Source of the DNA: Desulfobotulus mexicanus
GTDB lineage: Bacteria > Desulfobacterota > Desulfobacteria > Desulfobacterales > ASO4-4
Assembly (NCBI RefSeq): GCF_006175995.1
Contig: NZ_VDMB01000016.1
Coordinates: forward strand, 1-64,000
Length of the DNA: 64,000 nt
Direction: 5' to 3'
Part shown: piece by piece, positions 1 to 64,000 of the stretch
Numbering within the stretch: position 1 is the first letter of the stretch
Layout: every line of letters begins with the position of its first letter
Position numbers and translations under genes: made by a program
The notes under the pieces: generated by a model
Told to the model about the DNA's origin: nothing
Seen by the model: only the letters and a program-made list of their open reading frames with translations
Databases searched by the model: none

Positions 1-706
1 CATCCGGAATATTACCGGGCTGCTTAGTGAAGGCTATGGGTTCACGAGCCTTCACGGAATACAAGGTCAAAAGCTTGATCGTATTCAGTCCGTCGCCATC
101 TTTGTTGAATCCCTGCCGTGCCTCCGATTGATTTTCAGAGTAGGTCGAAACAGTGGTAGAATCAAACGCCAGCACAGGAGATTCTGCCAAGCGTGCCGCC
201 CGAGCAGAAAAATAGCACTGGACGCCTTCTTCATTGCGCCCTACATCCTTAAACAGCTTACCATAAACGTCTTCAGAGATTGCTTCACGATATGGAAGGG
301 GGTGCATCACCTGCCAACTCTCAAGGCGAGGCAGCGTGTTGCCACCGGAACCGATCCAGTAGCGTGCGATAGATAGAATTTTTGCCGCATCACCCTCACT
401 AAATGAAGCACGTACATCATCATCAATTCCGGAAGCCTTGCCAACCCATTCCAGGATGTCCGTTAGCCCGGTATGCTGACGGGTTGCATCGGCAATACCT
501 CCTTCGCCTTTGTTTTTTTTGGGACGAGTCACTACTACTTCTTGTGTTCCTTGCTTGATTTTGCCCTTGAGCTTCTGGCTTACCGTATAGGTCTTTTTGG
601 CCTTTTCATCGTAGGCCGTAACCCTTTCATAGATATAAATATCTCCATTCGCACGCTTTTCACGTCGTTCACCGATGTGAGTTTTTCCTGTTATTGGTTT
701 AGCCAT
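1..706 (-). CDS. IS1634-like DDE transposase, 5' part (cut by window edge)
   Basis: The minus strand is open from an ATG at 706 to the window edge, about 235 residues, with AAGGA upstream of the start. The frame reads MAKPITGKTHIGERREKRAN at the start and contains LAFDSTTVSTYSENQ followed by NKDGDGLNTIKLLTLYS. That pattern is typical of the first catalytic Asp region of IS1634-type (IS4 superfamily) DDE transposases; the Asp is near residue 182. The remaining catalytic residues and the stop lie off the window, so intactness cannot be judged. The gene sits tail-side of metH and is read in the same direction. Family placement is from remembered motifs, not from a search. Confidence 0.85.
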   Translation of the reverse strand, partial: MAKPITGKTHIGERREKRANGDIYIYERVTAYDEKAKKTYTVSQKLKGKIKQGTQEVVVTRPKKNKGEGGIADATRQHTGLTDILEWVGKASGIDDDVRASFSEGDAAKILSIARYWIGSGGNTLPRLESWQVMHPLPYREAISEDVYGKLFKDVGRNEEGVQCYFSARAARLAESPVLAFDSTTVSTYSENQSEARQGFNKDGDGLNTIKLLTLYSVKAREPIAFTKQPGNIPD

Positions 707-787
707 GCGTAAATCCTTCTTTAGAATGTACGCTTTATCCGATTTTCAGGCTACTAAAGTATAAAGAGTAACCTAATCCCGTCTGCA
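1..787 (-). mobile_element. Insertion sequence end carrying the transposase; outer boundary not resolved
   Basis: The transposase lies within about 90 bases of the metH terminator, so the 5' end of the element should lie between 707 and roughly 787. I could not identify the terminal inverted repeat because its partner is outside the window, and no target duplication can be checked. A TATACT box on the minus strand, upstream of the transposase, could be its promoter. The end coordinate given is an upper limit. Confidence 0.4.
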
Positions 788-818
788 CAAAAATAAGGGG
801 GCCGAATGTACGGCCCCC
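788..818 (-). terminator. Rho-independent terminator of metH
   Basis: Read on the minus strand, GGGGGCCG (818-811) pairs perfectly with CGGCCCCC (804-797) around a six-base loop. It is followed directly by TTATTTTT. It lies about 30 bases after the metH stop, as expected for an intrinsic terminator. Confidence 0.85.
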
Positions 819-850
819 ATGGAATATTCTATTTCTGCCCTGCCCCGCCT

Positions 851-3800
851 TCAGATTTCCGGAGCAGCATAACCCGCATCTTTATGGAAAACAAGCAAAG
901 CCGCCGTGGTGGAGGTGGGGTGGAATTCCCCCGCCTCCGTCAGGGTAATTCCCAGATCTCGGGCCACAAGAAGGCCATGGATCACCCTGTTTTCTTCAAT
1001 GGCAATGCCAGGATACCCCGGAGAATAACGACAACCCTTCTCTGCCCCCGCAAGGCATACAAGCCTTTCATGGAGCATGGCTGCAAGATCTTCGGCAATG
1101 CGGTCAGAAAGCCCCTGCAAAAGATGGGCGCTTTCCGTATCCCCTGAAACCTTGAAGGCTTCCGTAGCTTCAGAAGATGCCCGTCCCGCCGTGGCAATCT
1201 GCAGTCCCACACAGTCCCTTTTTCCATCCCCAAGGGGCCTTACAAAATCCGCCACACAGAAAACATCCCTTTTGCCGGAGCCGGTCTGCATCTCTGTATG
1301 AATGCGAGCCACCTCCCTCTCAGGATTCTCGGGATCAAAAAGAAGAATATACTGCCCCTCACTGTTGGCAGGAAACAGGGCCACGCGGCCAGAGGGTTTG
1401 ACAAGGCCTTCTTCCTCAGCCTTTGTTATCCATTTATCATACAAAGCCTCCCCATCCTGCCGGTCCTTTCCCATTTTCCAGTTCAGGGAAAAGAGACTTT
1501 TTTTGCGTATGTCCATGGCTAAAGGAGAAGGATTCAGGGTTTCGGATATAAAGGATGAAATTTCAGGGTGTGCATCAAAGGAGATCTTACGCCTTGGCAG
1601 ACTTGCCAGAAGCCCGGATTTTTCTCTGGATTTTTCCTGCCCGGAACGCCATGCAGAAATAAGCTTTTCCCGATTCTCTTCAATTACAGAATCCCTTCTT
1701 GATGCAATCAGTCCTTCCATGAGATTCACACTGTCCATGGCGGTCTGGCAGTAAAAGACATCGGGCTTAATATTTTCCACATCATCACCGCCCCGCAGGG
1801 CAACGGTGGCGGCATGGCGCAGATTCACAGGAGCCCCACCCACAAAGACCGGTATGGAAAGTCCCTCCTCATCCATGCGTTTGACCACAGAAATCATGTG
1901 ATTGGCAGTCTGCACCAGAAGGGCACTCATACCAATGGCATCGGCCTTTTCCCGGATGGCCGTTTCCACAAAGGCATCCACAGGAACCTGCACCCCAAGA
2001 TCAATCACCCGGAAGCCGTAATTTTCCAAGAGGGTTTTGGTAAGATCCTTTCCGATGGAATGCACATCCTGATAAACCGTACCCATGACAATGGTGGCCT
2101 TGTAGGCATCCTGAACAGCCCCTTCGGCCATAACATTTTCGAGAAATCCCATGACCGCCTTCATCACATCCGCAGCCTTCAGAAGATGGGGCAGCGAAGC
2201 TTCACCTGCTGCAAAACGCTCTCCCAGTACATTCATGGCCTCCATGAGATAATCGCTGATCAGGGCAAGGGGTTCATGGTCTTCCAGAGCTTTCACCGCA
2301 TCCAGCACAATGCTGTCCTGATAGGCAATCTCCATACCCTTCCATGTAACCGTTCCGGCCTCCCGTTTTTTAAAACCGTCCTTAATCTTTTCACTGAGGG
2401 TTTCCGCAGGAGAAAGGCCCTCATAGGAAGAACGCCTTTCCACCCTGCGGCCCTGCTTGCGCTCGGCTATGTCCTCAAGGAGGGCATAGGCATCCATGTC
2501 CCTTTCCAGCACCACCTTCAGGCCAAGGGCATAATCTGAAGCGTCGAGACTTTCCACCGGAGCATAGTGATTAGGGTTGACAATGGCCGCATCCAGCCCC
2601 TTTTTTCTGCCCTCATCCAGAAAGACAGAGGTCAGCACCAGACGCATGTAAGGCTTCTTGGCAAGGCCGTTTGTGAGATTACTCACACCTATGGTGGTCA
2701 TAATGCCGGGATGGGCATTTTTAATCAGGGGAATGGATTCCAGAGATTCCAGGGCAAAATTCATGCCTTCCACGGATTCCGATCCAATGGGAAAGGCATT
2801 GATGTCAACGAGCAGCTGGTCCGGTCCCACACCATGGGGAGCAACGGCCTCCACAAGGCGGGCGGCAATGGCCTTTTTTTCTTCCCTTGTCTGGGCAGGA
2901 CCTTTGTCATCCGCCGCAAGGGCAATATAAAGGGGATTGTGAAAGGCCGTATGGGTGCAGATAAAGGCAGCCTTGGACATGCCTTCATGTCCTTCCATGG
3001 AAATGGAGTTGATCAGAGGCCTTCCGGGATAGGCTTTTACTGCGGCTATCAGCGCATCCGCATCAAAGGAGTCTATGCACAAGGCCCCTGGGAAATCCAC
3101 GCAAACACCCTGAATAACCTTGGGCAGCACGATTTTTGTGTCCACGATATTGGAATCCATGCACACATCCAGAACCTCACAGCCCAGATCCTCAATCTGC
3201 TCCCGAACCACCTCATCCAAGGCATCCATATCCAGAAGACCATCATGCTCCACCGCATCCCTCACCTTTTTGGAACCCCGCACATTGAGGCGTTCGCCAA
3301 TGCGAATCAGCCGAGAATCGCTGTCCAGCAGCACGGCCTTGGAAGGGCCAGCCAGCCAGACACCGCCTTCGGGCTTTCTCTCCTTCGGTTTTCTTCGGGC
3401 TGCCTCCTGGGCCACGGCCCGGATATGATCCGGCGTGGTGCCGCAGCACCCTCCCACAATATTCACGCCATAGGTATCCATGAAACGGGCCAGATGGGCA
3501 GCCAGATCTTTAGGAGACTGGGGGAATACGGTTTTGCCGTCTATGTTTTCGGGCAGCCCCGCATTGGGCAACACGGAAAGGGGCAGAGGGCTGAAACGGG
3601 AAAGCTTTGCCACCGTTGGCTCCATGAGATCCGGGCCGATGGAGCAGTTGATGCCCAGAGCGTCAATACCAATGCCCGAAAGGGTGACAATGACCGCATG
3701 GATGTCTGTTCCAAAAATCTGCATACGGCTGTGGGCATCCACCGTCACCTGACAGATAATGGGAAGGGCAACGCCCCTTTCCGCCATGGCTTTTTGGGCG

Positions 3801-4408
3801 CCGGATACGGCAGCTTTCAGCTCCAGCATATCCTGCTGGGTTTCAAAGAGCAGCACATCCACGCCCCCGTCCACAAGGCCTTTCACCTGCACCCGGAAAT
3901 TTTCCTCTATACTTTCCCAGCTTCCCCGGTGAAGATCCGCTTCCGTGGGAGAAAGTACAAAGTTGGAAGGCCCCATGGAGCCAACCACAAAAAGGGGGCG
4001 ACCATCGTAATCGGGCGAGGCTGCATAAAGCTCCTTGGCCTCCTTTGCAATGGCAGCTCCCTTAAGACTTATCCAGTAGGCCATGTCTTCCGACGACAGG
4101 GTATTTAACTGTATGTTCTCTGGAATTCCTTCAAAGGCAGACGAATCAAGACCTGAAAAATCAAATTCCTCAAGGCGCAGGGGGCTGGCTCCGAAGGTAT
4201 TGGTTTCCACTCCGTGGGCTCCGGCCTCAAAATAGGCCAGATGAATATCCCGAAGGGCATGGGGCCTTGAAAAAACCAGCATATCCGAAAGCATTTCATA
4301 GGATTCACCGCCAAAATCCGCTGCGGTCAGGCCAAGGTTCTGTATCATGGTACCCATGGCACCGTCTAAAACAAGGATGTGGGATTTCAGGGCTTCAAGA
4401 AATGTCAT
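851..4408 (-). CDS. metH: Cobalamin-dependent methionine synthase
   Basis: 5-methyltetrahydrofolate-homocysteine methyltransferase, 1185 aa, about the usual length of full MetH. It transfers the methyl group of methyl-THF to homocysteine through cobalamin in the cytoplasm. The N-terminal homocysteine domain has LDGAMGTMIQ and the zinc-ligand motifs INCSIGP (~253) and GGCCGTTP (~319). A pterin-binding domain begins with RIGERLNVRGS. The cobalamin cap and Rossmann domain carry DVHSIGK (~780), the DxHxxG motif whose His ligates cobalt. The C-terminal reactivation domain ends with RYSPGYPG, the AdoMet-binding signature region. The ATG at 4408 is preceded by AAAGGAAAG. It is divergent from the kinase at 4632. 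I saw no clear cobalamin or SAM riboswitch in the 220-base leader. All modules seem intact. Confidence 0.96.
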   Translation of the reverse strand: MTFLEALKSHILVLDGAMGTMIQNLGLTAADFGGESYEMLSDMLVFSRPHALRDIHLAYFEAGAHGVETNTFGASPLRLEEFDFSGLDSSAFEGIPENIQLNTLSSEDMAYWISLKGAAIAKEAKELYAASPDYDGRPLFVVGSMGPSNFVLSPTEADLHRGSWESIEENFRVQVKGLVDGGVDVLLFETQQDMLELKAAVSGAQKAMAERGVALPIICQVTVDAHSRMQIFGTDIHAVIVTLSGIGIDALGINCSIGPDLMEPTVAKLSRFSPLPLSVLPNAGLPENIDGKTVFPQSPKDLAAHLARFMDTYGVNIVGGCCGTTPDHIRAVAQEAARRKPKERKPEGGVWLAGPSKAVLLDSDSRLIRIGERLNVRGSKKVRDAVEHDGLLDMDALDEVVREQIEDLGCEVLDVCMDSNIVDTKIVLPKVIQGVCVDFPGALCIDSFDADALIAAVKAYPGRPLINSISMEGHEGMSKAAFICTHTAFHNPLYIALAADDKGPAQTREEKKAIAARLVEAVAPHGVGPDQLLVDINAFPIGSESVEGMNFALESLESIPLIKNAHPGIMTTIGVSNLTNGLAKKPYMRLVLTSVFLDEGRKKGLDAAIVNPNHYAPVESLDASDYALGLKVVLERDMDAYALLEDIAERKQGRRVERRSSYEGLSPAETLSEKIKDGFKKREAGTVTWKGMEIAYQDSIVLDAVKALEDHEPLALISDYLMEAMNVLGERFAAGEASLPHLLKAADVMKAVMGFLENVMAEGAVQDAYKATIVMGTVYQDVHSIGKDLTKTLLENYGFRVIDLGVQVPVDAFVETAIREKADAIGMSALLVQTANHMISVVKRMDEEGLSIPVFVGGAPVNLRHAATVALRGGDDVENIKPDVFYCQTAMDSVNLMEGLIASRRDSVIEENREKLISAWRSGQEKSREKSGLLASLPRRKISFDAHPEISSFISETLNPSPLAMDIRKKSLFSLNWKMGKDRQDGEALYDKWITKAEEEGLVKPSGRVALFPANSEGQYILLFDPENPEREVARIHTEMQTGSGKRDVFCVADFVRPLGDGKRDCVGLQIATAGRASSEATEAFKVSGDTESAHLLQGLSDRIAEDLAAMLHERLVCLAGAEKGCRYSPGYPGIAIEENRVIHGLLVARDLGITLTEAGEFHPTSTTAALLVFHKDAGYAAPEI

Positions 4409-4631
4409 GGGCTTTCCTTTAAAGATAAAATGGCAGAAGAATCTTTTAATAAACTTTGAAGAATTACCATATCAGGATCTTTTGATCTATGGATTTCTTT
4501 TTTTCGAAAAAAACCTGAACTTAAGCGACAGGGAAGAATTCTTTTTCTTTTGCTCCTCCCATGCTATGCATAAAGAAGATTCCAGCAAGTACACACCAAA
4601 ACATCTGCCACCGCATCCCAAGGAAACGCCC

Positions 4632-7109
4632 ATGATGTATCTGGACCTTGTCCTGAACCTTGCCCTCCTGATTGCCCTAAGTATTGTCTCCGGCTTCATC
4701 TCAAGAAGGTGGCCGAAAAAAAGCCGTACAGGCCCATGGCTGCAAGGCCTTCTCTTTGGCAGTGCCGCTGTTTTAGGTATGCTGAAACCGCTGGTTCTGG
4801 GTCCGGGTCTCATTTTTGACGGCAGATCCCTCATGATCAGCCTCTGCGCCCTCTTCCACGGTCCCCTTGCGGGCATCATTGCAGCCCTCATGGCCACCCT
4901 CTGCCGCATACAGCTTGGGGGCGTCGGCGCTTTCACGGGTATTCTGGTAATAATCTCTTCCCTTGCAATAGGCCTTGCCACCCATTTTTATCTCAAACCT
5001 CGACAAAACATTCCTTCCACAAAGGATCTCTTTCTTTTTGGCCTTGCTGTACATCTGGCCATGCTGGCACTCATGCTCACCCTTCCCGGAACCTCCCTCT
5101 GGCTGGTCATCCATAACATGGCCCTGCCCATCCTCCTCATCTATCCCCTGGCCACGGTTCTGGCAGGCAGGGTGCTGACGGAACAGGAAGTTTCCATCCA
5201 GTCCCTTGAAAACCTTGAAAGGGCAAAAAACAATCTGGATACCACCTTAAAATCCATAGGTGATGCCGTCATTGCCACAGACAGAAAAGGCAATATCACC
5301 CTGATGAACCCGGTGGCGGAAAACCTCACGGGCTGGAACCTTAGTGAGGCTTTACAAAAACCCCTCATCGAGGTCTTCCACATTGTCAGTGCGGAAAACA
5401 GAAATGCTGCGGAAAACCCTGTAAAAAAAGTACTTGCCAGCAAAAAAACCGAAGGCCTTGCCAACCATACCCTGCTCATTGCAAAGGATGGAACAGAGCG
5501 GCAGATTTCAGACAGTGCTGCACCCATTTTTCAGGATGAAGGCATTCTCACCGGTGTTGTACTGGTGTTCAGGGATGTCAGCGAGGAATACAGGATGTTG
5601 GAAAACCTGAAGGAGAGCGAAGAGGATTACCGCAGGCTGTTTGAAGAACATGCCGCAGTCAAGCTCATTTTAGATCCCGAAACCGGTGATGTAATTGATG
5701 CCAATGAAGCGGCAGCAAATTTTTACGGCTGGTCCAGAGAAGAACTGAAGAAAAAGCGCATTCAGGATATCAACACCCTGTCTCCGGAAGAAATAGCCGC
5801 AGAAATAGAAAAGGTGAAAAAGGAAAAACGTATTCATTTTGAATTCCGCCACCGCAGGGCAGACGGCTCCATCCGGGATGTGGCCATACTCTCCAGTGTC
5901 ATCCGCCTGAAAAACAAAGAATACCTGCACTCCATCATCCATGACATCAGCCAGCGCAAACGCCTGGAAGCCCAGCTTATCCAGTCCCAGAAAATGGAAT
6001 CCATCGGCAGACTGGCCGGAGGTGTGGCCCACGACTTCAATAATATGCTGGGTATCATCATGGGCAATGCGGAACTGATGGAAACAAGGCTGGATGCCTC
6101 ACACCCGGCCATGGACGAGCTCAGGGAAATAAAAAAAGCAGCAGAACGCTCCACAGAGCTGACAAAACAGCTACTGGCCTTTGCCCGCAGACAAACCATA
6201 GCCCCCCGGGTACTCAACCTCAACCATAGCATTGAAGGCATGCTTAAAATGCTGCACCGTCTGATCGGTGAAGACATTGAGCTCCGGTGGCATCCTGCAG
6301 AAAATCTCCGTTACATAAGAATGGACAGCAGTCAGCTGGACCAGATCCTTGTAAATCTTGCAGTCAACGCCAAAGATGCCATTGCCGGTGTGGGAAAGAT
6401 GACCATTGAAACGGTCAATGCCTCCTTTGGGGAAGACTATGGAGAAAGTCATGGGGACTACATTCCCGGCGACTATGTTATGCTGGCCGTAAGTGACAAT
6501 GGATGCGGTATAGAAAAAGAGCATCTTACCCAGCTGTTTGAACCTTTTTTTACCACCAAGTCCCAGGGCAGCGGCACAGGTCTGGGACTCTCCATGATAT
6601 ATGGCATTGTCCGTCAGAATCAGGGTTTCATCAATGTCTACAGTGAGCCGGGAAAGGGCAGCACCTTCCGCATCTACCTGCCAGCAACGGATGAAGAAAT
6701 TCCCGCTGCACCCGATGCAGAAAAAACATCCCTTCCGCAAGGAAAAGAGTGTATTCTTCTGGTGGAAGATGAGCCTGCCCTTCTTGAGCTGACAGGCCGC
6801 ATACTGGAAAAGCTGGGATATGAGGTCATGGCCGCATCCACACCCAAAGAAGCCATTGCTCTGGCAGAACAGCATGGTAAAAAAATTCATATGCTGCTCA
6901 CGGACGTGATAATGCCACAAATGAACGGACAGGAACTCAGCCTGAGCATTGAAAATTTCTGCCCCGGCATCCACTGCCTTTTCATGTCCGGTTATACAGC
7001 CAATGTCATTGCCCACCACGGTGTGCTGAAACCGGGTATCAATTTCATCCAGAAACCCTTTTCCATGAAAGATCTTGCGGGAAAAATACGGGAAACCATG
7101 GCTCGGTGA
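4632..7109 (+). CDS. 5TM-LytS-type PAS hybrid histidine kinase
   Basis: Membrane sensor kinase of 825 aa from the ATG at 4632, chosen because AAGGA lies about 9 bases upstream; the frame is open further back but that would run into metH. Residues 1-185 are a bundle of hydrophobic segments with [20 protein letters not shown], the style of the 5TM receptor of LytS/YhcK proteins. Two PAS domains follow (~200-310 and ~325-440). The HisKA motif GGVAHDFNN has its phospho-acceptor His at 467. The ATPase shows [15 protein letters not shown] and [15 protein letters not shown]-terminal receiver has Asp758 in [12 protein letters not shown]. There is no Hpt domain. The ligand is unknown. It lies 32 bases before the chemoreceptor at 7142, so the two are probably co-transcribed. 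Confidence 0.92.
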
Positions 7110-7141
7110 AACCACCGGCAAAACCTTCCAAGGAGACTGCC

Positions 7142-8710
7142 ATGCCAAAGCAAGCCTTTGCCCTACGTCTGCCCTTTTATCATTCCATGCTTTTCCGCAT
7201 CAGCATCCTTGTGCTCATGCTATCCACAGGTCTTCTCATAATTCTCGGGGGCTGGCAGTATCTGAGCGCAAAAAACAGATTTGAAATACGCCTTGAGGCG
7301 GATGCGGATCTCATCATAGAAAGGCTGGCACAGACCCTTCAGGAGCCCCTGTATAATTTTGACATGTCACAGGTAGATGCAGCCCTGCATTCGGAGATGA
7401 AGGATAAACGAATTCTGGCCATAGGGATTCATGGACAGATGAATCAGGAAAATGAACCAGACATCTGTATCGGCAGAAACCGCAAAGGAGAAGTTGTCTC
7501 AACGGAAAAACTTCCTGACACACGCAATTTCTTACGAAAAATGGATGTTACCCATAGAGATGAAACCATAGCTGCCATTACCCTGATCATGGATCCTGCA
7601 TTTTTCAAAGATGGTCTCAGAAAGATTTTTTATGATCTGATCCTAATTATTCTGATTCTGGATATTCTGCTTTTCATAACTCTGGTTTTCACCCTGAGGC
7701 GGGTGGTGGTCATGCCCCTGCGCCGCCTAACAACCGCTGTACAGGATGTGGCCCAGGGTAAGGGGGATCTCACCCGTCGCATTCCCATAGCATCCAAAGA
7801 TGAAATGGCACTGCTTTCCCACTGGATGAACACCTTTGTGGATGCACTGGAAACCAAGGCAAAAATTGCCCGCAAAGTAGCCGATGGAGATCTGACCGTC
7901 ACCATACCCGTCCTCTCGGATCAGGACACTCTGGGCCAGGCCCTTGCCACCATGATTCGCAGACTGGCTAGGGCCGCATCGGAAGTACGCATCGCAGCCC
8001 GTCACAGCGTGGAAGCCAGCAGAGATGTTCTGACCATCTCCAACCGCCTGCGTCAGGGCACCCTGACACAGGCAGAATCCGCAGAAAATCTGAGTTCACG
8101 GATGAGGGAAATGAGCCTTGCAGTGTCCCGCAATCTGGCCACAGCCAGAAATACGGAAAACGGTGCCATGAAAGCCTCAGAAATGACCGACGCCAGCGGT
8201 AAGGCCGTGGAAGATGCAGCCCAGGCTATGATAAATATAATAAAACGTATTGGCATAGTGGAAGAAATAGCAAGGCAGACCCACTTACTGGCGCTAAACG
8301 CAGCCATCGAGGCCGCCCGGGCCGGAGAACATGGCCGTGGCTTTGCCGTGGTGGCCGATGAAATAAGAAAGCTTGCTGAAAAAAGCAGGGAATCCGCCGT
8401 GGCCATCGGAAAAATGGCAAGGGATGGCAGCGCCATGGCAAAGGATGCCAGAGAACATCTTGAATCTCTGGTCCCGGAAATCAGGGGAAATGCAGACAGG
8501 GTTATGGAAATCAGAACCGCCAGTGATAAGCAGGCCGATGCCATTGGTCAGGCTGCTGAAATTCTGGGGGGACTTGAAACCGTAGTGCAGGAAAATGCCA
8601 GATCCGCAGAACAGATGAGCCTTGCCTCCCAGGCCTTAAACCGCATTGCCGATCAACTGGAAAGTCAGGTACAGTATCTGCAGATCAGGCAGGAAGAGGA
8701 TAAAAACTGA
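7142..8710 (+). CDS. Methyl-accepting chemotaxis protein
   Basis: Inner-membrane chemoreceptor, 522 aa. The ATG at 7142 is preceded by AAGGAG; an upstream in-frame ATG at 7106 overlaps the kinase stop and lacks such a site. TM1 is near residues 17-38 and TM2 near 163-187, framing a periplasmic sensor of about 120 residues with no recognised fold. A HAMP region follows ([20 protein letters not shown]), then the signalling helices. The conserved hairpin tip reads [20 protein letters not shown] and is followed by [14 protein letters not shown]. No CheR-binding pentapeptide is visible at the C-terminus. It is coupled to the upstream kinase by proximity and may couple to the CheA at 31720 or to one elsewhere. 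Confidence 0.93.
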
Positions 8711-8738
8711 ACATTACAGGATTCGAACCTCTGTTCAG
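8707..8738. repeat. Hairpin over the chemoreceptor stop codon
   Basis: CTGAACA (8707-8713) and TGTTCAG (8732-8738) form a perfect 7-base inverted repeat, with AGG and CCT inside making a second short stem. No T-run follows on the plus strand, so it is a weak terminator at best. The centre reads like a tRNA T-arm on the minus strand but no tRNA fits around it. Confidence 0.4.
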
Positions 8739-8928
8739 CCATATCTTCTGAACAACTGCAAGTTACCCAGAAGCAACCCACGCAGTGTTGCGACGTATTG
8801 TCATAAAGTAAATTGTTGTTTGCCCCCAAATCCGCTACGGTTGCCACCGCAGCCGGAACAATACAAAATGTAACCCTATAACCATCTGAGTTTAAAAGAA
8901 CTATGGTCAAGACACTCAAAAGTTACAT

Positions 8929-9036
8929 TCAGGGCAGAGAATTCCGGTTATGTTTCTTATAAAGCTTTGCAAGAAAACTGCCTGCCAGCCCCATTTTTAT
9001 CGTGGCCACCAGTGCCATTATAATTACCTTTGTCAT
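8929..9036 (-). CDS. Possible 35-residue hydrophobic small protein
   Basis: A minus-strand ORF begins MTKVIIMALVATIKMGLAGS and ends KLYKKHNRNSLP. It has one hydrophobic stretch followed by a basic tail, the look of a single-pass membrane microprotein. The support is a strong ribosome site: GGGGAGG sits 6 bases before the ATG at 9036, in an otherwise AT-rich gap. I recognise no family, and no terminator is obvious after the stop. The rest of 8711-9352 shows no other convincing gene. It could be chance, since the ORF is short. Confidence 0.45.
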   Translation of the reverse strand: MTKVIIMALVATIKMGLAGSFLAKLYKKHNRNSLP

Positions 9037-9091
9037 TTTTATCCTCCCCTTTTAAATCCTTGACGGAAAAATCCTTCTTTTATGCATTATA

Positions 9092-9223
9092 TTGACAGCA
9101 AAAAAGCTTTTACCTATGTATTGCCTTAAATGGAAAGCCTGCCCTCTGCCCATGGGGCAGAAAACAGACTTTAAAATCTTAATGCCCACATTTTTTGACA
9201 GATACTCCTGAACCCGATAAAAA
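9092..9223 (+). promoter_or_regulatory. Two candidate sigma-70-like promoters upstream of the ABC-menA operon
   Basis: TTGACA at 9092-9097 is followed after 17 bases by TATGTA (9115-9120). A second TTGACA at 9195-9200 is followed after 17 bases by TAAAAA (9218-9223). Both are on the plus strand, 130-260 bases before the ORF at 9353. A small CTGCCC/GGGCAG hairpin lies between them. The minus-10 boxes are imperfect, so either or neither may be used. Confidence 0.35.
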
Positions 9224-9352
9224 GCCCGTATGATTTCACTGTTTCTGCTATACAGACTTAGATATTCATATTTCAGACAGTTTTTTATCCAAGCCTATAA
9301 GCTGATATAATATTATTTTTATTCAAAAAATACAATCAGGAGTTTTTCTGCC

Positions 9353-10288
9353 ATGCGTTTTTTTCTGCTTTTTGCAACCTCCCTTTTCTTCTGCACCATG
9401 GTTCATGCAGAACCCCTGAGGGTGGCCCTGCTGCCCATCCCCGATGCCCTTCCCTTTCATGTGGCGGAAAGCAGGGGCTATTTCAAAGAAGCCGGAGTGA
9501 CTGTACAGGCCATCGCCGTTGCCAGTGCCCTGGAGCGGGATCAGCTCATGCAGGCGGGCCGCATCCACGGCATGATCAATGAAATGGCAGGAACTGCCAT
9601 ATTCAACCGGGATGGTATAAGCATGCAGGTGCTTCAGATTGCAAGGAAACCCATGGGCAGCTCCCCCCTCTTCCGCATTCTGGCCAAACCAGGCAGTCCC
9701 TGTAAAAATCTTGAAGACTTAAAAGGTATTCCCATAGGGATCAGCCGCCATACCATCATTGAATACCTCACTGACCGCATGCTGCAGGATGCGGGAATAA
9801 AAGGTGAAGATATCCGCAAGCGCTCCGTTCCTGCCATACCGGAACGTTTTCAGCTTCTGATGCAGGGCCGGCTGGAAGCAGCTGTCATGCCCGACCCTCT
9901 GGCCTTTGCCGCCATGGATCAGGGAGCCGTTGAAATTGCCAATGATCTTTCGGCACCCTTTTACAGTGCCAGCGTTCTCAGCTTTGATATACGCATCATC
10001 CGGGAAGAAAGGGCCAAAACCGAAGCCTTTCTTTCGGCATGGAACAGGGCTGCGGAAGACATAAACAATAATCCCGAAGACTTCAGGGATCTTTTCATCC
10101 AAAAGGTGCGGACACCGCCACAGGTACAGAAAAACTATAAGATCCCGCCCTTTCCCGTGGCAGAACTTCCTTCACAGAAACAATGGGAAGACATGATGAA
10201 CTGGATGCTTGGACAGGGCCTTATGGATCAGGCCCTGAAATATGAAGACAATATAGCTTTCCCCGAAGGGATAAAGCCCAGGCCATGA
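9353..10288 (+). CDS. ABC transporter substrate-binding protein, NMT1/SsuA-like
   Basis: Periplasmic binding protein of 311 aa. Residues 1-19 form a signal peptide ending MVHA before EPLRVALLPIPD. The body has the type-II periplasmic-binding layout: DALPFHVAESRGYFKEAG near the start, then an LKGIPIGISRHTIIEYL segment, as in NMT1/THI5 and aliphatic sulfonate binding proteins. AGGAG precedes the ATG. The stop overlaps the ATPase start (ATGA at 10285), so protein output is probably coupled. The substrate cannot be read from the sequence. MqnA and MqnD of the futalosine menaquinone route share this fold, which is worth noting beside menA, but the signal peptide argues for a binding protein rather than an enzyme. 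Confidence 0.85.
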   Translation: MRFFLLFATSLFFCTMVHAEPLRVALLPIPDALPFHVAESRGYFKEAGVTVQAIAVASALERDQLMQAGRIHGMINEMAGTAIFNRDGISMQVLQIARKPMGSSPLFRILAKPGSPCKNLEDLKGIPIGISRHTIIEYLTDRMLQDAGIKGEDIRKRSVPAIPERFQLLMQGRLEAAVMPDPLAFAAMDQGAVEIANDLSAPFYSASVLSFDIRIIREERAKTEAFLSAWNRAAEDINNNPEDFRDLFIQKVRTPPQVQKNYKIPPFPVAELPSQKQWEDMMNWMLGQGLMDQALKYEDNIAFPEGIKPRP

Positions 10289-11070
10289 GTATGATCCGCA
10301 TTCATCAGCTTTGCTTCGGATATTCCGGGAAAGCCCTTCTTTTTGAGAACTTCTCCCTGACCATTCCCAGAGGGGAGTCCTGGACCCTCATCGGACCCTC
10401 GGGCTGCGGTAAATCCACCCTGCTTTCTCTGATGGCTGGACTGCAGAAACCCCGCAAAGGCAAAATTGAGATTGAAGGACATACCCTGAAACGCCCGAGA
10501 CCGGAAAGCGGACTGGTATTTCAGGACCATGGCCTGCTGCCATGGGCTACGGTGGCAGACAATGTTGCCCTGGGCCTGAACATCCGCCGCTATTACGGTG
10601 CCGATGGCAGGCATTCCCCCAGAGGATGGCAACATGATGCGGAAAAACAAAATAAAACCGTGTCCCGCTGGATACAGCGTCTCGGACTTGAGGGTAAAGA
10701 GGACCTGTATCCGGCCCAGCTTTCCAGAGGACAGCGTCAGCGGGCCGCCATTGCCCGGACCATGGTCATGAAACCGGACCTGCTGCTCATGGACGAGCCC
10801 TTCTCCGCACTGGATCCCCCCATACGGGAAGAGCTTCAGGGCCTGATGATAAGGCTTGGCAGGAGAGAATCCATTACCCGTATCACCGTTACCCATGACA
10901 TTGCGGAAGCCGTGATTCTCGGAGAAAAAATTCTTGTTGCCAAAGCAGGCACCAACCAAAGGCCTACAATTCTGAAAAACCCCGTGGCACTGGAAAAAGA
11001 CCCCAGAACCCATAAAGATTTCAATGCCATGTGCAAAGGTGTGCGCCAGGCTATGGGAGAGCAGCCATGA
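10285..11070 (+). CDS. ABC transporter ATP-binding protein (SsuB/TauB class)
   Basis: Cytoplasmic ATPase subunit, 261 aa. Walker A is GPSGCGKST (37-45), the Q-loop is in LVFQDHGLLPWA, the signature is LSRGQRQR (~146, with Arg in place of the second Gly of LSGGQ), Walker B is LLLMDEP (~165-171) and the switch His is in TVTHD (~203). A longer than usual loop, about 25 polar residues, follows the Q-loop region. ATGA overlaps join it to the binding protein before and the permease after, so the three subunits should be made in balance. The fold is that of nitrate/sulfonate/taurine-type importers, whose substrates vary widely. Confidence 0.93.
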   Translation: MSMIRIHQLCFGYSGKALLFENFSLTIPRGESWTLIGPSGCGKSTLLSLMAGLQKPRKGKIEIEGHTLKRPRPESGLVFQDHGLLPWATVADNVALGLNIRRYYGADGRHSPRGWQHDAEKQNKTVSRWIQRLGLEGKEDLYPAQLSRGQRQRAAIARTMVMKPDLLLMDEPFSALDPPIREELQGLMIRLGRRESITRITVTHDIAEAVILGEKILVAKAGTNQRPTILKNPVALEKDPRTHKDFNAMCKGVRQAMGEQP

Positions 11071-11831
11071 AATCCTGTACAAAGGGCATACTGGAATCCG
11101 GTGCAGGCATTGCCGCCCTTCTTGTTTTCTGGCAGGCCGGGGCCATGGCCTTGGACCGTCCAATTCTGCCCGGACCGGTAACTGTTCTGCCCCTTTTTTT
11201 CCAGCATCTGTGGGGAGATCTGGGACTTCACTTTCTTGCCAGTGCAGGCCGGGTAATCCTTGCCATACTCATTGCCGTATCTACAGCAGCCCCTCTGGGA
11301 CTGATACTGGGCCAGTCTCCCCGTATCAACCGAATTTTCTCCCCTGTGATCACCATTTTATATCCCGTACCCAAAATCGTTTTCCTGCCGGTAATCTATG
11401 TGCTCATGGGCATCACAGACTTTTCTAAAATCTTTCTCATCTCTTTGATTCTTTTTTTTCAGATTCTTGTGGTGGTAAGGGATGAAGCAGCCAGTCTCAC
11501 GCCGGAACTCATTGCTTCGGTACGATCCCTTGGGGCCGGAAGACGGGCGCTTTTCCGCTTTGTCTATCTTCCCGCCACCCTTCCCGCCATTCTCACAGCC
11601 CTGCGGGTTTCCGTGGGAACGGCAGTGGCCGTGCTTTTCATTGCGGAACAGGCCCTGACCCAGTGGGGCCTTGGTTACTATATTGTGGTGGAAACCTATC
11701 AAGTGCTGCGGTATCCGGAAATGTACACCGGCATCCTTGCCATGGGACTTCTGGGCAGCCTCCTTTACGGTGTAATCCGCATCATAGAAAGAAAATTTGC
11801 TCCCCATCTTTTCATCAAGGACATGGGATGA
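11067..11831 (+). CDS. ABC transporter permease (SsuC/TauC class)
   Basis: Inner-membrane permease subunit, 254 aa, with about six hydrophobic segments. The EAA loop that contacts the ATPase reads EAASLTPELIASVRSLGAGR and continues RALFRFVYLPATLPAI. The ATG at 11067 overlaps the ATPase stop (ATGA), and its own stop overlaps the menA start at 11828 in the same way. It completes a binding-protein-dependent importer with the two preceding genes. The substrate is unknown; the coupling to menA is the only clue. Confidence 0.92.
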   Translation: MKSCTKGILESGAGIAALLVFWQAGAMALDRPILPGPVTVLPLFFQHLWGDLGLHFLASAGRVILAILIAVSTAAPLGLILGQSPRINRIFSPVITILYPVPKIVFLPVIYVLMGITDFSKIFLISLILFFQILVVVRDEAASLTPELIASVRSLGAGRRALFRFVYLPATLPAILTALRVSVGTAVAVLFIAEQALTQWGLGYYIVVETYQVLRYPEMYTGILAMGLLGSLLYGVIRIIERKFAPHLFIKDMG

Positions 11832-12721
11832 ATACCACGACTCAAAAAGAGGCCTGGATACTGGCCGCAAGACCCAAAACCCTGCCCGCTGCCTTAGGCC
11901 CTGTAATACTTGGTATTGCCGCTGCAGGCAGCATGGGGAAATTTCATTTCATATCAGGTTTTCTTGCCCTGACAACGGCCCTGCTGCTGCAGATTGCCGT
12001 CAACCTTGCCAACGACTATTTTGATGCAAAGGCAGGCCATGACAATGAAAAGCGCCTAGGCCCCATACGAGTCACCCAGAGCGGCCTGATAGACGGCAAA
12101 AAGGTTCTGGCTGCCATGGTCCTGTGTATGGTTCTGGCCCTTTGCTCCGGCCTCTATCTGATTTTCCGGGGCGGAATTCCGGCTTTTTTCATCGCTCTTT
12201 TCTCTTTTATCGGTGTGCTGAGCTATTCCGCAGGACCCTTTCCCATGACGGAAAAGGGTCTTGGGGAAGCCGCAGCCTTTCTTTTTTTCGGACCCGTAGC
12301 CGTCTGCGGCACCACCTGGGTCATGGCCCTTGAATTCTCTGCACAGGCATTTATGGCTTCCCTACCTGCGGGACTTCTCATTGCCGCCATTTTATCGGTG
12401 AACAACATCCGGGATATTGACAGCGATGCAGCCACAGGAAAACGCACCCTTGCCGTACGCATGGGAGCCATTCCAAGCCGCTATTTTTTCACAGCTCTTG
12501 TTACAGTGGCCTATGTCTTCCCACTTGTCCTTGCCCTGAAAAGCAACACCTGGATGCTGCTGGTCTTCCTCTCCTTTCCAAAGGCCATTTTTGTGATTCA
12601 ATCCCTATGGCACATGGAGGGTAGCCTTTTAAACGAAGTGCTGGCAGACACGGCAAAGCTTTCCTTTTTTTTCTGCCTTCTTTACGCTGCAGCCATGATG
12701 GCAGGTGTGCCTAAGGTCTAA
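11828..12721 (+). CDS. menA: 1,4-dihydroxy-2-naphthoate polyprenyltransferase-like UbiA family protein
   Basis: Integral membrane prenyltransferase, 297 aa, expected to attach the polyprenyl tail in menaquinone synthesis. It starts with AARPKTLPAALGPVILGIAA, typical of MenA. The two Asp-rich motifs that bind Mg-prenyl diphosphate are visible: NLANDYFDAKAGHDN (~58-72) and NNIRDIDSDAATGKRTL (~195-211). About eight hydrophobic segments surround them. The ATG at 11828 overlaps the permease stop by four bases. UbiA members with other aromatic acceptors exist, so the exact substrate is inferred, but MenA is the best match. Confidence 0.88.
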   Translation: MNTTTQKEAWILAARPKTLPAALGPVILGIAAAGSMGKFHFISGFLALTTALLLQIAVNLANDYFDAKAGHDNEKRLGPIRVTQSGLIDGKKVLAAMVLCMVLALCSGLYLIFRGGIPAFFIALFSFIGVLSYSAGPFPMTEKGLGEAAAFLFFGPVAVCGTTWVMALEFSAQAFMASLPAGLLIAAILSVNNIRDIDSDAATGKRTLAVRMGAIPSRYFFTALVTVAYVFPLVLALKSNTWMLLVFLSFPKAIFVIQSLWHMEGSLLNEVLADTAKLSFFFCLLYAAAMMAGVPKV

Positions 12722-12800
12722 GGTCAAGGTCTAAGGACTTTAAGGTCTTTAAAGACCCTAAGAACTTTAATAACCTTAAAAACTTCAGAACTTTAAAAAG
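12710..12800. repeat. Degenerate AAGGTCT/ACTTTAA repeats with a 14-base palindrome
   Basis: Directly after menA the sequence repeats AAGGTC(T/A) four times and then variants of AGAACTTTAA. A perfect palindrome GGTCTTTAAAGACC occupies 12744-12757. The tract fills the space up to the ribosome site of the next gene. It may be slippage-grown low-complexity sequence or an operator or mRNA stem; no T-run supports termination. Confidence 0.55.
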
Positions 12801-12825
12801 GCCTTTGTGCCTTCAAGGAAAAAAA

Positions 12826-13296
12826 ATGTTTACCATCAATATCCCAGGCTTCGGAAAAATCGAAGCCGATCACCTTGTCCTTGACTATAATGGTACTCTG
12901 GCCCAGGACGGACAACTCCTCGACGGCGTAAAAGAGCGTCTGCAACATCTCTCTGAAGATATCAAAATTCATGTGATCACCGCGGATACCTTCGGATCTG
13001 TGAAAAAGGCCCTGAACGGGCTGCCCCTCAGTATTGTTTCCATCCCGCCGGGAAATCAGGGGCAGGCAAAAAAAGAGTACGTGGAAAGCCTCAGAAAAGA
13101 GAAGGTCATTGCCATGGGCAACGGCCGCAATGATGTTGCCATGCTGCAGACAGCCCGTATAGGCATCGCCATCATGATGAAGGAAGGAACAAGCAGTCAG
13201 GCACTGATGCAGGCAGACATCACAAGCAGTCATATTTGTGATGCCCTGGATCTTCTTCTCCACCCCTTACGTCTTACGGCAACCTTAAGAGATTAA
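12826..13296 (+). CDS. HAD-superfamily soluble P-type-ATPase-like phosphatase
   Basis: Small cytoplasmic HAD protein, 156 aa, with no cap domain or membrane segments. Motif I is LDYNGTLA with the nucleophile Asp20; the usual second Asp is Asn22. That form is known in the stand-alone P-type ATPase P-domain-like group (COG4087 style). Motif II is VITADT (~50-55) and motif IV is GNGRNDVAML with Asp103. The ATG at 12826 follows AAGGA; an in-frame start 21 bases upstream has no site. The substrate is unknown. It follows menA after a repeat tract and precedes a small membrane protein by 12 bases. Confidence 0.85.
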   Translation: MFTINIPGFGKIEADHLVLDYNGTLAQDGQLLDGVKERLQHLSEDIKIHVITADTFGSVKKALNGLPLSIVSIPPGNQGQAKKEYVESLRKEKVIAMGNGRNDVAMLQTARIGIAIMMKEGTSSQALMQADITSSHICDALDLLLHPLRLTATLRD

Positions 13297-13308
13297 AAGG
13301 AGAACCCC

Positions 13309-13515
13309 ATGATTCCCCGTCTTTTTACCCTTGCTGCTGTCATATGCCTGATACTTGCCATCTCCACCCTGATCCCCCGGGCAGAAGCTTCCAAAGAATG
13401 CCTGTTCGGATACAGAGCCATCTGTACCTTTACACCGGGCAGCACCATTATTTTAGGAATGATGGCCTATATTTTCCATGATATGAAAAAGAAAATGCAA
13501 CAGCGCAGCGCCTGA
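13309..13515 (+). CDS. Small membrane protein of unknown function, 68 aa
   Basis: A good AAGGAG lies 7 bases before the ATG, 12 bases after the HAD gene, which suggests co-transcription. Residues 4-24 are hydrophobic and end in PRAEAS, a possible signal-peptidase site. The segment TPGSTIILGMMAYIF makes a second hydrophobic stretch, and the tail KKKMQQRSA is basic. Two Cys residues (near 31 and 39) lie between the hydrophobic parts. I recognise no family. Confidence 0.7.
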   Translation: MIPRLFTLAAVICLILAISTLIPRAEASKECLFGYRAICTFTPGSTIILGMMAYIFHDMKKKMQQRSA

Positions 13516-13534
13516 CCGGGCGTTCTCAAAAAAT

Positions 13535-13555
13535 CAGATAAAAAGCCTTTATCTG
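13535..13555 (+). terminator. AT-rich stem-loop after the small membrane protein
   Basis: CAGATAAA (13535-13542) and TTTATCTG (13548-13555) pair perfectly around a 5-base loop, 20 bases after the stop at 13515. The stem is AT-rich and no T-run follows, so termination is only possible, not likely. Confidence 0.35.
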
Positions 13556-13717
13556 GTACAGGGCTATAAGACTGACAGCATTCCAGCATAAAACATGATG
13601 CTTATCAGGCAGGTGATCAACCACTTCAAATCGTGTTTTTTTGCTCTTCGGAACAATATGCCCAGTACCCTTTATTTGCCTATGCAAAAAAATCATATTA
13701 TACACATGTTCAATTAA

Positions 13718-13738
13718 AGGCGGCTTTTCCGGCCGCCT
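13718..13738 (+). terminator. GC-rich hairpin before the nitroreductase gene
   Basis: AGGCGGC (13718-13724) pairs with GCCGCCT (13732-13738) around a 7-base loop. CTTCTGTT follows on the plus strand, a weak T-rich tail. It lies about 200 bases after the small membrane protein gene and just before the next gene's ribosome site, so it may end the upstream transcript or act in the leader. Confidence 0.5.
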
Positions 13739-13771
13739 CTTCTGTTCACGAAACCATTGGAAAGGAAAACC

Positions 13772-14602
13772 ATGAACACTGCTTTTGTCACCATTGATCC
13801 GGATCTCTGCAACAAAGACGGCATCTGTGCTGCGGAATGCCCCGTTAAAATTTTAGGCATCCCCAAAAAAGGAGAAATGCCCGCACTTGTACAGGGGGGA
13901 GAAGCCCTGTGCATCCGCTGCGGCCACTGTGTCTCCGTATGCCCGACAGCTGCTATCCGTCTGAACTTTCTGGCACCCGAAGACTGCATTCCTGTGGACA
14001 GGGATCTGCTGCCCGATGAAAAGGCAACAAAGCATCTTCTGGCCACCCGCCGGTCCATCCGCAATTACAAAAAAGAAAGCGTGGACAAAGCCCGTCTGGA
14101 AGAACTGCTTCAAACGGCAAGTTGTGCACCCACGGGCCATAACAGCCGCTGCGTTCAATGGCAGGTCATTTATGATACGGACGAGGTCCGCCGCCTCACC
14201 GCCATGGTGGCCGACTGGATGCGCTACATGATCAAGGAACAGCCCGCCATGGCCAAGGCCTTTCATCTGGAAGAAACCGTTGCAGGTTTTGATCTGGGGC
14301 TGGACGTGATCTGCAGGGATGCGCCCCACATTGTCATCGCCTGTGCCCACAAGGCTGCCCCCACAGCAGCCATAGACTGTGCCACGGCCCTTGCTTATCT
14401 GGAAGTAGCGGCACCTCCCATGGGCCTTGGAACCTGCTGGGCCGGATTCTTCAATATCGCAGCCACCTTCTGGCCGCCACTGAAAGAAGCACTGGCCCTT
14501 CCCAAGGGTGTCAACAACCATGGTGCCGTGCTTGTGGGAACTCCCCGCTTCAAATATCACCGCATCCCGACCAGAGAGGCTGCGGCCATCAGCTGGAAAT
14601 AA
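13772..14602 (+). CDS. Ferredoxin-nitroreductase fusion protein
   Basis: Flavoprotein of 276 aa with an N-terminal two-cluster ferredoxin module (~1-65) and a nitroreductase domain (~85-276). The second ferredoxin motif is complete: C47, C50, C53 and C57-Pro. In the first, C13, C19 and C23-Pro are present but the second ligand position is Asp16. The nitroreductase part begins ATRRSIRNYKKE, the FMN-phosphate region, and contains SCAPTGHNSR and GLGTCWAGFF. The family reduces nitro-aromatics or quinones with FMN; here the clusters would feed electrons directly. The ATG at 13772 follows AAAGGAAA; a TTG in frame at 13757 is a less likely start. The gene stands alone, ending at a large hairpin. Confidence 0.9.
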   Translation: MNTAFVTIDPDLCNKDGICAAECPVKILGIPKKGEMPALVQGGEALCIRCGHCVSVCPTAAIRLNFLAPEDCIPVDRDLLPDEKATKHLLATRRSIRNYKKESVDKARLEELLQTASCAPTGHNSRCVQWQVIYDTDEVRRLTAMVADWMRYMIKEQPAMAKAFHLEETVAGFDLGLDVICRDAPHIVIACAHKAAPTAAIDCATALAYLEVAAPPMGLGTCWAGFFNIAATFWPPLKEALALPKGVNNHGAVLVGTPRFKYHRIPTREAAAISWK

Positions 14603-14608
14603 AAAATT

Positions 14609-14658
14609 AAGGAAACATCCACCGGTGTGTCCCCTTAAAAATCCGGTGATGTTTCCTT
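14609..14658 (-). terminator. Strong hairpin terminator between convergent genes
   Basis: AAGGAAACATC-C-ACCGG (14609-14625) pairs with CCGGT-GATGTTTCCTT (14643-14658): 16 pairs with one bulged base. On the minus strand it starts two bases past the TAG of the small ORF and is followed by TTAATTTTTTATTT, a classic intrinsic terminator. On the plus strand it follows the nitroreductase stop but its T-tail is poor. Confidence 0.8.
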
Positions 14659-14784
14659 CTAGAATGTTACTAAGGCTTCAACCGAAAAGACTACCTTGAT
14701 CTTCTTATGGGCCATACGGACACTGGTCAAGATCCTTCCCTCCTGCATGACAGTCTCTATGTGCTGTGTTTTAATGTTCAGCAT
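14659..14784 (-). CDS. Probable small protein, 41 aa, with its own terminator
   Basis: On the minus strand an ORF reads MLNIKTQHIETVMQEGRILT and ends with EALVTF. GGGGGGA lies about 6 bases before the ATG at 14784; an in-frame double ATG at 14805-14800 would add seven residues. The stop codon abuts the strong hairpin and U-tract just described, which is the main argument that this strand is transcribed here. The protein is soluble and basic in the middle (MAHKKIKVV). I recognise no family. The remaining gap to 14976 holds AT-rich sequence without another gene. Confidence 0.5.
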   Translation of the reverse strand: MLNIKTQHIETVMQEGRILTSVRMAHKKIKVVFSVEALVTF

Positions 14785-14976
14785 TACGCATCCCCCCGGC
14801 ATCATACCTGCGTGCCGGAGGGAGATGTGCATTTCATCCTTTAAAAAAGAGCAGACTTGCTATAAAATATAAAAATATTTTCTTCTCCCATGCCTTATGC
14901 CAGATGCTGCCTTGCATCGGGCTTCTTTTCCATGCACCCTTAGCCGATCTTTCCCCGCCTTCCAAAGGAGTAAGCC

Positions 14977-17823
14977 ATGCCCAGCCCTTTCCCCTCCCCC
15001 GCAGATACCGGAATCATCCCAGGCCTTGATGCCCTCAGCATCCTGAACAATGCGCCCATAGGTATTTTCTCTTCCACACCCCAGGGGCGTTTTATTTCCG
15101 TCAACCCTGAAATGGCCCGGATGTGCGGCTATGAATCCCCAAAGGATCTGATAGATTCCATAGAAAATATTTCCACACAGCTTTATGTTAATCCTGAAGA
15201 AAGAATAAGTTTTTTAAATATTCTGAAAAACATGGAGGGTAACTCACCCTTTGAATGCAGCTTCCTCCGAAAAGACGGCAGTTCCTTTCAGGCTTCCCTC
15301 ATCGCCAGCATCATCCGTGACCATGAAGGCCGGACACTTGCCATCCACGGTTTTGCCACAGACATTACGGCTCAAAAACAGGCAGAGGCCGAAATCTTAA
15401 GCCAAAAAGAAAAACTTGAAAACATAGCCGTCAATGTGCCCGGTGTCCTTTTCCGTTTTGATGTACTATCCGATGGAAAATATGAGATTCCCTATGTGAG
15501 TGAAGGATCTCTGGATATTCTGGAAATCTTAAACCATAGAGAAGATTTTTTCTTAGCCTTCCTCAACGGAATCCATGCCGAAGATCGAAAGGCCTTTCTG
15601 GATTCCATTGAAAAGGCCGTCACAGAAGTCCGGCCCTGGCGTTTTGAGGGTCGTTATTTAAAACCATCCGGCAGCACCATCTGGTTCAGTGGAGCCTCAA
15701 GCCCCACAAGACATGAAGACCGCATTGTTTTTCACGGTATAATGCTGGATGTAAGCAATGAAAAACAAATAGAAATTAAGCTTGCGGAAAGTGAAGAAAA
15801 ATTTCGTTTTCTCGTTGCTTATTCCTATGATCTTATCTGGACGATTAAAACCGATGGTGTATTTTCATATATTTCACCTTCCTGGAAAAACATATTAGGC
15901 TATGAACCTTCCAATATTACAGGAACGAAATTTCAGCCCCTCGTACATAAAGAAGATGTCTTCTTGTGCGAACAATATATGGAAAAAACACTGTTTTATA
16001 AAAAAGCATTACCTGGTCCTCAGTATAGGGTTAAACACGCAGATGGAACATGGCGTTGGCATGAAGGCAATATCAATCCAGTTTTTTCTGAAAATGGAAA
16101 TTTTTTATATTTTGTTGGTATTTCAAGGGATATAAATGATCAAAAACTGGCAGAAGAAGCACTTCTTAAAGCCAAAGAACAGGCTGAAACCGCCTCAAAG
16201 GCAAAGGGTGAGTTTCTGGCCAACATGAGTCATGAGATCAGAACTCCCATGAACGCAGTTCTCGGCATGACCCATCTTCTCATGGATACGGAGCTTTCCG
16301 AAGAACAACGGCGTTATACGGAAAATATACAGTCAGGCGGAAAATCCCTTCTCACTCTCATTAATGATATCCTCGATTTTTCCAGAATCGAGGCAGGAAA
16401 AATGCACCTTGAGTTAATGGATTTTGACCTGAAAAGTCTTCTGGATGATTTCAAGAGCACCATGGCCCTACTGGCCAATGAAAAGGGACTTGATTTTTCA
16501 ATCCGGATAAGACCGGAGACTCCCCTTCTTCTCCGTGGTGATCCTGCAAGGCTGCGCCAGATACTGACTAACCTTACGGCCAATGCCCTGAAATTCACCC
16601 AGAATGGTGAAATACAGATCTCCATTGCCGTCGAAAAGGAAGAAAATCAAGGCGTGTTGCTGCGTTTTACCGTCAAGGATACAGGCATTGGCATCCCTGA
16701 AAACAAAACGGATCTCATTTTCAACAAATTCAGTCAGGTGGATACGTCCATAAGCCGCAGATTCGGAGGCTCAGGCCTTGGACTTGCCATATGCAGGGAA
16801 CTTGCAGATCTCATGGGTGGAAAAACAGGCGTAGAAAGCCTTGAAGGCAAAGGCTCCTCATTCTGGTTTACGGCCCGCTTCGAAAGAACTCAATCTGCTG
16901 AACAGGACCAGCGCCCAGGGCCAGCCTCCAATGATTCACAAAAACTTGCCCATGGCAAAATACCCATTCCACAGTTTACAGGCCGTGTTCTCATTGCAGA
17001 AGACAACGATACCAACCTTGAAGTAGCCAAAGGCCTTCTTAAAAAATTCGGCATCAGGGCAGACAGTGTGACCAATGGCCTTGAAGCCCTGCAAAGCCTG
17101 GAAAACCAAACCTATGATTTGATACTTATGGATGTGATGATGCCGGAAATGGACGGACTTGCGGCCACGGAAAAAATACGGAAACAGGAGCTGCAGGGAT
17201 GGCTTCCGGACAATGTAATCCCCGGTACAGACCTGCCATTCTCCTTTCCCCGAAAAAAAACACCCATCGTCGCCATGACAGCCGGGGCCATGCCCAAAGA
17301 CAGGGAGCGCTGCCTTGAAGCAGGTATGGACGACTATATTGCAAAACCTGTTCATCCCGATGAGCTTTCAAGGGTGCTTGCAAAATGGCTTGGGGGAGTA
17401 ACTCCTGACGATACTTTTGACACATCATCCGGTGCTTTCTTATACCTGCCGGAAGAAAATGAAAGTTCTCACCTCTCCGGAATCAAAAGCTTTCCCGTAT
17501 TCAACCGCAGTGCCCTGCTAAGCCAGCTCATGCATGATGAAGATTTATTTAAAAAAATTATCAAAATATCCATAGGCTCCCTTTTTCTGCTCATTCAGGA
17601 ACTGCAGGCAGCACTGGAAACAGACAACGGTCCGGCTGTGCATCTGCAAATTCACACGGTCAAGGCAATGGCCAGCAGCATCAATGCCGATGCCCTCTGT
17701 GTGCTGGCAAAAAAAATGGAAGAAGCTGCCAAGGACGGAGACATGGACACCGTCCGTAAAGGTGTTGCTGCACTGGAAAGGGAGTTTGAAAAGCTGTGCA
17801 GGGCCTCTGGAAAGGATCTTTGA
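14977..17823 (+). CDS. Soluble triple-PAS hybrid histidine kinase with receiver and Hpt
   Basis: Cytoplasmic multi-step phosphorelay kinase, 948 aa, no membrane segments. Three PAS domains lie at ~20-140, ~152-262 and ~275-388. The HisKA motif [15 protein letters not shown] has His419. The ATPase shows TANALKFTQNG, DTGIGIP and [14 protein letters not shown] receiver (~668-805) has Asp719 in [13 protein letters not shown] and the Lys in IAKPV. The Hpt domain (~842-942) has His893 in IHTVKAM; the usual Gly after Lys is Ala. The PAS at 152-262 contains [19 protein letters not shown], nearly repeated in the kinase at 27734. AAAGGAG precedes the ATG. It heads a same-strand array of five kinases, with the next gene 28 bases away. 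Confidence 0.93.
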   Translation: MPSPFPSPADTGIIPGLDALSILNNAPIGIFSSTPQGRFISVNPEMARMCGYESPKDLIDSIENISTQLYVNPEERISFLNILKNMEGNSPFECSFLRKDGSSFQASLIASIIRDHEGRTLAIHGFATDITAQKQAEAEILSQKEKLENIAVNVPGVLFRFDVLSDGKYEIPYVSEGSLDILEILNHREDFFLAFLNGIHAEDRKAFLDSIEKAVTEVRPWRFEGRYLKPSGSTIWFSGASSPTRHEDRIVFHGIMLDVSNEKQIEIKLAESEEKFRFLVAYSYDLIWTIKTDGVFSYISPSWKNILGYEPSNITGTKFQPLVHKEDVFLCEQYMEKTLFYKKALPGPQYRVKHADGTWRWHEGNINPVFSENGNFLYFVGISRDINDQKLAEEALLKAKEQAETASKAKGEFLANMSHEIRTPMNAVLGMTHLLMDTELSEEQRRYTENIQSGGKSLLTLINDILDFSRIEAGKMHLELMDFDLKSLLDDFKSTMALLANEKGLDFSIRIRPETPLLLRGDPARLRQILTNLTANALKFTQNGEIQISIAVEKEENQGVLLRFTVKDTGIGIPENKTDLIFNKFSQVDTSISRRFGGSGLGLAICRELADLMGGKTGVESLEGKGSSFWFTARFERTQSAEQDQRPGPASNDSQKLAHGKIPIPQFTGRVLIAEDNDTNLEVAKGLLKKFGIRADSVTNGLEALQSLENQTYDLILMDVMMPEMDGLAATEKIRKQELQGWLPDNVIPGTDLPFSFPRKKTPIVAMTAGAMPKDRERCLEAGMDDYIAKPVHPDELSRVLAKWLGGVTPDDTFDTSSGAFLYLPEENESSHLSGIKSFPVFNRSALLSQLMHDEDLFKKIIKISIGSLFLLIQELQAALETDNGPAVHLQIHTVKAMASSINADALCVLAKKMEEAAKDGDMDTVRKGVAALEREFEKLCRASGKDL

Positions 17824-17851
17824 TAAAAAATTTTATACTACGGGAGCCTGA

Positions 17852-20800
17852 ATGTTGAAAAATCAGCCAGCCGGGCATAATAAAACAGGCGAGGCAGGAG
17901 AAAGTTCTCAGACAAGACTTTTCAGGTTGAGACATTTTCTTCTCTTTCCCGTGGTACTGGCCTTTGTTTTTTCATCTGCCCTTTATATCTATCTGGGTTA
18001 CCAGACCAGCCTAAATACCATCTCAGGCTCCCAGAAAAAACTTGCCCATGAAATCGGCTCAGGCGTGGCACTTTCCCTTAATCGCCTTTTCAATACGGTA
18101 ATCACCGTTGCCAGGGTCAATCAGGACATGCTGAACGAAGCGATGCTGGAAAATCCAGAACTCCTTGCACGCTATTTTGCATCACAGCTCTGGAATGTAC
18201 CCATTCTGACCTTTGTTTCTGCAGGCAAGGCCAACGGAGAGTATATAGGGGCAAGGCGCAGCTTTGATAATGATGAGATTCAGATTTCAACGGTGCTGGA
18301 AAATGAGGGAAATATCTGGAAAACCTTTGCTCTGGATGCTGAAGGCCAGCGTGGGGAACGTATCATGGGCGGAGAATTTCCCTTTGATTCAAGATCAAGA
18401 CCCTGGTTTCAGCACGGAGCCAAAGCCGGTGTTCTGTCCTGGTATCCGGTGTACAGGTATGCATCCTTTGATGAATTTGGCATGGGCGTCAGCATTCCCA
18501 TCTATGACAGCAGCAGAAAACTTCTCGGAGTACTGACCGTAGATTTTTCTTTGCGGCATCTTTCGGATTTTCTCAAAAAAAACCACAAGCGGGGCCAGAG
18601 TCTTCTTTTCATATCAGAACCCAATGGAAAGCTGCTGGCCACATCCGCAGACTTTCCCGTACATTTTGAAGAAAAAGGAAAATTAATCCGCTATGGTCTG
18701 AATGATTATCCCATGGATATACTACAGGGAATTTTCAATGACCCGGCCCATGAACCCGAAGATCTCAAGCCCCGCTTTCTGAAAAAAAAGGGGCAGAATT
18801 ATCTCCATCTGCGCCTGCCCTTCAGCGATAACCATGGTCTGAGACTCAATATTGACATCATACTTACAGAAGATGACCTTGCAGATCTTGTCACCAGAAA
18901 CCTCTGGAAACAGGCGGGCTTACTTTTTCTCTTCTCCCTTGTCATTGCATTCTGGATAGGAAGATTTACACACTCCATAATCCGGTCCGCCGAAGAAACA
19001 ACAGCCCATGCCCTGCGCCTGTCAAAGGGAGATTTTTCAAGCCTGAGCGAGTTTAAAAGCCCTGTTCTGGAATTTTTCCAGCTTACCTTTGCCGTCAATG
19101 CAATGGCAAAAAAAGTTCAGGAACTTGTAAGGAATCTTGAATACCAGATTGCCGAAAGAACGGCACAGCTTATGGAAAGCGAAGCCCGATACGCAAGCCT
19201 GTTCAAGGATTCCCCCTCCCCCTGCTTCATAATAGAAAATAACAGATACACAGACTGCAACCATGCGGCCGAAGCCATGTTCAACGAAACCCGGAAAACC
19301 ATTCTCCAGTACAGCCCTGATTTCTTTTCCCCAGAATTCCAGCCCTGCGGCAGCTTATCTTCCGTACTGGCCGAAAAGAAAATTAATGCTGCCCTTGAAC
19401 AGGGAAAACAGCAGTTTGAATGGCTTCACAGTCGGCGGGGCAGCGGAGATTTCTGGGTACTGGTTTCCCTTTCCGCCATCCGCGTTTCTGAGCGGATGGT
19501 ACTTATGGCCGTATGCCGTGACATTACAGAACTGAAGGATGCTTACCACCAGCTTGAAGTCCGCAGTATGGAAGCAGAGGAGCTTGCGGCAAAAGCCGAA
19601 GCTGCCACAATGGCCAAGGGCGAATTTCTTGCCAACATGAGCCATGAGATCCGCACACCCATGAACGGTGTCATAGGTATGGCAGGTCTTCTTCTAGATA
19701 CACAACTCAACGGTATCCAGCGCCATTATGCGGCAACCATAGAGTCCAGTGCAAAATCCCTTCTACAAATTCTCAATGATATTCTTGATTTTTCCAAAAT
19801 TGAGGCAGGCAAGCTGGAGCTGGAGATTCTGGATTTTGATCTCAAACGCTTCATGGAAAGTTTCTCAGATGTCATGTCCCTGCGGGTACATGAAAAAAAA
19901 CTTGACTGGATTTCTGCCATTGATCCAGATGTACCCTGCCTTCTCATGGGAGATCCCGGAAGGCTTCGTCAGATTCTGACCAACCTTACGGGCAATGCCC
20001 TTAAATTTACGGAAAAAGGGGAAATAAGGCTATGGGTGAGTGTTCAGGAAAAATTTGAAAACAGGGTAGCCTTACGCTTTACCGTGGAAGACACAGGCAC
20101 AGGTATTCCGGCAGAAAGACTCCCCCTTATTTTTGATAAATTCACCCAGGTGGATGCATCCATAAGCCGCAAATTCGGCGGTACCGGGCTTGGCCTTGCC
20201 ATCTCTCGTCAGCTTGCGGAACTGATGCAGGGTACAATCAGCGTGGAAAGCAAGGGGAAAAAAGGTTCCAGCTTCTGGTTTACCGCAGTCTTTGAACTAC
20301 AGACTGGAAAACAGGCAGACCCTGAGAATACCCCGTTTAAAAGGAATTACAGACAAACACAGCCTTTGCCCTCTTTTTCCGGCCGCATCCTCGTTGTGGA
20401 AGACAATATCACCAATCAGGAAGTGGCCTTAGGTATTCTACAAAAAATCGGGCTCCGTGCAGATACGGCGGCCAATGGGCTGGAAGCCCTCCATGCCCTG
20501 AAAATTCTGCCCTATGATCTGATATTCATGGATTTGATGATGCCGGAAATGGATGGCCTTGAAGCCACACGCCGCATCCGGGACCTTGAAGCAGAGGCCG
20601 ATGGATTATGTGTAGATGAGATCTCAGGAGTCAGAAGATCAAGGATTCCCATCATCGCCATGACAGCAGCAGCCATGAAAAGGGACAAAGAACGCTGCCT
20701 TGAAGCGGGTATGGATGATTACATCCCAAAACCACTGGAACCAATGGATCTTGTGCAGGTACTGGAAAAATGGCTGCCTGAAGCAACATGCAGAGAAGTT

Positions 20801-21241
20801 TCAGGATCTGCCTTTACAAAACAGAAGCTGGAATCATCTCTTCCGGACATTGGGCAGCAGGAAACAAAGCTCCCTTCATCCTGGAATCATCAGGGCCTTT
20901 TAAAACGTCTCATGGGGGATGAAAATTTAATGAAAAAAGTGGTGGGAATCTGCATGGACAGCCTTCCCCAGCGTATGGATGAACTTAAAACAGCCCTTCA
21001 TGCAAAGGATCTTCAGACAGTTCTGTTTCAGACCCATACCATCAAGGGCAAGGCTGCCAACATCAATGCCGAAGCCCTCAGCCTTATTGCCGGAGAAATG
21101 GAAATAAGTGCTGAAGCCGGAGATCTGGAAACTGTCCTGAAAAAAATGAAAGACCTTGAAATATGCAAGCAGGAACTCCGCAAAGCAGTAAAGCAGATAT
21201 TTCCAGAAATTTTAAAAGATGAAATCAGGGAAATAAATTGA
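17852..21241 (+). CDS. Cache-sensor PAS hybrid histidine kinase with receiver and Hpt
   Basis: Membrane kinase, 1129 aa. TM1 (~29-49) and TM2 (~353-372) frame a periplasmic domain of about 300 residues with a dCache-like pattern, including RPWFQHGAKAG and GVLTVDFSLRHL. A HAMP-like stretch follows (to ~425), then one PAS (~443-560). His598 is in [15 protein letters not shown]. ATPase motifs are [18 protein letters not shown] and [13 protein letters not shown]. Receiver Asp894 is in LIFMDLMMPEMDG. Hpt His1062 is in THTIKGKAANINA. GGGAG precedes the ATG. Its stop overlaps the next start (TGATG), so translation is coupled. Cache sensors bind small metabolites; which one is unknown here. Confidence 0.93.
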   Translation: MLKNQPAGHNKTGEAGESSQTRLFRLRHFLLFPVVLAFVFSSALYIYLGYQTSLNTISGSQKKLAHEIGSGVALSLNRLFNTVITVARVNQDMLNEAMLENPELLARYFASQLWNVPILTFVSAGKANGEYIGARRSFDNDEIQISTVLENEGNIWKTFALDAEGQRGERIMGGEFPFDSRSRPWFQHGAKAGVLSWYPVYRYASFDEFGMGVSIPIYDSSRKLLGVLTVDFSLRHLSDFLKKNHKRGQSLLFISEPNGKLLATSADFPVHFEEKGKLIRYGLNDYPMDILQGIFNDPAHEPEDLKPRFLKKKGQNYLHLRLPFSDNHGLRLNIDIILTEDDLADLVTRNLWKQAGLLFLFSLVIAFWIGRFTHSIIRSAEETTAHALRLSKGDFSSLSEFKSPVLEFFQLTFAVNAMAKKVQELVRNLEYQIAERTAQLMESEARYASLFKDSPSPCFIIENNRYTDCNHAAEAMFNETRKTILQYSPDFFSPEFQPCGSLSSVLAEKKINAALEQGKQQFEWLHSRRGSGDFWVLVSLSAIRVSERMVLMAVCRDITELKDAYHQLEVRSMEAEELAAKAEAATMAKGEFLANMSHEIRTPMNGVIGMAGLLLDTQLNGIQRHYAATIESSAKSLLQILNDILDFSKIEAGKLELEILDFDLKRFMESFSDVMSLRVHEKKLDWISAIDPDVPCLLMGDPGRLRQILTNLTGNALKFTEKGEIRLWVSVQEKFENRVALRFTVEDTGTGIPAERLPLIFDKFTQVDASISRKFGGTGLGLAISRQLAELMQGTISVESKGKKGSSFWFTAVFELQTGKQADPENTPFKRNYRQTQPLPSFSGRILVVEDNITNQEVALGILQKIGLRADTAANGLEALHALKILPYDLIFMDLMMPEMDGLEATRRIRDLEAEADGLCVDEISGVRRSRIPIIAMTAAAMKRDKERCLEAGMDDYIPKPLEPMDLVQVLEKWLPEATCREVSGSAFTKQKLESSLPDIGQQETKLPSSWNHQGLLKRLMGDENLMKKVVGICMDSLPQRMDELKTALHAKDLQTVLFQTHTIKGKAANINAEALSLIAGEMEISAEAGDLETVLKKMKDLEICKQELRKAVKQIFPEILKDEIREIN

Positions 21242-24200
21242 TGAAAAAAACACTGATGAAAAATCTGCTTCCGGCGATCTTTTTTCTGCTTTTTCTCCTT
21301 GTACTCATAGGAGCCGGGCTTCTCTGGCAACAGCAGAACGCCAGACTGAATGAAAGAATGGCCCAGAAAGCCACTGCCCTGTCCGGGCTTTTTCATCAGG
21401 GCCTTGAAATTCAGACAGATGGTCTTCGTGCTGCGGCCCAGATCATTGCCATGGATAAGGGCATGCAAGAAACCATGAAAGAAGGGAATAGAGAACAACT
21501 GCTTTCGGACTGGCGGGAAACCGGAAAAATCTTAAGCCAGAACAATGGCATCAGCCATTTTTATTTCTGGAATGCAAGGCGTGAATCCCTCATACGAATC
21601 TACAACCCTGATAAGCTGGGGGGCATCAATAATCGCTTCACGGCATTGCAGGCGGAGAGAAACCAGAAAGCATCTTCCGGGCTGGAGCTGGGTTCTCTGG
21701 GAACCTTTACCCTCAGGGTGGTGCAGCCTGTGTTCAGCAAAGGAGAACTCCTTGGTTATGTGGAGCTGGGTAAAGAAATAGAAGATCTTCTTCAGGCCCT
21801 TCATAAAGAAAATTCCACCACTGAAATTGCCATAAGCATTTTCAAATCTGAACTGCAAAGGGATGACTGGGAAAGGGGCATGGAGCTTTTAAAAAGGGAG
21901 GCGGACTGGGAGAGATTGCCCCACAGTGTTCTGATCTATGCTTCCATGGGCCGCCTGCCTGATATGTTTGACGGGCTTGCCAACCATGATCAGGTAAAAG
22001 GGCATGACCACAAACTTGTTGATCAGGAAGTCCAGTCAGAGGACAGGAGCTGGAGGGTGATGGCACTGCCCCTTCATGATGCTTCCGGCAGGGAAGTGGG
22101 GGATCTTCTTATCATCAATGATATTTCTTCCATAAAAGCGGCTTTCAGTAAGGATATAATCATAGGAGCCATGCTGACGGCCCTTCTTCTGGTGGCTCTT
22201 CTGGGTCTTTTGTTTTTCATGCTGCGCAGAACCGAGAGAATGATTTTATCTCAGCAGGAAGCACTGATGCAAAGTGAGGAAAAGTTCCGTCACATCACCG
22301 AAGGCATAGGGGATGTAGTCTGGCTGCATTCCCAGGATAACAGCTCTATACTCTATGTTAACCCAGCCTATGAGACCCTCTGGGGCCGGAGCTGCCAGAG
22401 CCTTTATGAAAAGCCCCAAAGTTTCATGGAGGCCGTGCATCCCCTTGACAGAAAAGATGTTTTCGCAGCCCTGGAAGTTTATATACTCTTAGACCATTTT
22501 GATATGGAATACCGCATCCTGAAGCCAGACGGTACCTTCCGCTGGATCCATAAGCGGGTCTTTCCTGTTCGTAGCATGGAGGGTGACCTGCTTTACCATG
22601 CGGGCATTGCCACGGATATAACGGCAAGAAAGCTTGCGGAACAGCAGCAGGAGGCCTTCCATCAACGGCTGCTGACGGTAATGGATGCCATGGATGCCCT
22701 TATCTACATTGCGGATATGGAAAGCTATGAACTCCTTTTCCTCAATGCCTTTGGCCGCAGGGCCTTTGGGGACGGTGTGGGCAGAAAGTGCTGGGAGGTG
22801 CTCCAGTCCGGTCAGAGCGGACCCTGTTCTTTCTGCACCAATTCAAGGCTCCTCAATCAAGATGGCAGCGCTTCGGGCATCCATCACTGGGAGTTTTTCA
22901 ATACGGCCAATGACAGGTGGTATGACTGCCGGGATCAGGCCATTGTCTGGGAAGAAGGCCGTCTGGTGCGCATGGAAGTGGCCATGGACATCACGGAACG
23001 CAGGCAGGCCGAGGAGGAAGGTCGCAAAATGCTGTCTTTGCTGGACAGTATCCTGAACTCCCTGGAAGAGGGTATTCTCGTCATTGACCGCAGCGGAAGA
23101 ATCAGCCGTCACAACAAAGCCTTTCTGGATCTATGGCAGATTCCCCCTGAAATTGCCGATGCAGGTGAAGAAACCCTGCTGAAGCATGCCCTGTCCCAGC
23201 TTTCAGACCCTGAATTATTTTATGTCAAAGTCCAGCATCTCTACAAAACCCTGGAGGCCAGCAGCTTTGATGAAATCCATTTTAAAGATGGCCGTGTCTT
23301 TGAGCGCTATTCCCAGCCCCAGTGGCAGGGATCACAGGTGATCGGAAGGGTATGGTGTTTCCGCGACATAACATCCCGCAAAAGGGTAGAGGATCAGCTC
23401 CGCAGATTGTCACAGGCAGTAGAACAAAGCCCTGCCAGCATCGTGATTACGGATCTTGAAGGCAAGATCGAGTATGTAAACCCGGCCTTTACCCGTGTAA
23501 CGGGTTACAGCTTTGAGGAAGCAAGGGGCCAGAACCCGAAAATCCTGAAATCTCCGGACAGATCTTCCGAAGAATACAGGGAAATGTGGGAAACCATAAG
23601 TTCCGGAAAGGAATGGCGGGGAGAATTCAAAAACCTCAGGAAAAACGGAGAGATCTTCTGGGAAGCCGCATCCATAACCCCTATTTGCAATGATAATGGC
23701 AAGGCAACCAATTATCTTGGGGTCAAAGAAGACATCACCGAGCGCAAACGGGCCGAAGAGGCCCTTCTGGAAAGCAACCGGAAGCTGGAGGCGGCCATTA
23801 TCCAGGCCAAAGCTCTGACTGTTCAGGCTAAAGCCGCAGCCCATGCCAAGGGTGAATTTCTGGCCAACATGAGCCATGAGATCCGAACCCCCATGAACGG
23901 CGTCATGGGCATGACGGGTCTGCTTCTCGATACGGAGCTGGATGAAAGGCAGCTTCGCTATGCCAGAACCATAGAGTCCAGTGCCCGGTCTCTTCTGGGT
24001 ATTATCAATGATATACTTGATTTTTCCAAAATCGAAGCAGGGAAGCTGGATCTGGAAATTCTTGACTTTAACCTTGAAAATCTCATGGACGATTTTTCAG
24101 AAGTCATGGCCCTGAGAGCCAATGAAAAGGGGCTTGGCTGGCAGACCTCCATTGAACCCGATGTACCCTGCCTTCTTCAGGGCGATCCCGGTCGCGTGAG

Positions 24201-25467
24201 GCAGATTCTGACCAACCTTGCGGGAAATGCCCTTAAATTCACGGAAAAGGGGGAGGTTCAGATTCAGGTATGTCTGGAAAAACAAGGAAGAAAAGAAGTA
24301 TGGCTCCGCTTTTATGTACAGGATACGGGCATTGGCATTCCGGAAGACAAGATCCCCCTTCTTTTTGACAAGTTCAGTCAGGTGGATGCCTCCATCACCC
24401 GAAGATTCGGGGGAACAGGCCTTGGCCTTGCCATCAGTCGGCAGCTTGCAGAACTGATGGGTGGGGAGATCGGAGTAGAAAGTCTTACGGGAAAAGGGAC
24501 CACCTTCTGGTTCACGGCCCGTTTCGGTCTTTTGGAAAAAGAAAAAGAACTCCGGCTCCAGACCCATGAACGGCGGAATACACTGGCGAAACTTCCGCAT
24601 TTTTCCGGTCGTATTCTTCTTGTGGAAGACAACATCACCAATCAGGAAGTGGCCTTAGGCATTCTTGGAAAAATGGGGCTGCACACGGATACCGCTGCCA
24701 ATGGACTGGAAGCACTGGAACTTATAAATATTCTTCCCTATGACCTCATACTCATGGATGTGATGATGCCGGAGATGGATGGCCTTGAAGCCACACGCCG
24801 TATCCGGAGTCTTGAGACCAAAGAAGATCCTGATAAAAATAAAATAGCCACAATTCCAAGACCGGGGATTCCCATCATCGCCATGACAGCAGGGGCCATG
24901 CAGCAGGACAGGCAGCGCTGTCTGGAGGCGGGGATGGATGACTTCATACCAAAACCCGTGGAGCCGGGTATGCTGGCGAAGGTTCTGGAAAAATGGCTGG
25001 GTATCGGGAAAGCGGGGATCTTCCCAGCCCTTATCTCCTCTATTGAGAAAACCCATGGCAGACCGCAGGAAGGGGGGATGGGAAATCCCCCCGGGGCCGC
25101 TGTCGTATTTGACCGGAATGCCCTTCTGGAACGTCTCATGCAGGATAGAGATCTGCTTCGAAATGTACTGGAACTTTCCCTTGAGGTGATGCCCCAGCGC
25201 ATTGGAGATCTGAAATCAGCCCTGGATGTCAAGGATATGAAAAACATACACCTGCAGGCCCATACCCTGAAGGGCATGGCCGGTAACATCAGTGCGCTGG
25301 ACTTCAGTGAGCTTGCTGGGGAAATGGAAATCGCCGCAGCCTCGGGAGATCTGAAAGCTGTAGAGGGGAAAATGGAAGATCTTGGCAGTGCCTATGAAAA
25401 ACTCCGCAGGGTTCTGGAGGGTTTTTTGAAGGATCAGCCGGATGCAGGCGAAAAGGGGAAGTCATGA
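21241..25467 (+). CDS. Large membrane hybrid kinase with four PAS domains, receiver and Hpt
   Basis: 1408 aa from the ATG at 21241, which shares one base with the previous stop. TM1 (~8-28) and TM2 (~304-326) enclose a sensor with Cache-like features ([20 protein letters not shown]). Four PAS domains follow at ~347-460, ~477-583, ~600-710 and ~724-835. The second has Cys517, Cys529 and Cys532 (GPCSFCTN), a possible cofactor or metal site. His879 is the HisKA acceptor. The ATPase has [18 protein letters not shown] and [13 protein letters not shown]. The receiver has Asp1173 in [13 protein letters not shown], and the Hpt has His1341 in [13 protein letters not shown]. The stop overlaps the next ATG (ATGATG). 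Confidence 0.92.
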
Positions 25468-27662
25468 TGAAACATCCGACATATAAGACAAGGTTCATCA
25501 TGGTTTTTTTTTGTTCGCTTCTGTTCTTTTTTCACACCTTTCTGTCTCCGGGCATGGCCTGGCAGGAAAGGGATGAAGAACCTGTGGATTCTGCCCTCCA
25601 TAGCACCCGCTTCCTTGAAAGTATTTTAAGGAGTGCACCTGCGGGCATAGGCATGGTTAAGCATCGTGTTATCACGGCAGCAAATGACTATATCCTTGAT
25701 TTAACTGGCTACTCAAGGGATGAACTTATGGGTCAGAGTGCCCTTATGCTATACCCATCTCAGGAAGAGTTCGACTTTGTGGGCCGGGAAAAATACCGAC
25801 AGATCAGCCAGAAGGGCACAGGCTCGGTTGAAACCCGCTGGCTCCGTAAGGATGGGGAAATCCGCCATATCATACTTTCCTCAACCCCCCTTGATCCTGA
25901 AAATCTGGATGATGGCGTCACCTTTACCGTTCTCGACATCACAGAACGTAAAAAGGCAGAAGCATCCCTGCTGTCCCGGACCCGCTGGTTTCTTTTCGGT
26001 CTTTCCTCCTTTATTTTTCTACTGACGTTGCTGACAGCATGGCTTATCCTCAGCCTCAGACGACAAAAGCAGGCCCAACAGGCCCGGCAGGCAGGGGAAG
26101 TTTCCCTGAAGCGTCAAAATGAGATTTTAAATGCCCTGCTGACCAACCTTTCAAGCGGTGTGTTTATGGTGGAAGCCCCCAGTGGCAGGCCCCTCATCGC
26201 CAATCCCATGGCTGAAAAACTTCTGGGCGTGGGTGTGCTGCCCGAGGCAAGCCGTCACAATCTTTCCGAAGTATATAAAGCCCACAGACCCGGCAGCACA
26301 GAACCCTATCCTGTGGAAGAAATGCCCATCATCAAAGCCATGAAAGGCGAAAGTTCTTCTGTGGATGATATGATTGTGGAACGTCCCGATGGCAGCAAAG
26401 TCTGGCTGGAGATTTTCGGGGTTCCCATCCGCAATGAGAAGGGAGAGGTCTGGGCCGGTCTGGTTCATTTTCAGGATATTACAGAAAGAAAAGAGGCGGA
26501 GTCCGAGCGGGAGAAATTGCAGAATCAGCTTTTTCAGGCGCAGAAAATGGAGTCCGTTGGTGTTCTGGCCGGTGGGATAGCCCATGATTTTAACAACCTC
26601 ATACAGGTAATGCGGGGCAATCTCGAACTACTTACCATGGAAACAAACTTTGATGTCCGGACGATGAAACGTCTTCATGTTGTGGTCGCTGCCATGGACA
26701 GGGCGGCAAAGCTTGTGCAGCAGCTTCTTCTTTTCAGCCGCAAGGTGGAATCCAGCAGGATGAAGGTGAATCTGAATCAGGCCATAAGAGAGGTGAGCCG
26801 TCTTCTGGAGCGCACCATTCCAAGGATGATTTCCATGGAGCTGCACCTTGCCTCAGATCTTGGTTCTGTATCTGCTGATCCTGTGCAAATGGAGCAGGCC
26901 CTCCTCAACCTCGCCAACAATGCGGCAGATGCCATGCCAGAGGGTGGCAGACTGATCTTTGAAACGGAAAATGTGCTTCTGGATGAAAGCTTTGCCAAAG
27001 CCCACCCCGGTGCGGGAACAGGCTCCCATGTGCTGCTCAGTGTATCGGACACGGGTTTTGGCATGGACACCGCAACCCTCACACAGGTCTTTGATCCCTT
27101 TTTCACCACCAAGGAGACAGGCAAGGGTACAGGCCTTGGCCTTCCTTCGGTGTATGGCATTGTAAAAGCCCATGGAGGACATATTCAGTGCTACAGTGAA
27201 CCGGACCATGGCACGACCTTCAGGATCTATCTTCCTGTAATGGAGCAAGAGCGGGTTCAGGAAAGGGAAACTCCGGAGGAGATCTGCCCTGAAAACGGAA
27301 GTGAAACCATCCTTTTTGTGGAGGATGAAAAACCTCTTCGGAAAATGGGGCAGGAGGCTCTGGAAACCTTTGGCTATACCGTCTTGCCTGCCGCCAGCGG
27401 AGAAGAAGCTCTGGAAATATATAAAGTAAAGGGCCAGGAAATTGATCTGGTATTGCTGGATCTGAACATGCCGGGCATGGGTGGCCACAGGTGTCTGCGG
27501 GAGCTTCTGAAAAAAAATCCCCTTGTGAAGGTGCTGATCTCCAGCGGCTATTCGGCCAATGGTCAGGCCATGGAGGTTATGACCTCAGGTGCAAAGGGCT
27601 TTATAGCAAAACCCTGGCAGCTGAAAGATCTTAAACTCAAAATCCGGGAAGTGCTGAGTTAA
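25464..27662 (+). CDS. Hybrid kinase with a predicted periplasmic PAS domain
   Basis: 732 aa, starting at an ATGATG overlapping the previous stop. Residues ~12-32 form a signal anchor ending in PGMAW. A PAS domain (~45-165, ending TVLDITERKKAEA) comes before a second membrane segment (~173-198), so that PAS should lie in the periplasm if both segments span the membrane. A second, cytoplasmic PAS is at ~223-340. The kinase core is of the HDFNN type: GGIAHDFNNL with His374, then NLANNAADA and GTGLGLPSVYGIV. The receiver has Asp666 in LVLLDLNMPGM. There is no Hpt. It resembles the kinase at 4632 in core and receiver rather than its immediate neighbours. Confidence 0.9.
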   Translation: MMKHPTYKTRFIMVFFCSLLFFFHTFLSPGMAWQERDEEPVDSALHSTRFLESILRSAPAGIGMVKHRVITAANDYILDLTGYSRDELMGQSALMLYPSQEEFDFVGREKYRQISQKGTGSVETRWLRKDGEIRHIILSSTPLDPENLDDGVTFTVLDITERKKAEASLLSRTRWFLFGLSSFIFLLTLLTAWLILSLRRQKQAQQARQAGEVSLKRQNEILNALLTNLSSGVFMVEAPSGRPLIANPMAEKLLGVGVLPEASRHNLSEVYKAHRPGSTEPYPVEEMPIIKAMKGESSSVDDMIVERPDGSKVWLEIFGVPIRNEKGEVWAGLVHFQDITERKEAESEREKLQNQLFQAQKMESVGVLAGGIAHDFNNLIQVMRGNLELLTMETNFDVRTMKRLHVVVAAMDRAAKLVQQLLLFSRKVESSRMKVNLNQAIREVSRLLERTIPRMISMELHLASDLGSVSADPVQMEQALLNLANNAADAMPEGGRLIFETENVLLDESFAKAHPGAGTGSHVLLSVSDTGFGMDTATLTQVFDPFFTTKETGKGTGLGLPSVYGIVKAHGGHIQCYSEPDHGTTFRIYLPVMEQERVQERETPEEICPENGSETILFVEDEKPLRKMGQEALETFGYTVLPAASGEEALEIYKVKGQEIDLVLLDLNMPGMGGHRCLRELLKKNPLVKVLISSGYSANGQAMEVMTSGAKGFIAKPWQLKDLKLKIREVLS

Positions 27663-27733
27663 AATCCTTTGGGAATTGACTTAAAAATACCGCACCTGGT
27701 GCTGTCCATGGGTTCAGGGGAAAGGCAGAGGAC

Positions 27734-29803
27734 ATGAGGGCTTTTTTGAAAAAACTGAATTTTTTCCAAAAATTCAGAGAGCTAAAACAGACAGAGGCAA
27801 AGGCGCTGGCCCAGCAGGAACAGTTGCAGGGCATTGCCGATCATATGCCGGGAGTCCTGTTCCGCTTTGATGCCCTGCATTCCGGTAAATATGAGATTCC
27901 CTATATGAGTGAAGGGGCCACAGCTCTTTTGGAAATTTGTTGTCATTCCCCCTCTTTTTTCACAGACCTTCTTGCCGGTGTGCATCCCGAGGACAGGGAA
28001 TCCTTTCTTATATCCATTGAGAATGCCGTTCGCCGAGTCTGTCCATGGCATTTTGAGGGTCGCTATGTGAGACCTTCCGGTGGCACACTCTGGTTCAGCG
28101 GAGCCTCCAGCCCCAGGGTTTATCCGGATCGGACTGTTTTCCATGGTATCATGCTGGATATTACTGAACGCAGGCAAACCGAAGACCAGTTAAAAAAAAG
28201 TGAATATCATTACCGAATTCTGGCAGAAAATGTAATCGATGTCATCTGGGCCTGCGACCTGAATCTCAACATGACCTATGCCTCTCCCTCCGTATATTTA
28301 CAACAGGGATATACACCGGAAGAGATTCTCAAGGTGGGGGCTCAGGACAGATTCCCCCTCCGCTCCCTTGAAATTCTCCAGAAAATCCAAGCCGAAGAAA
28401 TGGAAAAAGAAAAAGATCCCCAATCTGCCAAAAACCGCACCATCCGAATAGAGGTGGAGGCCTATAAAAAAGACGGCAGTATCTACTGGGCGGAATTTGT
28501 ACTTACCTTCATGCGGGATGAAAAAGGAAATGCCATCGGTTATCAAGGAGTTACCCGTGACATAACTGAACGGAAAAGGACAGAAGAAGACCTGATGCTT
28601 GCCAAGGAACAGGCCGAAGCCGCAGCACATGCCAAGGGTGAGTTTCTGGCCAATATGAGCCATGAAATCCGAACTCCCATGAATGGAGTTCTCGGCATGA
28701 CGGGGCTCCTTCTCGATACGGAACTGGACGAAACCCAGAGCCGCTATGCCCGTACCATAGAGTCCAGTGCCCGATCTCTCTTGGGCATTCTCAATGATAT
28801 TCTTGATTTTTCCAAAATCAAGGCAGGAAAACTTGAGCTGGAAATCATTGATTTTAACCTGGAAAGCCTCCTTAAGGATTTCAGTGATTCCATAACCCTG
28901 AGGGCTCAGAAAAAGGGGCTTGAATTTCTTTATGGCATCGATTTGGATGTTCCTTTTCTGCTGAAAGGAGATCCGGGGCGATTGCGCCAGATTCTGACCA
29001 ACCTTGCGGGTAATGCGGTGAAATTCACTGAAAAAGGAGAAGTTGTTATCCGTGTGAGTCTGGAAAAAAGGGAGGGGGACGGGGTCTGGCTCCGATTTAA
29101 GGTTCAGGATACGGGTATGGGTATTGCTGAAGACAAACTCTCCCTTCTTTTTGAGAAATTCAGCCAGGCGGATGCCTCCATCACCCGCAGGTTCGGTGGT
29201 ACGGGGCTTGGCCTTGCCATCTCCCGCCAGCTTGCCGGGATGATGGACGGGGAGATGGGTGTGGAAAGCCTTGAAGGCAGCGGTTCCACCTTCTGGTTCA
29301 CGGCCCGTTTTGGCTTAGTGGAAGAAGAAAGCAGAATCCAGTCCCAAGCCCGTGCAAAGCAGAATACCCTGGCGGATCTGCCACTTTTTTCCGGTCGCGT
29401 CCTTGTTACCGAAGACGATGTCACCAATCAGGCAGTAGCTATGGGAATTCTTAAGAAATTAGGGCTTCGTGCAGATGTGGCAGCCAATGGCCTTGAAGCC
29501 ATCCATGCCCTGAAAACCCTGCCCTATGATCTGGTACTTATGGATGTGATGATGCCAGAGATGGACGGCATTGAAGCCACACGTTGCATCCGTGGCATGG
29601 AGGCGGAGGGGAAAGACCTTTACGGAGAAACAAGCTGCAGCAAAAGAAAAGGAAGAATTCCCATCATCGCAATGACCGCCGGAGCCATGGAAAGGGACAG
29701 AGCGCGCTGTCTTAATGCAGGCATGGATGGGTACATTCCCAAGCCCGTGGAACCAGAGGAGCTTGCCAGGGTGTTTGGAGAATGGCTAGCCTCCCCTGCC
29801 TGA
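27734..29803 (+). CDS. Soluble double-PAS hybrid histidine kinase with receiver
   Basis: 689 aa, no membrane segment. PAS1 (~35-150) contains [19 protein letters not shown] and is very close to the second PAS of the kinase at 14977, suggesting domain exchange within the array. PAS2 is at ~156-280. His310 is in [15 protein letters not shown]. ATPase motifs are [18 protein letters not shown] and [13 protein letters not shown]. Receiver Asp604 is in [13 protein letters not shown]. The protein stops shortly after the receiver, so unlike most neighbours it lacks Hpt and would need an Hpt partner or act through its receiver. It lies 71 bases after the preceding gene and may belong to the same transcript. 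AGAGGAC precedes the ATG. Confidence 0.92.
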
Positions 29804-29987
29804 GGGAATCTTTAATTTCTTGAATAAAAGCAGGTATTATGTCATTTTCTGGTATATTATCATAAAACTTTATGCAACCGGAGTCTGACCTGTTTTTCCA
29901 AGTTATGTTTTGTCATGGCTCTTCCTCCGGACGCACCCCTTCCCCAAAGCTTTTCAACTTCATACCCTCAAAAGAACAGGACTTCCC

Positions 29988-31190
29988 ATGCGTGTGCTGA
30001 TAGCAGAAGATGACAGTGTTTCCCGCACCGTGCTGGAATCCATTCTCAGAAAAAACAATTACGAAGTTCTTGTAACCGAGAATGGTTTAGAAGCCTTTGA
30101 GGCCATGTGCCAGCCCGATGCTCCGGCCATTGCCATACTGGATTGGATGATGCCCCACATGACGGGCATCGAAGTGGTGCAGAAAATACGCAAGGAATGC
30201 AGGGACTGTCCGCCCTATATCATCATGCTCACATCCAGAAATGATGCGAAAAGTCTGGTTCAGGGGCTTGAAAGCGGTGCAGATGATTATCTGGCCAAGC
30301 CCTATGGTTCAGAGGAGCTTCTGGCAAGAATCCGTGTAGGGGAGCGTATGCTTCAGATGCAGAATACCCTGGCTACCCATGCAAGGGAGATGGAGACACT
30401 GGCCGAGGCAAGGGCAAAGCAGTTGATCCATGCTGACCGTATGTCCACACTGGGTGTTCTTTCTGCAAGTATGGCCCATGAGATAAATAATCCCGTCACC
30501 TTTATATCAGGCAATACCCAGACAATTAAAAGGGTCTGGAATATTCTGATGGAAAATCTTAAAAACCGGAATGCCCTCCCTGAAGATGACCCGCAGATAA
30601 CCTTCATTCTGGAAGAAACGCCAGCCATGCTTGAGGGGATTCTCAAAGGGGTTAACCGGATTACTCAGATTGTAAAGGGACTGAAGCTCTATGCCCACAG
30701 GGGCTCCGGAGAAAAAACCCCCTGCCTCATTCAGGACATTCTGAAAAACGCCCTTGAGTTCTGCCGTAACATCATCCAGCCCCACATGGAAATCCATGTG
30801 GATATCCCTGAAAACCTTCCGGAAATCTTTGCTCACCCCCAGCAGATAGAGCAGGTCTTCATCAATCTCATAACCAATGCCATCCATGCCATGGGTAAAG
30901 CTCCTTCAGGGGAAATCCTGATCAAAGCCTGTGAACAAGAAAACAGTATACAGGTAGAAATAAAAGACCGGGGACCGGGCATTCCTGCAGATGTCCTTCC
31001 TAAGATCTTCCAACCCTTTTTTACCACAAAAAAAGCAGGAGATGGCACAGGCTTAGGCCTTGCCATCATAAAAGACATCCTTGAAGAACATGACGGCGGC
31101 CTCCATGCCGCCAATGCTGTGGAAGGCGGTGCCGTTTTCACCTTTCACCTGCCCTTGAATCTTCCGCACAGACGAAGCCCTTCAACTTAA
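29988..31190 (+). CDS. Receiver-histidine kinase (REC-HK)
   Basis: Cytoplasmic protein of 400 aa with an N-terminal receiver (~1-120; Asp52 in AILDWMMPHMTG, Lys in LAKPY). A helical linker (~125-160) leads to a HisKA domain with His164 in SMAHEINNP, and an ATPase with NLITNAIHAMG, DRGPGIP and [13 protein letters not shown]. This layout lets another kinase control this kinase through its receiver. The ATG at 29988 begins exactly at the receiver (MRVLIAEDD); the frame is open 78 bases further back without support. The ribosome site is weak. It precedes the receiver and CheA genes and probably belongs to that signalling module. Confidence 0.9.
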   Translation: MRVLIAEDDSVSRTVLESILRKNNYEVLVTENGLEAFEAMCQPDAPAIAILDWMMPHMTGIEVVQKIRKECRDCPPYIIMLTSRNDAKSLVQGLESGADDYLAKPYGSEELLARIRVGERMLQMQNTLATHAREMETLAEARAKQLIHADRMSTLGVLSASMAHEINNPVTFISGNTQTIKRVWNILMENLKNRNALPEDDPQITFILEETPAMLEGILKGVNRITQIVKGLKLYAHRGSGEKTPCLIQDILKNALEFCRNIIQPHMEIHVDIPENLPEIFAHPQQIEQVFINLITNAIHAMGKAPSGEILIKACEQENSIQVEIKDRGPGIPADVLPKIFQPFFTTKKAGDGTGLGLAIIKDILEEHDGGLHAANAVEGGAVFTFHLPLNLPHRRSPST

Positions 31191-31288
31191 GGTGATTTCT
31201 TGAAACAGAAACACCTCCTGTCACCCTCTCCCCCTGGGTGAAGTTATATGGGTAAATCTAATACCGGAAATAACCTGAGGAGAATTTA

Positions 31289-31723
31289 ATGAAAGGACAC
31301 CTGCTGATAGTTGATGATGAAAAGGAAATCCGTGACATGCTGAGCCGACACTTCCGCCTCATGGGCTATGAGGTTCTCACTGCGGAGCATGGCCTGGATG
31401 CCCTTTCCATTCTGGAAAAAAATCGGGTGGATGCGGTAATCAGCGATATCATGATGCCGGTAATGGATGGGGTGGATCTTCTACGTGAAATCCGCAGACA
31501 GTATCCCATGGTTCGCGTCATCATGATCACGGGCTATGTGACCCTGGAAAATGCCCTGGCCTGCATGCGCAATCAGGCTGACACCTGTATTTTCAAGCCC
31601 CTCAATGATCTTGGCGAGCTGGAGGAAGCCGTGCAGACAGCCATTGCGGCCCAGGCCCGCTGGACCCGTAAATTCAGAGAACTCACAGGAATGAAACCCG
31701 GCACCCATGGGGGGCGATCATGA
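31289..31723 (+). CDS. Stand-alone response regulator receiver
   Basis: 144 aa, essentially one receiver domain: acidic pair in LLIVDDEKEIRD, phospho-acceptor Asp53 in AVISDIMMPVMDG, Thr in VIMITGYV and Lys in CIFKPLND. About 25 basic residues follow (RWTRKFRELTGMKPG). There is no output domain. GAGGAG precedes the ATG, and the stop overlaps the cheA start (ATGA at 31720), so it is translationally coupled to CheA and is the obvious candidate target. It looks more like receivers of NtrC-type regulators than CheY, judging by the VTLENALACMRNQAD stretch. Confidence 0.9.
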   Translation: MKGHLLIVDDEKEIRDMLSRHFRLMGYEVLTAEHGLDALSILEKNRVDAVISDIMMPVMDGVDLLREIRRQYPMVRVIMITGYVTLENALACMRNQADTCIFKPLNDLGELEEAVQTAIAAQARWTRKFRELTGMKPGTHGGRS

Positions 31724-33852
31724 GCTTTTCAGAAATGGGTATAGATCCTGAACTTCATGCAGAATTCATTGATGAGGCCCTGGATGGCATGGCGCAGATT
31801 TCCGATCTTTTTGTGCGCCTGGAAGCAGATCCGGACAATCAGGAAATCATGGGCGCCATCTTCCGCCCCATCCACTCCATCAAGGGCAATGCCGCTTTTT
31901 TCGGGCTGATGCAGACCAAGGTGCTGGCCCATGAGCTGGAAACCCTGCTGGACCGCATCCGTAAAGGTGGGGTTGCTGTTACTTCGGGCATCACGGATAT
32001 CCTGCTCAGGGGTTCCGATGCCCTGATCTCCATGCTGCAGCGTTCTCGCCAGAACGAAAAAGAAGTGCAGGATGCCATTGCCTTTGAAAACCTTGTCAAT
32101 GCAGTTAACCATGCAGCAGAGGGCGAAGAAGCCAGCGAAAGCATTCTCTGGCGCAAGCTAATGGAGCAGCTTGGTGCCAATACCGCTGCCATGGAAACGG
32201 CAAGACAGCTGGCCGGTTTCTCCACCGCAGGCAGAGCAGTTCTGGACAACAACCCTACAGAAGATAAGGGCAGCTTTGGAACAGACAGTAAGGCCCCTGC
32301 TTTTGCCCACGAGATAAGGACCATACTGGAAAATACAGGGGATGAACCCGATGCTAAAAAGCTCACAGAGCTTTTTACAGACTGCCTTAACGCTGCCAGC
32401 AATGAAGAATCAAAGGAATATGCAAAAAAAGCACTGGGAGAAATCCCCATGCTGGATGCCAGTATAGGCCTTGGAGATGAAATATCCAGAGAATCCCTTC
32501 TGGGGCATCTTGCGGACATGGATGCCTCCGGTGCATGGAGTCATTCATCAGAAGAAGAGATTGAAGAAAAAGCTGAGAACGGAACAGAAACCCCGGAAGC
32601 ACCATCCGAAGAGCAGGATGAAAAAGAGCCGGAAGTATCTTCTCCGGCAGCTTCAAATACATCCGGCAAAACCATGCGCATTCCCGAAGAACGCATTGAT
32701 GCCTTTTTATCCTATGTGGGAGATCTGGTCACCCTTGGTGAAATGTACCGCCACCTTCAGTCCAGAATCACTTCCATTCCTTCAGCCCACGGGGCTGCCA
32801 TGGAGCTTCGCCGCACTAACGAATCCTTTGGCAACCTTTCCATGGCCCTGCAGAACAGCATCATGGCCATACGCAAGGTGCCCATGAAATCCCTTCTGCA
32901 GCGCTGCCCCCGCATGGTACGCGACATTGCAACTCCCAGCGGTAAAATCATTGAAACCCAAATCCTGGGCAATGACATACTTGTGGATAAAAGCCTGATC
33001 GATACCTTTGAGGCCCCCCTCAGCCACATGGTAAGAAACGCCGCTGACCATGGCATAGAAGCACCCGAAGAAAGGCTTGCCAAAGGAAAACCGGAAAAGG
33101 GCCATATACTCATTGAAGCTTCCGAAGCCGGTGAGGATGTAATCCTCAAAGTAAAGGATGACGGCAGGGGCTTAAACCTTGATGCCCTGAGGATAAAAGC
33201 CCTTGAACTCGGCTTTATCTCACCCGATGAAAAACTGTCCGAAGAAGCCCTTGTATCCCTTCTTTTCCGTTCCGGCGTTTCCACGGCCGAAGAGGTCACG
33301 GACATCTCCGGCCGGGGTGTGGGAATGGATGTGGTTAAAACCAGCATAGAACAGATGGGCGGCCGCATTGCTGTGGAAACAGCTAAGGATAAAGGCTCTG
33401 TTTTTGAAATAAGGCTTCCTAAAACAGTGAACACCCAGATACTCACCGGCTTCATCGTGGTCATGGAAAAAACCCGCTATATCTTCCCCATGGAAAGCAT
33501 TGTGCGCTGCTTTGCCCCGGAAGAAGGAGAGATTGTCACCATACCCAAAAAGGGCCGCTGCGTTCAGGACAAAGGTGACTGGATACGGGTCCGCAGGCTA
33601 ACGGAATGTTTTCAGCCACACAAAGAAAAAAACAGGGAAAAGGATCTTCCGGAAGGCATTGTGGTGGTGGTGGAAAGCGATACCGGCAGAATTGCCGTGC
33701 ATGTGGATGCCATTGAAGGCGTGCAGAAAATGGTCTTAAAGGAAATTCAGGGATTAAATATGAACGAAAACTTCTTTGCAGGAGGTGCCCTCATGGGGGA
33801 TGGCACCGTTGCCATGATTGTGCATGTAGCCAGCATCACAACAGAAAAATAA
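31720..33852 (+). CDS. cheA: Chemotaxis histidine kinase CheA
   Basis: 710 aa. The N-terminal P1 domain has His52 in PIHSIKGNAAFFG. Residues ~150-320 are weakly conserved and acidic (EEEIEEKAENG...), with no recognisable CheY-binding P2. The dimerisation helices follow (MRIPEERIDAFLSYVGDLVT). The kinase domain has HMVRNAADHGIE (~437), DDGRGLN and SGRGVGMDVV. The C-terminal CheW-like P5 runs from about 565 (TQILTGFIVVMEKTRYIFP) to the end. It should autophosphorylate under control of receptors and pass phosphate to the adjoining receiver. No cheW, cheR, cheB or cheY is in the window. The chemoreceptor gene follows after 15 bases. Confidence 0.95.
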   Translation: MSFSEMGIDPELHAEFIDEALDGMAQISDLFVRLEADPDNQEIMGAIFRPIHSIKGNAAFFGLMQTKVLAHELETLLDRIRKGGVAVTSGITDILLRGSDALISMLQRSRQNEKEVQDAIAFENLVNAVNHAAEGEEASESILWRKLMEQLGANTAAMETARQLAGFSTAGRAVLDNNPTEDKGSFGTDSKAPAFAHEIRTILENTGDEPDAKKLTELFTDCLNAASNEESKEYAKKALGEIPMLDASIGLGDEISRESLLGHLADMDASGAWSHSSEEEIEEKAENGTETPEAPSEEQDEKEPEVSSPAASNTSGKTMRIPEERIDAFLSYVGDLVTLGEMYRHLQSRITSIPSAHGAAMELRRTNESFGNLSMALQNSIMAIRKVPMKSLLQRCPRMVRDIATPSGKIIETQILGNDILVDKSLIDTFEAPLSHMVRNAADHGIEAPEERLAKGKPEKGHILIEASEAGEDVILKVKDDGRGLNLDALRIKALELGFISPDEKLSEEALVSLLFRSGVSTAEEVTDISGRGVGMDVVKTSIEQMGGRIAVETAKDKGSVFEIRLPKTVNTQILTGFIVVMEKTRYIFPMESIVRCFAPEEGEIVTIPKKGRCVQDKGDWIRVRRLTECFQPHKEKNREKDLPEGIVVVVESDTGRIAVHVDAIEGVQKMVLKEIQGLNMNENFFAGGALMGDGTVAMIVHVASITTEK

Positions 33853-33867
33853 AAAAAGGAGAATGCC

Positions 33868-35883
33868 ATGCAAGATTCCTGGACCATCGGAAAAAAGCTG
33901 ATCGCAGCTTTTACCAGCCTCACTGTAATTGTGCTGTTTCTGGGGATTATCGGTTATTATGGACTCACTCAGATGGAAAATTCCATTGATGAAATCGGTG
34001 AAGTTCGCCTCCCCAGTGTTCAGAGCGTTCTGGAAATGGAGCTTCATTTAACAGAGATTGTAGAATCCATGCGTACTCTTCTCAACCCCAGCAACAGCAT
34101 GGAGATAAGAAAGGCACAGTATGCTGATATTGCTGAAGCCAGAGAAGCTTACAATACTTACAGAGCCATTTATGAACCTCTGCCCCAAAGGGCCGACGAA
34201 GCCCGGGAGTGGGAGGCTTTCACAACCATACTTCCTCAATGGGTAGCTGCAAACAACGCAGTACTGGCCATGCATGAAGAACTTGACCGTATAGCCATAC
34301 TTGACCCGAACAGTCTCATCGCTCACCTTCAGGCCTTCCGTGGAGATCATTATGCCCTGGAACTGCGGATAGCCAACCTTCTGATTTCAGGCCGGAATTT
34401 TGAAGGCGGTGAAAACCACAGAAGCTGCGGATTCGGCCGCTGGCTTGAAGGTTTTTCTACGGAAAACCCTGTACTGCTCAGAGCACTTGCATCCGTATCT
34501 GAGCATCATCGTATTTTTCACTCTTCCGTGGGTGAAATACGCACAGTCTTGCAAAACGGAAATCAGCAGGAAGCTGTCCGCATCTTCAATGAACGCATGC
34601 AACCGGCGGCCGAAGGAGTTTTTGAAGGTTTTTATCAGATGATAGCAGAAGCAGAGCGGGCTGGTGCACTTTATGACAGGATTAATAATGAAACCATGAC
34701 CCGGCTGCGTAATTTACAGGAACAGACCATGCATCACCTGGAACGAGTCGTGGATATAAACATGGAAATCAGTGAAGAAGAAATGGCCGCTGCCCACAGT
34801 CAGGCCTTATTCCTTGAAATACTGGCCCTTGCTTCCATGATTGCTGGTGTCCTCCTTTCCATTGCACTGGGCTTTTTCATCACCCGCAGCATCAACACCA
34901 ACTTAAGCCGCATCATAGCAGGGCTCTACGACGGCTCAGATCAGGTGGCTTCTGCCTCAGGTCAGGTTTCTTCCGCCAGTATCTCCCTTGCAGAAGGTGC
35001 CAGTGAGCAGGCCGCATCCATAGAAGAAACCTCTTCTTCCATGGAAGAAATGTCTTCCATGATCGGCAAAAACGCCGACAATGCAGGGGAAGCCAACAGC
35101 CTCATGGGCCAGACCCGCCAGGTGGTGGAAACTGCAAATAAATCCATGGCTGAACTAACCTCTTCCATGACGGATATTACCAAAGCCAGTGAAGAAACTT
35201 CTAAAATCATTAAGACCATAGATGAAATTGCCTTCCAGACCAACCTGCTGGCCCTCAATGCAGCCGTGGAGGCAGCCCGTGCCGGAGAAGCAGGCGCAGG
35301 TTTTGCCGTGGTGGCCGATGAGGTGAGAAACCTTGCCATGCGGGCTGCGGAAGCGGCAAAAAATACGGCAGCTCTCATTGAGGGAACCGTAAAAAAAGTA
35401 GAAAATGGAAGCGGACTTGTTACCCGCACCAATCAGGCCTTTGCTGAAGTGTCCGTCAGCAGTGAGCGTGTAGGACAGCTTGTGGCGGAAATTGCCGCAG
35501 CATCCAAAGAGCAGGCCCAGGGCATAGAACAGATCAACAAGGCCGTTGCTGAAATGGACAAGGTGGTACAGCAAAACGCTGCCAATGCCGAAGAATCCGC
35601 ATCCGCATCCGAAGAAATGAATGCCCAGGCAGAACAGATGAAGGGCATGGTACAGGAACTGGTGGCCATGGTGGGAGGTGCTGCTGCCAGTGCCAGAAGA
35701 AATACCCATAGCCAGCCCAATTACAGGGAAGAAAGCTACAGCCACCCGGCCCCTGCAAGGGCACAGGCTCCGGCAAGGCAGAACCATGACAGAGGCCTGA
35801 AGAGACCACCCCAGACCAAGGGCAGGGAAATCAGCCCTAAGCAGGTCATCCCCATGGATGATGATGATTTTGGCCGGTTTTAA
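33868..35883 (+). CDS. Chemoreceptor with CZB-like zinc domain in the sensor region
   Basis: 671 aa. TM1 (~10-30) is followed by a four-helix-type sensor. TM2 is at ~316-338. Between them residues ~155-225 match the chemoreceptor zinc-binding pattern: His161 in GDHYALE, Cys187 in SCGFGRWL, then His214 and His218 in HRIFH. This domain is usually cytoplasmic; here the topology puts it outside. The signalling part is complete, with tip [20 protein letters not shown] and [13 protein letters not shown]. The C-terminus ends [10 protein letters not shown], a conserved-looking acidic-aromatic tail on a flexible linker that may bind adaptation enzymes. GGAG precedes the ATG. It is the last gene of the cheA module. 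Confidence 0.93.
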
Positions 35884-35922
35884 TCATGGGAATGGAAAGT
35901 GAGAAGTAGAAAGTCACTATAG

Positions 35923-35944
35923 GGGCAGGCCACTGTGCCTGCCC
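35923..35944 (+). terminator. Hairpin terminator after the cheA module
   Basis: GGGCAGGC (35923-35930) pairs perfectly with GCCTGCCC (35937-35944) around CACTGT, 40 bases after the chemoreceptor stop. The following tail (ATCCTTAATAA) is only moderately T-rich. Confidence 0.6.
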
Positions 35945-35959
35945 ATCCTTAATAAAGAC

Positions 35960-36049
35960 CCTGAAGCAAAGATTTCTCAACATGTGATATACTGCTTTGG
36001 CAATCAGGGTTTTAAGGTTTTTGATATTGATAAAGGATAGGACATGACA
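35960..36049 (+). repeat. 90-base copy of the sequence preceding the kinase at 52834
   Basis: This stretch matches 52750-52839 with one difference (GATATT here, GATATC there). The other copy holds the last 26 codons of a small ORF, its stop, the ribosome site AAAGGATAGG and the ATG of the kinase. Here the ATG is followed at once by a stop (ATGACATAG), so it is a gene fragment. The match ends exactly where the inverted-repeat element at 36050 begins. Confidence 0.9.
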
Positions 36050-36229
36050 TAGGCTGTCTAAAACCCATCAAAAAATGCCATTTATTTTCACCGGTTTTTA
36101 ATATCCACCACCTGACTATCCGTCAAAGGCAGAGGATTTTTGATAGTTATTTTAAAGGGAATGCAGTGAGCGCTGTTTGATAAGCGGATAAAAACCGGGC
36201 AAAAATTTGAGACCATTTTAGACGGCCTA
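36050..36229. mobile_element. MITE-like element bounded by imperfect inverted repeats
   Basis: TAGGCTGTCTAAAA (36050-36063) is repeated inverted at 36216-36229 with one mismatch. Further in, CCGGTTTTT on the left (near 36091) matches inverted CCGGTTTTT on the right (near 36191), so the symmetry extends unevenly about 40 bases into each arm. The 180-base interior has no gene. It abuts the 90-base repeat on the left and the ribosome site of a small ORF on the right. Whether it is a mobile element or a long RNA stem cannot be settled from one copy. Confidence 0.5.
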
Positions 36230-36253
36230 AGCCTGAAAGGAAAGGAGCTTGCC

Positions 36254-36502
36254 ATGACTACAGCGGAAAGATTGATAAACGAAGGTATGATGATGGGCCG
36301 TAATGAAGGTGAGGAAATTGGTGTGGTTAAAGGCATGTACAGCGAGAAGTACCAGACCATTATGAGTCTCCGTGAGTTTAATATGAAACCAGAGGATATT
36401 GCCAAGGCAACCAGGCTTACCCCTGAGAAGGTCAGAGAAGTCCTTGCCGCTGGTGACAAGGGGCTGGATCTGCTCATAGGCGACAGCGCCACCAAACAAT
36501 AG
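36254..36502 (+). CDS. Small ORF resembling the C-terminal tail of Rpn-family putative transposases
   Basis: 82 aa with a good AAGGAG before the ATG. The segment LINEGMMMGRNEGEEIGVVKG has the Gly-spaced charged helix, and NMKPEDIAKATRLTPEKVREVL the helix-turn-helix-like end, typical of the C-terminus of Rpn/PD-(D/E)XK recombination-promoting nucleases. The nuclease core is absent. It is either an independently expressed tail or a relic of a larger gene destroyed when the neighbouring repeats arrived. Confidence 0.6.
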   Translation: MTTAERLINEGMMMGRNEGEEIGVVKGMYSEKYQTIMSLREFNMKPEDIAKATRLTPEKVREVLAAGDKGLDLLIGDSATKQ

Positions 36503-36731
36503 TTGCGGCTCCATATCCATCTGCTCTGCTGTGGTTGCTGTATTTGCAGCCATTGCAGGGTTGGGGATTCTTTTTTCTTTGCCCTGCTTTATTTGACTTC
36601 TTCAGTTTCAGTTCAGCCCCTACCCTCCCCCGAATGCGGACACGATTCTTGGGAATTCTTTTTCTCTTTTATAATGGGTTTTTCTGTGTGGGCCTTGCCC
36701 TGCTGCATGTTAGGCTCGTAGGAGCGGGCGT

Positions 36732-36836
36732 ATGAAAACAACGATCAGAATTACAACGGATCTGGTTTATCAATGGGCAGAATCATTAAAAGTCCCGTCC
36801 CCTAACTTTAACTTCGTAAAAAATCGTGTCCCTTGA
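36732..36836 (+). CDS. Doubtful 34-residue ORF
   Basis: AGGAG lies about 8 bases before an ATG opening MKTTIRITTDLVYQWAESLK, ending KNRVP. The surrounding 36503-37337 is T-rich with broken frames. I see no family and list it only because of the ribosome site and the sensible composition. It may be the relic start of a lost gene. Confidence 0.2.
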   Translation: MKTTIRITTDLVYQWAESLKVPSPNFNFVKNRVP

Positions 36837-37337
36837 CTGTTGTTCTTGCATTCAATGGAAGCTGTATGATAAAAAGAGTTTACATTTTTTATCATATATG
36901 TTTTTTTGTAATTATTTTTTGAAACATGACCTTGAGCATCTCTATTCTTGCCACGTTTTGGATGCTACACATTAAAAAACTCTGACTCACTTAAGGGTAT
37001 GCATACCCTTTTCATCAGCTTCTGAGTGACAAGGATAAAGCATGATAAAAAATGTTTTTTGTGTGGCTAAAACATTGCGGGGGGGGCAAAAACCCTTAGC
37101 AAAATCCTTCTTCTCTGTACCTGTCAAAAAATGGACCCATTACTTAAAAAAAACATCCTCCTGCCCTGCTTCAATTTTTTTCACTCCAAAATTCAGCCCT
37201 TCCCTGTGGTTATACTGGGTAATGGCAGAAACTTCCTACCTGCACCAATTCTTTTTCTTTCATAGGTGTTCAGAAAATCAGAAATCAAAAACAGAGAAAC
37301 TGGCTGAAGCAAAAAAAACATGGGAGGAGATTTCATA
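36837..37337. other. AT-rich intergenic stretch before the third chemoreceptor
   Basis: Low-complexity T-rich sequence without a convincing gene. The distinct features are an 18-base palindrome (listed separately) and a run of eight G near 37079-37087. The last 20 bases carry the ribosome site GGAGGAG of the chemoreceptor at 37338. I found no promoter with good spacing. Confidence 0.6.
36993..37010. promoter_or_regulatory. Perfect 18-base palindrome, possible operator or terminator stem
   Basis: AAGGGTATGCATACCCTT is perfectly self-complementary and is followed by TT. With no loop-forming spacer it looks more like a dimeric regulator site than a terminator. It lies about 330 bases before the chemoreceptor ATG. 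Confidence 0.45.
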
Positions 37338-39059
37338 ATGAAAAATATTCGTATCAGTATGAAACTGACCGCAGGATTTCTAGCTGTTACTTCCATCGCC
37401 CTTGTCATAGGTCTGATGGGCTGGAATGCCATCGGCAAACTGGAAAAAGGAATCATCAACATGGCGGACAACCGCATTCCGGATTTACTGGCTTTAAGTA
37501 ATCTGAACCGGGAACGCATGGCCGTCCGGGCACAGACACTGGATGTCTGGATTGAAGAGAATTCTGACCATGGGGTTGCGGTGGCCTCCTACCGCCGCAT
37601 CCAGCAGCAGCGCAGGGCAAGCTGGGCTGAAGTAGACGAAGCCATGAAAACCCTCAAAAGCATCCCCAGGGCAATGCCCAGGGGCCGAGAACTCCTTGCA
37701 GCCGTTGAAAAAGAATATGAAGCATGGCGCAAGGTTTATGTGGAGCTGGACAGCCTGATAGACCGCTTCATCAACAGCAGAAATTCAGAAGAGCGTTCAG
37801 TCCTTTACCGTGAATACCGTGCAACAACGGACCGGATGATTCCTGTTTCCGAAGCCATGGGTGCGGCCCTTGAAGCACTCATTGAAAACAACAACACCAA
37901 TACAGGCAGAATGGCTGCCGCACAGGTGGCACAGGCAGAACGCATGAAAGGAGTGATCCTGATTTTTATTGCACTGGGAATGGTGTCCGCCCTTGCCGTC
38001 AGCCTTCTTATCACCCGCAGTATTACAGACCCACTGAAAGAAACCGGCATAATTTTTAAGGCCATTTCCACAGGCGACATGACGTGCAGCGTACCCGCAG
38101 GACTGCTCAGAAGAAAAGATGAGCTGGGGGTCATGGGTAGCCGCATTAATGAAATGCTATCTTCCCTGAAAGAAGTTTTTTCCACCATGAACAATGGCGT
38201 CAGCACCATGGCTTCCTCTTCCACGGAACTTGCCGCCATATCCGAACAGACAAGTCAGGGAGCGGAAGAGTCCAGCTCCCGTGCTGAAACCGTAGCTGCG
38301 GCAGCCGAAGAAATGACCGTTTCCGCAAGAAACATGGCAGAAAAAATGGTTCATTCCTCAGAAAGTATCGGCAGTGTGGCCGTGGCCATGGAAGAGATGA
38401 GCAGTACCATTTCAGAAATTGCAGCGAGCACTGCCAAGGCCAGCAGGAGTACGGAAACATCCGTACAGGAAACAGAAGGCTTTGCCTCCATCATGGAAGA
38501 ACTTGGTCAGGCAGCCAGAGAAATCGGCAGGGTCACGGAAGCCATCAGTGAAATATCCGAACAGACCAACCTCCTTGCCCTGAATGCCACCATCGAAGCG
38601 GCAAGGGCCGGAGAAGCAGGAAAAGGCTTTGCCGTGGTTGCCGGAGAAATCAAGATCCTGGCCCAGCAGACAGCGTCTGCCACGGGAGATATTCGCCAGC
38701 GCATTGATGGTATACAGCAGGTTTCCCAGAAAGCCCTTACGGATGTGCAGAACATTGTATCAAGCATACGGGGAGTCAATGAAATTGTGACAGGCATTGC
38801 CTCAGCAACGGAAGAACAATCCGCTGCCATTCATGAAGTAAAAAGCAGCCTTTCCAGAGCTTCTGCCATGGTCAATGAGGCGGATACTCAGAGTACAGAA
38901 ATGACTTCTGTATCCGAAGAAATTGCCAAAGACATGGCTTCGGTCAGCATGGCTGCCATAGAGGTAAAAAGTGCCAGCAGTCAGGTCCTGCAGACGGTGC
39001 AGGAACTTTCAGGGCTTTCCGAAGAAATCCGTACCATGATGATGCGCTTTAAACTTTGA
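37338..39059 (+). CDS. Methyl-accepting chemotaxis protein with four-helix-bundle sensor
   Basis: 573 aa; the ATG at 37338 follows GGGAGGAG. TM1 is at ~10-30 and TM2 at ~210-232. The periplasmic part begins [20 protein letters not shown], the 4HB_MCP pattern with its early helix around DNRIP. HAMP follows ([20 protein letters not shown]). The signalling tip reads [20 protein letters not shown], then [14 protein letters not shown]. There is no C-terminal tether. It is not coupled to a cheA in sequence and is flanked by noncoding DNA on both sides, so it is probably its own unit. Confidence 0.93.
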
Positions 39060-39180
39060 ACCATCACCCCTGCACTCAGGCGAACTAGCTTCAGTACATT
39101 GAACAAATCCAGTTTATGGCCTGTGTGCAGGGCAAAGCCCCGACCCTTCTGGCTTCGAGAACCTCAGCCAGCACCCGAAA

Positions 39181-39235
39181 GGAGAGGGGAAAAAAACAGC
39201 CATCCCCCAAGGCCCCCTCTCCCCCACCGTTTTTT
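39181..39235 (+). terminator. Hairpin terminator after the third chemoreceptor
   Basis: GGAGAGGGG (39181-39189) pairs with CCCCTCTCC (39214-39222), followed after a few bases by a six-T run (39230-39235). The 24-base loop is large. It lies between the chemoreceptor and the next ribosome site and would separate the two transcripts. Confidence 0.5.
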
Positions 39236-39264
39236 GCAGTCACATTTTTCAGAAAGGAAACAGG

Positions 39265-40473
39265 ATGAAAAAATGGAACGCAGTCCTTGCTGCCCTTCTT
39301 CTCTTTTTCCCTTTTACACTTGCAGGAAGCTCTTCCCCCCTGATTATTGGCATTGATGCAGACATGAGCGGTGGATCAGCAAAGGCGGGCCAGTCCATTT
39401 ACAGGGGCACTTTGCTGGCGGTCAATGAAATCAATGCCAGAGGCGGACTTCTGGGAAGGCAGCTCCATCTGGAAGTAAGGGATCACCGGGGCAACCCCGC
39501 AAGGGGCCTTGCCAATATGAAAGAATTTGCTGCCATGCCGGATCTTCTTGCTGTGATGGGCGGGCTGCATACACCGGTGGCTCTGGCCGAACTTCCCCTG
39601 GTGCATGAACATGGCATTCTTTTTCTCATACCCTGGGCCGCAGGAACCGACATTGTTGACAACGCCCATGATCCCAGTTTTGTGTTCCGGGTTTCGGTCC
39701 GGGATGCGGATGCCGGGGACTATCTCATTGGCAAGGTGCAGGAGGCGGGATACAAAAAACCGGGGCTTCTGCTGGAGCAAACTGGATGGGGCCGATCCAA
39801 TGAACAGGCCATGCGTAGAGCCATGGAAGAAAAAAAAATGCAGAAGGCCGGAGTCCGGTGGTTTCACTGGGGAGCCCAGAACATGACACCCCAGATCCTC
39901 TCCTTGAAGGATGCAGGCGCCGATGTCATCATGCTGGTTGCCAATGCGCCCGAAGGACTTGCCCTTGTAAGATCCATGGCTGCCCTGCCCTGTGAAAAAA
40001 GGCTGCCCATCGTTTCCCACTGGGGAATTACAGGGGGTGACTTTGCAAATGAGGCAGGAGACCTTCTCCATGACATCTCTTTGTATGTTTTACAGACCTT
40101 CTCCTTCAGCGCAGCTCCGGTGCCCGAAAAGGCAGACCACCTTTTTGCCCTTTATAAGAAGGAATATCCAACAACCACCCTGCCCGAAGATATTCCCGCA
40201 TCCCCCGGCCTTGCCCATGCCTATGATCTGGTGCATCTCCTTGCAAAGGCAACAAAAGCCGCAGGCACTTCAGAAAAAAGGGCCGTTCGTGACAGCCTTG
40301 AAACTCTTTTATCCCATGAAGGGGTCATGGGCAATTACAGCCCTCCCTTTACCCCCCAGCGCCACGATGCCCTGAACTCGGACAGTTTCATCACCGCCTG
40401 CTTCAATAAAAAAGGCAACATTGTGCCATGCCAGATCACACCGGCAAAAAGGCAAAGTGAGAGATGCCAATGA
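39265..40473 (+). CDS. LivK-like periplasmic ligand-binding protein
   Basis: 402 aa with a signal peptide ([20 protein letters not shown]). The mature start [19 protein letters not shown] and [20 protein letters not shown] are typical of type-I branched-chain-amino-acid-type binding proteins (Peripla_BP_6), and [13 protein letters not shown] fits the ligand-cleft region. AAAGGAAA precedes the ATG. No permease or ATPase gene follows; instead the stop overlaps the start of a membrane hybrid kinase. That arrangement is known from sensor pairs such as TorT-TorS and LuxP-LuxQ, so a sensory rather than transport role is likely. The ligand is unknown. Confidence 0.9.
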
Positions 40474-43436
40474 ATCATATTGCCAGCCAGCTACCGGAGG
40501 CAAAGGAAGACGGCAACACATCAGGCTTTCAAGCGCCAACCAAAGAAAACCCTGATTTCCTGTCGTATATTCTGTACCGCATGATCCCTCCTTCCCTTAT
40601 CGTTCTTTTTTTAATGGGCTGCATCATCATCGCCGTCACCCGATCTTTCATCCTTGCCAACGCCCAGGAAAGGCTGGAATATGAGGCCGACAGGGAACAG
40701 CAGAGGATAGAGGAAAAAATAAAGGACATTAAAAAAATTGCCTCTTCCCTTGCGGAAAACGATCTGATCATCAATGGAATCATTGATACGCTGGAAAGGG
40801 AACGCTATCTGCCCCTTTTTTTCCAGTCCTTAAATTTCACGGGTTCCGTTTCTTCCCACATTGCCCTGCTGGATTTTGCGGGTCATGTGATTGTTTCCAA
40901 TGAGCAGAAAAGCTTCTGCCATGCCTGCAAAAAGGCAGCAGAACACCTGAAAAAAACAGGACTTCCCATTTTTTTCGACAAAGATATCCTCATGATTGCA
41001 AGCCCTGTTCTGATCCATGGCTTCCATGAAGGAACTGTCATTATCTCCTTTCATCCCAAAGATTTTACAGCCCTTCTTGAGCTGGACAACACCCCAACCC
41101 CAATTGCCCTTTTCAGTAAAAATGAAGAACAGACCCTCATGGCCAATGCAGGTTTCAAAAATGCATTCGGAGAAAAAACGCCAACACTGGACCCCTATCT
41201 TCTGGTGCGCACAAGAAATATTCTGGATATTCCGGATATCTACCTTGCCGTGGGGCAGGATAAAAAAGTGGCCACGGCAGCCCTGAAGTCCATAGGCTTT
41301 TATATGGCAGGAATCGCTTTTTCCGGAATCATCCTGCTGGTTCTTGCCATTTTTAACAGTACCCGTATGGCTGTCAGGGAGGTAAAAATTTTAAGCGATG
41401 GCATCCGGGGGATAATGGAGCATAAGGATCTGGCCCACAGGCTTGGGGCTTCCGGACCAAAGGAGTTGCAGCAGCTTGCCATGGCCTTTAACAACACCCT
41501 TGAAACCCTGGAATACAGCACCATTTCCAGGGAAGAACTGGAGCAGGTCAATTCAGCCCTTGAAGAAGCCATTACAAGGGCGCAGGCCATGGCCATGGAA
41601 GCGCAGATGGCAAGTATCGCCAAAAGTGAATTCCTTGCCAACATGAGCCATGAAATCCGCACCCCCATGAATGCGGTGATGGGCCTGAGCCGCCTGCTTT
41701 CCGACACGCCCCTCAATGACCAGCAAAAAGACTGGCTTGCAAAAATCAACCGGTCTTCCCGCCTTCTTCTGGGGATCATCAATGACATTCTCGATTATTC
41801 CAAAATTGAAGCAGGAAAGCTTGAGCTGGATCCCCATCCCTTTGCCCTGGATGCGTTGCTGGAAGAGGTTCAGGATCTTTTCATGGAATCGGCAGCGGAA
41901 AAGAAACTGGCCTTTACCCTGACCATCCCGGAGAACATGCCCAAAACCCTGATGGGTGATTCCTTAAGGCTGATGCAGATATTGAGCAACCTTGTCAGCA
42001 ATGCCATCAAATTTACGGAAAAAGGTTTTATTTCCCTCATCGTAAAATTGAATCCTGAATCCATGGCGGGAAGTGAAAACAGCTCTGGATCTGAAAAGCC
42101 AGATACAGCACTGGCAGATCTTGTTTTCTCTGTGGAAGACAGCGGTATCGGCATGGATGAAGATCAAGTGGCAAAGCTCTTTCAGCCATTTTCCCAGGCA
42201 GATACATCAACCACCCGCAAATATGGCGGCACAGGCCTTGGACTTGTCATCACCAAAAGATTGGTGCAGGCCATGGGAGGAGAACTTGCACTCTCATCCT
42301 TCCCCAACAAAGGCAGCACCTTTTCCTTTGATCTGAAACTGCCCGCCACAACCATGCAACCGGTCAAAAACCATGAAAACGCCGAACGTCCTTCCTTCAG
42401 CGGCTACCGCATTCTTCTTGTGGAGGACAATCCCCTGAATCAGGAAGTGGCAATCCATTTTATTGAAAAAACGGGCGCAGCGGTCATCCTTGCGGAAAAT
42501 GGCCTCAAAGCCATTGAAATGACAGAACGTGAAAAACCGGATCTGATTCTCATGGATCTTCAGATGCCTGTTATGGACGGCTTTGAAGCAACAAGAAAAA
42601 TCCGGGAAATGGAAAAGCCTGATGCCAGACCCCTGCCCATCATCGCCCTTTCTGCTGCGGTGATGGAAAATGACCGCATAAGGGCCAGAGAAGCAGGCAC
42701 CAGCGGCCATTTGGAAAAACCCATAGATGAATCTGAACTCTACCGAACCCTGTCCGGCTTCCTTGACCCCTGTGGCCTCATCATAAAAGAAAATACCTGC
42801 ACCCCCACAGATCTTTTTCCTGAACTCAAGGGATTTAACGAAAAAAAAGCCATGGCCGCATCCCTCGGGGACAGGGCCTTTTATGTAAAAATACTGAAAT
42901 CCTTTGCAAAACAGCTTGGGGAAGATTATATCCCCAAAGCAAAAAATATCCATCAACTCAATGCAAAAGAGATACAGCACATGGCCCACAGCCTGAAGGG
43001 AACAGCCGCAACGGTGGGGGCTGTTCAGATTGCAGAGATTGCTGCATCCATGGATGCCATCTGCAAAGATGAAAAAATCCCTTCCAAGGCCCTTGCTCTC
43101 TCCCTTGAAAGGGCCCTTGAATCGGCATATTCTGAGATCAGCATTTTTTTATCCTCGGAAAAAGTCCCGGAGCAAACCCTACAAAACCCCGCCGACGAAA
43201 AGGAAGGGCTTAAGGCGGCAAAAGACCTCCTTGACATGCTCTGTCAAAATGTCTTTGTGGAAGACACTCTTCTTGATCCTGCCCTTGATTTTATATGCAA
43301 AAAACACGGTGCAGACAAAGCTCTTAAAATCCGGGAGCTTGTGGAAATATTTGATCTCTCGGCAGCGGCTGAAGATCTTGATAAACTGCTTGGGGAAGAG
43401 GAAGCGGGAGACAAGGGAAACCCCAAAAAACCGTAA
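40470..43436 (+). CDS. Membrane hybrid kinase coupled to the LivK-like protein
   Basis: 988 aa from the ATG at 40470, four-base overlap with the previous stop; an ATG at 40464 is also possible. TM1 (~39-60) and TM2 (~277-298) frame a periplasmic domain of ~215 residues. HAMP follows (~298-352), then a coiled coil. His394 is in [15 protein letters not shown]. ATPase motifs are [17 protein letters not shown] and [13 protein letters not shown]. Receiver Asp696 is in [13 protein letters not shown]. Hpt His840 is in [14 protein letters not shown] further C-terminal module of ~90 residues is shared with the next kinase. It is probably the signal partner of the preceding binding protein. Confidence 0.93.
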
Positions 43437-43449
43437 AGGAGTTTCAGGC

Positions 43450-46400
43450 ATGACAATGAAAATAGAAAGAAACAGGCTGAAACCCCAAAAGATATTCCCA
43501 AACCCCATCCCTGCCCCATGGCTTTCCATGGCAGGGGCCCTTGTCCTGTTGTTTTTTACCATATCCATACCTGTGCAGGCAGAAGAAAGAAACCTTAGTG
43601 ACAATCAAAGGCTGAAGGCCCTTTCCATGGCCTCCTTTGAAGCCATCTTTCTTTCGGAAAAAGGCATATGCATCGAGCAGAATCAAAGTGCGGAAACCCT
43701 GTTCGGTTATACCCTGGATGATGCAAGGGGAAGGCCGGGCACAGACTGGATAGCCCCCATAGACCGCCCCATGGTGATGGAAAAAATGATGTCCGGCTAT
43801 GGGGGGGCCTATGAGGTCCGGGCTTTGAGAAAGGATGGCACAGAGTTTCACGCTGAAATTCAGGGCCGCATAATAGAGGTGGGAGACAGGCGGATACGGG
43901 TAACGGCACTGCGGGACATCAGCGACCGTAAAGAACTGCAAGCAAAAATGGCCGCCAGCACAAGGTTTTTTATGCTGTGGCTTTTCGGGGTCATCTTCCT
44001 GCTTCTTGCTCTGAGTACCGGGCTTTTTTTCAGCATTCTGCAACGGAAGCGCTCTGACTCAGAACTCAAAAAAAGAACATGGGAGCTGGAGTCCATTTTT
44101 AAATCCGCCAGAACCGTCAGTCTGATCAAGACCGACATGGATTCCATCGTTGAGGAATTCAGTTCCGGCGCTGAAGAAATTTTCGGCTATACCAGAGAAG
44201 AAATGATCGGCCGCCATGTTGGGATTCTGCACACAGAGGCAGAATCATTCATTCTAAAAAAATATGTGGACAGATTGGTGCAGGGAGAAGGCTTTACCAT
44301 AGAAACCGAACTTGTAAGAAAAAACGGCAGCCTCTTTCCTGCCCTCTTCAGTGTCCAGCCTGTGTATGACACCAATGGCAGCATCATCTCTACCCTTGGC
44401 ATTACCTTTGACATCAGTGAACTGAAAGCCGCAGAAAGTTCCCTTAGAAGAAGCGAGCTGAAATACCGCCTCCTGTTTGAAAACATGAATGCGGCCTTTG
44501 CCCTCCATGAAATGATCTACGATCAGGATGGCAGACCTGTGGATTACCGCTTCCTTGAAATCAACCCCATGTTTGAAAAACTGACGGGTGCCAAAAGGGA
44601 AATGATCACAGGCCGCACCGTTAAGGAAGCCATACCGGAAACAGAAGACTACTGGATAGAAACCTTCGGTCAGGTCTGTCTTACAGGGCAGCCCATATCC
44701 TATGAAAACTATTCAAAGGGTATCGGCCGCCATTTCGATACCTTTGCTTTTTCTCCTGAAAAGGATCATTTTGCCGTATTTTTTGTGGATATAACGGACA
44801 AAAAAAAAGCAGAAGAAAATCTTAAAACAAGTGAAGAGCGCTTTAACCGGGCAATTTCCGGAACCGGAGCAGGTCTCTGGGACTGGGATATGATAAAGAA
44901 CACGGTGTATTTCTCCCCCCAGTGGAAAAAGATGCTGGGCTATGAAGACCATGAAATTCCAAACGACTTTTCCGGATGGAGACAATTATGGCATCCTGAT
45001 GATGCCCTGTATATTGAAAAATCAATTCAGGAGTACCTTGATGGAAAATCAGAAAGCTATGAGGTTGAGCATCGCCTCCTGAATAAAGAGGGCAACTGGC
45101 AATGGATTCTGACACGGGGAGAAATTGAAAAGGATGCATCGGGCAGGCCCATCCGCTGGACAGGCACAAATATTGACATCACCCACCGCAAGCAGGCCGA
45201 AGACGCCCTGAAGCTTGCCAAGGAAGAGGCCGAAGCTGCCAATGCCGCCAAGGGAGAATTTCTGGCTAACATGAGCCATGAAATCCGCACCCCCCTCAAC
45301 GCCGTGATCGGCTTAAGCCGTCTTATGGCAGATACACCTTTAAATATCCAGCAGCATAACTGGCTTGAAAAAATAAACCGCTCTTCCCGCCTCCTTCTGG
45401 GGATCATCAACGATATTCTCGATTATTCAAAAATCGATGCAGGCAAACTGGTGCTTGATTACCAGCCCTTTACCCTCAAGGACATCACCGAAGAAATAAA
45501 AACCCTCTTTAAGGATGCTGCCGAAAAAAAGGGGCTGGAGCTGGTACTGTCCGTCTGTCCGCAAATTCCAAGGGTGGTAAGGGGCGACTCCTTACGGCTG
45601 ATGCAGGTTCTCACCAACCTTTTAAGCAATGCCATCAAATTTACTCCCAAGGGCTTTGTTGCCATGAGCATCGGCCATAATGTCTGCCACGCAGAGGAAA
45701 AAACGCCTGTCCATACGGTTCAAAGCCCAAAAGGACTTCTGTTCAGCGTGGAAGACAGCGGCATAGGCATGGACAATGAGCAGATAAAAAAAATCTTTCA
45801 GCCCTTCTCCCAGGCAGACACATCCACCACAAGGATGTTTGGCGGCACAGGCCTTGGCCTTGTGATCTCCAAAAAACTTGTGGAAGCCATGGGCGGCGAG
45901 CTTTTATTCCATTCCGAACCCGGTAAAGGAAGTACCTTCTTTTTTTACCTGAATCTGGAAGAGGCTTCTTCTGAAAGAGGCATTGCAGACAGACCGGAAG
46001 CTTTAGGGGAAAAGATGCACTTTCTGGTGGTGGATGATCAAAAACCCGCCAGAACCGTTCTGAGAAAAATCCTTGAGAGCTGGAATGCCAGCGTCCATGA
46101 GGCTGGCAGTGGGATGGAAGCCATTGAGGCGGTTATGGAGGCAGATAAAAAAGAAAAAGCTTTTGATTGTATTCTCATGGACTGGAAAATGCCCGGAGAA
46201 CTGGATGGGCTGGGAGCCATTAAAAAACTGGATGCGCTGTACAAAAACAAGGTGCTGAAAGGCCCCAAATCACCGATATTTGTGATCAGTGCATACAGCA
46301 GAGAAGAGCTTCCCCGTGAAAAACCCCTTTTCAAGGCCTTTCTGTCCAAGCCAGTAACCGCTTCCGATTTATTTGAGGCCATGGTTGAAGCTCTGGGCAG

Positions 46401-47469
46401 CGGCAATCTTCCTCGCATCACCCCAAAAAAAGATTCAAAAATTCCTGCCCTAAGCGGTTACAGAATTCTCCTGGTGGAAGACAACGCCCTGAATCAGGAA
46501 GTAGCAACCCGTTTTATTGAAAAAACAGGTGCAGGGGTCATCCTCGCAGAAAATGGCCTTAAAGCCATTGAAATGACAGAACGTGAAAAGCCGGATCTCA
46601 TTCTCATGGATCTTCAGATGCCCATCATGGATGGATTTGAAGCCACCCGTAAAATCCGGGAAACGGAAAGGCCCGACAAACAGGGGCTGCCCATCATCGC
46701 CCTTTCTGCTGCGGTGATGGAAAATGACCGCATAAAGGCCAGGGAAGCGGGTACCAGCGCCCATATGGCAAAGCCCATTGATGAGGCGGAACTGTACCGC
46801 ACTTTAGCCAGATTCCTTGAACCCAGGGGCTGGATCAATAAAGAAAAACCAGAAAACGACGTGAATCACTTCCCTGAACTTTATGGCTTTAACCGTAAAA
46901 GGGCCATGGCAGCATCCCTTGGGGACAGGGCCTTTTATGTGAAAATGCTTACATCCTTTGCAAGGCAGCTTGAAGAAGTCTTTATCCCCAACACCCAAAA
47001 AATAACCAGGCTGAACCCGGAAGAAATCCAGCACATGGCCCATGCCCTGAAGGGAACCGCCGCAACGGTGGGGGCTGAACAGGTATCAGAAATTGCAGAA
47101 ACCATGGATAAAACATGCAAGCAGGGCAAGCTTCCTCCTGATACCCTTATACATTCCCTTGAAAAAGCCCTTATATCTGCCGAATATGAAATAAGAAACC
47201 TTTTATCCTCAGAGCAGAAAGGGGAAAAAAAAGCCCCCCTTTCTGTCAATGAAGAGGAAGGCCGCAAGGCCCTTGGGCTTCTCCTTGCCAGCCTTCAACA
47301 AAGCGAACTTGCAGATGATGCCCTTCTGGACACGGCCCTTGATTTTATAGAAAGCATGCACGGCCCGGAAACAGCGGATGAAATCCGCAGATTTGTGGAA
47401 ATTTTTGATATGGATCAGGCCGCAGGGCGGATTCAAGGATTGGTTCTTCCTCAAACAAAGGAATTTTGA
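43450..47469 (+). CDS. Hybrid kinase with four PAS domains (first one predicted periplasmic), two receivers and Hpt
   Basis: 1339 aa from the ATG at 43450, preceded by AAAGGAG; the frame is open ~420 bases further back but that overlaps the previous gene. A signal anchor (~23-43, ending PVQAEE) and TM2 (~172-195) enclose PAS1. PAS2-4 lie at ~214-327, ~334-450 and ~462-580. His610 is in [15 protein letters not shown]. The ATPase has [10 protein letters not shown] and [13 protein letters not shown]. Receiver 1 has Asp911 in [14 protein letters not shown]. Receiver 2 has Asp1054 in [13 protein letters not shown]. Hpt His1198 is in [13 protein letters not shown]. From the ATPase on it is closely related to the preceding kinase. 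The stop overlaps the next ATG. Confidence 0.92.
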
Positions 47470-50009
47470 TGCATACTTTTGAAAATCCTCCTGAAAAATC
47501 AAAAATTATGGTTGTGGATGACCAACCAGTGAATATCCACTCTCTGGCAAGGCTTTTAAAGGACGACTACCAGATACTTGTGGCCACAGGAGGCATCAAG
47601 GCCCTTGAAATTGCCAGAAGTGACAATCAGCCCCAACTGATTCTTCTGGATATACAGATGCCGGACATGGATGGTTACGAGGTATGCCGAAGGCTTCAGG
47701 CCGATGAAAAAACCCGGAAAATACCAATCATCTTTGTCACTGCAAAGGATTCCGGCTCCGATGAGGAAGAGGGCCTTGCCCTGGGAGCCGTTGATTATAT
47801 TTCCAAACCCTTTGTGCCCGGTGTTGTCAGGGCAAGGGTTGACAATCAGATCCGGTGGAAACTGGCCGAAACAAAGCTTAAAAAAAGCAATGAAGAACTG
47901 GAAAAAGCCACGGCCCTGGCACGGGATCTTGCCGTGCGTGCGGAGATGGCAAACAATGCAAAAAGCGAGTTCCTTGCCAACATGAGCCATGAAATCCGCA
48001 CCCCCATGAACGGTGTCATGGGCATGGCTGGCCTCCTGCTGGATACGGAACTCAGTACACAGCAGCGCAGATACACAGAAACCCTCTACGCCAGTGCTTC
48101 TGCCCTGCTTTCCTTAATCAACGATATCCTTGATTTCTCCAAAATTGAAGCAGGCCATCTGGAGCTTGAGACTCTGGAATTCAACCTGAGACCCATGCTG
48201 GATAGTTTTGCTGGCATGTTTGCCTTTAAAGCGGATGAAAAAAATCTGGAGCTGATCATTTTCGTCGAAGATACCGTTCCGGACCGACTCATTGGCGATC
48301 CCGGCCGCCTTCGCCAGATTCTGACCAACCTTGTGGGCAATGCCATCAAGTTCACCCATGCGGGCGAAGTGCTGATCCACGTCAGCCTTGAAAAGGAGGA
48401 AGATTCCGGGGTCCGGCTCCGTTTTAATGTGCAGGATACCGGCATAGGCATCCCAGAAAAAAAACTCAACCGTCTTTTCAAACAGTTCAGCCAGGTGGAT
48501 GCTTCCATATCCCGACAATTTGGCGGTACAGGCCTTGGTCTTGCCATATCAAAAAAACTTATACAGCTCATGCAAGGAGATGTGGGGGTAAAAAGTGAGG
48601 AAGGTAAAGGCTCCTGCTTTTCCTTCACCGCCAGATTCCAGACCGCAGAAGAAAAAAGCTGCAAAAGCATCCTGCCTGCTGAACTTGGCGGTCTGCGGGT
48701 TCTGATTGTGGATGACAATGCCACCAACAGAGAGGTGCTGCGTATCCGTCTGGAATCAAAGGGTATGATCGTTGAAGAGGCGGCAGGCGGTCCAGAGGCC
48801 TTATCAATACTTTATCAGGGCCTTGAAAAAGGCCAGATATATCCCCTGGCCATACTGGACATGCAGATGCCCGGAATGAACGGAGCCGTTCTGGGGCAGG
48901 CCATCAAATCCGATCCCAGACTGAGGGACATCCGCCTTGTCATGATGACCTCTGCCTGTATGCGCGGTGACGGCGTAAAAATGAAGGACATCGGTTTTTC
49001 TGCCTATCTGGCAAAACCCGTTCAGTATGGCGAGCTTTTCACCTGCCTCTTACTGGTGATGGGAAAAAATGAACCCTCTTCTCTCATAACAAGGCATACG
49101 GCCAAGGAAGTACAATACCATTGCGTACCGGATTTTTCTGAAAAGAAAACCAGCATTCTCCTTGTGGAAGACAATATCACCAACCAGCAGGTGGCATTGG
49201 GGATGCTTTCAAAAATGGGGCTGAGGGCAGACACGGCTGCCAATGGCCTTGAAGCCCTTGAGTCCATGAAAATGATTTCCTATGATCTTATTCTTATGGA
49301 TATGCAGATGCCTGAAATGGACGGACTCACTGCCACAAAAATTATCAGAAAAACAGAAAAACTTTTTTCCATAAAACCCGTACCCATCATAGCCCTGACA
49401 GCCAATGCCATGAAGGGAGACAAGGAAAAATGCCTTGAAGCAGGCATGAACGCTTATCTTGCCAAGCCCCTGATGACCGAAGAACTTGCAGCGGTGTTAA
49501 ACAAATGGCTTGAAACAGATGACAAGGACGGCAAAAACAAGGATGGCAAAAGTCCCTATCTCTCCTTTGAAAGAAATGACCATCGGCCAGACACCCATTC
49601 CCGGCCCTGTCAGGCCCCTGCAAGGCCATCTGTTGATTCAAAAGAATACAGATCATCCCTGATAAAACCGCCTTCAGCCCGTCTTGTCTGGAATGCCGAA
49701 ACCCTTGAAATCATGCTTTCCGGTGACAAAGAGCTTTCTGAAACTATTAAAGAAACTTTTATTGTTGAGATTCATAAATATGCAAACAAACTTAAATCCG
49801 CACTGAAATCAGGCAATGCTGAAAATGCCAGGCATGAAGCCCATACAATGAGAGGCTCATGTGCTTATGTGGGCGCAGAAGTCCTCATGGATACGGCATC
49901 ACATATAGAAGAAATGATACTATCAGGTAATATGGAAACGGCCCTTACTCTGGTTCCGGTTCTTGAAAATTGCCTTACGGATCTTCTTAAGGCTCTGGGC
50001 TCTGAATAA
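47469..50009 (+). CDS. Soluble hybrid kinase: REC-HK-REC-REC-Hpt
   Basis: 846 aa, no membrane segment; the ATG at 47469 shares a base with the previous stop. An N-terminal receiver (~10-130) has Asp61 in [14 protein letters not shown] coiled coil leads to HisKA with His174 ([15 protein letters not shown]). The ATPase has [18 protein letters not shown] and [13 protein letters not shown]. Receiver 2 has Asp464 in [13 protein letters not shown]; receiver 3 has Asp611 in [13 protein letters not shown]. The Hpt has His792 in [13 protein letters not shown], with Arg where Lys is usual. With no sensor of its own, it probably takes its input through the N-terminal receiver from another kinase. Confidence 0.92.
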
Positions 50010-50029
50010 TCAATATGCGGGGGCTTTCC

Positions 50030-52582
<2,553 letters not shown>

Positions 52583-52602
52583 AATTGAGCTCTCATTCCA
52601 GG

Positions 52603-52830
52603 ATGCTGTTGCTCCCGGAACTTCATTCCGAGAGAACAAGAAGCAATGCTGCCTTTAATAAATTCCATACAGATATTAAAAACTTCACACTGATTCCTGA
52701 AGATACTCAGCAGATTGCAGGCTATGTGGAAGGACTTAAAAATGAATGTCCTGAAGCAAAGATTTCTCAACATGTGATATACTGCTTTGGCAATCAGGGT
52801 TTTAAGGTTTTTGATATCGATAAAGGATAG
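52603..52830 (+). CDS. Small protein of unknown function between two kinases
   Basis: About 75 aa from the ATG at 52603 (MLLLPELHSERTRSN...); a GTG at 52579 overlapping the kinase stop would give 83 aa. It ends HVIYCFGNQGFKVFDIDKG three bases before the next kinase ATG, so it could be translated in the operon. Its last 26 codons and stop are duplicated at 35960-36049. I recognise no family and see no membrane segment. The ribosome site is poor, so it may also be a decayed gene whose end is kept because it carries the next gene's ribosome site. Confidence 0.5.
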   Translation: MLLLPELHSERTRSNAAFNKFHTDIKNFTLIPEDTQQIAGYVEGLKNECPEAKISQHVIYCFGNQGFKVFDIDKG

Positions 52831-52839
52831 GACATGACA
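52750..52839 (+). repeat. 90-base repeat, copy within the kinase operon
   Basis: This is the partner of 35960-36049 with one mismatch. It spans the end of the small ORF and the ribosome site and first codons of the kinase at 52834. Confidence 0.9.
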
Positions 52840-55800
52840 AGCAATACAGTTCTGAAATTCATAGGAAAGAGGCTTGTCATTGCCGCCATACTGCTGCTTC
52901 CTTTGGCCCTTCATGCAGAAAAGCTGGAACTGCTTGCGGATGAGAAGGCTTATCTGAACAGTCTGGGTGAAATAAGCATGTGTGTGGATAATGACTGGGA
53001 ACCCTATGAGCTTGTAGATGAGCATGGCAATTTCACCGGCATTGCCGCAGATCTGATAGGCATTGTTGCAGAAAGACTCAATATCCCCTTTGTCATTATT
53101 CCCACAAAGGACTGGGCCGAAACCCTGGAAGTTTCCAGACAGGGTGGCTGCATGCTCATCCCTTTTCTTAACCAGACCCCGGCCAGGGAAGAATGGCTGA
53201 CCTTCACCGAAGCCCTTTTTACAAACCCCAATGTTTTCATAACCCGTAATGAACACAACTACATTTCCGACCCTGCAGAGCTGGTGGACAGAACTGTGGT
53301 CCTGCCCCATGGAACATCCATGGGGCAGTTTCTGCGGGAAGATTACCCCAACCTGAACATAATCACAGTGGAAAACGAAAACGAATGTTACCGGAAGGTT
53401 TCCGCAGGAGAAGCGGACATGACCCTTCGTTCTTTGACCATGGCAGCCTATACCATCCGCAGAGACGGCTGGTTCAATCTTAAAATTGCGGGCCAGCCTC
53501 CTCAGGATCATTACATGAACCGGCTCCGCATGGGTGTACTCAAAGAGATGCCCGAGCTGCGGGATATTCTGAACAAGGCAATTGTTACCATCACACCACG
53601 GGAAAGGGATAGCATCGTCAATGAGCATGTGAACATTGTGGTGGAAACCCCGGTGAATTACAGGCATCTGTTCAGGGTCATAGCTGTTTTTTCAGTTTTT
53701 CTCATCCTCAGCCTTATCTGGGCCTGGCAAATCAAAAGCCGTAACAAGAAACTGCTGGAACTGAGCGAAAACCTGCGCCAGAGCGAACGCAGCCATCGCA
53801 TCATTTTTGAAAACTCACCATTAGGAATGTTCTATCTGGATACCTCTGGGACCATAATGAAATGCAATGACCAGCTCCTTGAGATTATGGGCTCCACTCG
53901 TGAAAAACTCATCGGTTTCAATACCATGACCCTCTTGCCAGAACCTATCAGAAAAATTACACAAAAAGCCCTGAATGGTGAGCAGGTAATTCATGAAGAC
54001 ATCTACACTTCCATTACAGGCAAGAAAACATCCTACCTGCGTCTTATCTATAATCCCGTCCATCCCGGTACTTCCCCCACAGAGGTCATTGCCACACTGG
54101 AAGACATCACCGGACGCAGGCAACTGGAAGAAGAAGTCCGTTTCAAAGATAAGCTTCAAAGACTGGTTGCTGAAGTTTCAGCGGACTTCATCAATGCCAA
54201 CACTACTAATATCGATATAAAAATAAATTCCATGCTCCAGAAATATGGAGAATTTATGGGCGTGGACAGAACCTTTGTGTTCAAGTTTTCCGAAGATGGG
54301 CAATACATGTCAAACACCCATGAGTGGTGCGCTCCGGGCATAGAATCTGCAAATGCAGCCATTCAGAATTTCCCTTTGGCCGAACTGCCAACTAACTATG
54401 AAATCTTCCACCAGCGAAAAATCTTTTATGTACAGGATGTGGATCAATTGCCAGATGGGCCGGATAAAAGGCTCTTAGAATTCCAAAAGGTCAAGTCAGT
54501 GCTCTGTATTCCAATTTTCCGTAACAACCAGATTTTAGGTCTTTTAGGCTTTGATGCTGTCATAAATAAATGCATTCTGGATCAGGAGCAGATAGAAATA
54601 CTTAGGGTAATGGGCAATATCCTGGGCGACACACTGCTCAAGAACCGTTTTGAACAGGAACTCCTGCAGGCAAAAGAGCAGGCCGAGCTGGCCAGTATCG
54701 CCAAGAGTACATTTCTTGCCAACATGAGCCATGAGATCCGTACCCCCATGAATGGTGTCATGGGCATGGCAGGACTGCTCATGGATACCCGCCTTGATGA
54801 AGTTCAACATCGATATGCAAAAACCATAGAGTCCAGCGGCAAGGCTCTGCTGAATATTATCAACGACATACTGGATTTTTCCAAAATCGAAGCCGGTAAA
54901 CTGACACTGGAAACCATAGACTTTAATCTGCAGGCTCTGATGGATGATTTTGTGGACAGCACAGCCCTCAAAGCCAGCGAGAAAAAGCTTGAACTTATAA
55001 CCTTCCTTGAGCCTGATGTTCCCCGTCATATCCTTGGTGACCCCGGCAGACTGCGGCAGATACTTATCAATCTTACGGGCAATGCCCTGAAATTTACGGA
55101 TAAGGGAGAAGTCATTGTTCATGTTTCTGTCGAAAATATGGATATAAATGAGGTACAGCTCCGCTTTTGCATCAGGGATACGGGCATTGGTATTCCGGAG
55201 GATAGAAAAGATCTGCTCTTTAATGCCTTCAGCCAGGTAGATGCATCCGTCAGCAGAAAATTCGGAGGTACAGGACTTGGGCTTGCCATATGCAGACAGC
55301 TTGCTTCCATAATGAAGGGTGAGACAGGAGTTGAAAGTGTTGAGGGTGAAGGCTCAAGCTTCTGGTTCACGGCCCGTTTTGGTCTGCAGGCGGATAAAAA
55401 TAAAAGCAGGCCTGAAATCCAGAAAAGTCTTCAAGGGCTTCATATCCTTGTGGTGGACGACAATGCCAGCAGTCGCAAATATCTGTCCAAAGAACTTGAG
55501 TTTATGGGCTTTAAACCTGAAACTGCGGCAAACGGAAAAGAGGCTCTTGACAGGCTTGTCTCTTTCCATGGCCAGAAAAAACCCTTTCGCCTTGCCCTCA
55601 TTGACAGAGATATGCCGGATACGGATGGCATGGCCCTTGGAAAAAAAATAAAAGAAGATGATCGTTTTCAAGATCTTTTCCTTGTCCTGCTCACTCCCCT
55701 TGATCAGACATACAAGAGGCTGAATGAAGAATCCGGTTTTACGGGTTTTATAAATAAACCCCTGCGGCAATCGGATCTCTTCCATGTACTGAAATCGGTA

Positions 55801-56766
55801 TTGACAGATGAAAAGCTCCCTTCCTTCGAAACCCTTGAAGGAAAAACAGTATGTCCTGAAATATATAGCCTTCCCTGCTTTTCCGGCCGCATTCTCCTTG
55901 CGGAAGACAACACCACCAATCAGGAAGTGGCCCTTGGTCTTCTGCAGAAATTCGGCCTTGGTGCAGACATCGCAGATACCGGTCTTAAAGCCCTCCATGC
56001 CTTTGAAAGCAGTACCTACGACCTTATTTTCATGGATGTCATGATGCCGGAAATGGACGGCCTTGAAGCCACAGGAAAAATCCGAAACCTTGAGGCAGAC
56101 CGTTTAAATTTAATTGAAAATACAAGGGAAAAAGAATCAGAAACACGCTTTTTACAAAAGGTTCCCATCATCGCCATGACAGCAGCAGCCATGCAACAGG
56201 ACAGGGATCGCTGCCTTGAAGCGGGCATGGATGACTTCATCTCGAAACCCGTAGAGCTTCCTGATCTAGCCCGGATACTGGAAAAATATCTGCCTTTAAA
56301 CAATGAGACAGAAAAAGCACCCTTAAGGCCGGAAGAAAATAACCAGAAGAAAACAAAAGAAACTACACGCACATCACAAATGCCAGAAGATATTGCCAAT
56401 GCAACAGAAACAGATCCTTTGATTTTTGATTATGGGGGATTTTTAAAAAGGTTCATGAACGACCAAGCTATCGTTGATAAGGTTTTATCCATCTGCATGG
56501 AAAGCCTTCCCCAGCGCATGGAAGATCTGAAAACAGCACTCAAAGCCAATGACCTTGCCAATGTGCATCTGCTGACCCACACCCTCAAAGGCAAAACCGC
56601 CAACATCCATGCAGCAACCTTTTCCTCCCTGGCAGGGGAAATGGAAAAAAACGCTGAATCCGGAAATATGGATGAGGTAGGCAAACAGATGACAGGCCTT
56701 GAAGATGCCTATGAAAAGCTTAAAAATGAGGTGGAAAAGATTTTTTCTCTGAAAAGCAAAGACTGA
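52834..56766 (+). CDS. EvgS/BvgS-like hybrid kinase: SBP-PAS-GAF-HK-REC-REC-Hpt
   Basis: 1310 aa; ATG preceded by AAGGATAGG. A signal anchor (~8-27) leads to a periplasmic SBP_bac_3 domain (~28-270: [47 protein letters not shown]), like those of EvgS and BvgS but as a single copy. TM2 is at ~280-300. A PAS (~318-430) and a GAF (~440-605) follow. HisKA His633 is in [15 protein letters not shown]. ATPase motifs are [11 protein letters not shown] and [13 protein letters not shown]. Receiver 1 has Asp924 in [13 protein letters not shown], receiver 2 has Asp1068, and the Hpt has His1249 in [13 protein letters not shown]. It probably senses an amino acid or similar solute. It ends the second kinase array. 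Confidence 0.94.
55798..56667 (+). repeat. 870-base direct repeat, copy 2
   Basis: Partner of 51614-52483, seven mismatches by eye and no gaps. Three of the mismatches change a residue (Lys/Glu, Gly/Arg, Arg/Thr). Confidence 0.93.
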
Positions 56767-56807
56767 ACCTCGCCATGCCTAAACCAAGGGCTTTACGGCG
56801 ACTTTCG

Positions 56808-56857
56808 GTATGGAATGGGCCAAAACAATGCTGTTTCCATACTGGACCTGCATTTTT
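56808..56857 (+). terminator. Possible terminator between convergent kinases
   Basis: GTATGGAA (56808-56815) pairs with TTCCATAC (56835-56842) around a 19-base loop, and a seven-T run follows near 56853. It lies 42 bases after the stop at 56766 and just before the end of the opposing gene. Confidence 0.45.
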
Positions 56858-56874
56858 TTAGAACCCATCAACTA

Positions 56875-59800
56875 CTAAAAATCATTGGCATCAGGAATTC
56901 CCTGATACTGCTGCACATCCTTCACCCCCTGCGCCACTGCCGCTACTGCCGCAGAAAGGGCGTCCCTGTTCTTATTCCTGCAGATTGTCTCCATGCGACA
57001 GGCAGCATCCCGCAGGGCCTCAGCGCCCACCTGTGCGGAGATCCCTTTCAGAGTATGGGCTTCCAGCTTCATGCCATCGAAATCCCCCTCTTTCAGAAAA
57101 TCCTGCATTTTCTCAAGATGAAGGGGAATGGCCGCATGGAAATCATCCATTATACCGGCGGCCAGCTCCAAATCCCCCATGGTCATGATTTCAAGGGTTT
57201 CAGGATTCCATACCTTTACTCCATGTTCCGGGGAGGATGGCATTTCACCTGCCCCGGCACCTTCATGGCTGCTCCGGTTTCCCAGCCATTTCTGCAGCAC
57301 TTCAGCCAGCGCATGGGGAATGACGGGCTTGGCAAGGTAGTCACTCATGCCTGCTTCAAGGCATCTTTCCCTGTCCCCCTGCATGGCATAGGCGGTCATG
57401 GCAATGATTGGGATACTCCGGTTGATATGGGAGGCATCCCAGGAACGAATTTTCTGTGTGGCAGTGAGTCCGTCAATGACTGGCATCTGTACATCCATGA
57501 GGACAAGGTCGTAGGATTCTTTTTCAAGCATTTCCAAAGCCTCAGCCCCATCCCCCGCCGTATCCGCATCCAGCCCCAACCGGGATAAAATGCCAAGGGC
57601 CACCTTCCGGTTAATGGAATTGTCATCCACAAGAAGAATACGATATCCGCTTCCGGCAAAGGAAGGCAGGGTTTCCCGGATGGTGTGCCGGGTCAGGATG
57701 GAACCCGACGATGGCAGCCCCTCTTCCTTAAGACCCAAAGCCATGCAGCAGAGAGCCTGAAGATCCTGATGAATCACAGGCTTTGGGAGCACCCCCGTAA
57801 AACCGATATCCGCCAGCTCAGCGGCCTCCCCCCGCTGTGCAAGGGAAGAAAGCATGATCAGCCGGATATCCGCCAAAGCGGGCCTTGCCCTAATAATGCG
57901 GCCCAGCTCCCTGCCATCCATTCCCGGCATCTGCATATCCAGAACCGCAATGGGAAAGGGATCTTTATTATAAACGGCTTCTTCCAGCATCTGCAGGGCT
58001 TTTGGCCCGTTTTCCGCCTCGGCTGGCCGCATGCCCCAGAGATTCATGCGGATACGCAGCACCTCACGATTGGTGGCATTGTCGTCCACAATCAAGCAGG
58101 AAATACCTTTCAGGCCTTCGGGCGGGAGAGAAGGAATCCAGGCAGCCTGATCCTGGAGCTTCAACTGCAAAGTGAACCAGAAGGTACTGCCTTCTCCTTT
58201 ACGGCTTTCCACGCCCATTTCTCCGCCCATGAGGGTGACAAGTTCTCTGGAAATGGCAAGGCCTAAGCCCGTCCCCCCATACTGGCGTGTGGTGGAGCTT
58301 TCCACCTGAGAGAATTTTTCAAAGAGCAGGTGCTGTTTTTCTTCAGGAATACCAATACCCGTATCCCGTATAGCAATATGAAGCCCTACATGATTATCTT
58401 CCCCGGAGAGTTTTCCTATGTGGATGCTGACTTCACCATTTTGTGTAAATTTAATGGCATTGCCCACAAGATTGGTGAGAATCTGACGCAGCCTTCCTGG
58501 ATCTCCCTGCACCCGCGAAGGAACTTCCGGGGCCATGTCAAAAACAAGTTCAATATTTTTTTCCTGCGCCCGCAAGGCCATGGAAAGACAAAGCTCCTGC
58601 ACCAACCTTTCAAGGTCAAAGTCCAGCATGTCAAGGCTCAGCTTACCCGCCTCAATCTTGGAAAAATCCAGAATGTCATTGATCAGCCCCAAAAGGGCAC
58701 CAGCGCTGCTGCTGATGGTTTCCCCATAGCGTCGCTGCTCATCATCGAGCTGTGTATCAAGGAGGAGATCTGTCATGCCGATGACCCCGTTCATGGGGGT
58801 GCGGATCTCATGGCTCATATTGGCAAGAAATTCACTTTTAGCGATGCTTGCCATCTGGGCCTGCAGGGCCATTTCCTGGGCCTGACCAATGACATCCTCC
58901 AAAGCATGATTGGTCATTTCCAGCTCTTCTCTGGACCGGACAAGCTCCATTTCCGCTTCCTTACGTGCCGTAATGTCCTGAATGGAAAGAAAGATTCCCG
59001 AAACCACAGGGTCATGGAGAAGGTTGCAGCCTCTGGTTTCCACCCAGACCCAGTGACCCGTTTTATGACGGTAGCGATAGGAAATACGATCCTTTGCAAA
59101 GGGCTCCGTACTGACCCTCCCTATGGCCTGCCGCACGGCGGGCAGATCATCGGGATGAATCATCGCCAGATTATCCTGCATAGATGTCTTTTCTTCCGGA
59201 GTATAACCGAGAATACTTTCCACCTGAGAACTCACATAGGTGGCATTGCCGTTGAGATCAATAATCTGGGTGATGGTATCCGAATTTTCCTCCAGAACCC
59301 GAAACCGCATCTCACTGGCCTTCAGCCTTTCCTCCCATTCTTTCTGCTGGGTAATATCCGTCTGGATTCTGTCCAGACGGACGGCCCTGCCATCCTCATC
59401 CTTCACAAGGTAACAGTTGGCACTGACCCAGCGCACTCTGCCATCTGCATGGAGAATCCTGTAGCTGTGGTTTATGTATCCCTCTTCTTCAAGCTTCTGC
59501 CGTACATTCTCAAAGCGTTTCAAATCCTCGGGATGAACCGTACTGAAATAGATATCCGGATTGTCATGGAAAGACTGCAGGGGAAGACCGTAAAGGGATT
59601 CTGCGGAAGGGCTGATGTAAAAAAGAGTTTTCATGTCCGGCCAGCTTAAGGACCAGACCACATGGGTGAGATTATTTAAAATATCAATGAGCTTTTTCTC
59701 GTTCTCAAGAATTCTCTTCTGGCTTCGCCGCAGCTCGGCCACAGCCCTGCGGTGCTTGTAAATCCAGAAAAGAATGGCTGCAAATGCACAGGCTGTAAGG

Positions 59801-59910
59801 AAAAAAAGGGGCTGCGTGAAAAGGGCCAGAAACGTAAATAAAAGAAGGAGAGCGAGTCCGGCAAAGGAGCGTTTCAGCACTGTTTTCGTCCGGATTTGTT
59901 CAGAAGGCAT
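56875..59910 (-). CDS. Membrane-anchored hybrid kinase: PAS-PAS-HK-REC-REC-Hpt
   Basis: 1011 aa on the minus strand, convergent with the second array. Residues ~16-50 form one or two membrane spans with almost no periplasmic part, so sensing is probably by the PAS domains (~70-190, ~200-320). A coiled coil precedes HisKA His367 ([15 protein letters not shown]). ATPase motifs are [18 protein letters not shown] and [13 protein letters not shown]. Receiver 1 has Asp658 in [12 protein letters not shown], receiver 2 has Asp806 in [13 protein letters not shown], and the Hpt has His952 in [13 protein letters not shown]. Receiver 1 resembles receiver 2 of the kinase at 47469 and receiver 1 of that at 61499 (DDNATNRE motif). 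Its promoter should lie in 59911-60378, shared with the divergent FIST gene. Confidence 0.93.
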
Positions 59911-60378
59911 GGCACACTCTTTCCGGTCAGCCAGGCCGCATGATACGGCCTGCCGATGTCATTAAAAAAAACCTGAAAAAAGCCGATGTTCAGTCAATCA
60001 GAGCGCGATAAACCGGGAAAGGAACTCCCTGTCTTCCTTTATCCACCGAGAATACACCGTTCACTCTTTTTTTGAAACCTCAAAAAAAGCCCCCTCCCCC
60101 CTGCCATGGGGAGTGCCGCATTGAATTATTTCTTGAACAAAAAAGTACTTTATGTCATTTTTAAAAAACTTTTCACTGATTCTTTTCCAGTTCCATCTCC
60201 ATTAAAAAACTTCCGGCTTTCTGCCGAACCTTCTCTGTCCTGGCTTTTAAGACCTGTTTTTTTATTAAATCCCATTCCCGGCAAAACCTCCACCCAAGGA
60301 GATGAGGTAAATGGTGTTTCTGTTTTCATGGAATCATCTGAAAAATCCCCCTTTACCCAAAGAAAGGAAATCCGCCCA
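59911..60378. other. Divergent intergenic region, no gene supported
   Basis: 468 bases between the starts of the minus-strand kinase and the FIST gene. The FIST frame is open back to 60106, but the upstream part (MGSAALNYFLNKKVLY...) has no family match and no good ribosome site. AT-rich stretches and a CTCAAAAAAAG tract are present. I see no structured element that I can name. Confidence 0.5.
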
Positions 60379-61509
60379 ATGATTATTCAGGTATGCAGCG
60401 AAGGCCACCTTGAAGCAGCAGAAAAAATTGCCCGCCGCATGGCTTCAGATCCAAGGGTAAAAAGCCTTTTAATACTCGGATGCGATGGTAACGAATGGAC
60501 AAAGGAAGAAGCAGATCCACTGTTCCAATCTCTTCCCGTTCCGGTTTTTGGAGGCATCTTCCCGCAGATTATTGCCGAGGGGAAGAACCTTGAACAGGGC
60601 ACCCTTGTGGCAGGGCTCCGTCATCCCGTAAAACCCTTTGTTATTAAAGATATCAGCCGTCCTGAAACAGAGCTTGAAGATGAACTTGACGATCTCCTTT
60701 CCAGCGAAAACTTTTCTTCTGCAACACTTTTTGTCTTTGTGGATGGCATGGCAAAACGCATTGCAGAACTCGTGGAGGGCCTTTTCAGTACCCTTGGCCT
60801 TGAACCCAATTATGTCGGCGGCGGTGCCGGTTCCCTCAGCTTCAAGCAGAAGCCATGTATTATTACCCCGGAGGGGCTTCTTATGGATGCGGCCGTTCTG
60901 GGACTTTCTAAGGTATCAAGCGGCATCGGTGTCGCCCATGGCTGGCATCCGGTTTCAGAAACCATCAAGGTGACAGCATCCTCAGCCAACAGGGTTCTTT
61001 CCCTGAACTGGAAACCCGCCTTTGACGTGTACAGGGAAATCATAGAAAAACACGGAAATGTTTCCTTTGAAAAAACAACCTTTTTCGATATTGCCAAGGC
61101 CTACCCCCTGGGTATCGCCCGCATGGGCGCGGAAATGGTGGTGCGCGACCCCATACTCACGGAAGAAAATGCCCTTGTCTGTGTGGGCGAGGTTCCGGAA
61201 GGCAATTATATCCACATTCTGAACGGAGACATGGACTCCCTTATTAAAGGTGCCGTGGAGGCCAGAAACACGGCATCAGCCAACTACAGGGGAGAAGAAA
61301 AAAATCCGGTCCTCTTTTTCATGGACTGCATTTCAAGGGTTCTCTTCATGGGGGATGATTTCCGCAGGGAGATTCAGGCCGTAGAACAGGGCAGCGTTAC
61401 CTTCGGAGCCTTGAGCCTTGGAGAAATAGCCAATACCGGCGATGCCTTCCTTGAGTTTTATAACAAGACAGCAGTTGCAGCCCTGCTTGGAGATGCCTGT
61501 GAACCCTGA
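60379..61509 (+). CDS. FIST-domain sensory protein
   Basis: 376 aa from the ATG at 60379 (MIIQVCSEGH), with AAGGA ~10 bases upstream. The N-terminal FIST domain shows SSATLFVFVDGMAKRIAELV and the conserved NYVGGGAGSLSF. GIGVAHGWHPVS (~182-193) is the usual FIST junction motif, followed by the FIST_C domain (YPLGI..., FMDCISRVLFMG). There are no membrane segments. FIST proteins are signal-input proteins; a subset (NosP) binds heme, senses nitric oxide and controls an adjacent hybrid kinase. Here a hybrid kinase starts at the end of the gene, so control by protein contact is a reasonable inference. Heme binding cannot be judged from sequence alone. Confidence 0.9.
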   Translation: MIIQVCSEGHLEAAEKIARRMASDPRVKSLLILGCDGNEWTKEEADPLFQSLPVPVFGGIFPQIIAEGKNLEQGTLVAGLRHPVKPFVIKDISRPETELEDELDDLLSSENFSSATLFVFVDGMAKRIAELVEGLFSTLGLEPNYVGGGAGSLSFKQKPCIITPEGLLMDAAVLGLSKVSSGIGVAHGWHPVSETIKVTASSANRVLSLNWKPAFDVYREIIEKHGNVSFEKTTFFDIAKAYPLGIARMGAEMVVRDPILTEENALVCVGEVPEGNYIHILNGDMDSLIKGAVEARNTASANYRGEEKNPVLFFMDCISRVLFMGDDFRREIQAVEQGSVTFGALSLGEIANTGDAFLEFYNKTAVAALLGDACEP

Positions 61510-64000
61510 TATGTATAAGGATGCTTTCCTTCAGATCGCCTTTGCCATCAGTGGAGAATTCAGCCTCAAAACCATACTGAAAAACAGCCTTAGGGTTTTT
61601 CTCAGAAAGCTGAACTGCACCATGGCCGCCGTGGTGCGCACCGACAAAGGGGAGCCGGTGACGGAACACATCCTGCCCAAAGCCATGGCAGGCCATGGGG
61701 GCTACCTTGAACCCATGGCCAGTCTGGCCCATGCCCTGGAAGAAGCTCCGGCTCTCCCATGGCACTCCGTGCAGCATGGCGAACAGCACTGCTATGCCTT
61801 TATGCTGGAAGATTTCGGCTTTCTTTTTCTTGCAAGGGCTGCGGCCTTTGATAATTTTTTTCTCCATGAAATGGCTCCCATGGGCAAAATGCTCGCAAGG
61901 GCCTGCCTTGCCTGCCTTGCCCTTGAAAGAAGACAACAAAGCGAAGAAGAAATGCTAACCCGCAAGGCGCACTTTGAATCTGTTTTTACCAGCACCAATG
62001 ACGCCATGGTTTACTTTGACACAAACCATTGTATTTTTAACGTAAATGAACGTTTTACGGAATTGTTCGGCTATACACTTGAAGAAGTATCGGGAAAAAA
62101 TATCAATACGGTTGTTGATCCCCTGAAACAGGAACATGAATACGGCTCTCCCAGAATTCTTGGCGGAGAAACCATAGAAATGGAAGCCGTCCGATATGCC
62201 AGGGATGGCCGGGCCATTGAAGTCATGCTGAAGGGTGGCCCTGTCCGCATCCATGGCATCATTCAGGGCGGCTATGCCACCTACTCCGACATTTCAGAGA
62301 GAAAAAGAAATGAGCGCATGCTCCTTGAAAGCAATTTTCTTCTGGAAAAATCCATAGAAAGGGCCAACCATCTGGCCGAAGAAGCAAAAATGGCCAGCAT
62401 CGCCAAAAGTGAATTTCTGGCAAACATGAGCCATGAAATACGAACCCCCATGAATGGCGTTCTGGGCATGGCAGGCCTGCTTCTGGATACAGCTCTGGAC
62501 GAAAAACAGCGCCGTTATACGGAAACCCTTGAGTCCAGCGCCAAAGCCCTGCTCTCTCTGATCAACGATATCCTTGATTTTTCCAAAATTGAGTCCGGTC
62601 ATCTGGAACTGGAAGCCCTGAATTTCAGTCTGAGACCCCTCCTGGATGACCTCGCCGCCATGATGGCTTTCAAGGCTGACGAAAAGGGACTTGAACTCAT
62701 CTTGTTCATTGAAGAAAATGTTCCGGATCGCCTTAATGGAGATCCGGGCAGACTGCGTCAGGTACTCACCAACCTTGTGGGCAATGCCATCAAATTCACC
62801 CATGAAGGAGAAGTCCTGATCCATGTGAGTCTGCTGGCAGAAAAAAATGATGACATCACCATGGAATTCAGAATCCGGGATACGGGCATCGGTATCCCGG
62901 AAGACAAAATACCGCATCTTTTCAATCAGTTTACCCAGGTAGATGCTTCCATATCAAGGCGCTACGGAGGAACGGGCCTTGGCCTTGCCATCACAAAACA
63001 ACTGATAGAACTCATGGGAGGAAATATTGAGGTTGAAAGCGTGGAAGGCAAGGGATCGGTATTCTGTTTTTCCGTAAAAATGCAGGCAGGCTTACCGGTA
63101 CAGCAGGAACAGATTGCATGTGCAGCGCTCAGCGGTCTCAGGGTACTGCTTGTGGATGACAATGCGACAAACAGGGAGATACTGCATATCCGCCTGAAAG
63201 CCGCAGGCATGATCATTCATGAGGCAGAAAATGGCCCTTCAGCACTGGGGGCCATTTATCAGGCCCTTGAAGAAAAAAAACCCTATGCCATGGCCATTCT
63301 GGACATGCAGATGCCGGGCATGGACGGCGCATCTCTGGGCAGAGCCATAAGATCCAATCCCCTTCTTAATGATCTCCGCCTGGTCATGATGAGCTCCTCA
63401 AGCCGTCGGGGAGACAGCGCCATGGTAAATGAAATCGGCTTTTCCGCCTATCTGACCAAACCCGTTCCCTATGGCGAACTTTTCATCTGCCTCTGCATGG
63501 CCCTTGGCAGCAGGGAACCTTCGGACCTTGTAACCCGGCATACGGCAAGGGAGGCCCGCTACAGCCGCCAGCCTGATTTTTCAGAACAAAAAATCCGCAT
63601 CCTTCTGGTGGAGGACAATCTCACCAATCAGCAGGTGGCCCTTGGCATGCTGGAAAAAATGGGCCTTCAGGCAGACACCGCAGAAAATGGCGAAGACGCA
63701 CTTTTATCCATCAAAGCCCATGCCTACGATCTGATTCTTATGGATATGCAGATGCCCCGGATGGACGGTCTCAGGGCAACCAGGGAAATCAGAAGAATAG
63801 AAGCCGCTGAAAGCAAAAAAACTGTGCCCATTATTGCCATGACCGCCAATGCCATGCAGGGAGACAGGGAAAAGTGCCTTCAGGCAGGCATGAATGACTA
63901 TATATCCAAGCCCGTAAATCCGGAAACACTGGCAAAAACCATTAAAAGGTGGCTGAGCCTGCAGCCTGCCCCTGAGACAATGCCTGTGGAAACAAGGGCG
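61499..64000 (+). CDS. Soluble hybrid kinase paired with the FIST protein (cut by window end)
   Basis: At least 834 residues. A GTG at 61499, 7 bases after GGAG and overlapping the FIST gene by 11 bases, is the likelier start; an ATG at 61511 is in frame. Residues ~1-145 look like a divergent GAF-type sensor ([20 protein letters not shown]). A PAS follows (~160-275), then HisKA His312 ([15 protein letters not shown]) and ATPase motifs [18 protein letters not shown] and [13 protein letters not shown]. Receiver 1 has Asp602 in [12 protein letters not shown] and receiver 2 has Asp749 in [13 protein letters not shown]. The rest, possibly an Hpt, is off the window. The core is closest to the kinase at 47469. 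Confidence 0.92.

Follow-up and report, generated by a model that had tools for sequence, protein, structure and literature searches.

The 90 bases at 35960-36049 of the analyzed window, a stretch of 64,000 nucleotides of Desulfobotulus mexicanus, are a real and young scar, ordinary in kind, whose pieces can mostly be named. With moderate confidence, we regard this segment as a non-functional remnant, namely, a copy made recently from the point where the tail of a dead gene meets a hybrid histidine kinase, which an element-associated deletion would have cut down to its present length. The window forms part of contig C16 of a draft assembly (3.83 Mb, 69 contigs, 98% complete), and all searches described here as own-genome searches refer to this assembly.

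The comparison of 35960-36049 with 52750-52839 on the forward strand confirms the single mismatch described by the sequence-only reading of this DNA (89 of 90 bases identical), which is T36028 in the left copy against C52818 in the right copy. The two copies lie 16,790 bp apart. Each carries the 26 last codons and the stop of a small frame, identified below as the tail of a PDDEXK_9 gene, followed by a ribosome site and the kinase start ATGACA. That reading had reported an ORF end, a ribosome site, and a start codon, and all three are present in the left copy, where TAG at 36038-36040 closes the small frame, an AAGGA-type ribosome site follows, and ATG ACA occupies 36044-36049. The parental copy at 52750-52839 runs uninterrupted from the gene tail into the kinase. 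At the left copy, the ATG opens a frame of two codons, because the next three bases, TAG, are the first bases of a miniature inverted-repeat transposable element (MITE)-like element.

Searching the own genome with the 90-mer returned five matches: the two copies and three further matches on contig C2 at 82-83% identity, which sit at the 3′ ends of PDDEXK_9 genes. The second copy was recovered at E = 4.7e-40, which excludes a chance match. The three C2 matches end at query base 76-79, the full 90 bases are covered by two of the five matches, and the last 11 bases, with the kinase start, are reached only by the two copies in this assembly. Given that there is no third full-length match in the genome, the 90-mer is not a dispersed mobile repeat, although its right neighbor at the left copy is a mobile-element relic. 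In the broader set of 40 genomes (our own and 39 relatives), five contained any match to the 90-mer, and the six matches outside the own genome showed 75-85% identity over 63-75 bases. A search of 35951-36260 against 72,556 plasmid records yielded no match at E 1e-5.

The small ORF that precedes the kinase at the parental copy had been taken for a kinase leader, an interpretation that does not hold. From about 52642, the DNA is 82-84% identical to three genes on C2 over 174-185 bp (among the matches listed), and the homologous part, at 52642-52830 on the forward strand, amounts to an orphan 3′ tail of 62 codons and a stop from an AAA-ATPase_like/PDDEXK_9 gene. The three C2 genes, whose open frames measure 584, 590, and 607 codons, all score above the PDDEXK_9 (PF08011) cut-off, and the one that was scanned against Pfam carries both AAA-ATPase_like and PDDEXK_9. 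When the translations are aligned, the homology of the tail begins downstream of an E-F-K segment that the full-length copies contain, which we take to be the catalytic motif of PDDEXK_9. The ORF at 52579-52830 as a whole matched no Pfam and no NCBIfam model, and in other genomes, the match starts at ORF residue 22 or later at all 60 of 60 loci. The stretch of about 60 bp between the preceding kinase stop and the tail (52583-52641, forward strand) has no relative among the genome matches listed or elsewhere in the window. The pairwise dN/dS of the orphan tail is about 0.17-0.19 (four of eight relatives with an alignable piece), a value that spans the time before orphaning and therefore says nothing on the present function of the tail. 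The small ORF is best read as mostly a dead gene tail rather than a leader.

This reading is further strengthened by the sole same-genus orthologue of the kinase that was examined, on contig C29 of genome G001 (74% protein identity), which has a chemoreceptor (MCP) gene upstream and no tail ORF. The junction of tail and kinase is thus not general to the genus, and since the 90-mer spans this junction, the 90-mer must be the younger of the two.

The parental copy lies in an array of sensor kinases. The hybrid histidine kinase before it occupies 50015-52582, and the one that starts in the 90-mer occupies 52834-56766 (both forward strand), the latter with SBP_bac_3, PAS, GAF, HisKA, HATPase_c, two receivers, and Hpt. 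Near their C-terminal ends, the tract 51620-52483 of the first kinase and the matching part of the second, 4.2 kb apart, are identical at 857 of 864 positions (seven mismatches), whereas the two G001 counterparts of these kinases are only 74% identical to each other, so the array seems to exchange sequence between neighbors. The near identity of this tract suggests a recent conversion or duplication. We also observed that 50209-50430 of the kinase at 50015 is instead 92% like 47630-47851. Because the divergence of the kinase pair (7/864) is close to that of the 90-mer (1/90), a single event behind both was considered but judged the less likely reading: a near full-length G001 orthologue of the 50015 kinase exists (query 2-2542 of 2601, 83%), so exchange with the neighboring kinase accounts better for the tract.

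The sequence-only reading had further proposed that the 90-mer marks an event joining two kinase arrays. Five collinear pieces of 39097-52541 match G001 contig C51 at 87-91%, and this second array, at 39.1-52.5 kb, is therefore older than the scar, which lends the proposed joining no support. In G001, different DNA fills the contig beyond the last kinase of the block, and the orthologue of the 90-mer kinase lies on another contig. The sequence between the two copies in the window holds the MITE-like element, a stand-alone rpnS-like gene, an MCP, a gene for a periplasmic binding protein, and four kinases. All of this, 16,790 bp, would be lost if the 90-mers recombined with each other; the sequence-only reading had envisaged this deletion with correct arithmetic, and it may be possible in the future.

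On its left side, the truncated copy is preceded by an MCP gene at 33868-35883 (forward strand; Pfam MCPsignal and 4HB_MCP_1) and by a REP-like palindrome at 35920-35944 (forward strand), which ends 15 bases before the left copy. The palindrome recurs nearly unchanged at four further genomic sites that then run into different DNA, with the C1 match extending 9 further bases at 88%. On its right side, the copy ends at 36049 and the MITE-like element begins at 36050, an exact abutment. The DNA after the 90-mer had been described as unrelated; it is indeed not kinase sequence, and yet it can be named, first as this element and then as the rpnS-like gene.

The element at 36050-36229 (forward strand) measures 180 bp and has 14-bp terminal inverted repeats that are 93% complementary. 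Its single-strand hairpin is more stable than expected (z = -3.03; none of 200 shuffles as good). Relatives in the own genome were found at C18:68257-68436 (97%) and C12:82452-82628 (82%), together with a 41-bp match on C4, giving three whole copies (C16, C18, and C12) and one fragment match in the assembly. A related 251-bp element, matching in two pieces at 80 and 84%, is present on contig C3 of a second species, G002, and overall, the element was present in 2 of 58 genomes, our own included. We call it MITE-like. The 9-base direct repeat expected at the element ends is matched at 9/9 positions for the G002 copy, 7/9 for C12, 5/9 for the window copy, and 1/9 for C18, the counts for C12 and G002 having been made by eye from the flanks; the probability of at least 7/9 identity between random 9-mers is 0.0013. 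The window copy thus shows no clear target-site duplication, as expected of a junction at whose end trimming or recombination took place. Across the genome, the end pattern alone shows no enrichment (eight matches compared with 24 for a reversed control), and beyond the three pairs, two of the eight matches are single ends on C1 and C15. Neither an autonomous parent with the same ends nor a further end pair at up to one mismatch was found in the own assembly. Two more specific assignments were rejected. A TA-target (IS630-like) MITE was considered because both ends carry TA, but the 9-bp repeat of the G002 copy lies outside the TA-bearing ends. A reciprocal exchange of the elements on C16 and C18 was considered because both are without a clear target repeat, but their flanks are not complementary when compared by eye.

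Directly beyond the element lies DNA that is collinear with an rpn gene, as 36228-36611 (forward strand) matches C21:37122-37505 at 78% and comprises the 3′ end of the rpn gene with its downstream flank; its first two bases overlap the element end. The rpn homology starts where the element stops, and to the left of that point, other DNA is found in the rpn copies. The 5′ (nuclease) part of the rpn gene is missing at the window locus. What is left is an intact stand-alone frame of 82 codons at 36254-36502 (forward strand), with a conserved ribosome site GGAAAGGAGCTTGCC before its ATG. The 33-base box that contains the ribosome site and the ATG is common to seven other places, six at 100% and one at 97%. 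The product aligns with the C-terminal region of the protein encoded on C21, a protein that matches Transposase_31, and from residue 12, it carries the repeats MMMG-RNEG-EEIG-VVKG, while five other aligned copies have 4, 8, 12, 12, and 16 residues fewer. This comparison covered six of the eight box-bearing copies, leaving out those on C26 (contig end) and C7 (S frame of 45 codons). With four repeats, the window gene has one more than the full-length C21 copy, which has three of the same types.

RpnS has been described as an intragenic antitoxin of Rpn that is C-terminal and has its own ribosome site, with separate rpnS genes also known and with four-residue repeats in variable number from 8-20 residues after the Met; a repeat-matching result from the same study would predict that specificity follows repeat number (PMC10327210). 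By its sequence, 36254-36502 resembles this C-terminal antitoxin part of the Rpn nucleases and may be called antitoxin-like. The protein alone reached only sub-threshold profile matches (TIGR01784 at E 0.024, the sigma-factor model NF058625 at E 0.0031, and Sigma70_r3 at E 8.3e-4); as these are weak and two of them are to sigma-factor models, the gene is assigned to RpnS on the basis of its collinearity with rpn genes. Private changes in the gene comprise two silent and one replacement change, too few to judge selection. A sigma-70-like site (9/12 positions) lies within the element at 36177-36206, and the three such sites in 35860-36560 compare with 1.3 (sd 1.1) in shuffles, which is weak evidence. 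It is conceivable, though improbable in our estimation, that the loss of the nuclease part and the arrival of the element and the 90-mer as a new upstream region produced a free-standing and separately controlled rpnS that could disarm related Rpn nucleases of the same genome. As separate observations, 36781-36842 is a further short repeat that is 80% like C14:70392-70450, and locus L010 (G000:C27:34320-37352) holds a pair of rpnS-like starts separated by about 300 bp. Upstream of the second, no more than 37 codons are open, so this locus may carry a downstream rpnS that arose by duplication, comparable to the published case of ypaA.

The polarity of the two copies is set by their surroundings. 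The right copy merges without a break into the tail on one side and the kinase on the other, whereas the left copy has neither and is bordered by foreign DNA on both sides, which identifies the left copy as the truncated one. Together with the finding that only two of the five genome matches cover all 90 bases, this bears out the earlier proposal that the segment is a relic of a duplication. The single mismatch by itself is no proof of right-to-left copying: T36028 is also found in the three C2 genes and is likely the ancestral base, kept in the left copy, which suggests, from one site only, that the right copy changed after copying.

We propose that a larger copy of tail and kinase once stood at about 35.9 kb. 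The kinase body and the 5′ part of the rpn gene may then have been lost together in an event that ended at the element terminus, plausibly by recombination between two element copies or by a transposase-linked adjacent deletion, and a second loss would have trimmed the left side near the REP-like palindrome. It counts against this deletion model that it needs at least two losses and that the 9-bp target duplication accompanies only two of the four element copies. In addition, the own draft assembly of 69 contigs yielded no intermediate, whether a longer copy or another element that adjoins the missing 5′ part of rpn.

The explanation that competes most seriously is a one-step templated patch, in which a break at the element end destroyed the 5′ part of rpn and repair copied 90 bases from 52750-52839, either by a replication template switch or by Ku-independent end joining. 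We consider this possible and somewhat less probable than the deletion model. A single event would account for both the copy and the loss of the rpn 5′ part, and the copy is indeed short and sharp-edged, with foreign flanks on both sides and a right edge that coincides with the element end. Ku gave no match in the own genome (98% complete), which renders classical end joining unlikely, and any end-joining route to such a patch would thus have to be Ku-independent. At the right junction, however, microhomology is not evident beyond perhaps one base, the lost acceptor sequence being unreadable, and the papers listed on templated insertion are, judging by titles, mostly eukaryotic and provided no bacterial precedent in print. 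We therefore modestly prefer the deletion model, for which exchange within the array and copies of the element are seen, over a patch that no microhomology marks.

The geometry of the locus also invites the thought that the array itself entered here, either as a 16.8-kb stretch that integrated at a shared 90-bp repeat or through the splitting of an older MCP-kinase adjacency, with a copy left on each side. The copies do bracket the element, the rpnS-like gene, an MCP, and the 39097-52541 block, whose G001 counterpart is not followed by this kinase. The G001 kinase orthologue stands directly after an MCP on another contig, and if the two copies recombined, the window kinase would likewise come to follow an MCP. 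That resemblance weakens on inspection, as the G001 MCP is without a match to the MCP at 33868 at E 1e-20 and finds its best window match, at 37%, in the MCP at 37320. Moreover, the tail runs unbroken through the right copy, so that the junction of tail and kinase must already have been part of any DNA that came in, and the element abutting the left copy is left unexplained; we regard this scenario as doubtful. A functional leader or regulatory element common to the kinase and the gene after it appears very improbable: both copies retain a reading frame, a ribosome site, and a start codon, but the frame is mostly the tail of a PDDEXK_9 gene, the G001 kinase does without it, and the start in the left copy opens a two-codon frame. 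An assembly error seems just as remote, for although the draft consists of 69 contigs and places two near-identical stretches on one contig, the copies differ by one base and stand in different contexts, and the right junction is an element end.

Read as a scar of this kind, the locus corrects an annotation trap, in that an apparent kinase-leader ORF is mostly a dead gene tail, and it turns seemingly anonymous DNA after the 90-mer into the relic of a mobile element followed by a stand-alone gene of antitoxin-like character, which is the most useful by-product of the analysis. It also bears on recent rearrangement in the sensor-kinase array, where the copy must postdate the junction of tail and kinase and where two nearby kinases appear to have exchanged sequence at similar divergence. 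Moreover, the direct repeat provides a defined site at which the loss of four kinases could be sought.

Each of the pieces finds a counterpart among known systems. With the published Rpn (PF04754, YhgA-like)/RpnS system (PMC10327210), the stand-alone gene shares its own ribosome site, repeats that begin after residue 11, and the precedent of separate rpnS genes, and it differs in that the nuclease part is gone and the MITE-like element and the 90-mer stand in its place. The orphan tail belongs with the AAA-ATPase_like/PDDEXK_9 (DUF1703) family by its 82-84% DNA identity to the 3′ ends of three whole C2 members, while only the last 62 codons are present here and the E-F-K segment is absent. MITEs are matched in the length of 180 bp, the terminal inverted repeats, and the relatives at other sites and in a second species; the differences are that no autonomous partner was found in the own assembly and that the target duplication, present in two of four copies, is not clear in the window copy. 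Finally, gene-remnant scars beside IS or MITE ends occur in bacterial genomes, and the locus resembles them in its short truncated copy, its foreign flanks, its edge at an element terminus, and its lack of a clear target duplication, whereas it is set apart by a donor that still stands 16.8 kb away and by a piece that spans the junction of two unrelated genes.
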